The notes beneath the pieces are model-generated. The model saw nothing but the letters and a program-made list of their open reading frames with translations, searched no databases and was not told the origin of the DNA. Made by a program: the position numbers and the translations under genes. Shown one piece after another: positions 1 to 64,000 of a stretch of 64,000 bases of DNA (the stretch's first letter is position 1; every line of letters begins with the position of its first letter). This DNA is from a virus. The stretch is from positions 62,001 to 126,000 of IMG/VR virus record IMGVR_UViG_3300042987_001940. One strand, 5' to 3'.

Positions 1-331
1 AATTATTACGCATTTCTCCTAAAGGCGCAACAAAATCACATATTGCATAATCTGCTAGACTTTCTATAGCAAATTTTGCCATTCTTAAACTTTGTCTGAT
101 TCTTCCCTCTTTACTAAAATCCCAATCATTATATTCTTTACGAATATCATCTGCGTTGAACCATTTAACTTTAGGTTTATATTCTAATGGAAATGATTCT
201 GATAATGACAGTAACTTATTAGCAGGCATATTTGTGAATGATAGATTATTCTCAATATACTTTTTTAATGCTTGTGCCATGATTGTTTTACCTGAACCAG
301 GCAAACCCATAATTAAAATTTTTATAGCCAT
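1..331 (-). CDS. Adenylylsulfate (APS) kinase-like protein, partial
   Basis: P-loop kinase that begins at 331 and runs off the left edge, so only about 110 N-terminal residues are visible. The N-terminus has a Walker A motif (GLPGSGKT) directly after a hydrophobic beta strand. It is followed by a NADDIR motif, an EGRIRQ-like helix and an ICDFVAPL strand, which is the order seen in CysC-type APS kinases. CysC makes PAPS, the sulfate donor for sulfotransferases, and a sulfotransferase lies three genes upstream in the same transcription direction, which supports the call. The start is the first ATG, one base after the stop of the upstream methyltransferase gene. A related nucleotide kinase cannot be excluded because the C-terminal half is missing. 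Confidence 0.62.
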   Translation of the reverse strand, partial: MAIKILIMGLPGSGKTIMAQALKKYIENNLSFTNMPANKLLSLSESFPLEYKPKVKWFNADDIRKEYNDWDFSKEGRIRQSLRMAKFAIESLADYAICDFVAPLGEMRNN

Positions 332-332
332 A

Positions 333-941
333 TTAATTTCCAGTCTGTAAAAATGAAGAATGTCTACCTGGTTTGTGAACAGTAATAAAAATATTTACAG
401 ATTCAGCAACGTTTGCCAGCGTATTTAAATTTATGTCTAATTGTTTTGGTGCAAGCATACCATCTTCTTGCTGATTTAACCAATAATTTACGATGTTATA
501 TGAAACATCAGTAACTTCAATATCAATATCATGAACAAGACCAAAAACGCTATCACTTAATTTCTTTTTAATCGATTCGACATTTGTTTTTTGGTCAAAC
601 ATTTTAAATGTTTTTGGTGTCAAAATTCTTACATGAGTATAATCATCCCAGTATAAATCACAACGATGATGAGGAACATTTATAAACCATGTTGCACCAT
701 CTTTACTAATACGATACATTTCTTTCATTATATTAGTAAATACTTTTGGATTTTGCCCTAAATGCTCAAGAATATTATCAGCATTTATTTTGTCGAAAAA
801 ATTATCTGCCCATGGCCATGGTGTCACTTCTAAATCAACAACTTCATCTGGATTACATTTCGATTCAACATCAACATTCCAATGGTCATTTAATTTTTTA
901 AATCCACAACCAAGATTTAATTTTGTGTGTTCTGGTATCAT
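333..941 (-). CDS. Class I SAM-dependent methyltransferase
   Basis: 202 aa. The N-terminal motif LNLGCG is the glycine-rich SAM-binding loop (motif I). An acidic residue near DVDVES, a DNILEH segment (the NxLEH type of methyltransferase motif) and INVPHHR complete a class I Rossmann fold. The substrate is unknown. It sits between the FkbM methyltransferase and the APS kinase-like gene with spacings of about 10 bp and 1 bp, so it is part of the 3519-to-1 operon. It probably modifies a sugar, a lipid head group or a small molecule rather than DNA, because it lacks DNA methyltransferase motifs (inference). Confidence 0.72.
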   Translation of the reverse strand: MIPEHTKLNLGCGFKKLNDHWNVDVESKCNPDEVVDLEVTPWPWADNFFDKINADNILEHLGQNPKVFTNIMKEMYRISKDGATWFINVPHHRCDLYWDDYTHVRILTPKTFKMFDQKTNVESIKKKLSDSVFGLVHDIDIEVTDVSYNIVNYWLNQQEDGMLAPKQLDINLNTLANVAESVNIFITVHKPGRHSSFLQTGN

Positions 942-951
942 TATATCTCCA

Positions 952-1686
952 TCATTTAGGTTTTGCTAAAACGTTATTCCCAATTACTTTAAATTCATAC
1001 TTAGTTAAACTCAAATAATCAGTTATTTCATTTAATATTGATTTTCTATTGTCTGAGTGTTCAATGAATATAAATGGATTATATTTTTGAATTGTTTTTT
1101 GTGCGCCTTTTAAAACATCCATATCCATACCTTCAACATCTATTTTTATAAAATTTAATTTTTCAATATGATATGTTTCAATAAACGTATCAATTTTCAT
1201 TATAGGTATTACTGTTTTTTTATTTGATTTATTAAAAATTTTATCTTCAACCAAACTAAAAATACCAAAATCTTCTGGCTTTTCATAATCAGGTTCGTCA
1301 ATAACGATAAAATCATCTTTATTTCCAATTGCTATGTTATGTGCAAAACAATTATCGAAATTATTTAACATCATATTTGCACATAACATTTGAAAAACTA
1401 TTCGTTGTGGTTCAAAACAATATATTTTGCTTTGCGGTAATATTTTTGTAAGCCATGTTGAATATGTTCCTATATTTGAACCCACATCAAATATTACAGG
1501 ACTTGAAATATTTTGTAAACATGAAACAGTCTCTTGCGCTTCAACTGATGATGCGCTACCATGGTCTAATAGCCATTGACCATGACCAACTTGTTCATGA
1601 TTACAATCAAATCTGTTTACAAGCATCATTCCGTGGTCAGTAGAAACTAAAACATTTCTACGAACACGATTATCTATAAAAAACAT
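952..1686 (-). CDS. FkbM-family methyltransferase
   Basis: 244 aa. The core reads FDVGSNIGTYS (SAM-binding motif I), then CFEPQ (acidic end of strand 2) and IKIDVEGMDMDVLKGA, the FkbM-family signature, with a terminal FIFIEHSD strand. Family members O-methylate sugars and other small substrates, and are common next to glycosyltransferases in phage and surface-polysaccharide loci. The ATG is directly adjacent to the stop codon of the upstream sulfotransferase gene, so the two are probably co-translated. The natural acceptor cannot be told from the sequence. Confidence 0.82.
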   Translation of the reverse strand: MFFIDNRVRRNVLVSTDHGMMLVNRFDCNHEQVGHGQWLLDHGSASSVEAQETVSCLQNISSPVIFDVGSNIGTYSTWLTKILPQSKIYCFEPQRIVFQMLCANMMLNNFDNCFAHNIAIGNKDDFIVIDEPDYEKPEDFGIFSLVEDKIFNKSNKKTVIPIMKIDTFIETYHIEKLNFIKIDVEGMDMDVLKGAQKTIQKYNPFIFIEHSDNRKSILNEITDYLSLTKYEFKVIGNNVLAKPK

Positions 1687-2481
1687 TTATATCCAAGCAT
1701 CCCAAAATATTTCACGATTGTATTGTTGATATAAATCTAATCCCAAATATTCAACACAATTTACAGTTGTTTTGTCAAGTTTAGGTTTTATTTTATGTAA
1801 ATTAGGAAGTTTTGATGCTAAATCATTGTAAATTTCTGTTTGCTCAATGTTTTGTAAATCATGCTCAAAAGAAGGTAATTCAAAAAAATCATATATTCGT
1901 TTTAACTGACTTTTTGGACTATTACAAAATCTATTATAGTCAATAAACAACAATCTGTCCAAATATCCCATCGTAACAGCATCACGTGTTCCTGCATGTG
2001 CTAATCCTAAAGCACCATTTGGACCAGCGTAATGAAATGCTCTAGATGCGATGGATGATGATTCTGCCAATATCTCATCCGTCATCGTTAATTGCAGAGG
2101 ATTATTTTTTCTTATCTTTTCAAATGATGCGAGTATCTCTGCTGGATTTCTTACCGGGCATAAAATCTTGACTTTCTTCTCAAATAGTGCTTCTAGAATA
2201 CCAATTCTTGTTATCCACATTCTATCTTTATCAAAAATAAATTGTTTTTGGTGATGTGAGTGATAACTATTTAAAATACTTTTGAGAACATTTATCTTGG
2301 CTTTTTCATTATTATATTCAATACTAAATTCTATTTTGTCCCAATTAAAAAAAACAGAACTAAAAATAGAACTCAATGAACTTACTGCTTCGCCATGAAT
2401 TTGTGGATTTTGTTTTAATATATTAATCATCATTGTTGCACCAGACCTTGGGAGTCCAGCAACATAATATAATTCACTCAT
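1687..2481 (-). CDS. PAPS-dependent sulfotransferase
   Basis: 264 aa. Residues 7-16 read AGLPRSGATM, the 5'-phosphosulfate-binding loop of the sulfotransferase superfamily. A second region, CPVRNPAEILASFEKI, corresponds to the RNP/RDP 3'-phosphate-binding segment. Enzymes of this family move sulfate from PAPS to a hydroxyl or amine on a carbohydrate or protein. The APS kinase-like gene in the same operon could supply PAPS. Spacing to the upstream GT9-like gene is three bases, which suggests translational coupling. The acceptor is unknown; a surface glycan or glycosylated virion protein is a guess. Confidence 0.75.
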   Translation of the reverse strand: MSELYYVAGLPRSGATMMINILKQNPQIHGEAVSSLSSIFSSVFFNWDKIEFSIEYNNEKAKINVLKSILNSYHSHHQKQFIFDKDRMWITRIGILEALFEKKVKILCPVRNPAEILASFEKIRKNNPLQLTMTDEILAESSSIASRAFHYAGPNGALGLAHAGTRDAVTMGYLDRLLFIDYNRFCNSPKSQLKRIYDFFELPSFEHDLQNIEQTEIYNDLASKLPNLHKIKPKLDKTTVNCVEYLGLDLYQQYNREIFWDAWI

Positions 2482-2484
2482 AAA

Positions 2485-3519
2485 TTATTCCTTTTTCAAA
2501 TTAAAATGTTCGACAAATTCTTTTTCTAATAATTCAAATGTTGCATTCCAATTACCAAATTCTTTTTGACGAAAAACTTTTGTTGTTTTTTGATACCATG
2601 GAGAATGTCTATCACCATAAGCCCAAATATGATATGGTAATAATGGAACAATTACCCATGTTGGTTTACCCATCGCTGAAGATAAATGTGCTATACTTGT
2701 GCATGATGTAATCACTAAATCCATATTATGAATTGCAGCAGCAGTATCTTCCCATGAAATAATTAGATGTTGCAAATCAATTATTTCATTGGGTAATTCT
2801 CTTGTGTCTGTATCTCTCTGTAAACTATAAAATTGAACTTCTTTATATTTATGCAAATCAATTAACGGTTCTGGTGGAAAAATTCTAAACTGTTGATGTT
2901 CAAATAATGGGCTACCAGACCAACGAATACCAACTTTTATTTTATCACTTTTAATTATATTTTTCCAAACATCGACACTTAATGGATTTGCTGATATGTA
3001 TGGAGAATTAGGTAAATTATCAAATGTGTGTCCAAAAATCCAACTGCAACTGAATCCAGGAATCCAATAATCATGTTTTGTTGATTGAACATCTTTTAAT
3101 TGAATACATTGATGAACTCCAGGTATTCTTGAAAAAATAGGATGTAAACTAGCTTCACAACACAGAATTGCTTTGCCGCCTCTCTTAGCAACTTCAGTAG
3201 CGAATCTTGCTGATATTATCTGGTCACCAAAACCACATTCCATATTTAATATTACTATTTTGTTTGTTAAATCATCTGTTTGATTCCAGATGGGTTTATT
3301 TGTAGGAATTTTAGGCGAACCATAAACTTTTAGAAATCTACCTGCTTCTAAAAATTGAAATCCTGTTTGTAAATCGCCCTGATTGATTAGAAACCATGCA
3401 CGATTAAATTTATGTCTCAAATCATCAGGATGTTCTTGTTCCATCTGCTGACTGAGATTCCATCCTTCTTCGAATCTACCACGAATCATTAAATCAAGTT
3501 GTTGGTCAATTTTATGCAT
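2485..3519 (-). CDS. TPR-containing GT9-like glycosyltransferase
   Basis: 344 aa. The first ~70 residues form helical TPR-like repeats (GRFEEGW, FNRAWFLINQGDLQTGF). The rest has a GT-B look: NMECGFGDQIISARF at the nucleotide-sugar fold start, VGIRWSGSP, a SLQRD strand, and a C-terminal region with DLVITSCTSIAHLSSAMGKP typical of heptosyltransferase-like (GT9) proteins. Such TPR-GT fusions are common in phage and bacterial glycan loci. It is the first gene of the modification block, about 27 bp downstream of the RCC1 protein gene. Donor and acceptor sugars are not predictable. Confidence 0.7.
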   Translation of the reverse strand: MHKIDQQLDLMIRGRFEEGWNLSQQMEQEHPDDLRHKFNRAWFLINQGDLQTGFQFLEAGRFLKVYGSPKIPTNKPIWNQTDDLTNKIVILNMECGFGDQIISARFATEVAKRGGKAILCCEASLHPIFSRIPGVHQCIQLKDVQSTKHDYWIPGFSCSWIFGHTFDNLPNSPYISANPLSVDVWKNIIKSDKIKVGIRWSGSPLFEHQQFRIFPPEPLIDLHKYKEVQFYSLQRDTDTRELPNEIIDLQHLIISWEDTAAAIHNMDLVITSCTSIAHLSSAMGKPTWVIVPLLPYHIWAYGDRHSPWYQKTTKVFRQKEFGNWNATFELLEKEFVEHFNLKKE

Positions 3520-3545
3520 AAAAAATCCATAATAATTTTATTTAT

Positions 3546-5663
3546 TTATTTCGATATTGCTGCTGTGTGATTTAGTCCAGTAGATATTATGGTCCAAGAA
3601 CTTGAACCTATTTGAACAGGAGATGATTTTGTAACAACAGTTCCATCACCTAATTGACCTGATGTTCCTAATGACCATGTAAATAATAAATTATCTGAAC
3701 GAATTGCTGCTGTGTGTGCACCAGCAGCAACAGCAGTCCAAGAACTGGAGCCTATTTGAACAGGACTTGATTTTGATACAGCAGTTCCATCACCTAATTG
3801 ACCATTAATATTCAAACCCCATGTAAATAATGTTCCACCAGACCTGATTGCTGCTGTATGTAAATTACCAGCAGAAACAGCAGTCCAAGAACTTGAACCT
3901 ATTTGAACAGGACTTGATTTTGTCACAAGAGTTCCATCACCTAATATTCCATATGTTCCATATCCCCATGTAAATAATGTTCCATCAGACCTAATTGCTG
4001 CTGTGTGTGAACCACCAGCAGAAACAGCAGTCCAAGAACTTGAACCTATTTGGACAGGACTCGACTTCGACACAGCAGTTCCATCACCCAAACGACCAGC
4101 ATTTCCTTGTCCCCAAGTAAATAATGTTCCACCAGACCTGATTGCTGCTGTGTGTGCACTACCAGCAGAAACAGCAGTCCAAGAACTGGAGCCTATTTGA
4201 ACAGGACTTGATTTTGATACAGCAGTTCCATCACCTAATTGACCTGCGTTATTCAAACCCCAAGCAAACAGTGTTCCACCAGACCTGATTGCTACTGTAT
4301 GCGTGGTACCAACAGAAACAGCAGTCCAAGAACTTGAACCTATTTGAACAGGTGATGATTTAAATATTTGAGTTCCATCACCTAATTGTCCATTATTATT
4401 ATTACCCCAACCAAATAATAAACCATCAGACCTAATTGCTGCTGTGTGTGAACCACCAGCAGAAACAGCAGTCCATTTTTTTATTCCTATTTGAACCGGT
4501 GAACTTAAATTATCTTGAAAACCTAATTGTCCTACATTATTCAAACCCCAAGCATAGAGAATTGAATTTGTGTCGATAGCTAAAGAATGATTTCCACCAC
4601 TAATAGATAATTTATTCCAAGTTGTTGTTGTTCCTATTTGAACAGGTGATGCCCTATTAATTGTAGTCATATCACCATTTCTACCAAAGCTACCTTGACC
4701 AAATGACCAAAGAGTATTATCTGACCTAATACAAGTTGTATTTAATAATCCAGCAGAAACAGCAGTCCAAGAACTGGAACCTATTTGAACAGGTGAATTG
4801 AAACTTGAATTTCCATTACCTAATTGGCCTGATGCTCCTTGACCCCATGTAAACAATGCTCCATCAGACCTGATTGCTGCTGTGTGTGCACCACCAGCAG
4901 AAACAGCAGTCCAAGAACTTGAACCTATTTGAACAGGACTTGATTTTGCTAAAATAGTTCCATCTCCTAATTGACCATTAGCATTATAACCCCATGTAAA
5001 TAATGTTCCACCTGACCTGATTGCTACTGTGTGCGTGATACCAGCAGATACAGCAGTCCAAGAACTGGAACCTATTTGAACAGGGCTTGACTTCGACACA
5101 GTAGTTCCATCACCCAAACGACCATTAGCATTATAACCCCATGTAAATAATGTTCCACCAGACCTGATTGCTGCTGTGTGTGCATTACCAGCAGAAACAG
5201 CAGTCCAAGAACTTGAACCTATTTGAACAGGACTTGACTTGTTTGTTGTTGTTCCATCGCCTAATTGTCCTGATGTTCCTAAACCCCATGTAAATAATGT
5301 TCCACCTGACCTAATTGCTATTGTGTGTGCAACACCAGCAAACACAGCAGTCCAAGAACTAGAACCTATTTGAACAGGACTTGACTTGTTTGTTGTTGTT
5401 CCATCGCCTAATTGTCCTGCTGTTCCTAAACCCCATGCAAATAATAAACCATCCGAGCGAATTGCTACTGTATGAGAACCTCCTGTCGAAACAATTGACC
5501 AACTTTGAATGACGGAAGAAATTCCTGGCGCTCTTGAACCGCCAACAACTTGTGGACCAAAATTTGAGTAATTATCACCCAATTGTCCAGCTGTATCATT
5601 TCCCCATGCATACAATAATTGACCTGATGCGGGATTTATAGTTAATAACGCTTCAGCCAACAT
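3546..5663 (-). CDS. RCC1-repeat double beta-propeller protein (tail-fibre associated)
   Basis: 705 aa made almost entirely of RCC1/BNR-type repeats of about 50 aa (core TLFTWG...GQLGDGT...SSPVQIGSSSWTAVSAG..HTAAIRS). I count 14 repeats. The seventh is clearly diverged (LWSFGQGSFGRNGD) and ends near residue 347, so the protein reads as two successive seven-bladed propellers. The DNA repeats are nearly identical in places, with a period close to 150 bp, indicating recent expansion or gene conversion. RCC1 propellers are protein-protein interaction scaffolds. Position between the fibre-chaperone gene and the glycan genes suggests a distal fibre or receptor-binding element (inference). The product has no signal peptide. 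Confidence 0.8.
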   Translation of the reverse strand: MLAEALLTINPASGQLLYAWGNDTAGQLGDNYSNFGPQVVGGSRAPGISSVIQSWSIVSTGGSHTVAIRSDGLLFAWGLGTAGQLGDGTTTNKSSPVQIGSSSWTAVFAGVAHTIAIRSGGTLFTWGLGTSGQLGDGTTTNKSSPVQIGSSSWTAVSAGNAHTAAIRSGGTLFTWGYNANGRLGDGTTVSKSSPVQIGSSSWTAVSAGITHTVAIRSGGTLFTWGYNANGQLGDGTILAKSSPVQIGSSSWTAVSAGGAHTAAIRSDGALFTWGQGASGQLGNGNSSFNSPVQIGSSSWTAVSAGLLNTTCIRSDNTLWSFGQGSFGRNGDMTTINRASPVQIGTTTTWNKLSISGGNHSLAIDTNSILYAWGLNNVGQLGFQDNLSSPVQIGIKKWTAVSAGGSHTAAIRSDGLLFGWGNNNNGQLGDGTQIFKSSPVQIGSSSWTAVSVGTTHTVAIRSGGTLFAWGLNNAGQLGDGTAVSKSSPVQIGSSSWTAVSAGSAHTAAIRSGGTLFTWGQGNAGRLGDGTAVSKSSPVQIGSSSWTAVSAGGSHTAAIRSDGTLFTWGYGTYGILGDGTLVTKSSPVQIGSSSWTAVSAGNLHTAAIRSGGTLFTWGLNINGQLGDGTAVSKSSPVQIGSSSWTAVAAGAHTAAIRSDNLLFTWSLGTSGQLGDGTVVTKSSPVQIGSSSWTIISTGLNHTAAISK

Positions 5664-5669
5664 AATTAA

Positions 5670-6167
5670 TCAATTTGGTTTTATTGGCCAACGAATTGTG
5701 TTAATGTCATAATTATCAATTTCAACATAAGATTCTGGCAAATCTCTCAATTGTTGTCTATAATTTTTCCAAGCATCAATCCATTCGATAGAATTTTTTG
5801 ATTGGATATCTGCACATTGGGTCCAATCAGAATCTTTCAATAGATTATTTCTAACATCTCTCAAAGTTTGATAAAAATTGAATTGTTCGGTTGCAATTCT
5901 ATCTGAAATTTCTTGTGGAGAAAGCGATTCTATTATAGGAATTTCAATAACTTTATCTGATTGTATTGTATAATTATATCCTGCCAATTTGTGTGTTTTA
6001 TCATCGTAAGAAACATTTTGTTTTTCAACAGGATACCAACCAATAGATAGTAAAAAATCTGTATTAGACTTTGATAGATTTAACCCACTAATGTTTCTCC
6101 ATGAAGATGGTAAATCACTATGATATTCTTTAATTTCATTATTTTCAATATAACAATATTCTGCCAT
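5670..6167 (-). CDS. Phage tail-fibre assembly chaperone
   Basis: 165 aa. The C-terminal third reads RNNLLKDSDWTQCADI, then WIDAWKNYRQQLRDLP. This is the signature of the phage tail assembly chaperone family (R-LL-sDW ... aWk-YRQaLRDlP) found next to tail-fibre genes of many phages. The N-terminal part (YCYIENNEIKEYHSDLPSSW) is the variable fibre-specific segment. It lies directly after the fibre gene ending at 6177 and before the RCC1 gene, as expected for a chaperone helping fibre trimerisation or attachment. Confidence 0.8.
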   Translation of the reverse strand: MAEYCYIENNEIKEYHSDLPSSWRNISGLNLSKSNTDFLLSIGWYPVEKQNVSYDDKTHKLAGYNYTIQSDKVIEIPIIESLSPQEISDRIATEQFNFYQTLRDVRNNLLKDSDWTQCADIQSKNSIEWIDAWKNYRQQLRDLPESYVEIDNYDINTIRWPIKPN

Positions 6168-6176
6168 ATTTGTTCC

Positions 6177-6704
6177 TTATTTACTATCCAACATCGAAGC
6201 AACACCACGCCATGTAGAACCCGTATCATCAGTCATAAAAACCAATATGTCTGTTCCTGACGCTGTTAAAGAAGGTGCCGAACCACCTGGCCATTTTGTT
6301 ACCGAAGTTGGCCAATTTTGTGTCTGTGAACCACCATTCACAAGTTTCAAAATAAAACCTGCTGCATTTGCTGATGGTGGATTACTAAATGTCCATGTTA
6401 CTGTTCCTGTCACAGTAGCAGTAATATAATTACCTAAAGTTAAATCGATTGTTGTTGCACCTGTTATATTTCCCAAAGCATTTATTTTTAATGCATAATC
6501 TTTAAAAACAGGATATGATATAATTTTTGATGCTGCATTTAAATCTGCATTTAATTGTGTTAGAGTTATTGCAGTATTAGTTACAGATGAAACACGTCCA
6601 GCAGTATCAATGGTGATTATCGGAACATAAGCAGCATTTGCATATGTTCCTGCTGTTACGCCAGTTGCATATAGTTCATTTGATGTTATTAATTGTTGTG
6701 CCAT
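6177..6704 (-). CDS. Short tail-fibre / adhesin protein
   Basis: 175 aa. Near the N-terminus it carries one copy of the fibre repeat seen in neighbours (AGTYANAAYVP, then GRVSSVTNTAI). The C-terminal half (WTFSNPPSANAAGF through WPGGSAPSL to the DDTGSTW end) is a diverged version of the tip domain shared by the fibres at 6715-8388 and 15011-16012. It therefore looks like a minimal fibre with one repeat, a helical stalk and a tip. The start ATG is about 10 bp downstream of the preceding fibre stop. Confidence 0.6.
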   Translation of the reverse strand: MAQQLITSNELYATGVTAGTYANAAYVPIITIDTAGRVSSVTNTAITLTQLNADLNAASKIISYPVFKDYALKINALGNITGATTIDLTLGNYITATVTGTVTWTFSNPPSANAAGFILKLVNGGSQTQNWPTSVTKWPGGSAPSLTASGTDILVFMTDDTGSTWRGVASMLDSK

Positions 6705-6714
6705 TTTTACTTAT

Positions 6715-8388
6715 CTAAAAATTTAATCCTGAGACATAACCAAAATATGTGGTACCACCATCATTGGTGCTAAAAGCATATATGTCTGTTTTATTTGCAG
6801 TTGTAGTTTGTGTTGGTGCTGCACCATATTGCCACTTAACCGCAGCAGGCCATGTAATAGTATTACTGCCATTATTTGTATTGGCATATAATTTAAAATT
6901 TCTCTCAATACCAGATGCTGGTGGATTACTAAATGCGAGAGTAGTATTTGCTGCCATAACAATTTTATAAACGCTATTTGTTGATAAATCTAATGTAGTT
7001 GTTCCAACTGTAGCAGTTACAGTATTCATTACCTCGTTTATTGAACCACTTATTTTAAAACTACCTGCAACATCTAATTTTACACTCGGTAAACTTATAC
7101 CAATTCCTATATTACCACTTGATTCACTGACAATTGATGAAATTAATGTATTGCCATTCGATGTTATTAAATTGCCTGTTGTAAAAACAGGAGTTAATAC
7201 ATTAGGTGAAGATATACCTATCGCTTGCGCTCTTATTAGAGTATTATTTGGTGGAGTAAAATTTAAAGTTAATGTTGAACCTGCAACAGTATAATCATAT
7301 TGAACAACACCATTTGCAGTAACTATAACATTATTTGATGCGAATGGAGTAAATCCTAATTCAAAACTTGTTTGTGCTCCATTTGCAGTTGCTTGAAATA
7401 TTTGGGTATTTACATTATAAATGTTAAATGTATTTCCAGAAGAACCACTCGCAGAAATTGCAGTATTGACAATTGATGTAACACGACCATATGCATCTGT
7501 TGTAATTACTGGAACATAAGTTGCATTACCATAAGTTCCTGCTGTTCCAGTATTTGCCAATGATACAATTGCTGTGCCGTTACTTGTGAGTAATGCACCA
7601 GTTGTGTATGAAGTTGCGTTTGTTCCGCCAGAACTAAATCCAAATACACCAGTAACAGCAGTTGTTGGGATTGAAATTGCAGTATTTGTTATACCTGAAA
7701 CACGACCATACGCATCCGTAGTAATTACTGGAACATAAGCAGCATTCGCATATGTTCCTGCTATTCCAGTATTTGCAAGTGATGTAAAAGATGTTCCATT
7801 ATATACAATTAAATTACCTGTTGTTGGTAATGTGGGTGTTGTTACGAAACTAACTAACTGTGTGTTTGATATTGCACCAGTTTGCCCACCAACAGATGTG
7901 ACTGAACCACCACCGCCACCCGATAATAAATTACTACCTACTCCAGTGCTTGCAGCAGTTAAATCAATGTATGCACCACGATTTGTTCCACCTGTTTCAA
8001 AAAATCTCAATTTATTTTGGTAAATATCAATTGCGACAGTTCCATTTAGAGATGTATTAGCTGCCGCGGCTAATGCCAAATCAATTTGACCACCTTCATC
8101 ACCAGAAGATTGAGTAACTCTAAGTAAATTTGTTGAAAGAGTGCCTGTAGATTTATCAAATGTTAAACTAGAATTACCACCAAAAGAACCAGAGTCATTG
8201 AATTGAACTTGTTGATTCAATCCAGAAACTTGTGTTGTTTTGATTTGTCCTAATGTATTTGATGATGATTTGTAGTATAAAATACCATCAGCATAGTTAA
8301 GCGATAATTCACCATTAGCGATTACACCAAGAGATGGTGTATTTCCTGTTGAACCTGAACTACGAACAGCAATTACTGTATTTGCCAT
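6715..8388 (-). CDS. Tail-fibre protein with shared C-terminal tip domain
   Basis: 557 aa. The N-terminus MANTVIAVRSSGSTGNTPS followed by GELSLNYADGILYYKSS is a short fibre-attachment domain. The centre has several copies of the GTYANAAYVPVITTDAYGR repeat found in many phage fibres. The last ~105 residues (from SINEVMNTVTATVG) are nearly identical to the C-terminus of the fibre at 15011-16012. Low complexity and high Ser/Thr/Asn/Gly content are typical of trimeric beta-structured fibres. It is preceded by a small coiled-coil gene ending two codons upstream. Confidence 0.72.
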   Translation of the reverse strand: MANTVIAVRSSGSTGNTPSLGVIANGELSLNYADGILYYKSSSNTLGQIKTTQVSGLNQQVQFNDSGSFGGNSSLTFDKSTGTLSTNLLRVTQSSGDEGGQIDLALAAAANTSLNGTVAIDIYQNKLRFFETGGTNRGAYIDLTAASTGVGSNLLSGGGGGSVTSVGGQTGAISNTQLVSFVTTPTLPTTGNLIVYNGTSFTSLANTGIAGTYANAAYVPVITTDAYGRVSGITNTAISIPTTAVTGVFGFSSGGTNATSYTTGALLTSNGTAIVSLANTGTAGTYGNATYVPVITTDAYGRVTSIVNTAISASGSSGNTFNIYNVNTQIFQATANGAQTSFELGFTPFASNNVIVTANGVVQYDYTVAGSTLTLNFTPPNNTLIRAQAIGISSPNVLTPVFTTGNLITSNGNTLISSIVSESSGNIGIGISLPSVKLDVAGSFKISGSINEVMNTVTATVGTTTLDLSTNSVYKIVMAANTTLAFSNPPASGIERNFKLYANTNNGSNTITWPAAVKWQYGAAPTQTTTANKTDIYAFSTNDGGTTYFGYVSGLNF

Positions 8389-8391
8389 TTA

Positions 8392-8883
8392 TTAGAATGT
8401 TCCACCGTTTTGATTTATCAGAAGAACATTGTCTTTGTTTTCTGGAACATCAACAGATAAACCTAATTTTTTTCTTTTTGAAATTGGTAACATATTCTCA
8501 AGCTGCTGTATATATTCTTTCTGATTATCAATTATTATTTTTTGCGAATCAATAAGGTCAATATTCAAACTATTCTTTTTCATTTCATTATTTAGAGCAG
8601 TTTGCATTCTATGTTTTTCTGCATCTTCTTTATTGCTTTTCTCAATAATATCATTTTTATTATTGAGTTGATTTTTCAAATCATTATTTTCTTCAACAAT
8701 GGTTTGAAATTCTTCTTTTACTTTTTCCAAATCATCAATCTTTTCCAATAAATCAGGTATCTTTTTTACCTGTTCATCAAGTAATTTTATCTGTGTTTGG
8801 AATAATAAATTTTGCTTTACAACACTAATAAAATTTTCTTGTGCAATCTCACCAAAAGATTGTATAAAATTGATATCGTTCAT
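8392..8883 (-). CDS. Coiled-coil protein with fibre-type C-terminal NGGTF motif
   Basis: 163 aa. Residues ~30-135 form a long charged coiled coil with heptad leucines and isoleucines (LLDEQVKKIPDLLEKIDDLE and following). The extreme C-terminus ends in NGGTF, the same tail as the fibre at 8903-10549 (LNGGTF) and close to the small protein at 10577-10825 (INGGSF). Its place between two fibre genes suggests a fibre stalk or connector, or a trimerisation helper. No enzymatic motif is visible. It may be a recombined gene in which a coiled coil replaced the shaft of a fibre. Confidence 0.55.
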   Translation of the reverse strand: MNDINFIQSFGEIAQENFISVVKQNLLFQTQIKLLDEQVKKIPDLLEKIDDLEKVKEEFQTIVEENNDLKNQLNNKNDIIEKSNKEDAEKHRMQTALNNEMKKNSLNIDLIDSQKIIIDNQKEYIQQLENMLPISKRKKLGLSVDVPENKDNVLLINQNGGTF

Positions 8884-8902
8884 AATAAAACCCTTTCATA
8901 AA

Positions 8903-10549
8903 TTAGAATGTTCCGCCATTCAATGTTGTTGTCCAAACAGGTGTTCCTGAACCATTTACTGTTAGTAATTGTGCTGACCATGTTTGGTCTGATGTTCCAG
9001 CAGCAGCAGTAACTTGTAATGCACCAGTTCCATTACCAAAAATCATTCCATTTGTTGTAAATGTTGCAGCACCTGTGCCACCTCTTGTCACACCCAATGT
9101 TCCAGAAGTAATTTGTGATGTATCAATTGCGATAGCTGCACCTGTATATGCAGTAATATCACCATAACTGTTTACGGTCAACGATGTTATTGTGTTTGCT
9201 ACTGACAATCCACCAGTTACAGTTGTCGTTGTATTTGCAAGTGATGCAAGACTTGTTCCATCAAATATTACTCTTTGACCAGTTGTGAATGATGTCTGAT
9301 TGGTACCACCACGCGCAATTGGTAATGTTCCACTTGTAATTGCTGATGCTGCAAGTGCAATTGCTGTATTTGTTATACCTGAAACACGCCCATATGCATC
9401 TGTTGTAATAACTGGAACATATGCAGCATTCGCATAAGTTCCTGCTGTTCCTACGTTTGCAATTGATTGTAATGCACCTGTTCCATTTCCAACAACAATT
9501 TGTCCTGACGTAAATGTTGTTGCACCTGTACCACCATCACTTACTCCAATTGCAGTAAGCAGACCAGAAACATTACCACCTGTAAAGTTTGCAATAATAT
9601 TTGCTTTTCTATAACTTGCATCGGTAATATCAATGACGTTATTATCTGGTTCTGGTGTATAGTTATAGAAAGCATAGAAATTGCCAGTATTATATTTTCT
9701 TATCCAACCAGCGTGTCTTTGTGTTGCGCCATCATAATAATTACCAGCAAAACCGATATCAACTATATCTGATGTATAGTTATTACCAGCCAAATAAATC
9801 ATTGGGTCTGTTACATTTAATGACGATACATTAATCTGTGATGATGTTCCAGAAATTGTTAGATTACCAACAATCGAAACATTACCAGTAATTGTTTGAT
9901 TACCTGTTGAACGAATAACAGTATTGTCAACATCAATACGAAGCGTATTATTTGCGTCAAATCCTGTCGTATCAATTCCTTCTCCACCATTAATCGTCAA
10001 CGTATCTGTTGCGAGTGCAAGAGAACCTGAACCTGTATCACCGGCAAATGATAGTGTTGATGAAATTGTAACTGGGACATTTGCAGCAGAAGTGATTCTA
10101 CCTTTGCTGTCAACGGTAAATGATGAAACATTTGTTGCGCCACCATATGTTCCTGCAACAACACCAGAGTTACCGAGTGTTAATGGAATATTTGCATTTG
10201 CTGAACCATCAATAGAAACAGTTCCGTTTGCATCACCTGAAACACCTATAGTTCTTGCTGTTGCCCATGCTGATGCTGTGTTTGCATTTCCATATAAACT
10301 CGCTTTGACAGCAGTTGCCGAAAAAATACCCGAGGCATCTCTTTTGACGATTGCAGATGCAGTATTTGCATCAGTAGCAGCATCAATCAAAGCAGTATAG
10401 TATGAACCACCGACGGCAATTGGTCCACCATTTGTGCGACCAATGAACAATTTACCAGAAGTATTTGAATAAGCAGGTTCAGCAACATTTAATGTTACTG
10501 GTGTTGAGGTTACTTCAGACCATTTTAATTGAATTACTGTATTAGCCAT
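8903..10549 (-). CDS. Tail-fibre protein
   Basis: 548 aa. The N-terminus MANTVIQLKWSEVTSTPVTL with AEPAYSNTSGKLFIGRT resembles the attachment domain of phage fibres. The middle has repeats of the TAGTYANAAYVPVITTDAYGR type, and SGTLPIARGGTNQTSF and LGVTRGGTGAATF segments typical of fibre shafts. It ends in LNGGTF. Upstream there is a short A-rich gap (10550-10576) and then the small fibre-associated gene. The repeated GGTGA-type shaft motif supports a trimeric long fibre. The receptor is unknown. Confidence 0.72.
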   Translation of the reverse strand: MANTVIQLKWSEVTSTPVTLNVAEPAYSNTSGKLFIGRTNGGPIAVGGSYYTALIDAATDANTASAIVKRDASGIFSATAVKASLYGNANTASAWATARTIGVSGDANGTVSIDGSANANIPLTLGNSGVVAGTYGGATNVSSFTVDSKGRITSAANVPVTISSTLSFAGDTGSGSLALATDTLTINGGEGIDTTGFDANNTLRIDVDNTVIRSTGNQTITGNVSIVGNLTISGTSSQINVSSLNVTDPMIYLAGNNYTSDIVDIGFAGNYYDGATQRHAGWIRKYNTGNFYAFYNYTPEPDNNVIDITDASYRKANIIANFTGGNVSGLLTAIGVSDGGTGATTFTSGQIVVGNGTGALQSIANVGTAGTYANAAYVPVITTDAYGRVSGITNTAIALAASAITSGTLPIARGGTNQTSFTTGQRVIFDGTSLASLANTTTTVTGGLSVANTITSLTVNSYGDITAYTGAAIAIDTSQITSGTLGVTRGGTGAATFTTNGMIFGNGTGALQVTAAAGTSDQTWSAQLLTVNGSGTPVWTTTLNGGTF

Positions 10550-10576
10550 TTTTTATCTCTTTTTATTATTGTTTTT

Positions 10577-10825
10577 TTAGAAACTTCCGCCGTTTATAGT
10601 TGAAACGTAATCCGCTGTCAATACTGTATTAGCATAAAATTTATGTGCTGTCGCATTATAAACAATTGTTTGATTATTTGTAATTCCAGATATATCAACA
10701 TCTGATAATTGACCCAATGAAACATTTGATGATGCTAAACCAGAAACAACTGGATATGTTCTGTTTGCTGGCTGTAATTTTACTATTGTTGCACTGGGTG
10801 TCGTAACTGTTACTTTTGTTGGCAT
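10577..10825 (-). CDS. Small fibre-associated protein ending in NGGSF
   Basis: 82 aa, ending INGGSF like the neighbouring fibres. Contains LGQLSDVDISGITNNQTIVYNATAH, a segment type often found in fibre repeats (LSDVD...NGQVLvYN). It begins directly next to the stop of the 110-aa gene upstream (10826). Likely a baseplate-fibre connector or a mini-fibre. No homologue can be named with certainty. Confidence 0.5.
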   Translation of the reverse strand: MPTKVTVTTPSATIVKLQPANRTYPVVSGLASSNVSLGQLSDVDISGITNNQTIVYNATAHKFYANTVLTADYVSTINGGSF

Positions 10826-11158
10826 TTATCTTGTTACTGAAGGCATTATCACAGCAATACCTTCAATAACCCTTGTTTTGATTCCGGCTGGACTTGTTAT
10901 TAGTAAATCATGTAACATTCTACCTGGCGTCAAATTTGCAGTATTAGCTGCTGTCATTGATATTGTGATTACACCATTAGCGGGACTGCTTATAGAAGCA
11001 CTCATATTATTTGCACTTGATGAATAATACGACTTTCTAAGTTGCGATGCTGCTGTATATGAAGTCAGATTTTGTGCAGCACCCGTGGCATCATAAACAG
11101 TAACCGATGTTGAAAAATCAGCACCCTGTTCTATTGTAAGTTCGACGTATCCAGCCAT
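10826..11158 (-). CDS. Small structural protein, BppU/Ig-like N-terminal type
   Basis: 110 aa. The pattern VELTIEQGADFSTSVTVYDATG followed by LTSYTAASQLRKSY and a GVITISMTAANTANLTPG core resembles the Ig-like adaptor domain found at the start of phage receptor-binding or baseplate-upper proteins. It is the first gene of the fibre operon, and its ATG lies next to a ~95-bp divergent intergenic region that must hold the promoters for both directions. The function as a structural adaptor is an inference from fold resemblance and position. Confidence 0.5.
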   Translation of the reverse strand: MAGYVELTIEQGADFSTSVTVYDATGAAQNLTSYTAASQLRKSYYSSSANNMSASISSPANGVITISMTAANTANLTPGRMLHDLLITSPAGIKTRVIEGIAVIMPSVTR

Positions 11159-11216
11159 TTATTGACCTATTTTGTTATTATTTTACTATTTAGTCAAATG
11201 CAAAAGTATAAATTCA

Positions 11217-11224
11217 CATAAATA
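11217..11224 (+). promoter_or_regulatory. Candidate late-type promoter (CATAAATA)
   Basis: CATAAATA differs by one base from the T4 late -10 element TATAAATA. It sits about 31 bp before the ATG at 11255, giving room for a ~20-nt leader with the TAGGAG Shine-Dalgarno. A second near match (TATAAATT, 11207-11214) lies just upstream. gp33 and gp32 homologues in the window make T4-style late transcription plausible, but a short AT-rich motif in an AT-rich genome is weak evidence. Confidence 0.3.
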
Positions 11225-11254
11225 TGTATATATTTGATTTTAGGAGATTAAAAA

Positions 11255-11542
11255 ATGATTACAGGTTTTACAATAAAAGAAGTTAGTTATCACGGAACTG
11301 TTGTAGAATATCACGATGATAGAGGAATTAGCAAATCACTTAATTTGATTCCACCAATTTCTAAAGACGGAGAACCTATGTCCATCGCAGCATTGCGTAA
11401 AGAAATAGCTAGATGTGCACCCAATTTAGACACTGAATATAGTCAGATTTCTGAAAATTCTACAAAATTAAAATTTGTATTAAACATAGGTGAAAAATAT
11501 ACATTGTCACAATCAGAAATTGATAATTGGGATATTATGTAA
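11255..11542 (+). CDS. Conserved-looking hypothetical protein
   Basis: 95 aa, soluble, no recognised domain. It has a clear ribosome site (TAGGAGATTAAAAA before the ATG), and stands on the plus strand divergent to the fibre operon. The sequence alternates charged and hydrophobic residues (FTIKEVSYHGTVVEYHDDRG), compatible with a small beta-rich fold. It is followed after 6 bp by the PP-loop gene, so the two are probably co-transcribed. Confidence 0.6.
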   Translation: MITGFTIKEVSYHGTVVEYHDDRGISKSLNLIPPISKDGEPMSIAALRKEIARCAPNLDTEYSQISENSTKLKFVLNIGEKYTLSQSEIDNWDIM

Positions 11543-11548
11543 ATTTTT

Positions 11549-12700
11549 ATGGATAGTGATAATTATGGTTATTATGTGTATAAAGACTTCAAGACATATC
11601 GAAAATATGATATAATGACCTTGACTGATGATATCGATTCTGTTAAATGGTATTATAATGATGATTTTTTCTCGAAATTTGATTGGACAAAAGAGCCTGA
11701 AGAATCTTTAGAAATACTTTATAAAAATAAAGCAGAACAATTAAGAAATAATTATGATTATATAATTCTAATGTATAGTTCTGGAAGTGATTCTGACAAT
11801 ATATTAGAAACTTTTGTGAATTTTAATATTCCATTAGATGAGGTTTGTAGTCTCGTAAATTTAGAGGGTAGCGGAAGTAAAGATTCTTTTGCTAATAGAG
11901 AAATTTATCAAATAGCATGTCCTAAAATAATTGATATTAATAAAAAACACAATTTAAAAATTAAACATAGGGTATTCGATATAAGCAAAAAAATCATTGA
12001 AACATTTTTAAATGATGAAAATGATAATTATGAATGGATTAATAATTTTGGCGCAATTAGTTGTTTAGCAAAACATAGATTATATGAATATATTCCAGAA
12101 TGGACTGATATAATTGATTCGAATAAAAAAATATGTCTCATATGGGGATGTGAAAAACCTAGAATCTCAGTGAATGAAGATAGATTTTATTTTTATTTTA
12201 CTGATATAATAGATGGAACAATGTGTCTAAAGGACCAAAAAACAGGATTCCATGAGTTAGTATATAATGATTTATTTTATTGGTCACCAACTATTGAATC
12301 ATCAAATATTTTAATAAAACAATCACATATCATAAAAAAATATCTATCAAATAAAATTAATAGGGAATATCATTCAAAACCTAAAAAATATGATGAAATT
12401 TTTATAACGATGAAGAATCCATATGGTAATTTGGGTGACACAGACTTTAAAAACTTAATATATCTTTGGTATGACGATAAAAAAAATTTACATACAAAAT
12501 CAACAAATGGAGTTTTTTTAAGCACTAGGGATGAATGGTTTTGGCAAAGTTCAAGTCAATCTTCAAAAAATTATTTAAATTGTTTAAAAAAATTTAAAAA
12601 AAATATATATCCAATTTGGATAGAAAATTATATTTTATATGATGATTTATATCCAAAACAAATTCGTAAAAAAAATTCTAAATTATATCCTTTACAATAA
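11549..12700 (+). CDS. PP-loop (N-type ATP pyrophosphatase-like) protein
   Basis: 383 aa. Residues 71-86 read YIILMYSSGSDSDNIL: a hydrophobic strand followed by an SxGxDS PP-loop, as in asparagine synthetase, QueC, ThiI and TilS-type enzymes that adenylate a substrate with ATP. The remaining ~290 aa match no family I can name, with many aromatic and acidic residues. The gene lacks a strong Shine-Dalgarno and may be translated by coupling with the 95-aa gene ending 6 bp upstream. It faces the minus-strand oxygenase genes with only 6 bp between the ends and no terminator. AT content is very high, which suggests recent acquisition. The target (tRNA, peptide, nucleotide) is unknown. Confidence 0.6.
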   Translation: MDSDNYGYYVYKDFKTYRKYDIMTLTDDIDSVKWYYNDDFFSKFDWTKEPEESLEILYKNKAEQLRNNYDYIILMYSSGSDSDNILETFVNFNIPLDEVCSLVNLEGSGSKDSFANREIYQIACPKIIDINKKHNLKIKHRVFDISKKIIETFLNDENDNYEWINNFGAISCLAKHRLYEYIPEWTDIIDSNKKICLIWGCEKPRISVNEDRFYFYFTDIIDGTMCLKDQKTGFHELVYNDLFYWSPTIESSNILIKQSHIIKKYLSNKINREYHSKPKKYDEIFITMKNPYGNLGDTDFKNLIYLWYDDKKNLHTKSTNGVFLSTRDEWFWQSSSQSSKNYLNCLKKFKKNIYPIWIENYILYDDLYPKQIRKKNSKLYPLQ

Positions 12701-12706
12701 AAAAAA

Positions 12707-13387
12707 TTATTTAACACTATCTCTAGTCGATTCAATCATCTCCACTTTCATCACATCTTGATAATTAAATCTATCATATAAATCATTGTTGGTTGGACCT
12801 AACGGCATAGAATTTATACCTAAAATATATCTATCTGATTGAGTCAATTCGAAATCATTAACGTTTGTTGAATGTTCCAACCAAGATGGAAAAACTATGA
12901 AAGTTCCTTCTTCAAATTTATTAGTTACAGAAGGTTTCATTATGCGCTTTCTTTTTTCACTCTCTGGAATTTTTTTAGGTATAATATAACTAATTAAATT
13001 TTTATTTGGATTATAAAAAGTTGTACCTGAACTTTTTTCATTACCACTCAAATAATAAACACCTATTAAAAAAGTATTTCCATGTTGGTGTCTATGATGA
13101 CTTCCCCTATCAACATGTTTTGTTGCCCATATCCCAGTTATTTGTATTTTTGGATAATACCCTAAAGCTATCATTGATTGTTCTAAACAAATCTGTGTAA
13201 AATTTTTAAAATCAATAAAATTTTCATGCTTATGTAAATTTGGTTTACTAATAAACAATCCATTATGTGAAACTGGATATTCACATTTTTCATCTGTTAA
13301 ATATTCTATCGCTTTTGGTTTAAATTCATCATGCTTATCATATTTGAATTTAAAGAGGGGTATTGTAAATAGGTTTATTGTTTCCAT
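12707..13387 (-). CDS. 2OG-Fe(II) oxygenase-like protein
   Basis: 226 aa. The core contains HHRHQHGNTFLIGVYYLSG followed by SSGTTFYNP, then FPSWLEHSTNVN and RYILGINS. This order (proximal His cluster, GVYYL strand, distal His after PSW, Arg for 2-oxoglutarate) is that of the putative 2OG-Fe(II) oxygenases common in T4-like marine and freshwater phages. The protein may hydroxylate a protein or a nucleic acid base; the substrate is not predictable. The ATG is next to the stop of the other oxygenase gene (13389), so they form a pair. Confidence 0.75.
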   Translation of the reverse strand: METINLFTIPLFKFKYDKHDEFKPKAIEYLTDEKCEYPVSHNGLFISKPNLHKHENFIDFKNFTQICLEQSMIALGYYPKIQITGIWATKHVDRGSHHRHQHGNTFLIGVYYLSGNEKSSGTTFYNPNKNLISYIIPKKIPESEKRKRIMKPSVTNKFEEGTFIVFPSWLEHSTNVNDFELTQSDRYILGINSMPLGPTNNDLYDRFNYQDVMKVEMIESTRDSVK

Positions 13388-13388
13388 A

Positions 13389-13991
13389 TTAGATAAAATC
13401 TGGACCTACTATCCAAGCTACTAATGATTTTCTGATGCCTGATGTAACTGGAGTTACACGATGTAATGTGTTTCCCGGAAATGCAATGACAAGACCTTTT
13501 GTTTTTGGCATACATTCTCTACAAAGTCCGTGAATCCAAACCTCACCACCTTCATAATCCATTGGATCCGACAATTGCAAAATCAGTGACAATTTTCTTG
13601 GTAAATTATTTCCATCACCCAATCCCATTCTATCAATATGCCAATCATAAAAACCTTTTGTTTCAGTATTTGCATTATATATTGTATATTGAAACGCTAA
13701 CATACCACTTAAATTAAATCCAAAATATTGATTATTTAATAAAGATGCTATGTTACACATTTTATCAAATAACCAAATTGAATTTTCTGAGGGATTAATC
13801 CAAGATATCTTAGATTCTCGTATATCACTATCCACGATATTATTTCCAACTTTTGCATCAACAATTTCATTTGATTCACCAAGTTCAATTATTTTTTTAA
13901 TATCTTCTTTAGAAAAACCATCTTTCCAAAAAGCGTATCCTTGGTCTTTAGTTGTTTTGTTGAAGGGATAAGAATAATAATGCTCACTCAT
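13389..13991 (-). CDS. PKHD-type 2OG-Fe(II) hydroxylase
   Basis: About 200 aa from the MSEHYYSYPF start. I prefer the ATG at 13991 because a GGAA lies 6 nt upstream; longer readings extend into the adhesin gene. Metal ligands: the HxD motif in FYDWHIDRMG and a distal His in LHRVTPVTSG. The Arg in GIRKSLVAW binds 2-oxoglutarate. GGEVWIHG precedes the distal strand as in PiuC/PKHD hydroxylases. Two different 2OG oxygenases in tandem inside a fibre region suggest modification of a virion or host surface component, which is speculative. Confidence 0.78.
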   Translation of the reverse strand: MSEHYYSYPFNKTTKDQGYAFWKDGFSKEDIKKIIELGESNEIVDAKVGNNIVDSDIRESKISWINPSENSIWLFDKMCNIASLLNNQYFGFNLSGMLAFQYTIYNANTETKGFYDWHIDRMGLGDGNNLPRKLSLILQLSDPMDYEGGEVWIHGLCRECMPKTKGLVIAFPGNTLHRVTPVTSGIRKSLVAWIVGPDFI

Positions 13992-14017
13992 TACGATTTC
14001 CATTTTAAAATTACTGA

Positions 14018-14500
14018 TTAATTTATAGGACCATTTCTTGTTCCGGTTGCAATCCAAGTTATATATGTTGAAGAACCACTTGTTGCAGGTCCTTGAGAAC
14101 CACTAGGTCCAGTTGCACCAGAACTTCCTGCTGCGCCACCTGCACCAGCAGTCCATCCTAAAGATGGAATACCTGAAGTGCCTGGCGTATTTAAAGGTCC
14201 TCCTGCACCACCATTAGCACCACCACCACCAGAACTACTTGCCCCACCTGTAGTTGAAGTGCCAGGATTTCCTGGTGAACCTGAAAAATCGGCAATACCG
14301 CCAGCACCACCAGAACCTGCTGGTGAACCCGCACCACCACCACCACCACCGCCACCGTATGATTGTGCTGGTGTGCCAACTCCAACACCTGTAGGACTAA
14401 CATATAATAAAATTTTACCAACACCAGGAATATTAGAACTGGATTTAAATCCATCCTCATCATGCATTCCAAAATGTGTTTTATATATCAAATTACTCAT
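14018..14500 (-). CDS. Glycine-rich fibre-tip adhesin (gp38-like)
   Basis: 160 aa. A ~40-aa head is followed by long runs of Gly-rich sequence (poly-Gly after AQSYG, then GGAGGIAD, SSGGGGANGG, GAGGAAGSSG). A short ordered C-terminus has aromatic residues (STYITWIATG). This is the pattern of gp38-type adhesins of T-even relatives, where polyglycine type II helices form a sandwich and loops bind the receptor. It overlaps the other Gly-rich gene by ATGA (14497-14500). The receptor is unknown. Confidence 0.65.
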   Translation of the reverse strand: MSNLIYKTHFGMHDEDGFKSSSNIPGVGKILLYVSPTGVGVGTPAQSYGGGGGGGGAGSPAGSGGAGGIADFSGSPGNPGTSTTGGASSSGGGGANGGAGGPLNTPGTSGIPSLGWTAGAGGAAGSSGATGPSGSQGPATSGSSTYITWIATGTRNGPIN

Positions 14501-15009
14501 TGCACAAATCCTGTACCACCACTACCACCTCCACCACCACCAGAACCGCCAGGTCCACCAGGTCCACCAGGTCCACCCGATATAGTTCCTAAACTATTAT
14601 CAACAATTGTAGGTAACGTTACAGTCAATGCTATTCCTCCGGTTCCGCCTGTCCCCCCAATAGAACCATTACCACCAGCGCCACCTGGTGAAGTATTATT
14701 ACCAACACCACCAGCACTACCTGTACCACCAGAACCATTAGAACCAGGATTTCCTGTAGAACCTGTAGAACCACTCATTGTGCCTTCATTTTTTAAATAT
14801 ACTCTTGAACCATTTGACCAACCTGTTCCCGTTGTTACTCCACCACTGAGAGTTACACCTGAATTGTTTTTCCAAAAAGTATCTATAGAATCTGTAAATG
14901 TTCCTATGGATGAAACATTTGATAATAAATTATAACTACTTTGTGAAGTTGTTGCAGTCACAAATATTTTTCGTTTAGTTTGTGCACCCGACGTTGATGA
15001 GAATGGCAT
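14497..15009 (-). CDS. Glycine-rich fibre-tip adhesin (gp38-like), second copy
   Basis: 170 aa. An N-terminal ordered domain (KRKIFVTATTSQSSYNLLSN) is followed by GSTGSTGNPGSNGSGGTG and other Gly/Ser/Pro runs and a C-terminal GGPGGPGGPGGSGGGGGG block, ending TGFVQ. Its start lies two bases after the stop of the fibre at 15011, where a T-even adhesin gene is expected. Tandem Gly-rich adhesins allow receptor switching by recombination. Repetitive coding DNA here is prone to slippage. Confidence 0.65.
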   Translation of the reverse strand: MPFSSTSGAQTKRKIFVTATTSQSSYNLLSNVSSIGTFTDSIDTFWKNNSGVTLSGGVTTGTGWSNGSRVYLKNEGTMSGSTGSTGNPGSNGSGGTGSAGGVGNNTSPGGAGGNGSIGGTGGTGGIALTVTLPTIVDNSLGTISGGPGGPGGPGGSGGGGGGSGGTGFVQ

Positions 15010-15010
15010 A

Positions 15011-16012
15011 TTAGAAATTTAGTCCTGAAACGTAACCGAAATATGTGCTACCACCATCATTAGTTGTAAATGCATACACATCTGTTTTATTTGCAGTTGT
15101 GGTTTGTGTTGGCGCTGCACCATATTGCCACTTTACTGATGCGGGCCAAGTTATTGTGTTGCTACCATTATTTGTATTGGCATATAGTTTAAAACCCTGC
15201 TCAATTCCTGATGCTGGTGGATTACTAAATGCTAATGTTGTATTTGCTGCCATAACAATTTTATAAACGCTATTTGTCGATAGGTCTAAAGTAGTTGTTC
15301 CAACAACAGCAGTTACAGTATTCATTACTTCACTAATTTTACCACTTATTGATAACCCAGTTAAAGTTCCTACAGAAGTAACTCCTGTATATGCACCAGT
15401 CAATCTACCCGATGGTAATGTTCCTGTTGTGATATTTGATGCATTTGAAGTATCAGTTGGTATTGATATTGATACATTAGTTACAGCAGAAATTCTACCA
15501 TTTGCTGCTACTGTAATTTGTGGAATAGCAGAAGCATTTCCATATGTTCCTGCTGTTATTGAAATGAATGTGTTATCAGTATTTGCTTTATCAAATGCTG
15601 CTTGTGCAAGAATATTTGCAGAATTTGCTTTATCAAACGCAGCAGAAATAGATGTTGACTGACTACTATTAGCAGCATTTGCAGTATATTGTTTAGTGCC
15701 ATCGGCAAATTGAATATACTGGGTTGTTACATTAGTTGCTGTTAAATTACTTGTTGTGTTAATTGCTGTAATTGTATTTGAAGTTATAACATTAACAGTA
15801 ATTGTGTTTGAGTTTAATACATTGATTGTCGCAGAAGTTGTAACATTTAAAAGAGAATTTACACCACCAATTTCTAATTTGGTATTTGCATAGAATGTGC
15901 TACCATTACCATTCGTTAAAAGATTGGCTGTTGTAATCAGTCCTTGTGTTGCTATTAACCAATGTTCAAAAGTATTGGCTGTTGAAATTTGATTGATATT
16001 ATTTGCAGCCAT
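15011..16012 (-). CDS. Tail-fibre protein sharing the tip domain of 6715-8388
   Basis: 333 aa. The N-terminus (NNINQISTANTFEHWLIATQ) is an attachment segment. A shaft follows with TAGTYGNASAIPQITVAANG and alternating Ala/Asn-rich heptads (FDKANSANILAQAAFDKAN). The last ~105 aa from EVMNTVTAVVG are nearly identical to the fibre at 6715-8388. The stop is two bases from the adhesin start at 15009, so adhesin and fibre are coupled. The first ATG overlaps the end of the coiled-coil gene by one base. Confidence 0.72.
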   Translation of the reverse strand: MAANNINQISTANTFEHWLIATQGLITTANLLTNGNGSTFYANTKLEIGGVNSLLNVTTSATINVLNSNTITVNVITSNTITAINTTSNLTATNVTTQYIQFADGTKQYTANAANSSQSTSISAAFDKANSANILAQAAFDKANTDNTFISITAGTYGNASAIPQITVAANGRISAVTNVSISIPTDTSNASNITTGTLPSGRLTGAYTGVTSVGTLTGLSISGKISEVMNTVTAVVGTTTLDLSTNSVYKIVMAANTTLAFSNPPASGIEQGFKLYANTNNGSNTITWPASVKWQYGAAPTQTTTANKTDVYAFTTNDGGSTYFGYVSGLNF

Positions 16013-16233
16013 TATACTTTCCTTATAATCTCATTTAATAGATTTTTAATCTCTGACATATCTTGTTCCAACTTGTTCAATCTTTGATTGTTTGCTTCTT
16101 TTTCGTTTTTTTCTTTTAAAGCAATTTCTCTTTCCATTTGATATTTATCACGACCTCTTTTATCCGTATTCAAAATCGCTTTTGAATGAATATCACGAAA
16201 ATATGCAGTATTTGGAATATTAATCTTATCCAT
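16012..16233 (-). CDS. Small coiled-coil protein next to the fibre gene
   Basis: 73 aa. The first half (INIPNTAYFRDIHSKAIL) is ordered. The second half is a charged coiled coil ending in LEQDMSEIKNLLNEIIRKV. Overlaps both neighbours by one base, so translation is coupled in the DUF4815-coiled coil-fibre order. Likely a small fibre or baseplate connector. No family is recognised. Confidence 0.55.
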   Translation of the reverse strand: MDKINIPNTAYFRDIHSKAILNTDKRGRDKYQMEREIALKEKNEKEANNQRLNKLEQDMSEIKNLLNEIIRKV

Positions 16234-19200
16234 TAAGCACCTGCTGGTAATGCAATTGCACGGAAATCACGAACTTTTGGAACGTCAACAGTTGAAGTGC
16301 CACTCAAGACTATCTTAATTGCAAATGTCTTGAATTTTGTAAATGTTGAAGAACCTGATATATAAGAAACAGAATTATTTGCTGCTCCATTTGTTCCTGG
16401 TGCAAAAGTTAATTCACGATAATCAGTTGATGATGTTGATACAAAATTTTCATTACCTAGTTGTGCCATCAATTGCCATGATTTATTATCAAAAGTATCT
16501 GAATCTGATTTTGATAATATCTTGTAATAAACGTAAATATTTGATTCTGAAGGTTTATATGCTGTAATAAACACTCTCAAATCACCAGATTCAAATCCAT
16601 CAGCTAATGTTACTTTACGTGCAAGATATCTAACATTTGAATTACCACCAGATTTAGAATCTTCACCATTATATGATACAACTGCACTTGAACCAGAACC
16701 ATCAGTAATTGTAACAGTTGGTGATGTTGTATATCCTGAACCAGCATCAGTTAAAGTGATTGCTGTAATTTTACCAGAACTGACTGTTGCAGAAGCAGTT
16801 GCACCAGAACCACCCCCACCAGTGATTAAAACTGTTGGTGATGCATAGCTTGAGCCTGCGGATGTAATTACAAAACCAGTATTTGAAAGAGGCAAATTAT
16901 TGATAATGTTCTCAATGAATATTCCACCAAAACGAGTAGCATCCAAAATAGGAGAAACTGCTTCATTTAGAGAATTCATTGTTGCACGAAGAATAAATGT
17001 TCTTGCACCTTTGTTTGTATCCAATACTCTACGTCCTGCATCATCATTGCATTCATAATCATATAATGTTGATATTGGTTTGTAACCAGCAAGACCACCT
17101 GTCGATTTATATGATTCAAATTCATATAGCACTGATGTATTTGCTACCACAATTTCTGATGTTTGTAAACTTAATGTATCAAAAACTGTATTTGATGATG
17201 GCAATTCTTTTAATGCAAATGATGCATAAGCTGGTGTTGTATTGAAAGATTTTCTATACAATCTAAACATTAAATCAGAATTTTGGTCTGATTCCCAAGT
17301 TGATGCATTTTGTGATTTAAACATTGAACCAATAAAAGGCTGTTTTGATATTTCTGCACCATCTGCTAAATTATTTAAACTTACTGTTGCATAATATACT
17401 TTATATTTGTCAGAATTTGCCATAACAACAAACGAATGCTCGCCTGGCTTCAAATATACGGGTGCATCAAGAACAAATTCTGTGTATTTTGTTGAATCAT
17501 CTAAATCAGGTATCGCATTTTCACCTATAGCATTTACTTTATCTGGTGTCAAAGTAACTTCGGCAAAAGTATATCCAACAAATGTTGATGGATATCCATT
17601 TATAGCAGGACGAATTTGAACAGTTACAGGTGTTACATCATCTTTTGTAGCAAAACATAAACGAATTTTATCTAACATGATACCATCAGGGTATGTTTGT
17701 GGAGAAACAAAGAAAGTTTCTGCTAATGGGTCACAGCCACTTGGTGGTCCTCCAGAATCACCAGGTGGAGCATCTGGATTAAATAAACTACTTAAAACAT
17801 TCAATACTGTCTGTGTTTGTGTTACAGCAGTCCTTTCAATTGTAGGCGCAATAGTTGTAATGGTTTCTTTTTGTAATGTGCTTAGTAATCCTTGTGCATA
17901 ATAATTTGCATCACCGCTAGTAGTGCAGTTTATTATATCACCTTCAGCATTGTCCATTAATAAGAATGGTTTTGCACCTGTCTTATATTCACCTGGTGGT
18001 ATATAAAATATACCCGAAATATCACCATTTCTTGTTGCAGTCAATCTACCAATTGAGTATATCGAATTTGAAGTTGGTGTTGTTGTCCATGCACTTGAAA
18101 CTACAACATTTCTTGTTGCAGCATTATATGAAGATATGGTTCTTTGTTGACCTGCACCTGTTCCAGCAACAATGAAAATTATGCTACTATTTGTTGTATT
18201 TGCATACCATGTTTCATTATTAGCACCAGTAGCATCAATAGATAACACAATTGAGGTACCTGTTGCACTAACAACATTACCAGAAAAATGTTCATATCCA
18301 ACAACATTTGCTGTCAGACCTGATTGCTGTCCAGTAATTTTTGTATTACCTATAAATGAAGATGAAGGAACTTCTATCGTATTAAAGGTAAATACAGAAT
18401 TACCTGAATTTTGTGCAGTTTTTACTACATTTAATGTTGTGCCTGTAATGGTATTAGCAACATTTATTTTTTCAGGAGTTCCTAATCCACAATGGAATAA
18501 CAGACCACCTTTATCAATTAAAAATCTATTTGCACGTGCTACATATTTTTCAATAGGACGATTACCAATATCAAAAAATGGATATAGTGTCGATAGAGGT
18601 TTAAATGCACTTGCATAAAAATAAACTTGATTTGAACGAATATAAGGTATAATCGACAGATTTACAACTTTATCACCCAAAGAAGCAGTTACTTGTTTAG
18701 GAACTACTGTTGTAACTATACCAATTCTCTGTTGTGTTACAGTTTGTGTTGTTTGTGTTGTTTCACCACCAGGTGCCCAATTGGCTCTAAATGTGCTTGT
18801 TGTTGGTATACCTTTCACAAGGTCGTTCCAAGCACCATATACTATATCAACAGGTAATCTATCTGTTATCTTTTTCCATGCTTCCATGTCACCTGAAATA
18901 TCAATATTAACATCCGCAGCCCTATCTACATCAATCCAATTATCTGATGCAGGGTTTAATTTAACTCTACCCAAAAATTTAACAACATTAAATGGATTTA
19001 CATTTATTGTTCCTGAAGATAAATTCTGTTCTGCAAATGTAACAGAATTTGCGGCAATTGTTATGAATTGTCCAGAATCTAAACAATTTATTGAGTTTGA
19101 AGTATTTGAGTCATATTGTAAATTAAATTGACTTACATCGATTGATGGGCGCATTTCTTGTTTTTGTGAATCAATCGATGCTTTAAAGTCAGCATTTTCA

Positions 19201-22200
19201 AAGTCCATAACAGATTGACCTCTAAATGAATCTGTTATGATACCATTTTTAAATCTAGGTAAATTAGTCGTGTCTAATATTGACAAATCTTGCTTGTTTA
19301 ATGTGTCTTGTTCAAGCAATGATAGTGTCGTATAATATTCAAGATTCTCAACACGCTTTTCAATGACACCAATATCACGCATTGTATAACGCTTATTTTC
19401 AACATACTCAACCGAAATGTTTGAAGTGTTTGCAACATATGGTGGATTATGCAACAGATAAATCGTCATTGCATCATTTGGATTTGCTGGTTCAACAGCA
19501 TTGAGTGATGACTGTCCTGTTACGACTTCAAAATTACCATTTTTACGAACAATTACTCTATCAACTCTTGGTAAATAATATGAATAATCTGCACGAATAT
19601 CGGAACCTATAACTGGTATTTCTGTTCCGATTGCACTTGATGTAATATTAAACGAAACAGTTCCTGAAGTATATGCACCTGAAGCATCTGCTCTTACTGG
19701 ACGGAAATCTAAACAATCTCTTAGACTATATTCTACACCAGATTGGGATGTATATGTTGGAATTATTGAGTAATTTGGAATATAAGATGCATTTGTAAAG
19801 AAACCTGTTCCTGATGATGTATAGCGATTGTATCTTACAACAATTGGACCTGATGGTGGAGTTACACCACCTTTCAATACGATTGATGAATGGTCATAAT
19901 AAGAATCTTTTTGACCTGTATTCAATGTATATTTGCTTGTAATATCTGTGCCACCTGTATTTGCAACAGCACTTCCATTAAAATCCAATACTTGAACAAT
20001 CTCTGTTACATCAGTTACATATAGAGATTGTGCTGTTCCTGGTGTTTTTACAACAGCAGTATTAGCAATAGTTGTTTGTCCTTGTGCACCATAAACAAGT
20101 GCGGTACCAGAATTAACGTTAGCGGTTTGATTTCCGCTTGCACCAGAACCAGAACCATTTGCAGATGTTTGGACACATGGGTTACATGTTACATATGTTT
20201 TTACTTTTGCTGTTGGTGTAGAACTATCAATAGTTGCAACAATATTTGCAACCATATTGTTACCATTTAATACTGTTATTTTTTTACTTGTAGTATCAAC
20301 TGTAGTAATTGCTGTTGCTGGAACTGTTTGACCAACACCATATGGACTTGTTCCTTGTGTTGTTACAATAATTTGATAGTTTTCAACCTTTGATGATGTT
20401 GTTGTCGAACTTACTAATGATTCACCTGATTGTAAAGTTAATGCTGGTGATTGAGAAGAAGTAAATGATTGATTTTCATATAATCTCTTATATGAATAAG
20501 ACATATCAGTTATCGAATTATTTGCAATCCATTCTTCACCTAATTTGAAAATAATAGGTTCTAAAACAGTATCACTAATATATGCATCTTGATAAGTTGA
20601 AGCAAAATCTTTAGAATAATCGTCAATTTGTGCTGACGATACTATTTTTGAAGAACCGTTTAGTGATACAAAACTTTCTGCATCATTAAATTCAAAATCT
20701 ATTGAGAATTGTGATGCTGATGTTGGTATACTTGCAAAAGAATCTGCTGTAGAAAAAGTAAGTGTTTGTGTTGCTACATCAAAAGATGTAATAGTTTTTG
20801 CATTTTCATCTGAACCAGTTCCTGTTGTAATTCTTAATTTTGCACCAGCATAAGCATTAGCAACATTTGAATAATACATGCCCGCAACAGTATTACCGAT
20901 ACTTACTGTTGTTGCAGTTGCAGTATTAACATTACCAATTATTGAATTATTAATATTAACATCAAATATTGAAGTCCTATAAACATATGTCTGTGAATTC
21001 TGTGTATTTCCAGAATCATACAAATATGACTTAATACGAACAGTTCCTATTTTTGTATTGCTATAGATTGCTGTGGTTGAATCATTAGCAATAGGAACAC
21101 AATGAACATCCATTGTTGTAAGTGAATCTATAGGCAATGAACCATAATGATTTTTTGTATAAACATATTCACCATAGTCAGCCGTTATCAATTTATTGTT
21201 GACGCTTACAGTTTCTCTTGGTTTATCAACATTAATGTTTTCTGGGAATTTCTTTCTCACTTCATAACCATAAACATATGCGGTTCCTGTTGAAAGTGAT
21301 ACAACAGTTTGTGCAGTATTTGATGAATTATCTGATAATGAAATCAGAAAAGGTTCAACTGTATAATTGCCCGATTCATCATATGTTCTACGTGCAAATT
21401 CATCAGCCAAAACAGCATATTCAGGACTATCTTTTAATGATGTTAATTGACCGTTTATAAATCTTGCGATTTCAATAAATTGTGTTGTATCTGTCGAATC
21501 TAATGAACGAGAAGAAAGAGTTAAATTGATAATGTAACGGTCTGCACCAGGCGCTTGATAATTTGAAGAATCCATTGCAGGGTCAAGCAGAGTGGTATCA
21601 TCATTTGTTGTTGATATAGATTCTGTAATTTCAAAACCAACTTTTGCATTTGCTGTTGTTGTATATTTTGAAACTGCAATTGTTTGCTTGTCATTTCTTA
21701 TGAAGAATCCTTCATAAAACCAAATACCCTCATCAACGGAAAAAGTTAAACCATTTCCAACACCAGAAGTTGCAATTGTAGCAAATGCTGGTGATGTTTC
21801 ATCAGTTTTTATTGTTTCACCTGCAACGAATGCATCACCTATGTCTTGAACGACCATTAGAGTTATTGGGTCACCAGTTCCCGCATCAGCAGCATATGCT
21901 TTTATTACTTTTGCTCTTTTCGATTCATCAGACGAATAGATTACCATATCTGAAAAATTATTAGCAATGATATCAGAACCAGAATAGCTTGAGTTTAATT
22001 TGAGATATGTTACTACTTGTTTTGTTTGTCCAGCACCATTTACTCTTGAACCGTTTCTAAAAACATGTTTACCAAAATTTCCAATTTGATTTTGTAACGA
22101 TGTTTGGAGTTGTGTTAGTTCGCGTGATTGGACTGCATATCCAGGTTTAAATAAAACACGAAGATGTTTTTTGGCTTCATCAAAATCGTCGTAATATGGA

Positions 22201-22229
22201 TTTGCATTGAAATTCGTATTGATTGTCAT
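16233..22229 (-). CDS. Giant baseplate/fibre-anchor protein with DUF4815-type N-terminus
   Basis: 1998 aa. The N-terminus ([20 protein letters not shown], then [17 protein letters not shown] and [17 protein letters not shown]) is the signature of the DUF4815 phage structural family found in cyanophage-like T4 relatives. The rest is beta-rich with repeated GSGSGA-type elements and a Gly-rich segment ([17 protein letters not shown]) near the C-terminus that recurs in gp6. It starts after a good ribosome site (GGGAAAAGAAAATAAC). In related phages the protein is a large virion component. It lies between gp8 and the fibre genes, so it probably anchors fibres to the baseplate (inference). Confidence 0.72.
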
Positions 22230-22244
22230 GTTATTTTCTTTTCC

Positions 22245-23807
22245 CTAAAAACGGATAACAAATTTTAAGTTTTCTGCTTGACCGTCTGTTCTTTGAGTTT
22301 TTGTGATATTTTCAACATAAAGTATATCACCAGTATATGGTTCAAGTTCTGGGTTTGCGTTACTCACAACAATTCTTCCTGTTGGATTTGTTGTATTACC
22401 TTTTAAAGGCGCTCCAATTGATATTGAACCTTTTACTCTTGTCAAATTTACATTATTAGTGCCCTGTCTGTTTACAAAACCACTAAATGATGCTGCTGAT
22501 TCTGAAGTGCCTTGATAAACAAACTCGTCTAAATTATATGATGAACCACCCAATAATGATACATTACTTGTCTGTGATATAACACTATTTGCATTTGCTA
22601 CTGTATCAGAACTTGTCTCACCATATTTATTTGGGTTTATTAGAATACCATATTGGCGATATGTTGTATTTGAAGAAATTAATCCACCTTCTGTTGAATC
22701 GACTTCACCAATTTTTTCAACAATCATAACATTTGATGCGCCAATATCTCTTGCTGGATTAAAACCGTGTCCAAATTTAGGTGGTAATATTACTCTTGCA
22801 TTTGCGCCAGTTCCTGTTCCATATAAAGTAACATTACATCTGGTATAATTTTTACCATTGGTTGTTATTGTTACTTTTCCAATTGTATTTGATGATAGAG
22901 TGACATCTCCAACAACAGAATCACCATCTCCATCAAAATATGCTCTGGTTTTTAGTGATATATTATTCGAACTACCACCACCAGATGCAATTGTTTCTGT
23001 TGAAAGTGTTATTTTCTTATTTACAACATCAAATGCTGTAACATAAGTTCCGTTTGCAATCCCTGTTCCTGATATCGACATATTTACAGCAATATTTGAC
23101 GCAGAATAGCTTGTATCTGAAATAGTCAAATTAGAACAACTTGTGGAAAAAGAACTAACATTTATTGAAGTATGATAATAGCCAGTACCAGCATTATCAA
23201 TATTTACGGTTGTTATTTCACCATCAACAGGTATAGTATCCGATGTGCTATAATCTAACTTTGACTGTGATGATGGTGCTGGTATCCATGTATTTGATAA
23301 AAACTTATTTGATGGGCGAACATTATACAAATATTTCCAAATATAACCATCATTTGTTGAAATATTCCCGTTTGATGATAAATTTTGACCTGTTGGTTGA
23401 ACTGTTGAATTAGCTGAAGAATTGTTTGATAGACACAAATAAACATTTCTATCAGTAGTTATAACATACATCGGTTTAAGATTCTGTGATGTATTTGACG
23501 ATAGTAGAGTATCCAATGTTATAGTATCATCAAATTGACGATATTTTGTATTCCCTGTCCAATCAACTCTTGCTGCAACTAATTCTACATCATTTCCTGT
23601 AATCTTTTTTGCAGCATACATGTTATTCCATACTTGTTTTTCTGCTGCAACAGTATCAGAAATGATATCGGGTGACGATTCATTGGCATAAGGAACATGA
23701 TTTCCAATGAAAACATATCCCAAAGTAGCTGGTTCTGGTTCAAAGAAAGATTCCTTGAATTGCTCTGCATTATTATAAGATATTTTTTTAGATGTATATG
23801 ATGGCAT
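22245..23807 (-). CDS. 8: Baseplate wedge protein gp8
   Basis: 520 aa. Resembles the gp8 wedge proteins of cyanophage-type T4 relatives: the N-terminal FGY/FIGNHVPYANE segment, VYLCLSNNSSANSTVQPTGQ and DGYIWKYLYNVRPSNKFLS are the conserved stretch. T4 gp8 is 334 aa; relatives of this branch are longer because of beta insertions like those seen here at ~210-330. It follows gp7 by 16 bp, in the T4 order 6-7-8. The dimeric protein sits at the top of the wedge with gp7 and gp10 (family knowledge). Confidence 0.78.
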   Translation of the reverse strand: MPSYTSKKISYNNAEQFKESFFEPEPATLGYVFIGNHVPYANESSPDIISDTVAAEKQVWNNMYAAKKITGNDVELVAARVDWTGNTKYRQFDDTITLDTLLSSNTSQNLKPMYVITTDRNVYLCLSNNSSANSTVQPTGQNLSSNGNISTNDGYIWKYLYNVRPSNKFLSNTWIPAPSSQSKLDYSTSDTIPVDGEITTVNIDNAGTGYYHTSINVSSFSTSCSNLTISDTSYSASNIAVNMSISGTGIANGTYVTAFDVVNKKITLSTETIASGGGSSNNISLKTRAYFDGDGDSVVGDVTLSSNTIGKVTITTNGKNYTRCNVTLYGTGTGANARVILPPKFGHGFNPARDIGASNVMIVEKIGEVDSTEGGLISSNTTYRQYGILINPNKYGETSSDTVANANSVISQTSNVSLLGGSSYNLDEFVYQGTSESAASFSGFVNRQGTNNVNLTRVKGSISIGAPLKGNTTNPTGRIVVSNANPELEPYTGDILYVENITKTQRTDGQAENLKFVIRF

Positions 23808-23822
23808 AGTTTTCTATTTATC

Positions 23823-26609
23823 TCAATTTAAAATAACAATACTTTCATTATTTGTCGTTATTGAAAATGCTGATGTAACAGCAAGATTTGTATTGCTTAT
23901 AATACTGCTTATTACTCTAATTTCAGAGTTAATTGCTATCTGTGAACCTATATTGAAAATTACGGTATTAGCAACATTAAATTTGGTATTTGTTCCTGTC
24001 ACATAGATGCTATTATTGACAACATTTGCTGTGCCAGAAATGGTAACTGATGAATTCGAATATGGAACATTACTTTCAACATAATTTGGAATATCTAATT
24101 TGGTTATTTCGGCATATGCTCTATAACCTGCTGGATGAATTAGTTGTTTGAAAATGCTCTTATATTTTGCAAATTCCTCTGATGTTGTTGTCACATATGA
24201 ATAATCAACATAATAATTTCTTCCCTGTAATTTTCTATCAGATGATGATATAATACTGTCTGAAGATGTCCATCTACCTGGTAATGATTCATATGTTGCA
24301 AATACATTCGCATATGCTGTAGCAGTTCCATCACCTTTATTTGTTAAATCGATAGCAGGAACATACTTCAAACCAACACCATTATCAGTAATAATAATTT
24401 CTTGTATTTCACCTGGTTTATTATTACCTGAAACAACAGATAAATCTTCACCATCGCCCATTATTGATGTGACAGAAATATTTGCACCCGAAGCTGATAA
24501 ATTTGAAACTGAAACTGTCGGTAATTTATCTTGTCTATAGTTTTGTCCACCAAGAAGATACTTGTTCCATAAACGTATTTTCTGTGATGTTGCAGTTTGT
24601 CCAAAATGCGTATTTACATTTAGTGAAGTATCTGATGCTATGACAGAAACAGTTCTTGTATTATTTCCTATTTTTATTTTGTTACCAACTTTTAATTCAG
24701 TAGTAAATAAGGTACCTGTTCCAACAACCATAACATTTGATGATTGTATGTTTGCTGTTCCCGTTAATTTTGGTGGAACAAATTCAACTTTTGTAATTGA
24801 ACCTGTAGCATTTACAGAAGAAACTTCACCCTCTGCACCTATACCCAATGACATAGGTTTATTTGTAAAGACTAATTCATCACCAACAGAATAACCAGTG
24901 CCACCATCATGTATCACCATTTTACCCAAAGAACCAAATGTATCAATTTTAATCAATGTATAAGATGCTGTATTTGCTGTTAGTGGTGCAATATTTACTG
25001 TAGCTGGCGCAGCATTTAATACAGGAGATGTAACAACTACAGCATTTGCTACATTGATACTAACAATCGCTATTTCACCTATACCAACATATGATGTATT
25101 TGATAAAACTGTTGATATATTACTATAAAGATTTGAACCACCGCCAGTATTTCCAGTAAAATGCCAATCACTTGCACTCAATATTGTATTTGTTGGGTCA
25201 ACATCACTAATAATATCAGAATATATTGTAAAAGTATTTGCAGTATTTGCACCCGTATTATCTACAGAACTTACTGAAAATAAAAATTGTGTGGGTAAAT
25301 AATCAACAGCAACTATACTTGAACCAACATTAAATCCGGCACCACCGTCATTTACATTTATTTTTGATACTGTTCCTTTAAAAACTTTTGAAATTAGTGC
25401 TGAAGGTGTTCTTACTGATTCAGGTGAACTTATAAGAACTGGGTCACCTACATTGTAATTTGCACCACCATCAATAACTGTTATCGATTTAAGTGATGAA
25501 TATGTTTGTAGTGAAACATCAATTAATTCATCGTTAGGACCAATAATATCTGTTGTTAATTTTTCACCAAAATCAAATTCACCATCAAGAGTTTTATTAT
25601 TAATATAAAATTCAACAACTAATTGATTATTGATATATCTTGATGAAGTTTTTTCAACGATTGCTGTTGCACCCGATGTAACGCCATTTATTTTACGATT
25701 TGAGAAAATATTATAATTTAGATTGTTATAATAAACTAAAACTTTTTCACCATTTGGTATAGCACTATCAAAAGCAATTTTTTGTGATTCTGGTCTTAAA
25801 TAAACTGATGTCGTATTCAACAAAGACGCATATTTTGTTCTATTTGAAAGAATTGTAGGATTAAATATATTCTCAATATAGTCTTTAATTGAATTTGATA
25901 TAGTTGCTCCATTATACCACTGATTGTATATTCCAGCATCAGCAGAAGTTACTAACCCACTATTATTCAAATCACCTAATTTTCTTCCATTAATCGACTC
26001 GTTTAATAATGAAAAATATGGCTCTATCGAAACAGCAGCATCTAATAAATGTAAAGCCATTTTTGAATAATCTACTGATACTATTGATATATCAGTATTT
26101 TGTGTTGGCTTTTCAATTAAATAAAATTCTTTATTCGTGCCATCGCTTTGATATTCTGAATATATGTCTGTCGTTATACGAATAATATTTTCAACTAACC
26201 ATTTACCATCCGATGCTCTTAATACATTATTTTTGGGGTAATTTACTTCAAGTTCTTGCCCAAACAACATTCTGAATAAAAGTTTGAACGACTTTTCAGA
26301 ACCTTTTGAAAGATATAATGGTAACACATGTTTAATCAAAAATGCTTTATCAACTGCAACATCTTTTGGAAATAAACTTGCAAAGGTATTAAAAAATTGT
26401 TGTTCAAACTCATCTATAGAATAATCAACATCTGAAATATAACGAAGATTTTTAGCTTCTGCTATTAAATCATTTTTTTCACCAGTTTGTTTCTGTTCCA
26501 AATACTCATAATATGCTTCAAGAAATGTTTGAAATAAAGGATATTCTTCACGAACGAATTCGGGAAGTTGTCTGTTTATGAGTATCGAAGTTTTTAAATC
26601 TGTAGCCAT
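23823..26609 (-). CDS. 7: Baseplate wedge protein gp7
   Basis: 928 aa, close to the 1032 aa of T4 gp7. The N-terminal ~140 residues are the most conserved part (LPEFVREEYPLFQTFLEAYY, KGSEKSFKLLFRMLFG, NYPKNNVLRASDGKWLVE). Residues 212-225 (GDLNNSGLVTSADA) form one dockerin/EF-hand-like loop with D213, N215, S217, G218 and D224 at ligand positions, which is unusual. The remainder is beta-rich with VGDPVLISS and YSVGDELVFT repeats. It follows gp6 with a 2-bp gap. In the virion gp7 is the central arm of the wedge holding gp10, gp8, gp6 and gp53 (known for T4). Confidence 0.8.
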   Translation of the reverse strand: MATDLKTSILINRQLPEFVREEYPLFQTFLEAYYEYLEQKQTGEKNDLIAEAKNLRYISDVDYSIDEFEQQFFNTFASLFPKDVAVDKAFLIKHVLPLYLSKGSEKSFKLLFRMLFGQELEVNYPKNNVLRASDGKWLVENIIRITTDIYSEYQSDGTNKEFYLIEKPTQNTDISIVSVDYSKMALHLLDAAVSIEPYFSLLNESINGRKLGDLNNSGLVTSADAGIYNQWYNGATISNSIKDYIENIFNPTILSNRTKYASLLNTTSVYLRPESQKIAFDSAIPNGEKVLVYYNNLNYNIFSNRKINGVTSGATAIVEKTSSRYINNQLVVEFYINNKTLDGEFDFGEKLTTDIIGPNDELIDVSLQTYSSLKSITVIDGGANYNVGDPVLISSPESVRTPSALISKVFKGTVSKINVNDGGAGFNVGSSIVAVDYLPTQFLFSVSSVDNTGANTANTFTIYSDIISDVDPTNTILSASDWHFTGNTGGGSNLYSNISTVLSNTSYVGIGEIAIVSINVANAVVVTSPVLNAAPATVNIAPLTANTASYTLIKIDTFGSLGKMVIHDGGTGYSVGDELVFTNKPMSLGIGAEGEVSSVNATGSITKVEFVPPKLTGTANIQSSNVMVVGTGTLFTTELKVGNKIKIGNNTRTVSVIASDTSLNVNTHFGQTATSQKIRLWNKYLLGGQNYRQDKLPTVSVSNLSASGANISVTSIMGDGEDLSVVSGNNKPGEIQEIIITDNGVGLKYVPAIDLTNKGDGTATAYANVFATYESLPGRWTSSDSIISSSDRKLQGRNYYVDYSYVTTTSEEFAKYKSIFKQLIHPAGYRAYAEITKLDIPNYVESNVPYSNSSVTISGTANVVNNSIYVTGTNTKFNVANTVIFNIGSQIAINSEIRVISSIISNTNLAVTSAFSITTNNESIVILN

Positions 26610-26611
26610 TA

Positions 26612-28669
26612 TTAAATCTTAACTAATTCAGTTGAAATTGCTGTTGGGTCTTCCACATCGATGGAAATTATTGTATTTCTAAATGAATCAACAATACCTC
26701 TTTGCGATTCTATTGTAAGTCTTAACAATGAATCAGAAGTATCTGCTGAAATAACTCTTAAATCATTAAGCTGAACTACACCACTATCATAATTTATCGA
26801 ACCAATATTATCGTTTATAATCTGTCTTTGTGCGTTATCATCAAAATAAACTAAACGTAGAGTTCCCTGTCTGCCATCCAAAATAGCTAATCCAGTTGCA
26901 CCATTACCACTACCACCAGAAATAGTAACGACAGCGCGTGTATAGTTAATTCCGCGATTTAGAACATTAATACTTTGTATTTTACCATTGACTATTACTG
27001 CTTCGGCTGTTGCACCAGTGCCATCTCCAGTGATAGTGACTGTTGGTGTAGTCAAATAACCTGTTCCAGGATTTAATACTGATATAGATGAAATACCTGT
27101 AAACGATTCGGGTGTTTCTTCTATTTGAACTTTTCTTAAAACACCTAGAATATCATATGCCGAAAATTCAGTTGATTGTAATTTATTTGTTGTAGTTCCG
27201 CGATGCAATGGTGCTGCAAAATCGATTGTATAGTTTGCTGATATTCCGATTTGAGGTTCAAATCTTTTCTGCAATCTTAAAATTACTTCAGAACCCTTAA
27301 TCGCATTAGTATCAATAGAATCAATTGCATCTTGTAATTTTGATAGAACAAAAGATGAAGCAAATTTATTCAGATATGTTGTATTATAAGAAATTACGGC
27401 ATTTTTAATTGCTGTTTTTAATGCATCCGAACTTAATGAAGTTTTTGTTGGGTCATATTCAACATAATTCTCAACAACAAGATAAAGAAATTCAGGGTCA
27501 CGTATTTCAGGTGTTGTTGTAACAATAGCTTTAGGTTTAATTATTTCATCAATAATTCTTTGCTTTTCTGTTTCGGAAATATAATAACCTGTTTTAGGTT
27601 TTAATGAAATGAAAACTTTACCATAAACAGGTATTGTTTCATCTTCACCGCCCCATACAGATAGTGAATCAATACTTGGATAACTCTTTAGTAAATATGA
27701 TTCATAGTCTTTAAATGTGACCAATCTATTTTGTGTTGAAAATTGCGCTGCTGCTGAGAATTTAATATTATCGACAGATTCCCTATCTGAACCACCTGCT
27801 GCTGCTGAAACTGGACTAATTATAAATTCATTTATAGATTCCAATCCATCTGTAGTCACACTTGAACCCGCTATAAAATTGTTAGCTTTATTCGCATTAT
27901 CACCACTTGTTATGACATATGAAACTATAACAACCGCACCATCAGGTAAACTTGCACCAACAGAATCATTACCAAAATATATCTGATAAAATCCTGCTTT
28001 ATTTTCTTGTATGAAAAATGCTTTTGATGTTGATGTAATATCAAGAATTTCAGTAACTCTTTGATATGAATTTATTGATGTGCTTGATGATGATGGTTTG
28101 ACAGACACCTTTAATGTTTGTATATCTATATTTGCATCTGGTAATGAGAAAACCTGTTTTGGATTTGTCGCTGCATTATAACTATAATTATAAGTGGTAT
28201 AATTACCCTCATATATCTCAAGATTTTCAAAATAGAAAGAAGTATTTGATTTTGTTGCGATTGTATCTTCCAAAACTACAAAATTATAAGATTTACCATC
28301 TATTAAATTTGACATGAAAATGTAACCAGCAGGAAGTGTCAATGTATCTGCTGTATTCGATGATGAGTTGGCAGTAAAATTAATTGTAGCAACAGGACAT
28401 GTCATTGAATAAGGTAAATAACCTAATGTTTTCGCATGAGATACTACAGAATCTCTTAATATTGCAGTATCTAAGAAAGATTCATTTGCAACCATGTTCA
28501 AATAATAAGCGTTATAATGTGTATTATAAGCTAGTATATCTAAAAGGACAGAAAGTCCAGAACCTTCAAAATCATAATCTGTAAATTCAGATTGTTGATT
28601 TAAAAAAGTTTTTAAATTTTGCTTGATTGTATCGAAATCAAGTTCTGTTATGCGTAAACGGTCAGCCAT
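26612..28669 (-). CDS. 6: Baseplate wedge protein gp6
   Basis: 685 aa, like T4 gp6 (660 aa). The N-terminus matches the family: LRITELDFDTIKQNLKTFL, FEGSGLSVLLDILAYNTHYN, MVANESFLDTAILRDSVVSH, AKTLGYLPYS. The middle has the GpJ-like core (NRLVTFKDYESYLLKSYPS). A C-terminal insertion (TGISSISVLNPGTGYLTTPT and TITGDGTGATAEA) is a Gly-rich beta domain also seen in the DUF4815-type protein. gp6 dimers form the inner baseplate ring. It overlaps nothing and follows gp25 by one base, the T4 order 25-6. Confidence 0.86.
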   Translation of the reverse strand: MADRLRITELDFDTIKQNLKTFLNQQSEFTDYDFEGSGLSVLLDILAYNTHYNAYYLNMVANESFLDTAILRDSVVSHAKTLGYLPYSMTCPVATINFTANSSSNTADTLTLPAGYIFMSNLIDGKSYNFVVLEDTIATKSNTSFYFENLEIYEGNYTTYNYSYNAATNPKQVFSLPDANIDIQTLKVSVKPSSSSTSINSYQRVTEILDITSTSKAFFIQENKAGFYQIYFGNDSVGASLPDGAVVIVSYVITSGDNANKANNFIAGSSVTTDGLESINEFIISPVSAAAGGSDRESVDNIKFSAAAQFSTQNRLVTFKDYESYLLKSYPSIDSLSVWGGEDETIPVYGKVFISLKPKTGYYISETEKQRIIDEIIKPKAIVTTTPEIRDPEFLYLVVENYVEYDPTKTSLSSDALKTAIKNAVISYNTTYLNKFASSFVLSKLQDAIDSIDTNAIKGSEVILRLQKRFEPQIGISANYTIDFAAPLHRGTTTNKLQSTEFSAYDILGVLRKVQIEETPESFTGISSISVLNPGTGYLTTPTVTITGDGTGATAEAVIVNGKIQSINVLNRGINYTRAVVTISGGSGNGATGLAILDGRQGTLRLVYFDDNAQRQIINDNIGSINYDSGVVQLNDLRVISADTSDSLLRLTIESQRGIVDSFRNTIISIDVEDPTAISTELVKI

Positions 28670-28670
28670 T

Positions 28671-29075
28671 TTATCTAATTCGTTCTAAGAAAAAGTTTAT
28701 TGTTATTGGGTTTGGTAAATTCACAATATAAAATTCTAAAGTAACTCTATATCCATTTTCATCGGGTGCAGGAGTAGCTATCACTTTTGATACACTTACT
28801 CTGGGTTCAAAATTATCTATAGTCTCTGATATCTCACGTTCAATTTGTGCTCCATTAATATCATCGACATTTTCAAACAAAAGTCGTTTTACATTACTTC
28901 CCAAAACAGGATTAAAAGGTCTTTCATAGTGATTTGTCAGAACCAAATTTTTCACTGAATTGGTTATAGCATATTCATTTTTAAATTTATTGATATCTTT
29001 TTTTACTGGATGAACTTTAAAATTTAAGTCCAAATCAGAAAAAATTCTTGTTGTTTTAATATTTACGGTAGCCAT
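28671..29075 (-). CDS. 25: Baseplate wedge protein gp25
   Basis: 134 aa (T4 gp25 132 aa). Carries the GpW/gp25 lysozyme-like fold signature: NEYAITNSVKNLVLTNHYER followed by RPFNPVLGSNVKRLLFEN and an EREISETIDNFEPRVSV core. gp25 nucleates sheath polymerisation and links the inner ring to the sheath through its EPR-type motif, visible here as FEPRV. Next to the PAAR gene and gp6 as in T4 relatives. Confidence 0.88.
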   Translation of the reverse strand: MATVNIKTTRIFSDLDLNFKVHPVKKDINKFKNEYAITNSVKNLVLTNHYERPFNPVLGSNVKRLLFENVDDINGAQIEREISETIDNFEPRVSVSKVIATPAPDENGYRVTLEFYIVNLPNPITINFFLERIR

Positions 29076-29088
29076 GTTCTATTTATTC

Positions 29089-29382
29089 TTAATCTCCAAC
29101 ATAGACGTTAGGTGAACCACTTGCAGTTGCTGGCGCACAATGTGGACCACCAGGTATAGGACAAAGACCATCAGGTTCAGCATTATCTGGACTATGATTT
29201 ACAACCATTTTTTGATTGATAAAAACGTTCTTACATGCAGCTATTAAATTACCACCACTATGAGTATTTGGGTCACCATTAACTGCAACTAAAAGACTAT
29301 TTGCAAATACTGTTGATTGACCAACAACAACTGTTGATGCACCACAAATTCTAGAATCTGTATTTCTATGTATCTGTGCCAT
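29089..29382 (-). CDS. PAAR-repeat spike-tip protein (gp5.4-like)
   Basis: 97 aa. Starts MAQIHRNTDSRICGASTVV and ends with GCPH/HCAPATASGSPNVYVGD-like PAAR repeats; C and H residues (CGAS, HSGG, HSPD, HC) are placed to bind one zinc ion at the apex. PAAR proteins cap the membrane-piercing spike of contractile tails. The gene overlaps the stop of gp5 by one base, as expected for a spike and tip pair. Confidence 0.82.
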   Translation of the reverse strand: MAQIHRNTDSRICGASTVVVGQSTVFANSLLVAVNGDPNTHSGGNLIAACKNVFINQKMVVNHSPDNAEPDGLCPIPGGPHCAPATASGSPNVYVGD

Positions 29383-30218
29383 TATGGATTCAAATCTATT
29401 TTAGGCGCAATAAATGTCATCGTTCCACCTGATTGAACTGTATATGTTCCTCCAACTTGCATATTCACATTTCCATCAACATAAACAGTCACATCACCCT
29501 TTACATAGACTTTTTCATTACCAACAACAACAGTAAATTTGTCTTTTTGAATTCTTTCTGCTCTATCACCAGCAGGACCCCATTCTATATAAGAACCAGA
29601 CCTATGATACAAATGAACTCTTTCATTATCTTTCGTATCATCAAATTCCATCGCATGACCAGATTCTGATTCATATACATTATTATATGGATACTTTGCG
29701 TTATAGTATGGGTCTGGTTCAACTTTGCTTGCTTTTTTAGCTTTTTTCATCGAAACGATAGAATCATCGATACTCTCATTTCGGGCTAAACGTGAAGTTG
29801 TTGGTTCATCTAAACGTCTTGGGTATCCAGTTGCAGTTTCGTTTGGTTTTACTGGTGCAGCAGATAGTTCTGTTTCATTTCTCGGGTCATTATATGGTTG
29901 TTGATTATTAGCTTTTCTCAAAGGTATTTTTGGAAATATACCCATAATCACACGTTCTTGAGCATTTTCTCCGTCCATGAAGAAACCCATAACCATATCA
30001 CCCTCTTTAATCGCATATGGATTTGGATTATTAATAGGTAATAAAGGCATAGCCCATGGTAATGATTCTGTCGGTGCTTGCATTTTGTTATCAGAATCCC
30101 ATCCAACACAACGAACTCTGCAACGACCCATTTTTAGAGGGTCTTGACGACTCTCAACAACACCAGTCCACCATACAAAACCATCTTTACCAGCAAATTT
30201 TTGTTCTTTATCTGACAT
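29382..30218 (-). CDS. 5: Baseplate spike/hub protein gp5 without lysozyme domain
   Basis: 278 aa. The N-terminus (FVWWTGVVESRQDPLKMGRC followed by RVRCVGWDSDNK) is the gp5 OB-fold. ESLPWAMPLLPI and GDMVMGFFMDGENAQERVIM continue it. The C-terminus (YVKGDVTVYVDGNVNMQVGG) is the triple-stranded beta-helix spike. T4 gp5 is 575 aa with a lysozyme in the middle. Here no lysozyme is present, which fits with lytic domains placed on the tape-measure-like protein at 38166-40478. Confidence 0.85.
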   Translation of the reverse strand: MSDKEQKFAGKDGFVWWTGVVESRQDPLKMGRCRVRCVGWDSDNKMQAPTESLPWAMPLLPINNPNPYAIKEGDMVMGFFMDGENAQERVIMGIFPKIPLRKANNQQPYNDPRNETELSAAPVKPNETATGYPRRLDEPTTSRLARNESIDDSIVSMKKAKKASKVEPDPYYNAKYPYNNVYESESGHAMEFDDTKDNERVHLYHRSGSYIEWGPAGDRAERIQKDKFTVVVGNEKVYVKGDVTVYVDGNVNMQVGGTYTVQSGGTMTFIAPKIDLNP

Positions 30219-30219
30219 A

Positions 30220-31551
30220 TTAATAATCTAACATTAGTCTGGTTTCTTCCAAACTGCTTGCTGGAATAAATGGGTTTTGTGTAGAAGTTGTTGCTACTTC
30301 AATAGCTGTTTCGTGTTTGTCAAAACCTATAACATGTCTTGATGCTAAAATAATATATTTACCCGACAAAGTTTCATCTTTTGAATTTATACCTTTGTTG
30401 TGTTTTGAAAAACTTGGTGCATTTATATAAACATTGAAACCTGAACTTAGCTGGAAATTACCAGGCATTAGAAGTTTCAATCTTCTCGACATTAAATTAC
30501 CTATCAGTGATGCTCTCTGAAACATAAATGATTCATAATTTTCTTCTTTTGATAATGATGTGGGGTCATTATTTTTAATATAATTACTTAATTGTTTTGC
30601 GGCACCAAATACATTCATCATTTTTTTCGAATCGAATGCTTGAATATTTGTAACTCCATCTCGATTCTCTATTACAGAAACATTTGGGTTTTTATTTCCA
30701 TGTTTCATATCTGCAAAGACATCGCCGTAACTTATATTCTTATTGGCTATCACACCCGTCATTGGGTCAAACCCTATAAATTTACCAGCATTTACACCAT
30801 CACGAATTCTCTGATTTTCATCCACTTGTTCTACCATTTGCATCGCTCTTGCCATTTTCATTTCGTCTATGGGGTCAGCATCTTTTTGATTTTTTAAATC
30901 AAAAATAATGTCGAGAACTTGCTCTTGTGTCAATAATGTCGATAGTGATGCAAAATTATAACCTATAACATTTTGAAAAAATAAAAAGTTAGGTGAATTT
31001 TGTATATCGATTGACCTTTTTGTGCACCATTGAATGGCATCAATAGGTCTTAAATTAGGTATTACAATTTTTTTAATACCTTTTGTATTCTCATAAAGAC
31101 CCTTATAATTATTTTTTGGTATTTTTAAATAGTTCTCAAGTATTCTTTTTACTATAGATGAGTATGTGCCTTCAAAAGATTGATTTATTTTTTGTTGGTC
31201 TGAAAACATTAATTCATCAGAAACAAAATGTAAAATATATTGTTCGTTGGTAAGATTTGTATTTTTTCTGTCAGATTGTTTATAAATTCTAAATGCTTTT
31301 TTGAATCTAGCAACAGGAAATTTTGCACTCTTTGATATCTCAATTAAAATTGATTCTGAACCATCAAACATTAATTTATTTGCAAGTCCTATAGAATCTG
31401 ATATTAACAAATTTCCAGACATAACAGGAACAAGCATCGAATCAAATATATTCAACTCAATGAATAAGTTTGTTATGTCAATTTTACCAGATTTAGTAAC
31501 TATAGATAATTCTATAATTTTAAAATCAGTAGCTTTTCTGAAAAAGTTCAT
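30220..31551 (-). CDS. Baseplate hub protein, gp27-like
   Basis: 443 aa. N-terminus FKIIELSIVTKSGKIDITNL with MSGNLLISDSIGLANKLMFD and later FVSDELMFSDQQKINQSFEG are typical of the hub protein that sits on the gp5 spike and adapts the trimeric hub to the hexameric tube (T4 gp27, 391 aa; GpD in P2). Position directly upstream of gp5 and downstream of gp53 supports it. Sequence similarity to T4 gp27 is weak by eye, so the assignment leans on context. Confidence 0.65.
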   Translation of the reverse strand: MNFFRKATDFKIIELSIVTKSGKIDITNLFIELNIFDSMLVPVMSGNLLISDSIGLANKLMFDGSESILIEISKSAKFPVARFKKAFRIYKQSDRKNTNLTNEQYILHFVSDELMFSDQQKINQSFEGTYSSIVKRILENYLKIPKNNYKGLYENTKGIKKIVIPNLRPIDAIQWCTKRSIDIQNSPNFLFFQNVIGYNFASLSTLLTQEQVLDIIFDLKNQKDADPIDEMKMARAMQMVEQVDENQRIRDGVNAGKFIGFDPMTGVIANKNISYGDVFADMKHGNKNPNVSVIENRDGVTNIQAFDSKKMMNVFGAAKQLSNYIKNNDPTSLSKEENYESFMFQRASLIGNLMSRRLKLLMPGNFQLSSGFNVYINAPSFSKHNKGINSKDETLSGKYIILASRHVIGFDKHETAIEVATTSTQNPFIPASSLEETRLMLDY

Positions 31552-32210
31552 AGAGAAATTACTCTTTTAAATTCTTCTTCGACTTGCGTAACAAATTCAG
31601 GTTTAAGTAAATTAATTTCTCTTTTTTCTTCATTCGTTTCAACTTCATAATCATAATATGTTTTTTTCTCTTTTGATGTTGTTACTGTAATTACATTACC
31701 GTCTTGTAATGTATATGTATTTGATGAACTCGCAACGTTTGCATATGTATTTGCATCAACTTCAATTTTTTCAGTCGTTATTGAACCTGTAGAAGAACCA
31801 TCAGCAACAGATGTTTTAATAATTTTGTAATATGAATGTGTATTATTGACACTCATCGCCCATGCTAACCCAGTTTGGACTGTTGTATTTGCTGCACCAT
31901 TTGCTGAATATTTTTTATCGACATAATCAATGAAACTATTGTAACTTAAAGGCCATTCGTATTGTGGGTCAATAATGTCATTAAACATTAAAACAATCCA
32001 ATGTCTTTCAACGTCACCATAAAATTTATAAGCAATAATTTCTGGTGTATCACCTTCTCTTATTTGATATGGGTAAAACACAAGAGAATTATTTTTAAAT
32101 TTTTGTTCAAAACCAAATCTTGCAATAATATTCGTTACTGTATCTAATCCATTAACACTCGTATTACCTGAGTAATATACGGAAGGATAATAATTGAAAA
32201 ATTCTGCCAT
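31548..32210 (-). CDS. 53: Baseplate wedge protein gp53
   Basis: 220 aa (T4 gp53 196 aa). FFNYYPSVYYSGNTSVNGLD, NNSLVFYPYQIREGDTPEII, AYKFYGDVERHWIVLMFNDI and IDPQYEWPLSY form the conserved gp53 core with a LysM-like element. gp53 joins adjacent wedges in the baseplate. Overlaps the next gene start by four bases (ATGA type), as in co-translated baseplate genes. Confidence 0.86.
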   Translation of the reverse strand: MAEFFNYYPSVYYSGNTSVNGLDTVTNIIARFGFEQKFKNNSLVFYPYQIREGDTPEIIAYKFYGDVERHWIVLMFNDIIDPQYEWPLSYNSFIDYVDKKYSANGAANTTVQTGLAWAMSVNNTHSYYKIIKTSVADGSSTGSITTEKIEVDANTYANVASSSNTYTLQDGNVITVTTSKEKKTYYDYEVETNEEKREINLLKPEFVTQVEEEFKRVISL

Positions 32211-32213
32211 ATT

Positions 32214-33524
32214 TTATCCGCCTAAAGTTTCCTCTCTTATTAAATCTTTATTAAAATCATCTTTTGTTAGATACTTTGTTTCTTGGAATTGTAATTGAAC
32301 ATTAATATGAACTGGCATACCTGTTCTACCATAAGTAGGAAAATTTTCTCCAGGAACTTCATATGTCTGAAATCCTTCAGGTGCATAGTTCACATCAATA
32401 GTTTTCAAAATACAATTTGAAGCTATTGGTGGTATATTTGGATTTTCACGTCCACCATAATAAAATTTTATATCAAATTCTGAAGGAGGAACTAGAAAAC
32501 CACCAACTTTTATTTTTCCAGTTTCTATTTCGGGTTTTGATGGTGCTTGATGATATCGTAATCTTTCAATTATTCTTTGGACTTCAAGAGCCTCTTTTTC
32601 ACTTCTAGGGTAAAAATCAAAAGTAAATTGAAACGTTCTAAAATTTGGTCCACTATAAATCATTTCAAGCATTGGATTTGGAACAGCACCAGTTGCACCA
32701 AGTAGCGCAAGTTTTCCAGTATTTTTACTACCTAAAGCAGAAGCAACAGCTTCTCCACCTTTTTGGCCAACGGCGGCACCAACTGATGCTAAACCCGACC
32801 CAACGCCTTTCATAAGTGCTACCACTTTACTTTCATTTTTTGCTGCTTCTTTGTATTGTTCTAACGCAGCATCAATACCACCTGCAACTTTACCAGCAAG
32901 TTCACCGCCAATATTAGCATCTGCATAACCCTGACTATATTGATATAAAACTGTATCGGGCATATACAATGCAATCGCATCTTTCGTCAATCTTGTAGTT
33001 TTTCCTGAAAAAATAGACTCACCTTTTATTTTATTAATTGAATTGTCTATTAATCCTTTTGTTGCCTGAGAACTTCCATTAAACTGTCCGTTACCTAAAA
33101 CGTTATCTAATGAGCTCCCCATACCAGAAACTGCATTTTTGAATGATTGAAATATATTGCTTATACCTGCACCAGAATTTATTTGATTTGCTATCTCATT
33201 ACCATAACTTTTTAAATTATTTGTTAGATTTTGTATTGAGTTTCCAGAACCAGAACCTGAAAATGATACTCCACCCCTACCTTGACCAAAGTCATTTGCA
33301 TTTGTGGGTATATCATCTTTTTGTAATGCGTTTTTTATCGCACCACCAACACCAACTTGTTCTCTGATATAAAAAACTACATAATGACTCTTATCATAGT
33401 TTCCCAAATCGATTGGATAACGATAAGTAGACCTCTGAAAATCAGAACTAACCAGTTTTTCTAATGGTCCACTTCTGACCTCATTTTTATTGAATTTTAT
33501 GTCTGAAAAACCAAAAAGAGCCAT
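32214..33524 (-). CDS. 48: Baseplate tail-tube cap protein gp48
   Basis: 436 aa. MALFGFSDIKFNKNEV, then YRYPIDLGNYDKSHYVVFYI and near the C-terminus YSGPNFRTFQFTFDFYPRS with EVQRIIERLRYHQAP. These match the tube-cap (gp48/gp54) family, in which a tube-like fold caps the hub and starts tube assembly. The central Ala/Gly-rich helical region is variable. T4 gp48 is 364 aa. First gene of the minus-strand baseplate operon; a late-type promoter candidate lies ~30 bp upstream at 33553-33560. Confidence 0.72.
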   Translation of the reverse strand: MALFGFSDIKFNKNEVRSGPLEKLVSSDFQRSTYRYPIDLGNYDKSHYVVFYIREQVGVGGAIKNALQKDDIPTNANDFGQGRGGVSFSGSGSGNSIQNLTNNLKSYGNEIANQINSGAGISNIFQSFKNAVSGMGSSLDNVLGNGQFNGSSQATKGLIDNSINKIKGESIFSGKTTRLTKDAIALYMPDTVLYQYSQGYADANIGGELAGKVAGGIDAALEQYKEAAKNESKVVALMKGVGSGLASVGAAVGQKGGEAVASALGSKNTGKLALLGATGAVPNPMLEMIYSGPNFRTFQFTFDFYPRSEKEALEVQRIIERLRYHQAPSKPEIETGKIKVGGFLVPPSEFDIKFYYGGRENPNIPPIASNCILKTIDVNYAPEGFQTYEVPGENFPTYGRTGMPVHINVQLQFQETKYLTKDDFNKDLIREETLGG

Positions 33525-33552
33525 TTTGATTCCTAATAAGTTAGATAAGTAT

Positions 33553-33560
33553 TATTTATG
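33553..33560 (-). promoter_or_regulatory. Candidate late-type promoter (CATAAATA)
   Basis: CATAAATA on the minus strand, 29-36 bp before the gp48 ATG (33524), one base off the T4 late -10 element. It overlaps the gp4 start codon on the plus strand, in a 33-bp divergent gap that leaves little other room for a promoter. A short AT-rich match is weak on its own. Confidence 0.32.
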
Positions 33561-33992
33561 TCATATAAAGGTAGATTTACACCAAAATACCCTCAAAAAT
33601 ATAGAGGTAAAGTCAACGATATAGTATATCGCTCTAATTGGGAACTTAGAGTGATGAAGTGGTTGGATGAAAATTCCAGTATCATCTGGTGGTCATCCGA
33701 AGAACTAATTATTCGCTATAAGTCGCCAATAGACCAGAGAATACATAGATATTTTCCGGATTTCGTCATTCATACAAGAAAAAAAGACGGTAATGAGAAA
33801 ACTATGGTTATAGAAATAAAACCATATAAACAAACTCAAAAACCAACACAAAAGCGTAAAACAAAAACATATTTAGAAGAAGCTAAAACATACATTGTCA
33901 ATCAGGAAAAATGGAAAGCAGCCGATATATTTTGCCAAGAACATGGATGGCAATTTATTGTATTAACTGAAAAAGATTTAGGCATAAGATAA
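33558..33992 (+). CDS. 4: Head-completion nuclease-like protein gp4
   Basis: 144 aa (T4 gp4 150 aa). YRGKVNDIVYRSNWELRVMK, WWSSEELIIRYKSPIDQRIH, RYFPDFVIHTRKKDG and MVIEIKPYKQTQKP give a PD-(D/E)xK-type fold (FPDF ... EIKP) typical of the gp4/gp50 head-completion family and TnsA-like endonucleases. In T4, gp4 acts on the filled head before neck joining. First gene of the plus-strand block and adjacent to gp53/gp48 as in T4. Confidence 0.88.
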   Translation: MSYKGRFTPKYPQKYRGKVNDIVYRSNWELRVMKWLDENSSIIWWSSEELIIRYKSPIDQRIHRYFPDFVIHTRKKDGNEKTMVIEIKPYKQTQKPTQKRKTKTYLEEAKTYIVNQEKWKAADIFCQEHGWQFIVLTEKDLGIR

Positions 33993-33999
33993 ATAGATA

Positions 34000-34581
34000 A
34001 TGGCTAAAAAATTAATAGACAGAATACAAGAATCCCTTGCGAAAGAGGGTTTTAAACCTAGAACAAATGCTTCTAGACAATGGCTTCGTGCTAAAGTTAA
34101 AGAATTAAAACCAACGTCAGATACTTTGATGAGAGATAGAGAAAGATTAAAACAAAAATCTCTTTTAGGTAGAATGTATTTTTACTACTATGACCCAAAA
34201 ACAAAAGATAAATTACCATACTATGACACATTTCCATTGGTTATACCTATTGAAAGATATAACGATGGATTTTTAGGTCTAAATCTACATTATATACATC
34301 CAAAACAGAGAATAATTTTGTTGGATAAGTTAAGCACAACATTAACAGATGATAATTATGATGAAAAAACCAGATTACGTGTAACATATCCACATTTGAT
34401 TGCAACATCAAAAGCATTTGAAGCCATGCCATGCATCAAAAGATATCTATTTAATCATATAGAATCAAGATTTCTAGAAATAAACGCAAGCGAGTGGGAT
34501 ATAGCAGTAATGTTGCCTGTCGAGAGTTTTGTGAATGCTTCAAAAAATAAAGTATTTTACGATTCAAGGAAAAAATTCTAA
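34000..34581 (+). CDS. Conserved T4-like phage protein, possibly gp2-type DNA end protector
   Basis: 193 aa. Contains RMYFYYYDPKTKDKLPYYD, TFPLVIPIERYNDGFLGLNL and HYIHPKQRIILLDKL, a stretch I associate with conserved proteins beside gp4 in T4-like phages. T4 has gene 2 (DNA end protector) next to gene 4, so position makes gp2 the first candidate, but T4 gp2 is larger (274 aa) and I see no decisive motif. Starts 7 bp after gp4 and overlaps the next start by one base. Confidence 0.6.
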   Translation: MAKKLIDRIQESLAKEGFKPRTNASRQWLRAKVKELKPTSDTLMRDRERLKQKSLLGRMYFYYYDPKTKDKLPYYDTFPLVIPIERYNDGFLGLNLHYIHPKQRIILLDKLSTTLTDDNYDEKTRLRVTYPHLIATSKAFEAMPCIKRYLFNHIESRFLEINASEWDIAVMLPVESFVNASKNKVFYDSRKKF

Positions 34582-35342
34582 TGTCGTTTTCACCCAATCT
34601 GTTCCTATCAAATATACGCGGCAAAGATGGACTTGCAAAACCATGTCGTTTTCAAGTAATATTACCAATTCCAAATGTAGTTAATAATTCTATAGGTAAT
34701 TCAATTATAGAAAAAATATTAAATTTTCCAAATTCCATTTTTACTGATGTCACTGATGCCATAACTTCTGCTGTGGGTGGTGCTAAAGACGCACAAAACA
34801 GTGATGCTAAATCGACAACAACGGGTTCTCTATCACGTTATTTGTCTTTACAGTGTGAATCAGCCGAATTACCAGGCAGAACATTACAAACTGCTGATGT
34901 AAAAATTTATGGACCAATTTTTAAAGTGCCATATCAAAGTGTATATGGTGATACAAATCTAACTTTTTTATGCACAAACGACTTTTATGAAAGAAAATTA
35001 TTTGATAGATGGATGGAAGCAATTCATCCATCTGATACAAACAACGTCAGATATGCCAAAGGTGAAAATTCAAGATATCTGACAAATATAAAAATAATTC
35101 AATATGATGATTTTATAAAACAAATATATGCGGTTGAATTAATAGATGCATTCCCTATAGGAATAGCATCTCAAGCACTAAATTGGGGTGAAGAAGGTTT
35201 TCATCGATTGGGTGTTCAATTCGCTTATCAAAAATACAAAACATTATATAACGGTAACTATAATCTTGGAGAAGCGGCTACGGCGTTATTTGGTTCAGCA
35301 GCTTCAAGATTATTACCTATAGGCACAGCACTAACACTATAA
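34581..35342 (+). CDS. 54: Baseplate tail-tube initiator gp54
   Basis: 253 aa. Core LSLQCESAELPGRTLQTADV, KIYGPIFKVPYQSVYGDTNL and ERKLFDRWMEAIHP is the tube-like fold shared by tail tube (gp19) and tube initiator proteins. Length is nearer gp54 (320 aa in T4) than gp19 (163 aa), and the neighbours are baseplate chaperones and the tape measure, not sheath genes. It starts the polymerisation of the tube on gp48. N-terminal ~70 aa include a variable Ser/Asn-rich insert. Confidence 0.72.
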   Translation: MSFSPNLFLSNIRGKDGLAKPCRFQVILPIPNVVNNSIGNSIIEKILNFPNSIFTDVTDAITSAVGGAKDAQNSDAKSTTTGSLSRYLSLQCESAELPGRTLQTADVKIYGPIFKVPYQSVYGDTNLTFLCTNDFYERKLFDRWMEAIHPSDTNNVRYAKGENSRYLTNIKIIQYDDFIKQIYAVELIDAFPIGIASQALNWGEEGFHRLGVQFAYQKYKTLYNGNYNLGEAATALFGSAASRLLPIGTALTL

Positions 35343-35360
35343 CTTTAACGTGAGGATATT

Positions 35361-36098
35361 ATGTCATTACCAAAAATAGATGTACCAACATATGAGTTGA
35401 AATTAATTTCGACAGGAAAATCTATAAGATTTCGTCCATTTCTTGTAAAAGAACAGAAATTGTTTTTTATGGCCTCAGAATCACCTGACCCTAAAGAAAC
35501 AATAAATGTAATCAAACAAGTATTAAAAAATTGTATTCTTGATGATATCAATATCGATGATTTACCTGTATTTGATTTAGAATATGTTTTCGTAAATCTT
35601 CGTGCAAGGTCTGTGGAAGAAATAGTAAACTTAAAATATAAGTGTAATAATATTGTGGGTAAAGACGACAAAGGTGATGATAAGAAATGTAATAATGTCG
35701 TTGAATTTGATGTGAATTTATTGGATATCAAACCAATAGTAAATCCAGAACACTCAAATAAATTTCAATTGACAGAAAATCTAGGTATTTGTTTAAAATA
35801 TCCTACATTTGAAATGATTGAAAAATATGAGGGTAAAGAGTCTGGTGATGTAATGTTGGAAATTCTAACGGATTGTATTGATTACTTATACGATAAAGAC
35901 CAAATTTATTATGCGAAAGATTCAACAAAAGAAGAACTTCGTGAATTTGTTGATAATCTCCAGCAAAGAAATTTAGAAAAAATACAAAAATTCTTTGAGA
36001 CTGTTCCTGAATTAAAAAAAGAAGTTGAATTTAAATGTAATAAATGTGAATATGCTGAAAAACTTACTATTAAAGGCATAGAAAATTTTTTCGGCTAG
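35361..36098 (+). CDS. 26: Baseplate hub assembly chaperone gp26
   Basis: 245 aa. PTYELKLISTGKSIRFRPFL with VKEQKLFFMA is the signature of the T4 baseplate hub assembly family (gp26). FMASESPDPKETINVIKQVL and ILTDCIDYLYDKDQIYY follow. Four cysteines (C95, C110, C226, C229; CxxC at the end) may bind zinc. A GTGAGGATATT ribosome site precedes the ATG. The last codons GAA AAT TTT TTC GGC TAG contain two -1 slippery heptamers, so a longer gp26-gp51 fusion is likely made from this gene (see next entries). Confidence 0.82.
   Translation: MSLPKIDVPTYELKLISTGKSIRFRPFLVKEQKLFFMASESPDPKETINVIKQVLKNCILDDINIDDLPVFDLEYVFVNLRARSVEEIVNLKYKCNNIVGKDDKGDDKKCNNVVEFDVNLLDIKPIVNPEHSNKFQLTENLGICLKYPTFEMIEKYEGKESGDVMLEILTDCIDYLYDKDQIYYAKDSTKEELREFVDNLQQRNLEKIQKFFETVPELKKEVEFKCNKCEYAEKLTIKGIENFFG
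36083..36092 (+). promoter_or_regulatory. Predicted -1 programmed frameshift site (gp26 to gp51)
   Basis: In the gp26 frame the codons AAT TTT TTC overlap two X-XXY-YYZ heptamers: A AAT TTT (36083-36089) and T TTT TTC (36086-36092). A -1 slip enters the gp51-like frame exactly, four and two codons before the gp26 stop (36096). The gp51 frame has no usable ATG before its conserved part, so slippage explains its expression. The arrangement mirrors lambda G/GT ahead of the tape measure gene. No stimulatory hairpin was identified by eye. Confidence 0.62.
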
Positions 36099-36289
36099 TT
36101 GTTCGTTATGATACTCTGAGTAATTACTATCAGACTAATTTTGCGTTGATGCAGCATCACAAATATAGTCTGACTGAACTTGAAAATATGATTCCATGGG
36201 AAAGAACAATTTATGTTGGTCTTTTGGTAGACTATTTGAAAAAAGAAAAAGAAAGAATAGAATTACAAAAACAGACAAGAAAAAAATAA
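36092..36289 (+). CDS. 51: gp51-like hub assembly segment, expressed by -1 frameshift from gp26
   Basis: Open frame of 65 codons after the slip site (the frame is open from 36074). The product contains RYDTLSNYYQTNFALMQHH, KYSLTELENMIPWERTIYVG and LLVDYLKKEKERIE, which matches the C-terminal region of gp51-type baseplate hub catalysts (MIPWER-iYv-LL). The first ATG (at 36149) falls inside this conserved part and lacks a ribosome site, so independent initiation is unlikely. The stop is directly next to the ATG of the tape-measure gene at 36290. Alternative: expression from a non-AUG codon. Confidence 0.66.
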   Translation, partial: RLVVRYDTLSNYYQTNFALMQHHKYSLTELENMIPWERTIYVGLLVDYLKKEKERIELQKQTRKK

Positions 36290-38161
36290 ATGCAAAAAAG
36301 TAAACCCATTGCAGAAATTTTAGCGAAAGAATTAGGTTATAATAACGCTAAAGAACTCAGAGCAGCACTTAGAGCAAGAGATAGTGGTGATTGGGCTCAA
36401 AATGTAAAATCAAACCTTGAACAGGGTGTTGGTTTTAAAGAAGCATTTTCAAGTGCAACTCAATCAAAAATATCATCCATCAAAGAAACCTTTTCAATGA
36501 AGGGTGTTAAGAAATTTGGTAAAAACGTTAAAAAAGAATTTTTTAAGGGAGATGATATCTTTTCCGCTTACATGAGGGGAAAGATGAGAAAAAAAGGGAA
36601 TGATGAAAAAGATGCCGAAGAAAGTTCTGGTGATTCAAAAACATCTTTATCAGAAGATTCAGTTTCATATCTAAGAATTATTGCTAAAAATTCTATATCA
36701 TTGCATAATATGGCAAGAGATGTGAATGTTCTTCGTCGTAATATTGTCGAACTTGTGAATTTAAAAAAACCTAAAAAGAAAGGTGAAAAGAAAAATACTT
36801 TTGGTGGTGAAGCTGACAAATACTTTAAAAGTGCTGATGAAAAAGAAGCACTACTTGAAGCAGAATTGAATAAGGGTAAGAAAAAAACTACTCCAACACA
36901 AGAAAAGAAAACAGAAAAAAAAGATGAATCTGAAAGTGGTGGTGGATTTTTAGATTCCATCATGAATATGTTTAAAGGTGGATTATTAGAATCACTTTCT
37001 TCATTACTTAATCCAATGACAATATTGAAATTACTTGGTAAAATATTTGTTATAGGAACAATAATTGCATCATTATTTAAAGGTATAACAGCAGCATTTG
37101 ATGCATGGAAAGAAACGGGCAGTTTAAAAGAAGCAATTATTAGCGGTCTTGGCGCAATTGTCGAATTTTTATCTTTTGGTTTTTTTGGTAAAGATACAAT
37201 ACGGGACTTATTCGATAAAGTTGAATCGTTTATTGGACCAATGATTGACACTATCAAAGATGTTTATTATAAAATAAAAGATTGGATTGTGAACAATTTG
37301 GGTATACCAAAATTTAAAGTTTTTGGTTATGAAGTTGGTCCTTGGTATCCATTCAAATCGGACCCTAAAAGTGAAGCAGATGAAATATCTAAAAGAACCG
37401 AAGATGTAAAGGGTGAAGGTGGCAAATCAGGTGGCGCAGGCGCAACAGGAACATGGAGTGAATCTTCAAAAAATGATGCCACTCAAGTTCAATTAATTGG
37501 TGGAGAAAGTATTAAACTACAAGAAGGTGTTACATATAACGGTAACACTTTTATGTATAAGGGTGTTCCATTTAACGCAAGCAATCAAAAAGAAATGAAT
37601 GCTATGATTGCAGCAATTGATAATAAATCTATTGTTGAAATTCCAAGTGAAAATAATGTTAAAGTTTTTAATGGAATGACAGGTGAAACAAACGTAGTAG
37701 AAAAGAAAACAGATACAACTCCATCACCAGCAACAACTTCATCAGCAGAATCAGCATCAGCATCAACACCAACTGCTGCTGATGCTGGAAGTGGTGGCAG
37801 TGCTTCAGGTGGTTTAGGTGTTAGTGCTACTGGTACCGGAAGTGTTGCTGGTTCCGAAGGCGCTGCTGGTTCTGAAGGTTTAATATCCGGTGGTCCATCA
37901 GCACAAACTATGACACCAACACAAGAAGCTGATTCCGGACAACTATCAAGTGCAGAAGCATCTAATTTGGGTTCACAGATAAGTCAACAATCTTCAGATT
38001 TATCAGAAGCACAGCGAATGGAATCAGCAGCAGAAATAGGAAATGTAATAAACGCACCTACAACAAATAATACATCTGGTAATTTAAGTGAAGATAAATC
38101 ATCACCATCAATAGTTGATGTTTATGATGCAGAATTGGCAAAAAGACTTTTAGCAGCGTAA
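36290..38161 (+). CDS. Tape-measure-like tail protein (first paralogue)
   Basis: 623 aa, near T4 gp29 (590 aa). Helical and charged N-terminal half (KPIAEILAKELGYNNAKELR; SLHNMARDVNVLRRNIVELV), a hydrophobic stretch at ~240-275 (LNPMTILKLLGKIFVIGTII), then a Ser/Gly/Ala-rich linker and a short ordered C-terminus (NVINAPTTNN...LAKRLLAA). It lies directly downstream of the gp26/gp51 chaperone pair, as tape measures do. The next gene is a paralogue that shares the SISLHxMxRDxNV helix, the hydrophobic block and the NAPTTNN motif. Tape-measure assignment is inferred from context and length. Confidence 0.65.
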   Translation: MQKSKPIAEILAKELGYNNAKELRAALRARDSGDWAQNVKSNLEQGVGFKEAFSSATQSKISSIKETFSMKGVKKFGKNVKKEFFKGDDIFSAYMRGKMRKKGNDEKDAEESSGDSKTSLSEDSVSYLRIIAKNSISLHNMARDVNVLRRNIVELVNLKKPKKKGEKKNTFGGEADKYFKSADEKEALLEAELNKGKKKTTPTQEKKTEKKDESESGGGFLDSIMNMFKGGLLESLSSLLNPMTILKLLGKIFVIGTIIASLFKGITAAFDAWKETGSLKEAIISGLGAIVEFLSFGFFGKDTIRDLFDKVESFIGPMIDTIKDVYYKIKDWIVNNLGIPKFKVFGYEVGPWYPFKSDPKSEADEISKRTEDVKGEGGKSGGAGATGTWSESSKNDATQVQLIGGESIKLQEGVTYNGNTFMYKGVPFNASNQKEMNAMIAAIDNKSIVEIPSENNVKVFNGMTGETNVVEKKTDTTPSPATTSSAESASASTPTAADAGSGGSASGGLGVSATGTGSVAGSEGAAGSEGLISGGPSAQTMTPTQEADSGQLSSAEASNLGSQISQQSSDLSEAQRMESAAEIGNVINAPTTNNTSGNLSEDKSSPSIVDVYDAELAKRLLAA

Positions 38162-38165
38162 AAAT

Positions 38166-40478
38166 ATGGAAGAACAAGACAATAAAAAATCTTTAGTCGA
38201 TACATTCTTACGAGTTATCGCAAAACACTCAATCTCTCTACACATGATGTCGAGAGATATGAACGTCGCTCGCATCAACATTCAAAAGTTGGTAAAACTT
38301 GAAGGTGGTAAAGTTCGTGATAAACCAGACGCAATGTGGAAAAGTGAAGAAAGACTAGATGCTGAATTAGAAAAAGAAAAAGAAAAATTAAAACCACAAA
38401 AAGTCGAAAAAACTGAAGTAAAAGAGAAAAGTTTATTTGAAAAAATTTCTGGTAAAATTGGAGATAAAATTAGTTCTCCAATTAAAAAAGCAAAAGATGT
38501 TATCTTTAATATTTTTAAAGGTTTATTTAATCCAAAAAATATTTTAAGTGTTTTGGGTAAAATTGCATTACCTTTACTTATATTAACAACAATTTGGCAA
38601 GGTATTGTTGGCGCATGGGAAGCATATCAAGAAACAGGAAATATAGGTGACGCTTTTGTTGGTGCAATAGGACAAATAGTAGAATTCTTTTCAGTGGGTT
38701 TAATCGACAAAGAAATGGTCAAAGGATTCTTTAACTCAATACAAGATTTAATAGCACCCCTTGTAGATTCTGTAGGTAATTTCTTTGGTTCAATAGGAAA
38801 ATGGTTTGCAGATAAATTTGCATTCGTAGGTTCATTATTCGGAACAAAATTAGAACCGAAAACTGGTGATGCTGGTGATAAAGCGAATGAAGAATTAAAA
38901 AGAAAAAGAGCAGAAGAAGATAAACAACAAAAAGAAGCTGCACAACAAGCAAGAGATGCTATAGAAGCTAAAAAATCTGCAAAACAAAAAAGTCAAGAAA
39001 AAAGGGCTGAGGCTCAAGCTGCTCAAGCGAAAAAAGCTGAAGAAAAAGGTGCACCAGCGCCCGTAACTGGTAAAGGTGGTAAAAGTGCAGGTGCTGGTGC
39101 AACTGGAACATTTGAAGCACCCGCAACAGCACCAAAAACAGCAGAAAAAAAAGAAACTGCGCCTTTAAAGAAACCATCATCACCCGGATTTTCTGCTGGT
39201 AAAAAAGCGATGATTGATGCGATGGATAAAAAAGGTATAAAAGACCCAAAACAAAGGGCTCAAATATTAGCACAAACTGCACACGAATCTGGTGGATTTA
39301 AACATACTCAAGAATTGGGAAATGAAAAATATTTTCAAAAATATGAAGGTAGAAAAGATTTGGGAAATGTTAATCCTGGCGATGGATTAAAATTTATAGG
39401 CCGAGGTTTTTTGCAAACCACAGGAAGAACAAATTATCAGCAATTTAAAGATAAATTTGGTGTTGATGTAATTTCAGACCCATCATTATTAGCAAAACCT
39501 GAATATGCAGCAGAATCCGCATTATTTTGGTTCGATAAAAATGCAGGTAAAGTTAGTAAATTAAGTAAGGGAGATTGGAGTAATACAGAAGCAATAACAC
39601 GCGCTGTCAATGGTGGTTTAAACGGTTTAGATGATAGAAAAAAATATTTTGATTTATTTAAAGATGACCCTGAAGTTACCGGAATACCTTCAAATGTCGT
39701 TACATCAGGAACAGGAACACCAATACAAACTGGTTCAGGTGGATTTTTAACAACTACTCAAACTGATGCTAAAAAAGAAGAACCAAAAGGTTCTGGTGAT
39801 GATACTGCAAAATATCCAACAAGTGGCGGACAAGCAAAAGTAACTTCTATGTATGGATGGAGAAAACAACCCGCAGGTCCAAAACAAGGAGAAAGAATAT
39901 TTCATGGCGGTATAGATTATGCAGGTGTTCCAAAAGGTTCACCAATTCAAATATTAGCTTCAGGTAAAGTTTTAGAGGCAACATCAAAAACTGGTTATGG
40001 TAATATGATTGACCTTTTGATTAATGGAGAGGTTTTAAGATTTGCTCATTTAGATTCTATGAATGTTAAGAAAGGTGATGATGTAACACCAAAAACAATT
40101 ATCGGTACATTAGGTAATACTGGAATAGGAACTGGACCACATTTACATTTTGAACATCGTTCAAAATCTTCATATCAAGATGCTGAAGTAGCAACTTTCG
40201 ACCCATTAAAATCTGGTGCACCTAATTTAATCGCTATTGGTGATAAACCAGTAGAAATGAAAGAATCTAAATCTGAAGGTGGTTTAGATTCTTCAGGCTC
40301 AAAAATAGCAGCGAATTCTGTTGATATATCAGCAGCACAAAGACAACAACAAAAACCACAAACACCAATTATTGTTAATGCACCAACTACAAATAATAAT
40401 GTAGTCACAACTAAAAAACAAAATTTAATTGTTAAAAATAATAATGTAGCTGGCTCTTATGCCGCTGCTGCTGCATAA
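38166..40478 (+). CDS. Tape-measure paralogue with GH19 glycosidase and M23 endopeptidase domains
   Basis: 770 aa. Residues 1-210 parallel the preceding protein (SISLHMMSRDMNVARINIQK; FNPKNILSVLGKIALPLLIL; AYQETGNIGDAFVGAIGQIV). 230-340 is an Ala/Lys/Glu helical linker. 341-500 is a GH19-type (chitinase/lysozyme-like) domain with HESGGF (likely acid E374) and FIGRGFLQTTGRTNY. 555-670 is an M23 metallopeptidase with HGGID (H580, D584), FAHLD and GPHLHFEHR (H659, H661), a complete zinc-ligand set. The C-terminus ends in NAPTTNNN. It should cut glycan strands and peptide cross-links during DNA entry. gp5 here lacks a lysozyme domain, so the function appears moved to this tail-lumen protein. Confidence 0.8.
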   Translation: MEEQDNKKSLVDTFLRVIAKHSISLHMMSRDMNVARINIQKLVKLEGGKVRDKPDAMWKSEERLDAELEKEKEKLKPQKVEKTEVKEKSLFEKISGKIGDKISSPIKKAKDVIFNIFKGLFNPKNILSVLGKIALPLLILTTIWQGIVGAWEAYQETGNIGDAFVGAIGQIVEFFSVGLIDKEMVKGFFNSIQDLIAPLVDSVGNFFGSIGKWFADKFAFVGSLFGTKLEPKTGDAGDKANEELKRKRAEEDKQQKEAAQQARDAIEAKKSAKQKSQEKRAEAQAAQAKKAEEKGAPAPVTGKGGKSAGAGATGTFEAPATAPKTAEKKETAPLKKPSSPGFSAGKKAMIDAMDKKGIKDPKQRAQILAQTAHESGGFKHTQELGNEKYFQKYEGRKDLGNVNPGDGLKFIGRGFLQTTGRTNYQQFKDKFGVDVISDPSLLAKPEYAAESALFWFDKNAGKVSKLSKGDWSNTEAITRAVNGGLNGLDDRKKYFDLFKDDPEVTGIPSNVVTSGTGTPIQTGSGGFLTTTQTDAKKEEPKGSGDDTAKYPTSGGQAKVTSMYGWRKQPAGPKQGERIFHGGIDYAGVPKGSPIQILASGKVLEATSKTGYGNMIDLLINGEVLRFAHLDSMNVKKGDDVTPKTIIGTLGNTGIGTGPHLHFEHRSKSSYQDAEVATFDPLKSGAPNLIAIGDKPVEMKESKSEGGLDSSGSKIAANSVDISAAQRQQQKPQTPIIVNAPTTNNNVVTTKKQNLIVKNNNVAGSYAAAAA

Positions 40479-40505
40479 AAAACCCCACCGAAGTGGGGTT
40501 GTAAA
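40479..40505 (-). terminator. Rho-independent terminator for gp32
   Basis: Minus strand: an 8-bp stem (AACCCCAC / GTGGGGTT, arms 40493-40500 and 40481-40488) with a TTCG tetraloop, followed by a T run read from 40480 down. It lies 23 bp past the gp32 stop (40524) and directly beside the plus-strand stop at 40478. The U-tract exists on the minus strand only, so it terminates gp32 and not the tape-measure operon. Confidence 0.85.
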
Positions 40506-40523
40506 AAACATATCAAGTATGTT

Positions 40524-41411
40524 TTAATCTGCTTTTGCTAGACCTTTGAAGTAGTCCAAATCTTCATCTTCTTCGGATGCAAGATTAACACTTGATGTTG
40601 CTTTAAAAGGAACGTCAATACTTTCTGCAACATCTTCGGCTTTGCTCTTGACTGGCATACCATCAAAACCCAATGCTTTATCAAGTCTAGCACGAATCTG
40701 GTCATAGGATTTAAATTTAGATGGGTCAGTAAACTCTTTCAACGAGTGTTCTGATTTCCAAATCTTTTCCAATTCAGCATCATCATTTTTCAAAGGACCA
40801 ACTGCATCAAACTCACTTTTATCATAATTACGATAACCCTCAACATTACGAATCTTCACTTTGAAGTTTGCACCAGTCCACAAGTCAAACGGATTCAAAG
40901 GCGTTTCATCAGCAAATTCAGGATTCATTGCTTCGGTAATCTTATCAAAGATTTTCTTACCGAACTTGAACAATTTAACTTGTCCTTCGTTTTCTTTATT
41001 TGCTGGGTCTGAAACGATGTAGATATTTGCAACGTAATTCAATTTACGTTTTTGTTTGCGAACGATATCTTTGTTTGCTTCGATACCAGAATTCCACAAA
41101 GTAGAATTATGTTCACAAACAGGACACTTACCATTTACGGTAGTCAAACAGTTATCAATCAACCAACCACCAGGACCTTGAAAGCCATGACCAAAGATAC
41201 GAACCCATGGAAGTGCATCATCACCATCATCTGCTGCTGCGGGAAGAAACCGAATGATTGCCATTCCGTTTCCTGCTTTATCTACTGTGGGAGTCCAAAA
41301 ACGATTATCATCTTTTGAACCACCTTCAGATTGATTCTTTGATGATTCGATTGCTTTGGCTAGTTTTTCTAGGGAACTTGCGTTGCGTTTGAGATTTGCG
41401 AAACTGCTCAT
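40524..41411 (-). CDS. 32: Single-stranded DNA-binding protein gp32
   Basis: 295 aa (T4 gp32 301 aa). N-terminal cooperativity region (FANLKRNASSLEKLAKAIES), then RFWTPTVDKAGNGMAIIRFL and ALPWVRIFGHGFQGPGGWLI; zinc ligands in CLTTVNGKCPVCEHN; KRKLNYVANIYIVSDPANKE and GANFKVKIRNVEGYRNYDKS complete the OB fold. The acidic C-tail (LASEEDEDLDYFKGLAKAD) binds partners such as gp59 and polymerase. Strong ribosome site (AAGGAAATAAT). Own promoter (41472-41500) and terminator (40479-40505), so it is transcribed as a single gene as well as by readthrough. Confidence 0.95.
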   Translation of the reverse strand: MSSFANLKRNASSLEKLAKAIESSKNQSEGGSKDDNRFWTPTVDKAGNGMAIIRFLPAAADDGDDALPWVRIFGHGFQGPGGWLIDNCLTTVNGKCPVCEHNSTLWNSGIEANKDIVRKQKRKLNYVANIYIVSDPANKENEGQVKLFKFGKKIFDKITEAMNPEFADETPLNPFDLWTGANFKVKIRNVEGYRNYDKSEFDAVGPLKNDDAELEKIWKSEHSLKEFTDPSKFKSYDQIRARLDKALGFDGMPVKSKAEDVAESIDVPFKATSSVNLASEEDEDLDYFKGLAKAD

Positions 41412-41471
41412 ATTATTTCCTTTCGTATAAACGGAGTATTAACGGTGTATAAATTTCTTATCCACAAAATC
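41412..41471 (-). promoter_or_regulatory. gp32 mRNA leader with tandem CCGTT-TATAC-like repeat
   Basis: The ~60-nt leader carries the two near copies ACCGTTAATAC and TCCGTTTATAC before the ribosome site. T4 gp32 represses its own translation by binding an unstructured AT-rich leader after nucleating on a pseudoknot. The repeat here is a candidate for similar autoregulation, but I could not see a pseudoknot by eye. Confidence 0.3.
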
Positions 41472-41500
41472 ATTATATCATAGTATTTAGTCAACATCAA
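41472..41500 (-). promoter_or_regulatory. Sigma70-type promoter for gp32
   Basis: -35 TTGATG (41495-41500), 17-bp spacer, perfect -10 TATAAT (41472-41477). It is partly inside the end of the upstream HAD gene. The -10 is ideal and the -35 matches four of six consensus bases. It would let host RNA polymerase transcribe gp32 early. Confidence 0.5.
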
Positions 41501-41963
41501 GAATATATTTCAAAGAATCGATAGTTTTACCGATATCCTGATGATGTATTCCAATACCGCCTGCTTCATTAAAATCATCAATAATAGACTGTGTATCATC
41601 AATCAGAATATTTTCAGGACTAGCATATACTTTCTTATAACCTTTTCCCGGAACAATATTAGGATAATAATTGATATCATGATTTAAAAGCCACAATTCT
41701 TTTTGTGCTTTAACATATTCATGATAATCACTACCACCTGATGAAGATAGTATTTCAATTTTTACTGGATAAAACTCAATAAAGTCCAGTAACACTCTAG
41801 CACCAGGCATCCATTCCAAAGTTTCAAATTGTTTTGTTTGAATGAAGTTTGGCCAATTGTTACGAAAATTATTCTTAGTTTTTTTACCATAAAGTTCTTC
41901 GTATCTTTTATCAAAATTACAAAGAACTCCATCCATATCCAAATATATTTTCTTAATTAACAT
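41487..41963 (-). CDS. HAD-family 5'(3')-nucleotidase-like phosphatase
   Basis: 158 aa. Motif I YLDMDGVLCNF has the nucleophile DxD; motif II EILSSSG; a distal Lys in GKGYKKVY; motif IV ILIDDTQSIIDDF. This is the order in 5'(3')-deoxyribonucleotidases and related phage phosphatases. It may dephosphorylate dNMPs or a repair intermediate. It overlaps the 3' end of gp59 by 11 bp and comes just before gp32, so it belongs to the replication operon. Confidence 0.72.
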   Translation of the reverse strand: MLIKKIYLDMDGVLCNFDKRYEELYGKKTKNNFRNNWPNFIQTKQFETLEWMPGARVLLDFIEFYPVKIEILSSSGGSDYHEYVKAQKELWLLNHDINYYPNIVPGKGYKKVYASPENILIDDTQSIIDDFNEAGGIGIHHQDIGKTIDSLKYILDVD

Positions 41964-42555
41964 TTAGAACATTCCTCAATATTTCTTTACATTTATCTAA
42001 ATCTGCATGAATAAAAGGTGTATATTTCAAAGCAGTCATCCTGAATTGTGGCCAATGAATCGTATCATTTATTTTCTTTGTCCACATAGGAACAAAATTC
42101 AATAGTCTGTTCAATATGCAAAAAGTTTCAAGACAAATATCTTTATGTAAAGCAGTTCTTAATAAAGTTGGATACTCACCATTTCCAATCAAAAGATGTT
42201 CATTTGGGTCAATAGAATTACCAAACAATGTTTCACAATCATTTTTAAATGTATAACTTAATGACTGAATTATCTTTTCATGTTTTTTGCAATGAATTTC
42301 AGCTTGTTCATCCAAAAGACTACCTGCCCAAGTTTTACTATCCTCAATCATATTATATACGATAAAATCAGTCAATGCTTTTTTATCTTTATATTTCCTA
42401 GATAGTTTATAGAAAAAATATTTGTCTTTTCTATTTTCAAACGATGTCACACTTATGTTTGTTTTTCCATTATACTTGAAAAAATCAAACTGTTCGGTAG
42501 TAAAATGTAACTTTAGTGCTTGATATAAACCAAACGCTTCATAACCAGTAATCAT
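41953..42555 (-). CDS. 59: Helicase loader gp59
   Basis: 200 aa (T4 gp59 217 aa). The segment ENRKDKYFFYKLSRKYKDKK matches the T4 gp59 motif (kRrDKYFFqKLSeKYK). AFGLYQALKLHFT, LETFCILNRLLNFV and the C-terminal basic region are also in the right order. gp59 loads gp41 helicase onto gp32-covered forks. The T4 order 33-59-32 is preserved, with the HAD gene inserted between 59 and 32. Confidence 0.8.
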   Translation of the reverse strand: MITGYEAFGLYQALKLHFTTEQFDFFKYNGKTNISVTSFENRKDKYFFYKLSRKYKDKKALTDFIVYNMIEDSKTWAGSLLDEQAEIHCKKHEKIIQSLSYTFKNDCETLFGNSIDPNEHLLIGNGEYPTLLRTALHKDICLETFCILNRLLNFVPMWTKKINDTIHWPQFRMTALKYTPFIHADLDKCKEILRNVLNVN

Positions 42556-42776
42556 ATAGGGAGACGAGAAGTTTTAACTTTCAATAAATTATGGTCCATA
42601 GCAACTCGCTGAATCTTTGATTTCAGATTTGGATTAATCAAAGTCGCCGCTACTTCAATTTCTAGACCAGTAGTTTCACAATAATATGTGATAGCTTCAA
42701 GATAGTTATAATCTGTATTTAAAACTATTTCTTCAATAGCATTGGCAAATTGTGCCATTTCTTCCTTAGATGGCAT
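42552..42776 (-). CDS. 33: Late transcription co-activator gp33
   Basis: 74 aa (T4 gp33 112 aa; branch relatives about this short). MAQFANAIEEIVLNTDYNYL, EAITYYCETTGLEIEVAATL and LINPNLKSKIQRVAM match gp33 of cyanophage-type relatives closely. gp33 bridges the host RNA polymerase beta flap and the sliding clamp at late promoters. Overlaps gp59 by four bases (ATGA). Confidence 0.85.
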   Translation of the reverse strand: MPSKEEMAQFANAIEEIVLNTDYNYLEAITYYCETTGLEIEVAATLINPNLKSKIQRVAMDHNLLKVKTSRLPI

Positions 42777-43038
42777 TATGTGTCACTTCTGAAAGAGACT
42801 TGGGTCCTTTTAGAAAATCATCAGCCTTCAATGTTGTAAGTGGACCAGATGCACATTCTAAATCACTACTTTCATAATTAACAAATTGAAGATGACCGTC
42901 AGGAACAAATCCACAACCTCTAATAAAATCACTAAATTCATCAAGAATCATATCTAAATCATCCTGCTCAAATTGATAAGTAATTTTTCGTTGTGCTTCA
43001 GGAAGTGTATCATCTTCAAGTATAAAAGTAAATTTCAT
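42766..43038 (-). CDS. Conserved small phage protein beside gp33
   Basis: 90 aa. KFTFILEDDTLPEAQRKITY with an acidic middle (QFEQDDLDMILDEFSDF) and C-terminal FLKGPKSLSEVTHNAI. Small proteins of this type sit next to gp33 in T4-like relatives; the function is unknown. It overlaps gp33 by 11 bp. Confidence 0.6.
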   Translation of the reverse strand: MKFTFILEDDTLPEAQRKITYQFEQDDLDMILDEFSDFIRGCGFVPDGHLQFVNYESSDLECASGPLTTLKADDFLKGPKSLSEVTHNAI

Positions 43039-43053
43039 AATAAATCTCCAATA

Positions 43054-43341
43054 TTATTTTTTAGACATAGCGATTGCAGGATTAGTTGATGTGTGAGTTA
43101 TCGCAAAAGCCACACAAATGGTATCTTCAGTTTTTGCATATGAACAACGAACTGACATTGGGTCAATACCCTTTGAAATTGCTGTATCAATATTCTGTGC
43201 CATCATTTCACGGTCTTTGATTGAGTAATAACAATAACCAATAATCATTGAAATTATAACAAGCATTATGCAAACAACAATTGTAGAATCTAACTTAATG
43301 AACGGTTGTTTTGTTGTTTCGGGTGTAGTATTTTGTTCCAT
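43054..43341 (-). CDS. Single-pass membrane protein
   Basis: 95 aa with one clear membrane segment (~19-41: TIVVCIMLVIISMIIGYCYY) and an exposed domain with two cysteines (VRCSYAKTEDTICVAF) that could form a disulfide in the periplasm. It directly follows and overlaps by one base the SleB-type endolysin gene, so a holin-, spanin- or antiholin-like role in lysis is possible but unproven. Confidence 0.55.
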   Translation of the reverse strand: MEQNTTPETTKQPFIKLDSTIVVCIMLVIISMIIGYCYYSIKDREMMAQNIDTAISKGIDPMSVRCSYAKTEDTICVAFAITHTSTNPAIAMSKK

Positions 43342-43880
43342 TAGGATACCTTTTTGTAAAAAATGTGTCTACCGATTTTTGCTGTCGTTTTCATATTTGG
43401 CCAACCAGGATTTACATAATCAGCATGATAGAATAAAGCACCCTTTGACGGGTCTTTTATTTTTTCTTGATTAACATAAACATAAGTTGCTAAATTTCTA
43501 ATATCATTATACAACGAATTGTAGTTATTTGTCAATGACTTATTAGTAGAAATACTATATGGCTTCGCTTCACACCACCAAGAAAATTGGCATACATTGT
43601 TTATCTTTTGTTTAACAACATCACAAATAGAATTAGCAAAACCCTTATTCACTCTATTCAATGTTACAAACGCTACTGCAATTTTTCCTTCTTTTGGTTC
43701 ATATGCAGATTCAAAATAGATATTTTCTGCAAGACATTCAACCTCTTTTTGAGTAGGTGATGATAAATTCTCATAGACTACTTTATATGGCAAATAATAA
43801 AAAGATTTTTCTGCCATAAAAAAACTTGCGCCTAAAATTGTCATAATCATAATGACGCTTATTAAAACAGCGTTACGCAT
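43341..43880 (-). CDS. SleB/Hydrolase_2-type cell wall hydrolase (endolysin)
   Basis: 179 aa. An N-terminal hydrophobic segment (5-22) acts as signal anchor or SAR-type domain. The catalytic domain has CLAENIYFESAYEPKEGKIA (E52, E57), VAFVTLNRV, CQFSWWCE and ALFYHADYVNPGW, the signature of the SleB/Hydrolase_2 family of peptidoglycan-cleaving enzymes. Many phages use such proteins as endolysins. An AAGGAG ribosome site precedes it. The next gene is a membrane protein, as in lysis cassettes. Confidence 0.82.
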   Translation of the reverse strand: MRNAVLISVIMIMTILGASFFMAEKSFYYLPYKVVYENLSSPTQKEVECLAENIYFESAYEPKEGKIAVAFVTLNRVNKGFANSICDVVKQKINNVCQFSWWCEAKPYSISTNKSLTNNYNSLYNDIRNLATYVYVNQEKIKDPSKGALFYHADYVNPGWPNMKTTAKIGRHIFYKKVS

Positions 43881-43901
43881 TGTTTCTCCTTTTTGTTAGG
43901 A

Positions 43902-43923
43902 GAGGGAACCCGAAAGTTCCCTC
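43902..43923 (-). other. Stem-loop between endolysin and upstream gene
   Basis: An 8-bp perfect stem (GAGGGAAC / GTTCCCTC, arms 43902-43909 and 43916-43923) with a 6-nt loop sits ~20 bp upstream of the endolysin ATG. No T run follows on either strand, so it is not a standard terminator. It could be an mRNA processing or stability hairpin. Confidence 0.4.
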
Positions 43924-43931
43924 AGATTACA

Positions 43932-44204
43932 TTAAGTAGATTTCTTGCTTTTCACTTCTGGAATATTCGTATTTGATACGAATGTGTTTAGTGCTTGTGC
44001 TTTTGTTATGATATCGCCTTCAGATGGATATGTCGGCAAAGCAGGATGCTCTGGTGTAGGGCTTCCATTTATTTTGGAAGATTCTACTTTAATATGCCAC
44101 TCTGAAATTAATTTTTCGCGTTGAGCATTGTAATCTTGCTCAAGCATATCTTTCGCCATTTGTAGAAGTTGCAGGCGAATCTCGAAAGGTGTTAGATTAC
44201 TCAT
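43932..44204 (-). CDS. Conserved small phage protein
   Basis: 90 aa. PFEIRLQLLQMAKDMLEQDY followed by NAQREKLISEWHIKV is a helical block that I associate with a conserved protein family in cyanophage-type T4 relatives. The C-terminus is Pro/Ser/Lys-rich. Ribosome site AAGGAGACACACC. A 6-bp hairpin (ATCGGC/GCCGAT) lies in its leader at 44229-44252. Function unknown. Confidence 0.6.
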   Translation of the reverse strand: MSNLTPFEIRLQLLQMAKDMLEQDYNAQREKLISEWHIKVESSKINGSPTPEHPALPTYPSEGDIITKAQALNTFVSNTNIPEVKSKKST

Positions 44205-44262
44205 GGTGTGTCTCCTTGTGTGTGTTAATCGGCGTTGTGTGTGTTGCCGATACTCTATTTAG

Positions 44263-44994
44263 TTAATCCCACAAGTTGCGATAGTATTTACCAAATAGAC
44301 GCAGACCATTATTTATTCTTTCATTATGTTTATTCATACCGTCATGGTCAATTTTAAATGTATCTTTAGGTCCTTTTTCCATTCGATAAAATGATTCACC
44401 TTTTGTATCTTTTTCATCAGTTTTAACCCAAAGCATGTCATGTTCACCGCTATAATACTGTTGTTCCCAATCAGCATCGGGTTGAAACTGTTCAAATGTC
44501 CAAATTAATTCATCAAGAACCCAATTCCAACGTTTGAAATGATTTTCATCAACATCATATTCATTATCTTTAGGTTTTGCTTCGGTGCTACGAAGATTCA
44601 TTCCTTCAGGAACATCAGAATCTTCAACAAGAGGTGCACCGTGAGTATCTTTTTTCAATTGTTTCAACATGGGTAGAATAATCAATGCCAATGTTGATTC
44701 CATGTTCCACGTATCATAACGGTCAATATGTATTTTTATTTTTCGTTTACGCTTACTTTCAATCCAACTCAAAAATTTATATACTAATGTTTCTTTTCGG
44801 TCATCATTGAATTTTTCAACATCTTCATCTTTCTTGATAGAACCGTATGCAAGAAATTCACCGAAGTTATGAACCCATTCTGGTTTACGATAAATGCCAT
44901 ATGCATCGGGAACTTTACGAACCCAAAAACATAATGCTTCAGCCAGTTGATAAGGACCAAAATAGTTTTTATAAGGACCAATATGTATCTTCAT
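44263..44994 (-). CDS. Conserved T4-like phage protein of unknown function
   Basis: 243 aa. HIDRYDTWNMESTLALIILP and MLKQLKKDTHGAPLVEDSDV are segments seen repeatedly in proteins of marine T4-like phages, as is the N-terminal IHIGPYKNYFGPYQLAEALC. The C-terminal part is acidic/aromatic. No enzymatic motif is clear. The role is unknown; the gene precedes the 90-aa conserved gene. Confidence 0.65.
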   Translation of the reverse strand: MKIHIGPYKNYFGPYQLAEALCFWVRKVPDAYGIYRKPEWVHNFGEFLAYGSIKKDEDVEKFNDDRKETLVYKFLSWIESKRKRKIKIHIDRYDTWNMESTLALIILPMLKQLKKDTHGAPLVEDSDVPEGMNLRSTEAKPKDNEYDVDENHFKRWNWVLDELIWTFEQFQPDADWEQQYYSGEHDMLWVKTDEKDTKGESFYRMEKGPKDTFKIDHDGMNKHNERINNGLRLFGKYYRNLWD

Positions 44995-45004
44995 AATATA
45001 CTTT

Positions 45005-45037
45005 CAAAAATGGCGGGTTTTACTGGATAACCCGCCA
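45005..45037 (-). terminator. Rho-independent terminator downstream of the small secreted protein
   Basis: Minus strand: 9-bp stem (TGGCGGGTT / AACCCGCCA, arms 45029-45037 and 45011-45019) with a 9-nt loop and a TTTTT run at 45005-45010. It is 18 bp past the stop of the 48-aa gene and so ends the tmRNA-secreted peptide transcript. Confidence 0.85.
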
Positions 45038-45054
45038 AAACCATAACAAACTTA

Positions 45055-45201
45055 TTACTTCTTTGCTGCGTCTTTTTTCGCTTCTTCTTTCTTAGCTTCA
45101 GCCTTAGGTGCTTCTTTCTTGGCTTCGTCTTTCTTAGGTGCATCAGCAGCGAAAACACTTGCAGCGAACAACATTGCGAAAATTGTAGTAATAAATTTCA
45201 T
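45055..45201 (-). CDS. Small secreted Lys/Ala/Glu-rich protein
   Basis: 48 aa. A signal peptide (KFITTIFAMLFAASVFAADA; likely cleavage after VFA) is followed by a charged low-complexity tail of KKDEAKKEAPKAEAKKEE type. It has an excellent ribosome site (AAGGAG, 7 nt before the ATG). It stands between the tmRNA coding piece and a strong terminator. The mature peptide would be a ~30-aa highly charged, probably helical periplasmic peptide. No known family; a role at the envelope is a guess. Confidence 0.65.
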   Translation of the reverse strand: MKFITTIFAMLFAASVFAADAPKKDEAKKEAPKAEAKKEEAKKDAAKK

Positions 45202-45225
45202 TTGATTCTCCTTAGTTAATAAAGT

Positions 45226-45540
45226 GGTAACTGATTCTGTTACTAGGACAGTTACCGAAACCCTAAGCAGTTTTTAGGCTGCTAATTTATAAACGCTTTC
45301 GTTTGCATTTATTAGTTTTGCTTGATTTACGGTCATCGCCTACCGTGCTGTCTGTTCCGTTACTCCTTGCCCTGTCGAAACCGGTCGTCCCCCTCAAAAA
45401 CATTCTAGTAGCCATTCAGGTTCACTTTTTTCTGTTACCCGCTTCCACGAACTAGAATCGTATATCCACTCAAGGATACTTTTCTTGCTTATGTTTTTGG
45501 TGGAGACGGTGGGAATCGAACCCACGTCCAGAACACCTTT
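45226..45540 (-). ncRNA. ssrA: Circularly permuted (two-piece) tmRNA
   Basis: In transcription order (high to low coordinate) the acceptor piece comes first: ~45540-45498 with T-arm (GTGGG TTCGATT CCCAC), 3' acceptor strand CGTCTCC, A, and encoded CCA. A ~105-nt intervening loop follows, containing AAAAACAT/ATGTTTTT and ATTCTAGT/ACTAGAAT pairings. Then the coding piece starts at 45392 with GGGGACGACCGGTTTCGACA, the hallmark tmRNA 5' end. GGGGACG pairs with CGTCTCC (7 bp, one G-U); GGAACA pairs with TGTTCT for P2. The tag frame 45306-45274 encodes ANESVYKLAA and stop. A hairpin around the stop (AGCAG/CTGCT) and an 8-bp stem (45226-45256) follow. This piece order is diagnostic for permuted tmRNA, known from alphaproteobacteria, some cyanobacteria and some betaproteobacteria. 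3' end of the coding piece is approximate. Confidence 0.92.
45274..45306 (-). other. tmRNA tag-peptide reading frame (ANESVYKLAA)
   Basis: Codons GCA AAC GAA AGC GTT TAT AAA TTA GCA GCC TAA. The AN start and LAA end are the classic features of SsrA tags recognised by ClpXP/ClpAP, with the resume codon GCA after an A-rich stretch. Read inside the tmRNA coding piece. Confidence 0.9.
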
Positions 45541-45549
45541 TACTTCACT

Positions 45550-46218
45550 TCATACAGCAATAAAATTGTTAATGTATTTATTTAATTCGTCTAAGTAATC
45601 TTTTTTCTTACGTTCAAATACTTGTGGAATCTCTTCCTCTGTTGCAATAAGAACTACTATATCATCAATACTGCGTCCTGTCAACTCCTCAAACATTTCC
45701 GAATATGCTGTGCATTGCATGAAGTAATTAAGTATATAACTCTCGTCCTTCATTTTCGTTGACGACTTATAATCAATTACCGATAATTTACCTTTCCATT
45801 CGGCAATACAATCAACACGACCAGCAATTCTTAATTTTGTGCTATAAAGTGCCTGCTCTTGACAATAGATATCACCCACATTTTCATCAATATATTTCTT
45901 CAATTGACGAAACATCATTTTGTCAAACGGCATCATTGAACGTTGTCTTAATTCGGTCAAAAATCCGTTCACATAATCTTCACACAATTTATGCAATCGC
46001 GTCCCTCTGCGACCTGCACGTTTTGTTATTTTATTGGCTTCCTCTTCACCAACAATATTACGCCATTCTTGAATACCTTCTTTGCTATATGAAGATAATA
46101 TTGTTGTTACTGATGGATATCTTTCACCATTAGGACAAACATAAACACGACCCGTATCTGTTGTTATCGCTTCAAGGTCAAAATCTAATTCAGGTAAGTT
46201 TACAAAATTGAACATCAA
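45550..46218 (-). CDS. PD-(D/E)xK RecB-like nuclease
   Basis: 222 aa. PSVTTILSSYSKEGIQEWRN with GTRLHKLCEDYVNG resembles the RecB-type exonuclease family of T4-like marine phages. The catalytic strand-turn-strand GRVDCIAEWKGKLSVIDYKS has D at GRVD and the D..xK pair IDYKSS. It may process recombination or concatemer ends. The stop is about 10 bp before the tmRNA acceptor piece, so transcript processing is needed to release the tmRNA. Overlaps the next gene by four bases. Confidence 0.75.
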   Translation of the reverse strand: MMFNFVNLPELDFDLEAITTDTGRVYVCPNGERYPSVTTILSSYSKEGIQEWRNIVGEEEANKITKRAGRRGTRLHKLCEDYVNGFLTELRQRSMMPFDKMMFRQLKKYIDENVGDIYCQEQALYSTKLRIAGRVDCIAEWKGKLSVIDYKSSTKMKDESYILNYFMQCTAYSEMFEELTGRSIDDIVVLIATEEEIPQVFERKKKDYLDELNKYINNFIAV

Positions 46219-46520
46219 GAAATCATTTTTTTAACGTGTTTTTTGATGATATCGCGTGTCTTTGATTCTTTGATAGATTTTTGTTTATGTTTTTCTGCTA
46301 ATGGACTTTGCGGATGTGCATCTGAAATTTTAGACAATACATCTTTAAAACCAGAAGGAACTTTAGCACCAGAATTAACACCAGAAACAATCATGGGACA
46401 TTCAACAATGATTTGCTCAATATCAGGATTTTCAAGCAAATAATTTTCTTTTGCTGAAATACCCATAAACATTTCAAATTGTTCTTCAGTATTTTTATTA
46501 CGAAACGTGTATGTGGGCAT
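46215..46520 (-). CDS. FmdB-like small protein lacking the zinc-ribbon cysteines
   Basis: 101 aa. MPTYTFRNKNTEEQFEMFMG followed by ISAKENYLLENPDIEQII has the length and order of FmdB-family putative regulatory proteins in phages, but the two CxxC pairs of the zinc ribbon are absent. Such cysteine-less forms occur in T4-like phages. The C-terminal tail is Lys-rich and may bind nucleic acid. Function unknown. Confidence 0.55.
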   Translation of the reverse strand: MPTYTFRNKNTEEQFEMFMGISAKENYLLENPDIEQIIVECPMIVSGVNSGAKVPSGFKDVLSKISDAHPQSPLAEKHKQKSIKESKTRDIIKKHVKKMIS

Positions 46521-47058
46521 TCTTATACCATTCAGGAATATTACGATTTTTCCAACTTGCCAAGTGAGTCTTATTGTTTATATAGTAATTTCTATATGAT
46601 GCAATTGAATCACCGTTAATCTTACAATCATCAGGCATTGCTGGTGTAGGTTGTGTAAAATGTTTTACAGGAATATTTTTAGGACATTGAAACAAAGCAT
46701 TCACAAGACCCGTAGCTTCACATTTATGGACTTTACCGTAACGATAAGTGTATTCGCGGCACAATTCGGATAGTAGAAAAGACAACCATGTATAGTTATT
46801 TGCCGATTGACGCACCCAAACAGCAGATGGGTGATTCATGTGTGTTGCTTTATACAAAATATGTTCACGGTCATCCAAAAGCGACCAGCATTTCATTTTG
46901 CGCCCAGTTTTACTGACAATTTGCATTTCAACACCATCAAGAACACGATGCGCGGTTGAAAGTAATTGACAATATTCCAAAATCATTTTAACGCAATGTT
47001 TATCGTTATGGTATTGAGCGCAAGTTTTTACATCATTATCAAGATAAAAAATATTCAT
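46498..47058 (-). CDS. Conserved phage protein (MNIFYLDND family)
   Basis: 186 aa. The opening NIFYLDNDVKTCAQYHNDKH, then CVKMILEYCQLLSTAHRVLD and MNHPSAVWVRQSANNYTWL, is a family I recognise from many T4-like phages. It has been compared with pyrimidine-dimer DNA glycosylases, with conserved His/Asp/Lys near the N-terminus, but I cannot confirm this by eye. The start overlaps the downstream FmdB-like gene by 23 bp. Confidence 0.6.
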   Translation of the reverse strand: MNIFYLDNDVKTCAQYHNDKHCVKMILEYCQLLSTAHRVLDGVEMQIVSKTGRKMKCWSLLDDREHILYKATHMNHPSAVWVRQSANNYTWLSFLLSELCREYTYRYGKVHKCEATGLVNALFQCPKNIPVKHFTQPTPAMPDDCKINGDSIASYRNYYINNKTHLASWKNRNIPEWYKNAHIHVS

Positions 47059-47060
47059 AA

Positions 47061-47333
47061 TTAATCAAAAATAGATGACCACTTTTTAAGTTTTTCAAGT
47101 TTATTTTTGGATGCTTGTTCTACATTATCGCAGTTAATATAGCCTTTGTCAATAAGCAAACCAATCATGCAAATTAAGTCACCCAATTCTTCCTCAAGAC
47201 GTTCTTTATTGTTTTGAGGAAGGTCTGGGTGACATGAATCCCATCCAAATCGAAAAATTTTAGAAATAACTTGTGTTACTTCTGCACATTCTTCCTGTGT
47301 TATAGAAAGAATTTCTTTTTCAGATTTTTTCAT
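47061..47333 (-). CDS. MazG-like NTP pyrophosphohydrolase
   Basis: 90 aa. SITQEECAEVTQVISKIFRF and NKERLEEELGDLICMIGLLI give the MazG-type ExxE ... EExxD metal-binding pattern of all-alpha NTP-PPases. T4-like marine phages often carry MazG homologues, thought to alter dNTP or alarmone pools. Overlaps the next start by ~14 bp. Confidence 0.75.
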   Translation of the reverse strand: MKKSEKEILSITQEECAEVTQVISKIFRFGWDSCHPDLPQNNKERLEEELGDLICMIGLLIDKGYINCDNVEQASKNKLEKLKKWSSIFD

Positions 47334-47556
47334 TTACAGTTAGCATCATATTCAAATAAGTATCAATCAATTTAGATTGAATCATTTCTGGAATAGATAG
47401 AAAAGGCCATTCTAAATCGAACGGACAATTAATACGCCATTTCCGTTGTTTAAGAAAGAAATCATATTCTATCAAATCTTCAGCATTTGTTGGGTCAAAA
47501 TTACGTTTTGTCCAACGATGCCTGCTAACTTTAAATGTTTTAGGGTCCAATTCCAT
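47320..47556 (-). CDS. Hypothetical protein
   Basis: 78 aa. No domain recognised; many aromatic and basic residues (SRHRWTKRNFDPTNAEDLIE; WRINCPFDLEWPFLSIPEM). Overlaps the MazG-like gene and follows the 127-aa gene by three bases, so it is part of the small-gene operon led by the promoter at 47976. Confidence 0.5.
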   Translation of the reverse strand: MELDPKTFKVSRHRWTKRNFDPTNAEDLIEYDFFLKQRKWRINCPFDLEWPFLSIPEMIQSKLIDTYLNMMLTVNEKI

Positions 47557-47559
47557 GAT

Positions 47560-47943
47560 TTATTCTTCGGTGATTTCTTCTACTTTCAATTCTTCAACGA
47601 CTTTTTCTTTTTTAGGCTTTGTGACTTTTTTAGGCTTTGCGTTCAAGTCATCCAACTTTGTGATGGTTTGTTTTGCTGCTTGAGGATAGCGTTTTTCAAA
47701 TTCAATCTTAACTTCATCAGCATTAACAAGTTGATAGGAAAGAACATTACGACCATTCTTTTGTGTTTTGATAACGCCCTTATAATCGTATTTAATTCCT
47801 AGCATATAAGCTGAAATACGATACATTTCAATTTCTTTACCCAAGAGAGTTTCAATTTGTTTGATTGCTACGGGCTGACCGTCCAACATAATGGTCAGAA
47901 TTTTATCGTGCTGTTTAAGACTACCTTTTTTAATACGAGCCAT
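47560..47943 (-). CDS. Hypothetical protein with basic C-terminal tail
   Basis: 127 aa. N-terminal half (KGSLKQHDKILTIMLDGQPV with IKQIETLLGKEIEMYRISAY) could form a small winged-helix-like unit. The C-terminal half is Lys/Glu-rich (KPKKVTKPKKEKVVEELKVE). Has its own perfect sigma70 promoter and a ribosome site (AAAAGGAAAT). Possibly an early nucleic-acid-binding protein, an inference from position and composition only. Confidence 0.55.
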   Translation of the reverse strand: MARIKKGSLKQHDKILTIMLDGQPVAIKQIETLLGKEIEMYRISAYMLGIKYDYKGVIKTQKNGRNVLSYQLVNADEVKIEFEKRYPQAAKQTITKLDDLNAKPKKVTKPKKEKVVEELKVEEITEE

Positions 47944-47975
47944 AGTATATTTCCTTTTTTGAGTTGAGATAATTC

Positions 47976-48004
47976 ATTATAACATTTTAATTACTATTTG
48001 TCAA
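47976..48004 (-). promoter_or_regulatory. Perfect sigma70 promoter (TTGACA-17-TATAAT)
   Basis: -35 TTGACA at 47999-48004, 17-bp spacer, -10 TATAAT at 47976-47981. The expected start leaves a ~25-nt leader with an AAGGAA ribosome site before the ATG at 47943. It lies in the short gap between two minus-strand genes. Confidence 0.8.
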
Positions 48005-48008
48005 GTGG

Positions 48009-48359
48009 TTAACGCCGCATATTTGCTTGGTCCTTCGCTTCTTCATCTGTAAAAATAGGAACTGCATTACTCTTATGAAGGGTACCAATACCTTTCATCT
48101 TATCACCCGTATAAAATAGAGGTGTCTTTTTTGATGTATCATGATAGTCTGTATTCACTGATGGATATGCTTTGGAATCACGTCCAGGTTCAACCCAACG
48201 AGGTTTTGGTGGAACATATACAGTAAAAGCTGGTTTTTTTGTATAAGAATAACCAACTTTATGTTTATTTAAAATTTCTTGCCAAGACGAAGCAAGTGCG
48301 CGTTTCTTGGCGTTAGGTTTACGTTTTTTAGATTTAGGAGTATTAGTGTAGATAATCAT
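48009..48359 (-). CDS. Conserved-looking basic phage protein
   Basis: 116 aa. Basic N-terminus (PKSKKRKPNAKKRALASSWQ), then VPPKPRWVEPGRDSKAYPSV with NTDYHDTSKKTPLFYTGDKM, a Pro/aromatic-rich segment. I have seen similar sequences in T4-like phages beside SWIM-type genes, but cannot name a function. Overlaps the SWIM gene by four bases. Confidence 0.55.
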   Translation of the reverse strand: MIIYTNTPKSKKRKPNAKKRALASSWQEILNKHKVGYSYTKKPAFTVYVPPKPRWVEPGRDSKAYPSVNTDYHDTSKKTPLFYTGDKMKGIGTLHKSNAVPIFTDEEAKDQANMRR

Positions 48360-48736
48360 TTTATTTTCATCTTCACGGAAGTAATATGTTTACATTTTGC
48401 ATGATATTTAAAACCAATGCAAGTGCATGAGAAATGTTTATTGTTTTGAGTAACAATATACTCACCCTTAGTTCCTGACACTTTGAATTTACGAATAGGA
48501 ACTTTGTAACCTTTGATGATTTTTACATCAGAAACATTACGTAAGGATATAATTGATATTGGATAATGAGGATTTCCCGTTTCAATACTGAAACTGTCAG
48601 ATGCAACCCATCGCTCATTTGCGACAATACGCCCTTTGTATGATTTGTATTCATACTCATCTTTCACAAAATAGTTGATATTACGAAATTTCGTAACTAC
48701 TTCAACAACCGAACCTATAGCTGGAATATTCATCAT
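48356..48736 (-). CDS. SWIM zinc-finger protein
   Basis: 126 aa. The C-terminus CTCIGFKYHAKCKHI is a SWIM motif (CxC-x(8)-CxH), used for DNA or protein binding. The N-terminal ~100 aa are beta-rich. Transcription from the promoter at 48743-48771 would start within a few bases of the ATG (M at 48736 or 48733), so the mRNA may be leaderless. Confidence 0.65.
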   Translation of the reverse strand: MMNIPAIGSVVEVVTKFRNINYFVKDEYEYKSYKGRIVANERWVASDSFSIETGNPHYPISIISLRNVSDVKIIKGYKVPIRKFKVSGTKGEYIVTQNNKHFSCTCIGFKYHAKCKHITSVKMKIK

Positions 48737-48742
48737 GATACA

Positions 48743-48771
48743 ATATTATCATGATTAATTCCGTTTGTCAA
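48743..48771 (-). promoter_or_regulatory. Sigma70-type promoter (TTGACA-17-TAATAT)
   Basis: -35 TTGACA at 48766-48771; -10 TAATAT at 48743-48748; 17-bp spacer. The start point falls at or next to the ATG of the SWIM protein. The -10 matches four of six consensus bases. Confidence 0.6.
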
Positions 48772-48810
48772 GTGCTTTTTTATTCAATAAAATCAAGCAC
48801 TTACGATTAG

Positions 48811-48978
48811 CTATTCTAGCAGTAATTTCTGTGTAGAATCGCCACGCATATCTTCCTCAAATTCAGATATTTTCAGTTTATTTAACTGAAGAATCAATTC
48901 ATTTTTATCTTCTTGCGCGGTTTCTATTTTCTTTTCTAATTCTTTTATTTGTTTTTGCAATAAGTCTTTATACGACAT
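48811..48978 (-). CDS. Small coiled-coil protein
   Basis: 55 aa. DLLQKQIKELEKKIETAQED continued by a second heptad block and a C-terminal tail (RGDSTQKLLLE). Ribosome site AGGAAG six bases before the ATG. Its start overlaps the end of the 49-aa basic gene (48968-49117), so the two are coupled. Function unknown. Confidence 0.55.
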   Translation of the reverse strand: MSYKDLLQKQIKELEKKIETAQEDKNELILQLNKLKISEFEEDMRGDSTQKLLLE

Positions 48979-49117
48979 AATCTTCCTTTTCTTCTCGCAT
49001 CAATCTCCAGGTTGATTTGTCATGATGCTTTTTATTTTTTAATTTTTCATTATCTAAGTCTTTATTTTTGCGAAACTTGGTTCTAACTGGCTTTTGATAT
49101 TTCTTACTTGTAAACAT
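48968..49117 (-). CDS. Small basic protein
   Basis: 49 aa, rich in Lys/Arg/His (TSKKYQKPVRTKFRKNKDLD; KKHHDKSTWRLMREEKEDYV). Its ATG follows the galE stop by 9 bp and its stop overlaps the coiled-coil gene, a layout that supports translation. May bind nucleic acid (composition only). Confidence 0.45.
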   Translation of the reverse strand: MFTSKKYQKPVRTKFRKNKDLDNEKLKNKKHHDKSTWRLMREEKEDYVV

Positions 49118-49126
49118 ACTTAGAAA

Positions 49127-50065
49127 TTACTCTCCTTTCGTGTGCCATTTATAGGCTGTTGATAAAATTGAACTAATATCGTGTTTTGGGTCATACCTCA
49201 AAATCTTTCTGGCAAGATAAGTATCAGCAACTAAACTGTCTGCATCACCTTGCCTTCTGGATTTTACGGTATAATCTATTTTTCTACCAATAATTTTTTC
49301 CAATTCTTGCAGCATTTGCAGAATTGAATGACCTTTGCCAGTTCCCAGATTTAATGTAATAGATGCACTACCATTATACAAATGATTTACTGCTGAAACG
49401 TGTGCATTGGCAACATCAGTTACATGAACATAATCACGAATACATGTTCCGTCTGGTGTTTTATAATCTTTACCATTGATTTCAAAATTATTTAAATTCT
49501 GAATCATTTTAGGAATTAAATGTGTTTCTGGTTCATGTGCTTCACCCATTTCTCCATCGGGGTCTGCACCAGTCAAATTAAAAAATCTAAAAATAACATA
49601 ATTCAAATTGGATGCACGAATCGCTCGTTCAGCACACAATTTACTATAACCATAAGGTGAATTATTTGTTATTTCATCTGTTTCTTTGATAGGTTCAATT
49701 TTTGCTTTATAAACAGCGGCAGTCGAAGAAAAGACAACATTCTTAACATTTTTTTCCCACATTGCGTTTAGAATGTTACATGTTCCGCCTGTATTGACTG
49801 AATAGAATTCTGTGGGTTCTTTAAAAGATATTCCTGATTCTATTCTTCCTGCTAAATGGACAACAACATCATAATCGTCCATTTGAAAAACATTTTGCAT
49901 ATCACAATAGTTTCTAACATCACCATAAATCATTTTATCAATATATGGATTTAAAGTATGTCTTTTGTGACCAAATCCTACTACCTTCCAGTCATCTTTT
50001 TTTAGTGCTTTACAAACATGTGAGCCTAGATAACCAGCGGCTCCAGTTACTAATACTGTTTTCAT
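49127..50065 (-). CDS. galE: UDP-glucose 4-epimerase-like (GalE) SDR enzyme
   Basis: 312 aa. NAD-binding GxxGxxG in TVLVTGAAGYLGSHVCKALK; VVHLAGRIESG; catalytic Ser (SSTAAVY) and YxxxK (YGYSK); FRFFNLTGADPDGEMGEAHE and HLIPKMIQNL; PDGTCIRDYVHVTDVANAHV is the GalE signature. Interconverts UDP-Glc and UDP-Gal (or a related pair) and could feed the adjacent GT2. The start overlaps the GT2 stop by four bases. Confidence 0.85.
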   Translation of the reverse strand: MKTVLVTGAAGYLGSHVCKALKKDDWKVVGFGHKRHTLNPYIDKMIYGDVRNYCDMQNVFQMDDYDVVVHLAGRIESGISFKEPTEFYSVNTGGTCNILNAMWEKNVKNVVFSSTAAVYKAKIEPIKETDEITNNSPYGYSKLCAERAIRASNLNYVIFRFFNLTGADPDGEMGEAHEPETHLIPKMIQNLNNFEINGKDYKTPDGTCIRDYVHVTDVANAHVSAVNHLYNGSASITLNLGTGKGHSILQMLQELEKIIGRKIDYTVKSRRQGDADSLVADTYLARKILRYDPKHDISSILSTAYKWHTKGE

Positions 50066-50811
50066 GATATTAAAGTTATTCCAGGTCCTATTTGTTGATT
50101 ATTCTTTAGCCAAGGGTATCCATCTTTATATTTATTTTTTTGAACTTCGTTACCTTCAATAAAAAACTTATCTGTTACCGAATTAGGATTGCCGTCTAAT
50201 CTATAACAGAGACTATATGAACCTGTGCAGTCATATGATGGAAAATACTTTTTTATGGCTTGATAAAATTGACGGTCTGCGCCCCACTGTCCATACCAAG
50301 AATGGCCAATATGGACAGCAATATCACGCCTAATAGCAAAGCTGCTGGTATCAATATGATGAGTGTTTCCATTAAAGTAAACAGGCCATTTACCAAGCGA
50401 TTCACAATTATCTTCACAAACAAAATCCCCTTTTTTATCGTATATTTTTCTTAATGAATAAGACCACTGATTACCCTCGTTAATTTTTGCAACCAACTTT
50501 TCAACATGTTCGGGGTCATACCAATTATCTTCATCTAGATAACAAATAACATCGGCATTAACTAAAAATGAACATGCAGCATAAACACGATGTCCATACC
50601 AGCCTTTGCCTATATTATCTTGAAGTGCAATAGTCTTTACTTGTTTTTTATCTTGATTTTTTACTCCCATCATCAATATCTTATTGAAATATTCTTCACC
50701 ATCAATAAAAATATAATGAACAAGATTTTCATAAGTTTGATTCTGAACACTTTGCAAACATTGTGTCAAATGTTCAGAACCAATTGTTGGTGTTACAACT
50801 GCTACTTTCAT
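50062..50811 (-). CDS. Family 2 glycosyltransferase
   Basis: 249 aa. GT-A fold: AVVTPTIGSEHLTQCLQSVQ at the N-terminus, then ADVICYLDEDNWYDPEHVEK with the DxD-type metal site (DED), WGADRQFYQAIKKYF and SYSLCYRLDGNP. Transfers a sugar from a nucleotide donor, possibly the GalE product, to DNA bases, a virion protein or a host glycan. Acceptor unknown. Overlaps the next gene by four bases. Confidence 0.78.
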   Translation of the reverse strand: MKVAVVTPTIGSEHLTQCLQSVQNQTYENLVHYIFIDGEEYFNKILMMGVKNQDKKQVKTIALQDNIGKGWYGHRVYAACSFLVNADVICYLDEDNWYDPEHVEKLVAKINEGNQWSYSLRKIYDKKGDFVCEDNCESLGKWPVYFNGNTHHIDTSSFAIRRDIAVHIGHSWYGQWGADRQFYQAIKKYFPSYDCTGSYSLCYRLDGNPNSVTDKFFIEGNEVQKNKYKDGYPWLKNNQQIGPGITLIS

Positions 50812-51248
50812 ACATTGATGCCTGGATATGCTTCCTTAATAAGAGTAGGTGTTAGAAATTTAACATCAAGATTTTTCTTGAACATTTTAACCATTAAGTC
50901 AGCTTCATCTTTATGTAAGGATTCAAGAATTACGACAAGAAGTGACTTTTGTTTTTTTGATGATAAATTAGGACTTCTCTTTGGGTGATTTTTAATGAAT
51001 CTATAAATCTTATCCATTTCCATATCAAGATATGTAAAATTCAATCCAGCAGGTTCTGGTGCTGGACGATATTGAGGTATTTCGACATCAAATTCAATAT
51101 TTTTGTTAAAAGAGAGAATTAAAAATGAACGAAACATCGGGTGGTCATATTTTTGCAATATTTCGATGCGTTCTTTTTTTGTGGTTGCTTTTGTGAAATC
51201 ATCTAAGATTTCTGAGAATAGTTTTGTAGCTGACATATTAAAATTCAT
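50808..51248 (-). CDS. Conserved T4-like phage protein (DUF6433-type)
   Basis: 146 aa. KLFSEILDDFTKATTKKERI and EILQKYDHPMFRSFLILSFN followed by IPQYRPAPEPAGLNFTYLDM fit a helical family conserved next to RNase H in T4-like marine phages. Lys-rich middle (KNHPKRSPNLSSKKQ). Function unknown; the order rnh-this gene is conserved in my recollection, not verified. Confidence 0.6.
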   Translation of the reverse strand: MNFNMSATKLFSEILDDFTKATTKKERIEILQKYDHPMFRSFLILSFNKNIEFDVEIPQYRPAPEPAGLNFTYLDMEMDKIYRFIKNHPKRSPNLSSKKQKSLLVVILESLHKDEADLMVKMFKKNLDVKFLTPTLIKEAYPGINV

Positions 51249-52086
51249 CCATAACTTGTAACAGGTTTTTCAAACGATTTGCTATCATGTAATTCATAAA
51301 TTCACTTTTGGTGTGACCCTTAGTGTTTTCATACTTATTTAGAATTCCTTGGACCAGATGTTCGGGAATTTTAGTCAAGTCAATAATAGATTCATTGCGC
51401 GAATAATTCCTAAGCATTTCTTCATTACAAAATTCTTTAGGTTCTTGATTAAGCCAATTGATAATCTTAGCTTCAGTAATTGCTTTTGAACGTTCACCTA
51501 AAACAAACACATCATCTTTCGATAAAATGTTAGGAATACCATCACCCTTATCACCACGAATGATAAGCTGTTTCAATTGCATAAAGGGCAAAGGTTCTTT
51601 GATAAATTTCTTTAGTATAGGAGAATATTGTTCAACATTTGGAAAACGTTGAAGTTGAGCAAAATCTTTATCCGAAGAAAGAATCATGATTTTTTGCGTA
51701 GATGCAAATTTCATGGTAAGTGTAGCGATAACATCATCGGCTTCACATGTTTCATAATCTATAACTTTATATGGTGAATGCTCTTTCAATTCATCACGAA
51801 TCTTGTTCAAACATTCAAAAATAGAATTCCAATCATGACCAGAAGTTTCACGTGCTTTTTTACGACTGGCTTTATAGTATTTGAAAACATCACGACGCCA
51901 ATAGTTTTTGCTATCACAAGCAATAACAATCTCAGGTCCATGAGTTTCTCTGAATTTTTTAACATATGTTCTGATTGTATTCAAAATCATATGTCTTACC
52001 AATGCTTCATCAACAGGTCCTTTTGAAGAACCGATTTGTTGCATCAGATTTGAAATAGCTACTTGATTGTAATCAAAAATAATCAT
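51238..52086 (-). CDS. rnh: RNase H / 5'-3' exonuclease (T4 Rnh)
   Basis: 282 aa (T4 Rnh 305 aa). FEN-1-like fold: IIFDYNQVAISNLMQQIG with D4, EIVIACDSKNYWRRDVFKYY, KASRKKARE, ETCEADDVIATLTMKF (acidic cluster), ILSSDKDFAQLQ and IRGDKGDGIPNIL. It removes RNA primers from Okazaki fragments. The metal-binding acidic residues all appear present. Overlaps the downstream conserved gene by 11 bp. Confidence 0.88.
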   Translation of the reverse strand: MIIFDYNQVAISNLMQQIGSSKGPVDEALVRHMILNTIRTYVKKFRETHGPEIVIACDSKNYWRRDVFKYYKASRKKARETSGHDWNSIFECLNKIRDELKEHSPYKVIDYETCEADDVIATLTMKFASTQKIMILSSDKDFAQLQRFPNVEQYSPILKKFIKEPLPFMQLKQLIIRGDKGDGIPNILSKDDVFVLGERSKAITEAKIINWLNQEPKEFCNEEMLRNYSRNESIIDLTKIPEHLVQGILNKYENTKGHTKSEFMNYMIANRLKNLLQVMDEF

Positions 52087-52108
52087 TATAAATTCACTTT
52101 ATTTTTTA

Positions 52109-52444
52109 TTAGAACTTAAATCTACTTAAATCTCTAATTATTTGAACTTGCTCACTTGGTGTAACAAATACTCTTGCCATATATTTATCTTGATATGTTG
52201 TGACATCTTGAACTTTGGTAAACAAAATATATTTGCTCTTAAACATTTCTTCGACCAAAGATGCCGTTAACTGTTTTTTTATTTCATATTCAACATTGTT
52301 TAATGTTGAGCCAGAAAATTGACTAATCTTATTAATATCAATAACATGACTTGCAGTAATCATTTCTCCTTTTATAATATAATCAGGAATTGTTGATACA
52401 TTAATACCAAAAGATTCGTTAAAATTATTAGGTATTGAAGCCAT
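52109..52444 (-). CDS. Hypothetical protein
   Basis: 111 aa. No recognised domain. Mixed alpha/beta pattern (DYIIKGEMITASHVIDINKI; NVEYEIKKQLTASLVEEMF). Start overlaps the stop of the 86-aa gene by one base. Part of the operon from 54054 to rnh. Confidence 0.5.
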   Translation of the reverse strand: MASIPNNFNESFGINVSTIPDYIIKGEMITASHVIDINKISQFSGSTLNNVEYEIKKQLTASLVEEMFKSKYILFTKVQDVTTYQDKYMARVFVTPSEQVQIIRDLSRFKF

Positions 52445-52704
52445 TATTTTCCATTTTCAAATACATCATTCACATCATCTATAAATTCTTTAATATATAA
52501 CATCGCTTCTTCGGCTTCCTCCAATGAGCATTCATAAATTGTCTGAACATCACGAACACACATTTTTTCCAAATCACTATAAGACCAATCTAAAATCTTG
52601 CCTTTTTGCCACAAAGACATAGTTTGATTTTCTTTTGTATCACCATCATGTGAACAATTCCAAAATGAATACCATTTAGAATATGACCAACGCGAATAAC
52701 TCAT
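52444..52704 (-). CDS. Conserved small phage protein (MSYSRWS type)
   Basis: 86 aa. The aromatic N-terminus MSYSRWSYSKWYSFWNCSHD is similar to a short protein family of T4-like marine phages. An acidic helical C-terminus follows (CSLEEAEEAMLYIKEFIDDV). Overlaps the 358-aa gene by four bases. Function unknown. Confidence 0.55.
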   Translation of the reverse strand: MSYSRWSYSKWYSFWNCSHDGDTKENQTMSLWQKGKILDWSYSDLEKMCVRDVQTIYECSLEEAEEAMLYIKEFIDDVNDVFENGK

Positions 52705-53777
52705 TTAATAACTCGCAGGAGAATAGTATCTTTATTAATACGACCAGTCAATTTAGATTCAACAGCACGAATATCACCAAGAACATTACGCAGAAATACT
52801 TTACCACCAGAAATAACTTCAGGAAGAATCTGTTCAGGTTTTCGAAGTTTCTTATGCGTAGATTTGCTTTCGGTAAAATTCAAAATGGTCGAACCTTTGA
52901 CAGAAAGACCTGATGCATCATCTGCATTATAACAACCGAGTTTACGTGTTTTCGTATTATAAATCCACAATTGAGATTTACCAATAATTTCAGTAGGGTC
53001 AATTGATGTCAATTTCAAATCAGCAAACTTTTTGCTATACTTGAGTTTTGCAATCAATTGTTCTGGTGTCTTTTGTTTACGTTTACGAGGTTTACGATTT
53101 TGTTTTGATTCACCAGAAATTTTAATTGCATCATTAACAATCAAATCACAATAAGCAATAATTTTCTTAATCTCTGATTTAGAATAACAGGAATATGCTT
53201 CCAATATTTGTTCATCATCCGTAGTCAAAGTATCTTGAAATTGGTCACGAATTTGTTTGAACAATTCGATGATTTTCTTGGCATGCATTGCTTTTGTTGA
53301 CATGTCCAACATAATAGCATACGGCGAAGGAACTACTTTGAATTTACTCAAAATATATTCGTCAACAGAACCTTCCAATTCGCCACAAATAAGATTGATA
53401 CGTTCATTCAATTTATCTTGAATAGAGAACGTAGTTTTTTCTACTTTTACGTTATTCTTTTTTTCAGATTTGACTTGTTTTACAACATTATAAATGAATG
53501 AGTCGAAATTCTTTTGATTTTTAGGCAAAAGAGAACCACCGTTGGTAAGAATACGACAAACCCATCCAAAAGTGGTAGAATAATTCTTTACGACTTCGGA
53601 TGCATCAATCTTGTGTTTCTTTTTAAGAAAATCACTGGCGTATTTGTATGCCGTCTTATTGTCTTTATTTTGCGAATACCAATTCAATGTCTGAATCAGT
53701 TCCGTTTCAGACAATTGTTTAGAAAACTTGGGTTCACTACCAGAAAATGCAAGATTAGCATCCAGAAGGCGTTTCAA
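52701..53777 (-). CDS. Conserved phage protein of unknown function
   Basis: 358 aa. N-terminal helical region (FSKQLSETELIQTLNWYSQN with TFGWVCRILTNGGSLLPKN) and a C-terminal part with a basic run (KQNRKPRKRKQKTPEQLIAK) followed by LWIYNTKTRKLGCYNADDAS, a beta segment. I associate this with a conserved protein of cyanophage-type T4 relatives. No catalytic motif is clear; nucleic-acid binding is plausible from the basic stretch. Confidence 0.6.
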   Translation of the reverse strand: MKRLLDANLAFSGSEPKFSKQLSETELIQTLNWYSQNKDNKTAYKYASDFLKKKHKIDASEVVKNYSTTFGWVCRILTNGGSLLPKNQKNFDSFIYNVVKQVKSEKKNNVKVEKTTFSIQDKLNERINLICGELEGSVDEYILSKFKVVPSPYAIMLDMSTKAMHAKKIIELFKQIRDQFQDTLTTDDEQILEAYSCYSKSEIKKIIAYCDLIVNDAIKISGESKQNRKPRKRKQKTPEQLIAKLKYSKKFADLKLTSIDPTEIIGKSQLWIYNTKTRKLGCYNADDASGLSVKGSTILNFTESKSTHKKLRKPEQILPEVISGGKVFLRNVLGDIRAVESKLTGRINKDTILLRVIK

Positions 53778-54054
53778 TTAAATCTCCATAATTAATATTT
53801 TGAGCATACGAAATCAAGCAAATACCATCATCAGTTTCTTCATAAATCTGTGAAGTGATTTTTGCCTGTTTTAGTGCGCTTTCATAGTTTTCAAAAACTT
53901 TACTATTACCAAAAACTTCAGCAGCCACTTTTCCATTAACTTCATGACGAATATTGTAGCATTCATCCTCAACAATGTCAACAAGCGAATAATAACGGTC
54001 GGAATAGGCAACACGGTACCCATCCGACGTTTTTAGTATATAAATTCCGTTCAT
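53755..54054 (-). CDS. Hypothetical protein with likely leaderless mRNA
   Basis: 99 aa from the ATG at 54054 (MNGIYILKTSDGYRVAYSDR). Longer readings would need TTG codons that lie inside the -35 box, so I reject them. A perfect promoter (54062-54090) puts the transcription start at or one base before this ATG, and there is no Shine-Dalgarno sequence. Beta-rich; no known domain. Overlaps the downstream gene start by 23 bp. Confidence 0.6.
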   Translation of the reverse strand: MNGIYILKTSDGYRVAYSDRYYSLVDIVEDECYNIRHEVNGKVAAEVFGNSKVFENYESALKQAKITSQIYEETDDGICLISYAQNINYGDLIETPSGC

Positions 54055-54061
54055 ATGATAT

Positions 54062-54090
54062 ATTATAACAAATTCAGCACTGTTTGTCAA
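54062..54090 (-). promoter_or_regulatory. Perfect sigma70 promoter (TTGACA-17-TATAAT), leaderless start
   Basis: -35 TTGACA at 54085-54090, 17-bp spacer, -10 TATAAT at 54062-54067. Only seven bases separate the -10 from the ATG at 54054, so the transcript would begin on or next to the start codon. Confidence 0.82.
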
Positions 54091-54117
54091 CAACTTTTAA
54101 GTCATTGATATATAAGA

Positions 54118-54735
54118 CTATTTTGCCAACGGGTTATCCAATGCTTTTTTAATCTTATCATCAACTTCCTTTCTTACATTACGGAATTGATTGTCCATAT
54201 CTCTTTGGACTTGTGTTATTGCTCTTTCAGATGATTTGATGGTTTCATTAATTGCTCTTTCAGATGTTTTCATAGAATCATTAATTTCTTTTTGTGTTTG
54301 TTTCATTTCACGATTTGCAGCATTAATACCATCCATTGTTTCACGCTGAATTTGTCTGTTTGACCTTTCAACATTTTCAACAACACTTTCAAGACGACGG
54401 ATATCTTGTTTTAAATCAGTCTTAATATCTTGTGTATATTGTGTTCCTTTTTCTGAATTTTGTTGGACCAATTCTAATTTCTTATTAATTTCAGTAAGGT
54501 CTGGTGTCACATATTCAGCAATTTTCTTTTTCATACTCTGATAGTCTTTATAGACTTCAAATGCACCATAAAGTCCACCAAGAGTTGATGATATGATTGT
54601 AAAAGCAACCATCAATTTTGCAGGTGTAAATTCATATCCACCAATACTAATTACAGTATCTTTGCTGGCATATTTTTTGACAGCAGCATCCATTTCATCT
54701 ATTTTTTTATTTACATCTTTGATTTCTTCTGCCAT
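54118..54735 (-). CDS. Membrane-anchored coiled-coil protein
   Basis: 205 aa. One membrane segment at ~38-62 (FTPAKLMVAFTIISSTLGGL) precedes a long coiled coil (~90-195) with near-heptad repeats (SERAINETIKSSERAITQVQ). Ribosome site AAAAGGAAAAAAG. First downstream partner of the secreted/membrane cluster; may bridge membranes in lysis or adsorption (inference). Confidence 0.55.
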   Translation of the reverse strand: MAEEIKDVNKKIDEMDAAVKKYASKDTVISIGGYEFTPAKLMVAFTIISSTLGGLYGAFEVYKDYQSMKKKIAEYVTPDLTEINKKLELVQQNSEKGTQYTQDIKTDLKQDIRRLESVVENVERSNRQIQRETMDGINAANREMKQTQKEINDSMKTSERAINETIKSSERAITQVQRDMDNQFRNVRKEVDDKIKKALDNPLAK

Positions 54736-54773
54736 TTTACTTTTTTCCTTTTAAATTTACCAATGATAATATC

Positions 54774-55334
54774 TTAACATATTATATGACCAAAACAAAA
54801 ATACCATTTATGCCAAGTAGTAGTAAAAAAGACTACTAGCCATATAATACCTATAAAAAAACTCCAAATAAATGTTGCTATGAATAAACCTGAAATCGCA
54901 TCTTTTATATTTTGTATAAATTGACGACGTTTTTCTATTTTATATTCAATCGCTCGTCGTTCATCACGCAAAACTTTTTCTCTTGAATGTATAATTTCAG
55001 CACGTATTTTACACATTCTATTATACATCTCAAGTTTACCTTGCATTGCAAACATATTTTTTAATTCTTGTTCAGCGGCTCTTAATTCTTCTGCACGTAA
55101 AACACAATCCATCGCAATTGCTGTCGCTGATTTATCTCCAGATTTTTTTGGGTCTTTTCTAACAGCTTCAGCTTCTTTTGCAGCGGCTTCAACTTCACCT
55201 TGCGCTGTAAAAAAATTACTTAATTCTTTACCCATAGAAGCGATATCATGTCCTACATTTATAGCTTCTTTAATAAAACTTACGGCTTGTTTAGCACCAG
55301 CTACAGCTAAACCTATAGAAACTGGGTCAATCAT
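54774..55334 (-). CDS. Membrane protein with Ala/Glu-rich helical domain
   Basis: 186 aa. N-terminal hydrophobic stretch (IDPVSIGLAVAGAKQAVSF), a helical Ala/Glu/Arg-rich middle and one or two C-terminal membrane segments (~147-175: GLFIATFIWSFFIGIIWLVV) ending FCFGHIIC. Overlaps the start of the 500-aa secreted gene by four bases. Similar proteins occur next to the same secreted proteins in freshwater-type T4-like phages (recollection). Function unknown. Confidence 0.5.
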   Translation of the reverse strand: MIDPVSIGLAVAGAKQAVSFIKEAINVGHDIASMGKELSNFFTAQGEVEAAAKEAEAVRKDPKKSGDKSATAIAMDCVLRAEELRAAEQELKNMFAMQGKLEMYNRMCKIRAEIIHSREKVLRDERRAIEYKIEKRRQFIQNIKDAISGLFIATFIWSFFIGIIWLVVFFTTTWHKWYFCFGHIIC

Positions 55335-56833
55335 TCTGCTATTTTATACTGACTATCAACCATTTCAGACCACCTAGATTCACTAGCGCCACCCAATCTA
55401 CGCAATATGCTTCTATTATCAACATTATCTTTAGTATATTTTTTCATCATTTCACGTTCATTAATATCACGTATCATTGAATTATTATATGCTGAGAATC
55501 CTGGAACATACCCCATCAAACCCAGTAAAGCAGTTTGAGTTTCCATCTGTGCTTCCATTGATGTTGCACCACCAGCTTGTTTAGCTATTTGTTTTGCTTT
55601 TTCTGTTGCGGCAGCTTTTGCATCAGATTTACTTTCGGCTTTTTTTTCTATACTAGCAACAGTATTTTCTGTTTTCTTTGTTTCTTGTTTTTGTTCTGTT
55701 GATTGTGATACTGGTGCAGAAGTTGTTGTATTATTTTGTGCTGCTGGTGCTGGTGCAGGCGCAATAACAGATGTAACAGAAGTTACTGATGTTGGACTTG
55801 TTGATGAAGTGGTCGATGATGTAGTTGTCGCAACAGATACGGGATTTGTTATTGTTGTAACAGGGTCAGTAACAGCAGATGTGGTTACTGTAGTTGTTGA
55901 TTGTGTTGTATTTGTTGTCGTTAATTGTTTTGTTGCATACGCGGTTGAGTAATTAGGACACGACCTATCATACAATCCATTTAAATTACATTGCTGTGAT
56001 TTATATGCTTCTGCATAACCAGGACAATTAGAATTATACAATGGATTTATTGAACATTGTTGATTAAAGTATGCTTGTGCATAACCAGGACAATCGGTAG
56101 CAAAAAGAGGATTAATTGAACATTGTTGGTCATGATATGCTTGTAAATAACCAGGACATGATTGATTGTATAATGGATTTGCATTACATTGTTGATTCAA
56201 ATATGCTTGTGCATAACCAGGACAGCTTGGACTTGATAATGGATTAGAAGAACAAGCATCAAATGTATAATTTAAAGATAGAGATGGATTTCTTACTTGT
56301 GGTCCATAATATCCAGCCCAAAAGCGATTATCTTTGCCTGTAAAGTTTAAAGAAAAATTAGAAATACTTGATGCCAATAAACCAGAATTAGCAAAAGTTT
56401 CGGTACCACTAATTGTTGTCCAATCAGTTGTTGTGCCTAATGACCAATTTTTTGAATGTAGAGAAGTTCCATTAGTTGCAGCAAAATTTACTGATGCTGA
56501 TAATGTTCCTGCTGAAGTTCCTTGATTAATATAATCCCAAGAATAATTATAACCTTGTATTGTCATTCCACTATTCTGAAGTGCTTGGCTAAAAGCATAT
56601 GTCAGTGCTACTGTCTTTTGACTGTAACCAAAATAGATGGTATTATTTGTAGAATTATAACCTGGTATAGAACCACCAGAAAAACCACCACCCGTCCCAG
56701 TATAATTTGTAGTGCCACCCAATGTCAATTGAGCATTACCTACAGTAGGATTTACTAGATTTGGAGAAACACCAGATTGTGCAAATACGGCACTTGCAAT
56801 AATACAAAACAACAACAGTAGAATTTTTTTCAT
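55331..56833 (-). CDS. Secreted repeat protein with Cys-pair repeats
   Basis: 500 aa. Signal peptide (KKILLLLFCIIASAVFAQ). Residues ~20-190 form a beta-rich domain. ~191-310 hold about five repeats of the type CPGYxxAYxxQQCxxNPLYxxx with two cysteines each. Then comes a Ser/Thr-rich linker, an Ala/Lys-rich helix and a C-terminal region (YVPGFSAYNNSMIRDINERE). The cysteine pairs suggest disulfides in the periplasm or on the cell surface. No catalytic motif. Could be an envelope-remodelling or superinfection-exclusion protein (inference). Confidence 0.6.
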   Translation of the reverse strand: MKKILLLLFCIIASAVFAQSGVSPNLVNPTVGNAQLTLGGTTNYTGTGGGFSGGSIPGYNSTNNTIYFGYSQKTVALTYAFSQALQNSGMTIQGYNYSWDYINQGTSAGTLSASVNFAATNGTSLHSKNWSLGTTTDWTTISGTETFANSGLLASSISNFSLNFTGKDNRFWAGYYGPQVRNPSLSLNYTFDACSSNPLSSPSCPGYAQAYLNQQCNANPLYNQSCPGYLQAYHDQQCSINPLFATDCPGYAQAYFNQQCSINPLYNSNCPGYAEAYKSQQCNLNGLYDRSCPNYSTAYATKQLTTTNTTQSTTTVTTSAVTDPVTTITNPVSVATTTSSTTSSTSPTSVTSVTSVIAPAPAPAAQNNTTTSAPVSQSTEQKQETKKTENTVASIEKKAESKSDAKAAATEKAKQIAKQAGGATSMEAQMETQTALLGLMGYVPGFSAYNNSMIRDINEREMMKKYTKDNVDNRSILRRLGGASESRWSEMVDSQYKIAE

Positions 56834-57286
56834 TTATTTTTCTTTAACTGCTACTGGTTTTCTTGCTGGTTCTTTATCCCATATTTCTTTTGCTTCTTCA
56901 CCAATTTTACCATCAATAGGACATGGTGTTCCTGCATTCATCATTGCATCAAATACCCGTCTGTCTTGACATAATGTAGCAACAGCAGCAACCTTCATTC
57001 CCATATCAAATAAATTTTTTGCTAATTTGATTCGTTCGCAATTAAAATCACGTGCCATTGAACCAAAAGACAAACCTAAAATTTGTGTTTGAACAGCACC
57101 CGAAGCACCGACGGTACACACATCATTATTGATTGTGCTTATAGCTGGTGCAATTGCTGTTGGTGGAGGAGATTTTACTGTCGTATCAGATTTGGTATAT
57201 GCAGTAGATTCAGTAACTATAGGCTGTGCTATAGAAATACCTGATACTAAAATAAAAAATAGAGTAGTTAATATCTTTTTAGACAT
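56834..57286 (-). CDS. Secreted protein with conserved Cys residues
   Basis: 150 aa. Signal peptide (ILTTLFFILVSGISIAQ). The mature part has NDVCTVGASGAVQTQILGLS with four cysteines (C57, C82, C105, C122 by count) and an NCERIKLAKNLFDMGMKVAA helix, a pattern recurring in T4-like phages of freshwater bacteria as I recall. Starts ~70 bp downstream of a TATAAATA late-type element. Directly upstream of and coupled with the 500-aa secreted gene (1-bp spacing). Confidence 0.6.
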   Translation of the reverse strand: MSKKILTTLFFILVSGISIAQPIVTESTAYTKSDTTVKSPPPTAIAPAISTINNDVCTVGASGAVQTQILGLSFGSMARDFNCERIKLAKNLFDMGMKVAAVATLCQDRRVFDAMMNAGTPCPIDGKIGEEAKEIWDKEPARKPVAVKEK

Positions 57287-57356
57287 TTTTGTTAGTTTCC
57301 TTTATATTTTTATAACGAAAACAACAAAAAAATAATCTAAATCAATATAACTACTC

Positions 57357-57364
57357 TATTTATA
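57357..57364 (-). promoter_or_regulatory. Candidate T4-type late promoter (TATAAATA)
   Basis: Exact TATAAATA on the minus strand, ~70 bp before the ATG at 57286 and overlapping the 3' end of tRNA-Arg(UCU). It would drive the secreted/membrane cluster as late genes. Confidence 0.45.
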
Positions 57365-57442
57365 TGGCGCGGCTGGAGGGATTCGAACCCCCGACCTGAC
57401 GGGTAGAAGCCGTCTGCACTAAATCCACTGTGCTACAGCCGC
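57363..57442 (-). tRNA. tRNA-Arg (anticodon UCU)
   Basis: Cloverleaf with acceptor GCGGCTG/CAGCCGC, anticodon loop CTTCTAC (UCU), T-loop TTCGAAT and encoded CCA. Decodes AGA/AGG. Last tRNA of the array in transcription direction. Its 3' end overlaps the late promoter element by two bases. Confidence 0.93.
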
Positions 57443-57457
57443 CTAATTAGGATTATT

Positions 57458-57534
57458 TGGTGCCTCAGGCGGGAGTCGAACCCGCAAAATTCTGATTTTG
57501 AGTCAGACACGTATGCCAATTCCGTCACCGAGGC
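57458..57534 (-). tRNA. tRNA-Leu (anticodon CAA), short variable arm
   Basis: Acceptor GCCTCGG/CTGAGGC, anticodon loop CTCAAAA (CAA), T-arm GCGGG TTCGACT CCCGC, CCA encoded. Leu tRNAs normally carry a long variable arm, but here only ATTTT separates anticodon stem and T stem. Its class II-type D-arm (ACGGAATTGGCATACGT) is retained. Decodes UUG. Confidence 0.85.
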
Positions 57535-57539
57535 AAATC

Positions 57540-57616
57540 TGGTGGGCCCACTAGGACTTGAACCTAGAGTCAACAAATTATGAGTTTGCTGCTTTAACCA
57601 ATTAAGCTATGGGCCC
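57540..57616 (-). tRNA. tRNA with CAU anticodon (Ile2 or elongator Met)
   Basis: Acceptor GGGCCCA/TGGGCCC, loop CTCATAA (CAU), T-loop TTCAAGT, CCA encoded. The body resembles tRNA-Ile2, whose CAU becomes lysidine-modified to read AUA (GTTCAAGTCC T-arm), but Met elongator cannot be excluded. One of three CAU tRNAs in the array. Confidence 0.88.
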
Positions 57617-57622
57617 AATCCC

Positions 57623-58159
57623 TTATTGTGTAGATTTCAAATAATCTAACAAAGATTCAGGACTACTTTTATCATAAGGGTCTGAACCATAGTTATCTTC
57701 ACGACCATCTTCAACAAAGAGTTTTTCACGAACCATGTCAGTTAAAATAGCAGCATAACGATGGCTACGCATACCAAATCCAATTTTACTCTTACTAACA
57801 AGCATACCCATCAACCGAGTAAAATCACCATTACCATCAGGCAACATTTTAACTTTCTTAATACCCAATTGTTGTGCCCATGCATTCATTACAAAAGCAT
57901 CATTAACACTAATACAATAAATTTCATCAATACCCAAAGCTTTAAATTCATCATACATAGATTCAAAACCAGGTAATTGATAAGTGCTACATGTTGGTGT
58001 AAAAGCACCAGGTAAACTAAAAATAATTACACGCTTACCACCAAAAAGTTCTTGACTGGTTTTTTCAACAAATTTTCCACCAATAGGACAAGTTCCCTCT
58101 TGTGGAGCAACATCACCTTCACGACACATAAAAGTTACATTAGGTGCATAATATGGCAT
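57623..58159 (-). CDS. Peroxiredoxin (Prx5-type)
   Basis: 178 aa. VIIFSLPGAFTPTCSTYQLP has the peroxidatic Cys in the PGAFTPTCS motif. EIYCISVNDAFVMNAWAQQL and the C-terminal SDPYDKSSPESLLDYL complete a Prx5/AhpE-like protein. It reduces peroxides with a thiol partner. It lies between tRNAs, 7 bp from tRNA(CAU) and ~20 bp from tRNA-Leu, so transcription is shared with them. Similar genes occur in marine T4-like phages, where they may protect against oxidative stress in infected cells (inference). Confidence 0.82.
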   Translation of the reverse strand: MPYYAPNVTFMCREGDVAPQEGTCPIGGKFVEKTSQELFGGKRVIIFSLPGAFTPTCSTYQLPGFESMYDEFKALGIDEIYCISVNDAFVMNAWAQQLGIKKVKMLPDGNGDFTRLMGMLVSKSKIGFGMRSHRYAAILTDMVREKLFVEDGREDNYGSDPYDKSSPESLLDYLKSTQ

Positions 58160-58179
58160 ATTCTATCTCCTTAAAATTT

Positions 58180-58262
58180 TGGTGCGAGAGGCGGGAATCG
58201 AACCCGCAAGCCGAAGCGAGGCATTTTAAGTGCCTTGTGTTTGCCTATTTCACCACTCTCGC
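58180..58262 (-). tRNA. tRNA-Leu (anticodon UAA)
   Basis: Acceptor GCGAGAG/CTCTCGC, loop CTTAAAA (UAA), variable arm CGCTTCGGCTT with a GC-TTCG-GC hairpin, T-arm GCGGG TTCGATT CCCGC, CCA encoded. Has a normal class II variable arm, in contrast to the two short-arm Leu tRNAs. Transcribed from the promoter at 58275-58303. Confidence 0.93.
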
Positions 58263-58274
58263 ATTCATAAAAAC

Positions 58275-58303
58275 ATTATACAGACAATTAATTTATTTGT
58301 CAA
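58275..58303 (-). promoter_or_regulatory. Perfect sigma70 promoter for tRNA-Leu(UAA) unit
   Basis: -35 TTGACA (58298-58303), 17-bp spacer, -10 TATAAT (58275-58280). About 12 bp from -10 to the tRNA 5' end. It overlaps the 3' end of an HNH-gene remnant. Confidence 0.82.
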
Positions 58304-58496
58304 TAGATTTCTTGCTTTTATTTCTTCCTCTGTAAGTGCTTGTTTGTGAATGACAATTTGGACAAATTATTCTTAAATTATCCAAATGATTATTATACTT
58401 ATTACCATCTATGTGGTCCAATTCAAAAGATAATTTTTTACCTAACCAATTATCAATACGACATATTTCACAATATATTTTTACAGCGGTAGGTCG
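58293..58496 (-). pseudogene. 5'-truncated HNH homing endonuclease remnant
   Basis: An open frame without a usable start codon encodes YCEICRIDNWLGKKLSFELD, HIDGNKYNNHLDNLRIICPN and CHSQTSTYRGRN: a complete HNH core (CxxC ... LDHIDG ... NLR ... CPNCH). An in-frame stop at 58497 cuts off the N-terminus, and only the sequence RPTAVKI precedes the core. It looks like a decayed homing endonuclease gene inside the tRNA array. A promoter is embedded in its last codons. Confidence 0.65.
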
Positions 58497-58499
58497 TTA

Positions 58500-58581
58500 G
58501 CCTACGATAAGGACTTATTGCGCGATGCCTTATTAGCTTGCCCAAAGGCGTTTATAACTAACACTTGTCAACGCTGTATTC
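58500..58581 (-). other. Structured spacer between tRNA-Phe and the HNH remnant
   Basis: The spacer can form three small hairpins in series on the minus strand: GCGTT/AACGC, GCCTT/AAGGC and GTAGG/CCTAC (loop CTAACGA). No gene, promoter or terminator recognised. May help tRNA processing or be the remains of the lost 5' part of the HNH gene. Confidence 0.35.
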
Positions 58582-58657
58582 TGGTGCAACCTCGTGGAGT
58601 TGAACCACGTTCCGACGCTCTTCAGGCGCCCGCTATGACCGCATCAGCTAAGGTTGC
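58582..58657 (-). tRNA. tRNA-Phe (anticodon GAA)
   Basis: Acceptor GCAACCT/AGGTTGC, loop CTGAAGA (GAA), T-arm CGTGG TTCAACT CCACG, CCA encoded. Reads UUC/UUU. Confidence 0.93.
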
Positions 58658-58662
58658 AAAAC

Positions 58663-58736
58663 TGGTGCTGCTACCAAGAATCGAACTTGGGATACAACTT
58701 TACCAAAGTTGTGGTATGCCATTTACCTATAGCAGC
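58663..58736 (-). tRNA. tRNA-Thr (anticodon GGU)
   Basis: Acceptor GCTGCTA/TAGCAGC, loop TTGGTAA (GGU), T-arm CCAAG TTCGATT CTTGG, CCA encoded. Reads ACC/ACU. A second Thr tRNA (UGU) is at 61831. Confidence 0.93.
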
Positions 58737-58741
58737 AAAAC

Positions 58742-58816
58742 TGGTACCTCGAAACGGGATCGAACCGCTGACCTTCTCCTTGTAAGGGAGTTACTCTACC
58801 GCTGAGTTATCGAGGC
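58742..58816 (-). tRNA. tRNA-Val (anticodon UAC)
   Basis: Acceptor GCCTCGA/TCGAGGT with a G-U first pair, loop CTTACAA (UAC), T-loop TTCGATC, CCA encoded. Its 5' 26 nt overlap the 3' end of the metallophosphoesterase gene, whose stop codon is in the D-arm. Confidence 0.92.
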
Positions 58817-59321
58817 TTTGTTCTTTTATTCTTTTCATAACATCTTCGAACAGAATGGGTTTAAAATCAGTCTGTTCAACACAAACACAATGATACCAAG
58901 GGTCATTTATTTTTCTTGCGTGAAGATGACCATGAATGTTTCCAACAAATCTTCCTTTACTATCAGGATGAACTGGTATATGACTAAGTATAAAATTGTT
59001 CATGACATGATACCCACGAACATCACGAAAATATTCTGTGTATTCATTTAATCTGAATATATCGTGATTACCTTTTATTAATACTTTATCACCGTTTAAT
59101 CTTGATAATGTTTTTAATGCTTTACGATTAATAACAACATCACCAAGATGATAAACTTTGTCTGTTGGCTTTACTGTTTCGTTCCAACGCTTAATCATTT
59201 CTTCATCCATATCCGCTGGATTATCCCACGGACGAAGTTTTGTTATTCCATCTTCTCTTAAAAATTGACATACACCGCGATGACCGAAGTGTGTGTCTGA
59301 AACTAAAAATACGCTTGGCAT
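58791..59321 (-). CDS. Calcineurin-like metallophosphoesterase
   Basis: 176 aa. The metal-binding motifs are in order: SDTHFGH, LGDVV, KGNHD, LSHIPVH and NIHGHLH. This matches small phage metallophosphoesterases. The substrate could be a nucleotide or nucleic acid. The last nine codons and the stop lie inside the 5' part of tRNA-Val, so RNase P processing would destroy the mRNA end. Upstream is tRNA-His. Confidence 0.82.
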   Translation of the reverse strand: MPSVFLVSDTHFGHRGVCQFLREDGITKLRPWDNPADMDEEMIKRWNETVKPTDKVYHLGDVVINRKALKTLSRLNGDKVLIKGNHDIFRLNEYTEYFRDVRGYHVMNNFILSHIPVHPDSKGRFVGNIHGHLHARKINDPWYHCVCVEQTDFKPILFEDVMKRIKEQSLDNSAVE

Positions 59322-59334
59322 AATATTCTTTCTT

Positions 59335-59410
59335 TGGGGTGACTAGAGAGGATTGAACTCTCACTACCTGGTTCACAGCCAAGTATGCAGACCACTACAT
59401 TATAGCCACC
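59335..59410 (-). tRNA. tRNA-His (anticodon GUG) with encoded G-1
   Basis: The 5' end has the extra G (59410) that pairs with C73 (59338). Acceptor GTGGCTA/TAGTCAC, loop CTGTGAA (GUG), T-arm TTCAATC, CCA encoded. The G-1:C73 pair is the His identity element. Confidence 0.92.
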
Positions 59411-59411
59411 A

Positions 59412-59525
59412 TTAATCTTTTCTATAAAATTTTGCTTGTTTTTCTCGTCCGTCTTGGAATCCTTTTTTATATGTGAAGATTCCTATTAGACTTCCTAAGA
59501 TAAAACCTAAAATAAATTTTCTCAT
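59412..59525 (-). CDS. Small membrane protein
   Basis: 37 aa with one membrane segment (KFILGFILGSLIGIFTY) and a charged tail (KKGFQDGREKQAKFYRKD). It lies exactly between tRNA-Arg(CCU) and tRNA-His, ending one base from the tRNA-His 5' end. No ribosome site is visible because the tRNA 3' end is directly upstream, so translation is uncertain. Confidence 0.4.
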   Translation of the reverse strand: MRKFILGFILGSLIGIFTYKKGFQDGREKQAKFYRKD

Positions 59526-59530
59526 AATAT

Positions 59531-59606
59531 TGGTACCCCCGACAGGATTCAAACCTGTGACTTTCTCGTTAGGACCGAGACACTCTGTTCGCTGAGTTAC
59601 GGGGGT
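59531..59606 (-). tRNA. tRNA-Arg (anticodon CCU) with A19-U56 covariation
   Basis: Acceptor ACCCCCG/CGGGGGT, loop GTCCTAA (CCU), CCA encoded. The T-loop is TTTGAAT, so C56 is U, and the D-loop AGCGAACA has A at position 19, so the tertiary pair G19-C56 becomes A19-U56. Decodes AGG. Confidence 0.88.
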
Positions 59607-59607
59607 A

Positions 59608-60150
59608 TTATTTTTTACGAACTATTAATGTTTCGTAAGTGTATAATTGAAAACGATTTTCTTTCTTTTTCAAATCTAATTCATCTAAATCCAAATAATC
59701 ATGTTTATAATATTGACGATAAGAATCAAAAAGATACAATCTGTTTTGTTTTAAATTTACTTTTGTTGCTACAGTCCAATGATGAAGTGGCTCACCGACT
59801 GAAATTATTGCAACACTATTTTTACCATCAATTTCTTCGTTTAAACAAGAAATGTATTCATATGCATCTTCAAAATCATCATCTTGATATAAAACTTTAA
59901 AATTTATATCAGAAAAACCTCTTTCATAATTTACAACATGTTTCATCAAATCTACAACATTTTCAAAATATGTGCCTTCAATATACATCTTATGAAATGA
60001 GCGAGGCTTAGTCTTTACCAAATTTCTCAACAGCTTTTCAGCTTTTGTTGGAGATAAATCTGGTTTAAGATAATACAAAGCATTTATGATGGAATAAAAT
60101 CCACACATTCCATCAAGAATACCTTGCTGATATGCTTCACGTTTTTTCAT
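59608..60150 (-). CDS. Papain-fold (C39-like) cysteine hydrolase-like protein
   Basis: 180 aa. GILDGMCGFYSIINALYYLK has a Gln/Asp-Gly-x-Cys-Gly catalytic-cysteine helix (C16); SVGEPLHHWTVATKV supplies the His; LYLFDSYRQYY the Asp. This Cys-His-Asp order is that of papain-like C39/transglutaminase proteins. It could be a protease or amidase on a host target; no leader-peptide substrate or transporter is nearby. It stops two bases before tRNA-Arg(CCU). Confidence 0.55.
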   Translation of the reverse strand: MKKREAYQQGILDGMCGFYSIINALYYLKPDLSPTKAEKLLRNLVKTKPRSFHKMYIEGTYFENVVDLMKHVVNYERGFSDINFKVLYQDDDFEDAYEYISCLNEEIDGKNSVAIISVGEPLHHWTVATKVNLKQNRLYLFDSYRQYYKHDYLDLDELDLKKKENRFQLYTYETLIVRKK

Positions 60151-60287
60151 TCGTTAAACGATTTCTCTTTTAAATCATTTTTAATATCACTAATTCTTTT
60201 TCTGCGCTTTGAATTGCCCAACCAACGAAGTTTGGTGCAAATCGTGCATCTTACATTTCTTTTAGATTTTTTTCTCTTATAATTCAT
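60147..60287 (-). CDS. Small basic CxxC protein
   Basis: 46 aa: highly basic N-terminus (NYKRKKSKRNVRCTICTKLR) with one CxxC. It overlaps the following gene by ATGA, strong evidence that both are translated. The start follows the tRNA-Gly(UCC) 3' end by four bases, so there is little leader. May bind RNA or zinc; function unknown. Confidence 0.5.
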   Translation of the reverse strand: MNYKRKKSKRNVRCTICTKLRWLGNSKRRKRISDIKNDLKEKSFNE

Positions 60288-60291
60288 AAAA

Positions 60292-60365
60292 TGGAGCGGG
60301 ATAGGAGAATCGAACTCCTGTCGTGTGCTTGGAAGGCACTCGTTTTACCATTAAACTAATCCCGC
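60292..60365 (-). tRNA. tRNA-Gly (anticodon UCC)
   Basis: Acceptor GCGGGAT/ATCCCGC, loop CTTCCAA (UCC), T-loop TTCGATT, CCA encoded, U73. Directly downstream of a perfect promoter with nearly no leader. Confidence 0.94.
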
Positions 60366-60373
60366 ATTTTAAA

Positions 60374-60402
60374 ATTATACTACATTAATCGTTATTTGTC
60401 AA
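60374..60402 (-). promoter_or_regulatory. Perfect sigma70 promoter for tRNA-Gly(UCC)
   Basis: -35 TTGACA (60397-60402), 17-bp spacer, -10 TATAAT (60374-60379). The -10 ends 8 bp from the tRNA 5' end, so transcription starts almost at the mature end. It lies between two tRNA-Gly genes, two bases from the CCA of tRNA-Gly(GCC). Confidence 0.84.
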
Positions 60403-60403
60403 G

Positions 60404-60477
60404 TGGTGCGGGCTGAGAGAATCGAACTCTCATCTAATGCTTGGCAAGCACTGATTTTACCACTAAACTAAACCCGC
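60404..60477 (-). tRNA. tRNA-Gly (anticodon GCC)
   Basis: Acceptor GCGGGTT/AGCCCGC with one U-G, loop TTGCCAA (GCC), T-loop TTCGATT, CCA encoded. Similar to the neighbouring tRNA-Gly(UCC), probably an old tandem duplication. Confidence 0.93.
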
Positions 60478-60490
60478 ATACTCTTATATA

Positions 60491-60967
60491 TTATGCAGCA
60501 TATGACAATACATGTTTCAAACGGTCTGCTGCATAACTTGCTGCGAAAGCATTTGGCTTAACAAGAGGAACAACATTACAAGTTCCACGAATATAACCAA
60601 TAGCTTGTTGAACAACACATGAAGAACCATGCATTTCGTTTGGATTAATGTCCAAATGAACTTCGACGTAACGGTCTTCCAACACATCTGCTAAACGATG
60701 GAACATTTCAGATGCCTTGTAAACTTCATTCATCAAACGCATTGCTGGTTTATCTTTACGTTGGTCAAAATCCAATTCACGTGTAGTTTCACCGAAGATT
60801 TTACAACCGTGACAACCATCCAAATGAATAACAATAGCAATTGTGTAATCTGCATACCATTTTCCATTCAATAGAAATCGTTCTGAATCAGCACCAATAT
60901 AAACTTTGGTGCTTTCACTTTGTTTCATCAAAAAATCTTTTACTTCATCTATGTTTAATTTTTGCAT
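60491..60967 (-). CDS. DUF458/YkuK-type RNase H-fold protein
   Basis: 158 aa. VYIGADSERFLLNGKWYADY, TIAIVIHLDG with CKIFGETTRELDFDQRKDKP and HLDINPNEMHGSSCVVQQAI, then VKPNAFAASYAADRLKHV. These match the DUF458 (YkuK) family, which adopts an RNase H-like fold with conserved Asp residues (GADSE, HLDIN). Function unknown, perhaps a nuclease on RNA. It lies between tRNA-Gly and tRNA-Trp. Ribosome site AAGAGGTGTAATC. Confidence 0.7.
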   Translation of the reverse strand: MQKLNIDEVKDFLMKQSESTKVYIGADSERFLLNGKWYADYTIAIVIHLDGCHGCKIFGETTRELDFDQRKDKPAMRLMNEVYKASEMFHRLADVLEDRYVEVHLDINPNEMHGSSCVVQQAIGYIRGTCNVVPLVKPNAFAASYAADRLKHVLSYAA

Positions 60968-60991
60968 GATTACACCTCTTGTTAATAAAAA

Positions 60992-61066
60992 TGGCGACCA
61001 CGTAGGGAATTGAACCCCATCCGCACGGTTTTGGAGACCGGCATGCTACCGTAACACCTCGCAGTC
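60992..61066 (-). tRNA. tRNA-Trp (anticodon CCA)
   Basis: Acceptor GACTGCG/CGTGGTC with two wobbles, loop CTCCAAA (CCA), T-arm TGGGG TTCAATT CCCTA, G73, CCA encoded. Confidence 0.9.
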
Positions 61067-61072
61067 ATATAT

Positions 61073-61146
61073 TGGTGCTTCGAACAAGAATCGAACTTGT
61101 GATAGCCGGTTATCAGCCGACCGTTATACCATTTAACTATCGAAGC
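61073..61146 (-). tRNA. tRNA-Ile (anticodon GAU)
   Basis: Acceptor GCTTCGA/TCGAAGC, loop CTGATAA (GAU), T-arm ACAAG TTCGATT CTTGT, CCA encoded. Reads AUC/AUU. Confidence 0.94.
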
Positions 61147-61151
61147 ATTAC

Positions 61152-61227
61152 TGGTGGATAGTAGTGGAGTTAAACCACTCTAAACTGCCTTATGAGAGCA
61201 GCGCCTCAATCGCTCAGCCAACTATCC
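61152..61227 (-). tRNA. tRNA with CAU anticodon and A19-U56 covariation
   Basis: Acceptor GGATAGT/ACTATCC, loop CTCATAA (CAU), CCA encoded. The D-arm resembles Ser/class II tRNAs (GCTGAGCGATTGA), with A19; the T-loop TTTAACT has U56, restoring the pair. Met elongator or Ile2; the sequence does not decide. Confidence 0.85.
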
Positions 61228-61233
61228 GAAATT

Positions 61234-61310
61234 TGGTGCCCCAGGTGGGAGTCGAACCCACAAAATTTGGCTTCTAAGACCAACACGTATGCCAGTTCCG
61301 TCACCGGGGC
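61234..61310 (-). tRNA. tRNA-Leu (anticodon UAG), short variable arm
   Basis: Acceptor GCCCCGG/CTGGGGC, loop CTTAGAA (UAG), variable region only ATTTT, T-arm GTGGG TTCGACT CCCAC, CCA encoded. D-arm nearly identical to tRNA-Leu(CAA) at 57458, so the two are paralogues. Confidence 0.86.
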
Positions 61311-61509
61311 TTTATGCTCTGACATTCTTCGGCGGTAATTTAGTGTATGCATCAGGTTTTTAACCCCTCACTACACCCTCCACCCGCTCCACGACAAGAA
61401 CCGTTCTCGCATTGCCAGCGCCAGTTCGGTAGGACTGGAACCACCCTTGGGAAATCATCCCACTTCTCATCGTCTGGGTAAGACTAGCCGTTGATTAGAC
61501 GGCACGTTC
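61311..61509 (-). other. GC-rich structured spacer of unknown role
   Basis: 199 nt between tRNA-Leu(UAG) and tRNA-Asn, clearly richer in G+C than the phage background. On the minus strand it can form consecutive hairpins: GCCGT/ACGGC (loop CTAATCA), GTCT/AGAC, TGGGA/TCCCA, CCAGT/ACTGG and TAGTG/CACTA. No open frame or known RNA family recognised. It is not a tRNA. Could be a novel structured ncRNA or processing module. Confidence 0.45.
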
Positions 61510-61588
61510 TGGCTCCCCATCAAGGAATCGAACCTTGCTAGTCAGTGATTAACAGTCACGTCCGTGCACCTTGCTCGGATTATGAGGA
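61510..61588 (-). tRNA. tRNA-Asn (anticodon GUU)
   Basis: Acceptor TCCTCAT/ATGGGGA with a U-G, loop CTGTTAA (GUU), D-arm TCCG/CGGA with GG in the loop, T-arm CAAGG TTCGATT CCTTG, G73, CCA encoded. Position 8 is A rather than the nearly universal U. Confidence 0.85.
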
Positions 61589-61659
61589 ATAATCTGTGAA
61601 TGATTTTTTTCATTTTAACTTAGGCTAACATTCAATCCCTAAGATTAGTTGCAACATAT

Positions 61660-61738
61660 TGGCACCCCATGAGAGAATCGAACTCCCGACCTAGTGGTCC
61701 GTAGCCACTCGTTCTTAAATCCACTGAACTAATGGGGT
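61660..61738 (-). tRNA. tRNA-Arg (anticodon ACG)
   Basis: Acceptor ACCCCAT/ATGGGGT, loop CTACGGA (ACG, presumably edited to ICG by host TadA), T-arm GGGAG TTCGATT CTCTC, G73, CCA encoded. Third Arg isoacceptor of the array. Confidence 0.93.
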
Positions 61739-61745
61739 ATTATAT

Positions 61746-61822
61746 TGGTCCGAGTGGAGAGATTCGAACTCCCGACCTTATGCTCCCAAAGCATCTGCGC
61801 TACCAGACTGCGCTACACTCGG
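61746..61822 (-). tRNA. tRNA-Pro (anticodon UGG)
   Basis: Acceptor CCGAGTG/CACTCGG, loop TTTGGGA (UGG), D-loop with GTCTGGTAG, T-arm GGGAG TTCGAAT CTCTC, CCA encoded. Could read all four Pro codons. Confidence 0.94.
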
Positions 61823-61830
61823 TTAAAACT

Positions 61831-61905
61831 TGGTGCCCCGTGGGTGAATCGAACACCCGAATTCGGATTACAAAACCGACGTTTTACCACTAGAACTAAC
61901 AGGGC
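61831..61905 (-). tRNA. tRNA-Thr (anticodon UGU)
   Basis: Acceptor GCCCTGT/ACGGGGC, loop TTTGTAA (UGU), T-arm GGGTG TTCGATT CACCC, CCA encoded. Stem base 31-39 is a U-U mismatch. Confidence 0.91.
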
Positions 61906-61912
61906 TTAAAAC

Positions 61913-61989
61913 TGGTTGCGGGAAACAGGAGTTGAACCTGATGTCTTTGGCTTATGAGACCAACGTGGAAACCGTTTCACCCTCCCGCA
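61913..61989 (-). tRNA. tRNA with CAU anticodon, initiator-like 3' end
   Basis: Acceptor TGCGGGA/TCCCGCA, loop CTCATAA (CAU), 3' end CGCA-ACCA as in initiator tRNAs but with a U1-A72 pair. The three G-C pairs of the initiator anticodon stem are not all present (GGT/GCC), so elongator Met is possible. T stem has one U-U mismatch. CCA encoded. Confidence 0.85.
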
Positions 61990-61996
61990 ATAAATC

Positions 61997-62070
61997 TGGT
62001 GGAGACTAAGGGAGTCGAACCCTTGTGAATAGCTTGCAAAGCTACCGTAATCCCGTTATACGAAGTCCCC
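61997..62070 (-). tRNA. tRNA-Ala (anticodon UGC)
   Basis: Acceptor GGGGACT/AGTCTCC with G3-U70, the Ala identity wobble, loop TTTGCAA (UGC), T-arm AAGGG TTCGACT CCCTT, CCA encoded. Confidence 0.95.
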
Positions 62071-62086
62071 GTATTATTATATATCT

Positions 62087-62178
62087 TGGTGCGTGAAGAA
62101 GGATTCGAACCTCCAATGTTTACCCTGTGGGAACAGATTTACAGTCTGTTGCAGAACCACCGTCTCTGCCGTTCACGC
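62087..62178 (-). tRNA. tRNA-Tyr (anticodon GUA)
   Basis: Acceptor GCGTGAA/TTCACGC, loop CTGTAAA (GUA), long class II variable arm (TCCCACAGGGTAAACATT), T-arm GGAGG TTCGAAT CCTTC, CCA encoded. Confidence 0.94.
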
Positions 62179-62185
62179 ATTATAT

Positions 62186-62259
62186 TGGCGCCCCCAAGGG
62201 GAATCGAACCCCTGACGCTAGGTAGACAGCCCAGCAGGTTACCATTACAACATGGAGGC
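62186..62259 (-). tRNA. tRNA-Asp (anticodon GUC)
   Basis: Acceptor GCCTCCA/TGGGGGC with a U-G, loop CTGTCTA (GUC), T-arm AGGGG TTCGATT CCCCT, G73, CCA encoded. Confidence 0.92.
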
Positions 62260-62266
62260 AAAATCT

Positions 62267-62340
62267 TGGTAGGAGCACAGAGAATCGAACTCTGGTTGAT
62301 GGATTAAAAGTCCACTGTATTACCACTATACTATACTCCC
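62267..62340 (-). tRNA. tRNA-Lys (anticodon UUU)
   Basis: Acceptor GGGAGTA/TGCTCCT with G1-U72 and U6-G67, loop CTTTTAA (UUU), T-arm CAGAG TTCGATT CTCTG, CCA encoded. Its 5' leader is set by the hammerhead cleavage site 8 nt upstream. Confidence 0.93.
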
Positions 62341-62344
62341 ATAT

Positions 62345-62428
62345 CTTTTACAACAAGGGGGATGTCCGGAGCATCAACCGCGACTTGTTGTTTCGTTCTC
62401 TATTGTCAGGCGAGAACTCATCAGAAAG
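62345..62428 (-). ncRNA. Type I hammerhead self-cleaving ribozyme
   Basis: All conserved core positions are present on the minus strand: stem I CTTT/AAAG (62425-62428 and 62345-62348), CTGATGA (62418-62424), stem II GTTCTC/GAGAAC (62412-62417 and 62395-62400; loop 11 nt), GAAA (62391-62394), stem III CAACAAG/CTTGTTG (62384-62390 and 62351-62357) with a 26-nt apical region, and the cleavage triplet GUA. Cleavage falls between 62349 and 62348 and leaves an 8-nt leader before tRNA-Lys. Stem I is short (4 bp), as in open type I forms. The stem III loop contains a further hairpin GATG-CTCCGGA-CATC. Confidence 0.85.
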
Positions 62429-62439
62429 TAGCCTAATTA

Positions 62440-62564
62440 CCATATTGAAACACACTACACTATTTAAATGTTTTGTTAGCTATCACTGGCCAGTTTATAT
62501 CTAACTTCCACATTCTACCAAGTATTAACGTTTATACTCGGGCTTGCAATGCGCTTCAATATGG
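62440..62564 (-). repeat. Inverted-repeat spacer element A
   Basis: Bounded by CCATATTGAAACACACT (62440-62456) and TTCAATATGG (62555-62564), the latter ending in the CCA of the tRNA-like RNA. The interior (~98 nt) has no coding. One of three elements with the same ends (B 62701-62791, C 63810-63896). Confidence 0.75.
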
Positions 62565-62698
62565 TCACAAGTAGATGGGAATCGAACCCATATCTCTCAC
62601 TCCACCGAGGTCGGGCGGCCGCCCGACTGCTCTGCACGAGTGAGCGCATGTCCGGGCGCTTACCTCGAGGATCACACCACGCTCATGCTGCCACCTGT
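62562..62698 (-). ncRNA. tRNA-like RNA with GC-rich insert (137 nt)
   Basis: The 3' part is tRNA-like: T-arm ATGGG TTCGATT CCCAT, then CTACTTGT, GA and CCA. Its 5' end ACAGGTGG (62691-62698) pairs with CTACTTGT to give an 8-bp acceptor-type stem. Between lie ~100 nt, very GC-rich, with stems TGAGCG/CGCTCA, AGCGC/GCGCT and CTCACT/AGTGAG, and a perfect 16-nt palindrome at 62611-62626. No normal D-arm or anticodon arm is found. The neighbouring repeats abut both ends. May be a degenerate or novel tRNA-like RNA. Confidence 0.55.
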
Positions 62699-62700
62699 TA

Positions 62701-62791
62701 CCATATTGAAACACACTCTACGCTCGGGTTTTGAAGCGGCCATTGGCATTCTACGAGAGTTTCATTCTAACAAGAATGTATTTCAATATGG
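62701..62791 (-). repeat. Inverted-repeat spacer element B
   Basis: Arms CCATATTGAAACACACT (62701-62717) and TTCAATATGG (62782-62791); the second arm contains the CCA of tRNA-Gln. Interior 64 nt with no coding. Confidence 0.75.
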
Positions 62792-62864
62792 TGGGGGATA
62801 CTGGATTCGAACCAGTGCATGACGGAATCAAAATCCGTTGCCTTACCAGCTTGGCTAATCCCCT
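62789..62864 (-). tRNA. tRNA-Gln (anticodon UUG)
   Basis: Acceptor AGGGGAT/ATCCCCC with a weak 1-72 pair (typical for Gln), D-arm GCCAAGCTGGTAAGGC, loop TTTTGAT (UUG), T-arm ACTGG TTCGAAT CCAGT, CCA encoded. Preceded by a boxA-like leader and promoter. Confidence 0.9.
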
Positions 62865-62890
62865 ACAAATAATCCTAATTTTTAAAGAAC
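62865..62890 (-). promoter_or_regulatory. boxA-like antitermination leader, copy 1
   Basis: A 26-bp sequence identical to 63970-63995. On the minus strand it begins GTTCTTTAAAAATT (62890 to 62877), very like the boxA of bacterial rRNA leaders (family type TGCTCTTTAACA; betaproteobacterial forms GTTCTTTAAAAATT). It lies between promoter and tRNA-Gln, the usual position of boxA. Likely binds NusB-S10 to prevent termination across the array (inference). Confidence 0.6.
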
Positions 62891-62908
62891 AATCAATCTA
62901 TGTAAATC

Positions 62909-62936
62909 ATTATACTCTTTTTACGTCATTTGTCAA
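62909..62936 (-). promoter_or_regulatory. Sigma70 promoter for the tRNA-Gln unit (TTGACA-16-TATAAT)
   Basis: -35 TTGACA (62931-62936), 16-bp spacer, -10 TATAAT (62909-62914). Transcription would start ~12 nt before the boxA-like leader and 38 nt before tRNA-Gln. Confidence 0.78.
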
Positions 62937-62966
62937 GCATTTTCTTTTACTTCTAAAACAACAACT

Positions 62967-63044
62967 TGGAAGTAGGAGTGGGATTCGAACCCACGATTTT
63001 ACCGTTTTGCAGACGGTTGCTTTTGTCCACTCAGCCATCCCACT
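62967..63044 (-). tRNA. tRNA-Cys (anticodon GCA)
   Basis: Acceptor AGTGGGA/TCCTACT, loop CTGCAAA (GCA), U73 (Cys identity), T-arm GTGGG TTCGAAT CCCAC, CCA encoded. Confidence 0.92.
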
Positions 63045-63053
63045 GTTATTCTA

Positions 63054-63446
63054 TTATTTTTTTATTTCCCATGTATCATTCTTTATTTTTGTTATCATGT
63101 CTGTCCAATGGTCATATTCAGATGTGATTGCATGATGCTCTTGATGACAGTTCAAACATAAGATATCACACTTATCTAATTCTTTATACAATTTTGCTTT
63201 AGCCCATTGTTTATTCCATTTCGGATCCTTTTCATCAGGATTTCTATGATGAAAACATAACGATGATGGATGATTATCGTAACCACATTTAGAACAACGA
63301 AGTCCACCACGCTTCATCATATAATCATAAATTATTTTTAATTTCAATTGGTAAGTTCTTGTTTTCCAACATCTCTTGTGTGCTTTAGGATGCGACGGAT
63401 AAAAATCATCAACTAAATCAAAATTACAGTAAATACATTTTTTCAT
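63054..63446 (-). CDS. HNH endonuclease
   Basis: 130 aa. LRCSKCGYDNHPSSLCFHHR and NPDEKD, then LYKELDKCDILCLNCHQEHH form the HNH core with two CxxC pairs (CSKC, CLNC). N-terminal CIYCNFDLVDDFY adds another zinc knuckle. Likely a homing endonuclease inserted in the tRNA array between tRNA-Cys and the class II-like tRNA. A TATAAATA element lies ~45 bp upstream (63488-63495). Confidence 0.8.
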   Translation of the reverse strand: MKKCIYCNFDLVDDFYPSHPKAHKRCWKTRTYQLKLKIIYDYMMKRGGLRCSKCGYDNHPSSLCFHHRNPDEKDPKWNKQWAKAKLYKELDKCDILCLNCHQEHHAITSEYDHWTDMITKIKNDTWEIKK

Positions 63447-63487
63447 ATTTTATTCCTATCTTAGTGAAAAATAATAAGTATAACTAT

Positions 63488-63495
63488 TATTTATA
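63488..63495 (-). promoter_or_regulatory. Candidate T4-type late promoter (TATAAATA)
   Basis: Exact TATAAATA on the minus strand, 42-49 bp upstream of the HNH ATG at 63446, giving a ~35-nt leader. Sits between the tRNA(UAU) CCA end and the HNH gene, consistent with separate late expression of the endonuclease. Confidence 0.42.
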
Positions 63496-63507
63496 CTAAA
63501 CGAATTT

Positions 63508-63602
63508 TGGTACTTCCCTAGGGATTCGAACCCTACCGTTTCAGCCTATCTGACCAATCTCCAGTGTTTATAAGACACCGCCGCACACCAGTGCTGAGAA
63601 GT
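63508..63602 (-). tRNA. Atypical class II-like tRNA with UAU anticodon
   Basis: Acceptor ACTTCTC/GGGAAGT, loop CTTATAA (UAU), T-arm TAGGG TTCGAAT CCCTA, CCA encoded. The variable region is long (~27 nt with TCAG/CTGA hairpin) and the D-arm is a GCAC-TGGT-GTGC mini-hairpin. UAU would read AUA (Ile), but class II arms belong to Leu, Ser or Tyr. It may be a mischarged, pseudo or repurposed tRNA. Confidence 0.7.
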
Positions 63603-63609
63603 AAAAATC

Positions 63610-63701
63610 TGGCGGAGACTATAGGATTTGAACCTATGGACCAGCTTTCGCCAGCCTAGAGTTTAGCAAACTCCTGCAATCGACCACTCTGCCAAGTCTC
63701 C
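63610..63701 (-). tRNA. tRNA-Ser (anticodon GCU)
   Basis: Acceptor GGAGACT/AGTCTCC, loop TTGCTAA (GCU), long variable arm (GCTGGCGAAAGCTGG), T-arm ATAGG TTCAAAT CCTAT, G73, CCA encoded. Reads AGC/AGU. Confidence 0.94.
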
Positions 63702-63709
63702 TTTATATT

Positions 63710-63801
63710 TGGCGGAAGCGGTGAGATTCGAACTCACGGACCCCTTACGGAGCCGACGGTTTTCAAGACCGTTGCCTTAAACCAGGCTCAGCCACACTTC
63801 C
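63710..63801 (-). tRNA. tRNA-Ser (anticodon UGA)
   Basis: Acceptor GGAAGTG/CGCTTCC, loop CTTGAAA (UGA), long variable arm (GGCTCCGTAAGGGGTCC), T-arm GTGAG TTCGAAT CTCAC, G73, CCA encoded. Confidence 0.94.
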
Positions 63802-63809
63802 TTTGTTCA

Positions 63810-63896
63810 CCATATTGAAACACACTATGTTGACCGACAAGCTATCAACACTGGGCACTTGGATTTACCATGTCTTGCTAATGTGTTTCAATATGG
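63810..63896 (-). repeat. Inverted-repeat spacer element C
   Basis: Perfect 15-bp arms CCATATTGAAACACA (63810-63824) and TGTGTTTCAATATGG (63882-63896). The second arm contains the CCA of tRNA-Glu. Interior 57 nt. Best-preserved of the three elements. Confidence 0.8.
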
Positions 63897-63969
63897 CGTC
63901 CTGTAGGGGATTCGAACCCGCTCTGGTCACCTTGAAAGGGTGATGACCTCACCAGAAGTCAAACAGGAC
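63894..63969 (-). tRNA. tRNA-Glu (anticodon UUC)
   Basis: Acceptor GTCCTGT/ACAGGAC, loop CTTTCAA (UUC), T-loop TTCGAAT with one C-C mismatch in the T stem, G73, CCA encoded. Preceded by the second boxA-like leader. Confidence 0.9.
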
Positions 63970-63995
63970 ACAAATAATCCTAATTTTTAAAGAAC
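63970..63995 (-). promoter_or_regulatory. boxA-like antitermination leader, copy 2
   Basis: Identical over 26 bp to 62865-62890. Its promoter, if present, is beyond the right edge of the window. Confidence 0.58.
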
Positions 63996-64000
63996 GATAA

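Follow-up and report, generated by a model that had tools for sequence, protein, structure and literature searches.

Two-piece tmRNAs make up 53 of the 133 distinct phage tmRNAs reported by Buchholz et al. (2022, PMC9004378), 50 of the 53 being marine or aquatic, and in the methylophage Melnitz the tmRNA gene lies upstream of the gene for the late-transcription coactivator (PMC9004378). In Rfam, the formerly separate permuted models (alpha, beta and cyano) have been merged into one, RF04321 (PMC11915505). Permuted tmRNAs of phages have thus been reported previously and are common in environmental phages. The locus described here lies in a 64,000-nucleotide stretch of viral DNA (the window), which comprises positions 62001-126000 of a virus record of 133,148 bp, a single metagenomic contig of 33% G+C without an end repeat. 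A preliminary description of the window had considered a permuted tmRNA unusual on a T4-like phage; this view was not upheld, given the 53 published two-piece phage tmRNAs, that of Melnitz at a homologous place among them, and well over a hundred in IMG/VR. The window tmRNA is real, but ordinary for its phage group.

Analysis with the Rfam models and ARAGORN placed a circularly permuted tmRNA gene on the minus strand, at about 45226-45559 of the window. The tmRNA_permuted model (RF04321, cut-off 47 bits) matched over its full length (model positions 1-213) at 45274-45559 (-) with a score of 140.5 bits (E 1.5e-27), and the beta_tmRNA model (RF01850, cut-off 84 bits) matched at 45220-45598 (-) with 116.3 bits (E 1e-34), the terminal part of this second model fitting the window tmRNA poorly. 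With lower-scoring clan matches removed, RF01850 outscored the alpha and cyano models at the locus, making beta, and neither alpha nor cyano, the best older subtype. ARAGORN called a tmRNA* (permuted) with the tag ANESVYKLAA at the same locus. These matches bear out the permuted tmRNA of the preliminary description, which had proposed a check against the Rfam models and had named an uninterrupted one-piece order as evidence that would count against it; the opposite was found, as the nearest relatives, on contigs L057 and L388, have the same permuted order of elements and the same tag. The sequence features of RF04321 membership that were checked were all present, namely a score above the cut-off, a 3′ half that comes first with CCA and a spacer, an acceptor stem with G3-U70, and a proteolysis-type tag. 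Judged from its sequence, the locus is apparently a genuine and intact ribosome-rescue RNA gene in circularly permuted form. A second, overlapping ARAGORN call at 45498-45700 (tag ERKKKDYLDELNKYINNFIAV) was rejected as spurious, as it corresponds to the end of the neighbouring exonuclease gene.

Read 5′ to 3′ along the minus strand, the gene begins with the tRNA-like 3′ piece (45498-45559), which contains the P2-side strand, the T-arm, the 3′ acceptor strand CGTCTCC, an A and the CCA end, as delineated by the RF04321 alignment and ARAGORN. The precise 5′ end of this piece is approximate; a start at 45540, as originally proposed, is about 20 bases short because the pairing of GCTGT (45558-45554) with ACAGC falls outside it, and the gene starts at about 45559 or further upstream. 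The 105-nt intervening segment that follows (45393-45497) is predicted to be removed, based on its lack of conservation relative to L057, the helix controls described below and the fold, and its ends close a helix, AAAACAT/ATGTTTT, that also forms in the arm's minimum-energy fold (z -3.75). Of the two loop-closing pairings proposed earlier, the closing helix is present, but the two are not independent, sharing two bases and being nearly stacked. The mRNA-like piece starts with the 5′ acceptor strand GGGGACG (45386-45392), which pairs with the 3′ strand of the first piece at 7/7 positions, including the G3-U70 alanine identity pair. It continues with the tmRNA 5′ signature GGTTTCGACAGGG, the D-loop analogue (45370-45382; identified in the sequence and in the RF04321 alignment), the tag frame GCA AAC GAA AGC GTT TAT AAA TTA GCA GCC TAA, encoding ANESVYKLAA* according to ARAGORN (45274-45306), and a 3′-terminal hairpin GGTAACTG...CAGTTACC (45226-45256), predicted by folding and kept in the viral alignment; all of these features are on the minus strand. 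The order of elements given in the preliminary description (T-arm, 3′ acceptor strand, CCA, a loop of about 105 nt, 5′ signature, tag) and its 7-bp acceptor stem were therefore correct, with the CCA ending at 45498 and the signature piece running from 45392.

Comparison of the window with L057 showed 57/60 identical positions in the tRNA-like piece (95.0%) and 166/172 in the mRNA-like piece (96.5%), whereas the 105-nt spacer was 52.6% identical, no better than shuffled sequence (mean 48.7%), indicating selection on both mature pieces but none on the spacer sequence. At the level of sequence, this pattern fits an RNA used as two pieces after removal of its spacer. In 143 viral spacers, the spacer's own ends formed a helix of at least 6 bp in 63% of cases, relative to 18% when ends were swapped between copies and 6% after shuffling, indicating that the closing helix is kept as a structure in most viral copies. 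Among 142 distinct viral copies, acceptor position 3 was G-U in 141, and acceptor positions 4-6 and the T-stem carried compensatory changes, copies having been retained only if their acceptor stem paired well, which biases the percentage paired and affects the variety of pair types less. Tags ended in AA in 132 of these 142 copies. Eight viral permuted tmRNAs (L291, L301, L305, L310, L312, L327, L356 and L362) were given ARAGORN tags of 20-30 residues relative to the usual 10, and some of them share an FTGNTV or KFWQ stretch ahead of the normal ending.

The record encodes a gp20 portal, a gp23-type capsid protein, a gp18 sheath, a gp43-type polymerase, gp32, gp33 and gp59, and is T4-like by this gene content. 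Marine cyanophages, the nearest cultured phages on the basis of the portal protein, share 55% identity with it, indicating that the record represents a distant branch. Upstream of the tmRNA lies a PD-(D/E)XK exonuclease gene (phrog_298; 45550-46218, minus strand) that is part of the conserved setting, and downstream, on the same strand, are genes for a gp32-like single-strand DNA-binding protein (40524-41411) and, with synteny as evidence, a T4 gp59-like helicase loader (41953-42555) and a T4 gp33-like late-transcription coactivator (PF16805; 42552-42776). A consensus scan located a candidate sigma-70 promoter, TTGACA-17-TATAGT (11/12 matches, the second hexamer being preceded by TG), within the exonuclease gene (45656-45684, minus strand), and a promoter-like match of at least 11/12 occurred just upstream of the tmRNA in 17% of relatives versus 0.6% in shuffles; from such promoter-like sites we infer that the tmRNA is expressed. 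The RF04321 match runs into the exonuclease gene, covering its final codons and stop (45550-45559), and an RNA cut there would cost the exonuclease mRNA its stop codon; the overlap is not conserved, as the two genes lie apart in L057.

Right after the tmRNA, behind AAGGAG, is a 48-aa open reading frame (45055-45201) whose product starts like a signal peptide and is otherwise rich in Lys, Ala and Glu, and other short signal-peptide-like reading frames occupy the same place in L048, L071, L137, L158, L013 and L218. Matches of the region to a Listeria phage were located in this Lys/Ala-rich downstream frame, not in the tmRNA, and a megablast of the region returned nothing beyond short gp32 matches in Synechococcus phages. 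About 30 tRNA genes lie at 57365-63969 (-), two of which were found by the covariance model alone (CAT anticodon, 61917-61988; TTC (Glu), 63897-63969); with these two included, the tRNAs of the record appear to represent every one of the 20 amino acids. Within the array lies a gene for a redoxin/AhpC-type protein (PF08534; 57623-58159).

In order to assess how common such genes are among phages, IMG/VR was scanned twice for the tmRNA 5′ signature preceded by CCA, yielding at least 240 loci; ARAGORN called a permuted tmRNA in 144 of 240 loci among the matches listed. An exact 28-base motif from the mRNA-like piece of the window gave 120 loci among the matches listed, 95 of them called permuted and 0 standard. 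Of the 225 loci with a called permuted tmRNA among the matches listed, Melnitz included, 152 shared one or more neighbour genes with the window, the most frequent shared neighbours being the cell-wall hydrolase, the exonuclease, gp59, gp33 and gp32, which indicates that the permuted tmRNA is a resident of the T4-like neighbourhood.

Trees were built with cyanobacterial permuted tmRNAs left out, and the window clustered with viral copies, apart from the sampled bacterial ones. In the careful tree, it fell in a supported set of 39 rows (support 96/81) consisting of the window, 37 viral rows and one contig from a metagenome bin. This last contig (L250, bacterium UBP17_UBA6191) carries a permuted tmRNA within the viral clade and may be phage sequence in the bin. 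No cultured phage matching the mRNA-like piece well was found in the collection searched, a search that may omit near-identical records. On sequence grounds, the window tmRNA belongs to a beta-type clade that is viral almost throughout and for which that collection yielded no cultured phage. Neither monophyly of the viral rows (p-AU 0.28) nor monophyly of the bacterial beta rows (p-AU 0.62) was rejected, and as p-AU ranged from 0.135 to 0.62 over every grouping tried, the trees do not settle the direction of transfer between phage and bacteria. Of 399 Burkholderiales genomes, 21 had a permuted gene scoring above the cut-off, about 16 with strong scores. The bacterial long-spacer permuted tmRNA pattern occurred in only 7 genome contigs, two of the four genomes tested being above the cut-off and L250 being the one that clusters with viruses. 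It is conceivable, but rather doubtful, that a separate beta-type lineage with enlarged spacers has been passed on, mostly vertically, within uncultured aquatic T4-like phages, and that this lineage could be the source of the scattered permuted tmRNAs of Betaproteobacteria, not the reverse.

The window very probably carries a functional permuted tmRNA, a resident gene of an uncultured T4-like phage, that performs trans-translation with host factors. A single precursor would be transcribed, its promoter probably lying within the exonuclease gene or farther upstream, and from the anatomy and the behaviour of bacterial permuted tmRNAs the 105-nt spacer would be excised by host RNase P and 3′-processing enzymes, leaving tRNA-like and mRNA-like pieces that would pair through the acceptor stem and P2. 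With G3-U70 present, the RNA should be charged by host AlaRS, and host SmpB would bring it to stalled ribosomes, the partner being assigned to the host because the record encodes no SmpB; a gene for it was not found in the 133-kb record, although, for a single contig without an end repeat, absence from the whole phage is not certain. The ribosome would then switch to the phage tag, and the LAA end should send the product to host ClpXP. The likely benefit would be that ribosomes are kept usable and broken proteins recycled while host mRNA and translation are disrupted, and such a role in ribosome rescue or recycling is a reasonable inference.

An RNA that is made and processed but does not complete trans-translation, acting instead as a decoy by sequestering host SmpB, AlaRS or ribosomes, has a precedent in the tag-less tmRNA-like RNA of phage DS6A (PMC11915505), and inhibition of endogenous tmRNA by a tmRNA-related phage RNA is reported (cited in PMC11915505); the lack of an SmpB gene in the record would suit this role as well. 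A decoy needs no tag, however, whereas the tag frame of the window is intact, with an Ala start and an LAA end, and AA endings prevail among the viral copies, making this explanation improbable. Recent capture from a host, or a remnant left by integration at host ssrA, with no role in the phage, is somewhat less probable again: tmRNA genes are common integration sites, such an origin has been discussed for Melnitz (PMC9004378), and some Burkholderiales genomes hold beta-type relatives, one with the exact 28-nt core motif, but the same T4-like neighbourhood recurs across many contigs, the window sits inside the well-supported viral clade (96/81), and the conservation of the mature pieces does not extend to the spacer.

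A false call, whether through chance resemblance or through misassembly of a one-piece gene into the permuted order, can be practically dismissed: the E-values lie between 1e-27 and 1e-34, both order and tag recur in L057 and L388, and the order recurs in over a hundred contigs; no support for it was found, though ARAGORN does give one spurious overlapping call (45498-45700).

With the window tmRNA, the known phage permuted tmRNAs gain a beta-type clade for which no cultured member turned up in the phage collection searched, and the permuted tmRNA emerges as a standing feature of the T4-like neighbourhood rather than an oddity. Its conserved pieces and free spacer provide a natural data set for the spacer features needed in processing, and if the viral clade were older than the bacterial one, this would bear on the spread of permuted tmRNA between bacterial lineages.

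Among named systems, the Methylophilales phage Melnitz (MZ577097, gene 86) likewise has a permuted two-piece gene in a marine phage with T4-like genes, and in its deposited record the tmRNA lies, as in the window, between a PD-(D/E)XK nuclease gene and the gp33, gp59 and ssDNA-binding genes. The Melnitz tmRNA groups on the alphaproteobacterial side, whereas that of the window belongs to the beta-type viral clade; its tag is ANDNYVPVDYALAA as opposed to ANESVYKLAA, and it is reported with a glutamine riboswitch (PMC9004378), for which the window gave no match. The cultured Stenotrophomonas and Xanthomonas phages Marzo, DLP6 and X1 have permuted ARAGORN calls and a T-arm piece about 77-80% identical to that of the window, but their tags differ, they have no match to the window mRNA-like piece, and the Marzo tmRNA is located inside a tRNA array. 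The betaproteobacterial permuted tmRNA (RF01850) is the best older Rfam subtype for the window at 116.3 bits, and three Burkholderiales genomes carry the window core motif GGTAGGCGATGACCGTAAATCAAGCAAA with 0-2 mismatches, one having the exact 28-nt motif. Bacterial spacers are mostly 26-40 nt, whereas the viral spacers of the motif-based set have a median of 81 nt and that of the window measures 105 nt.
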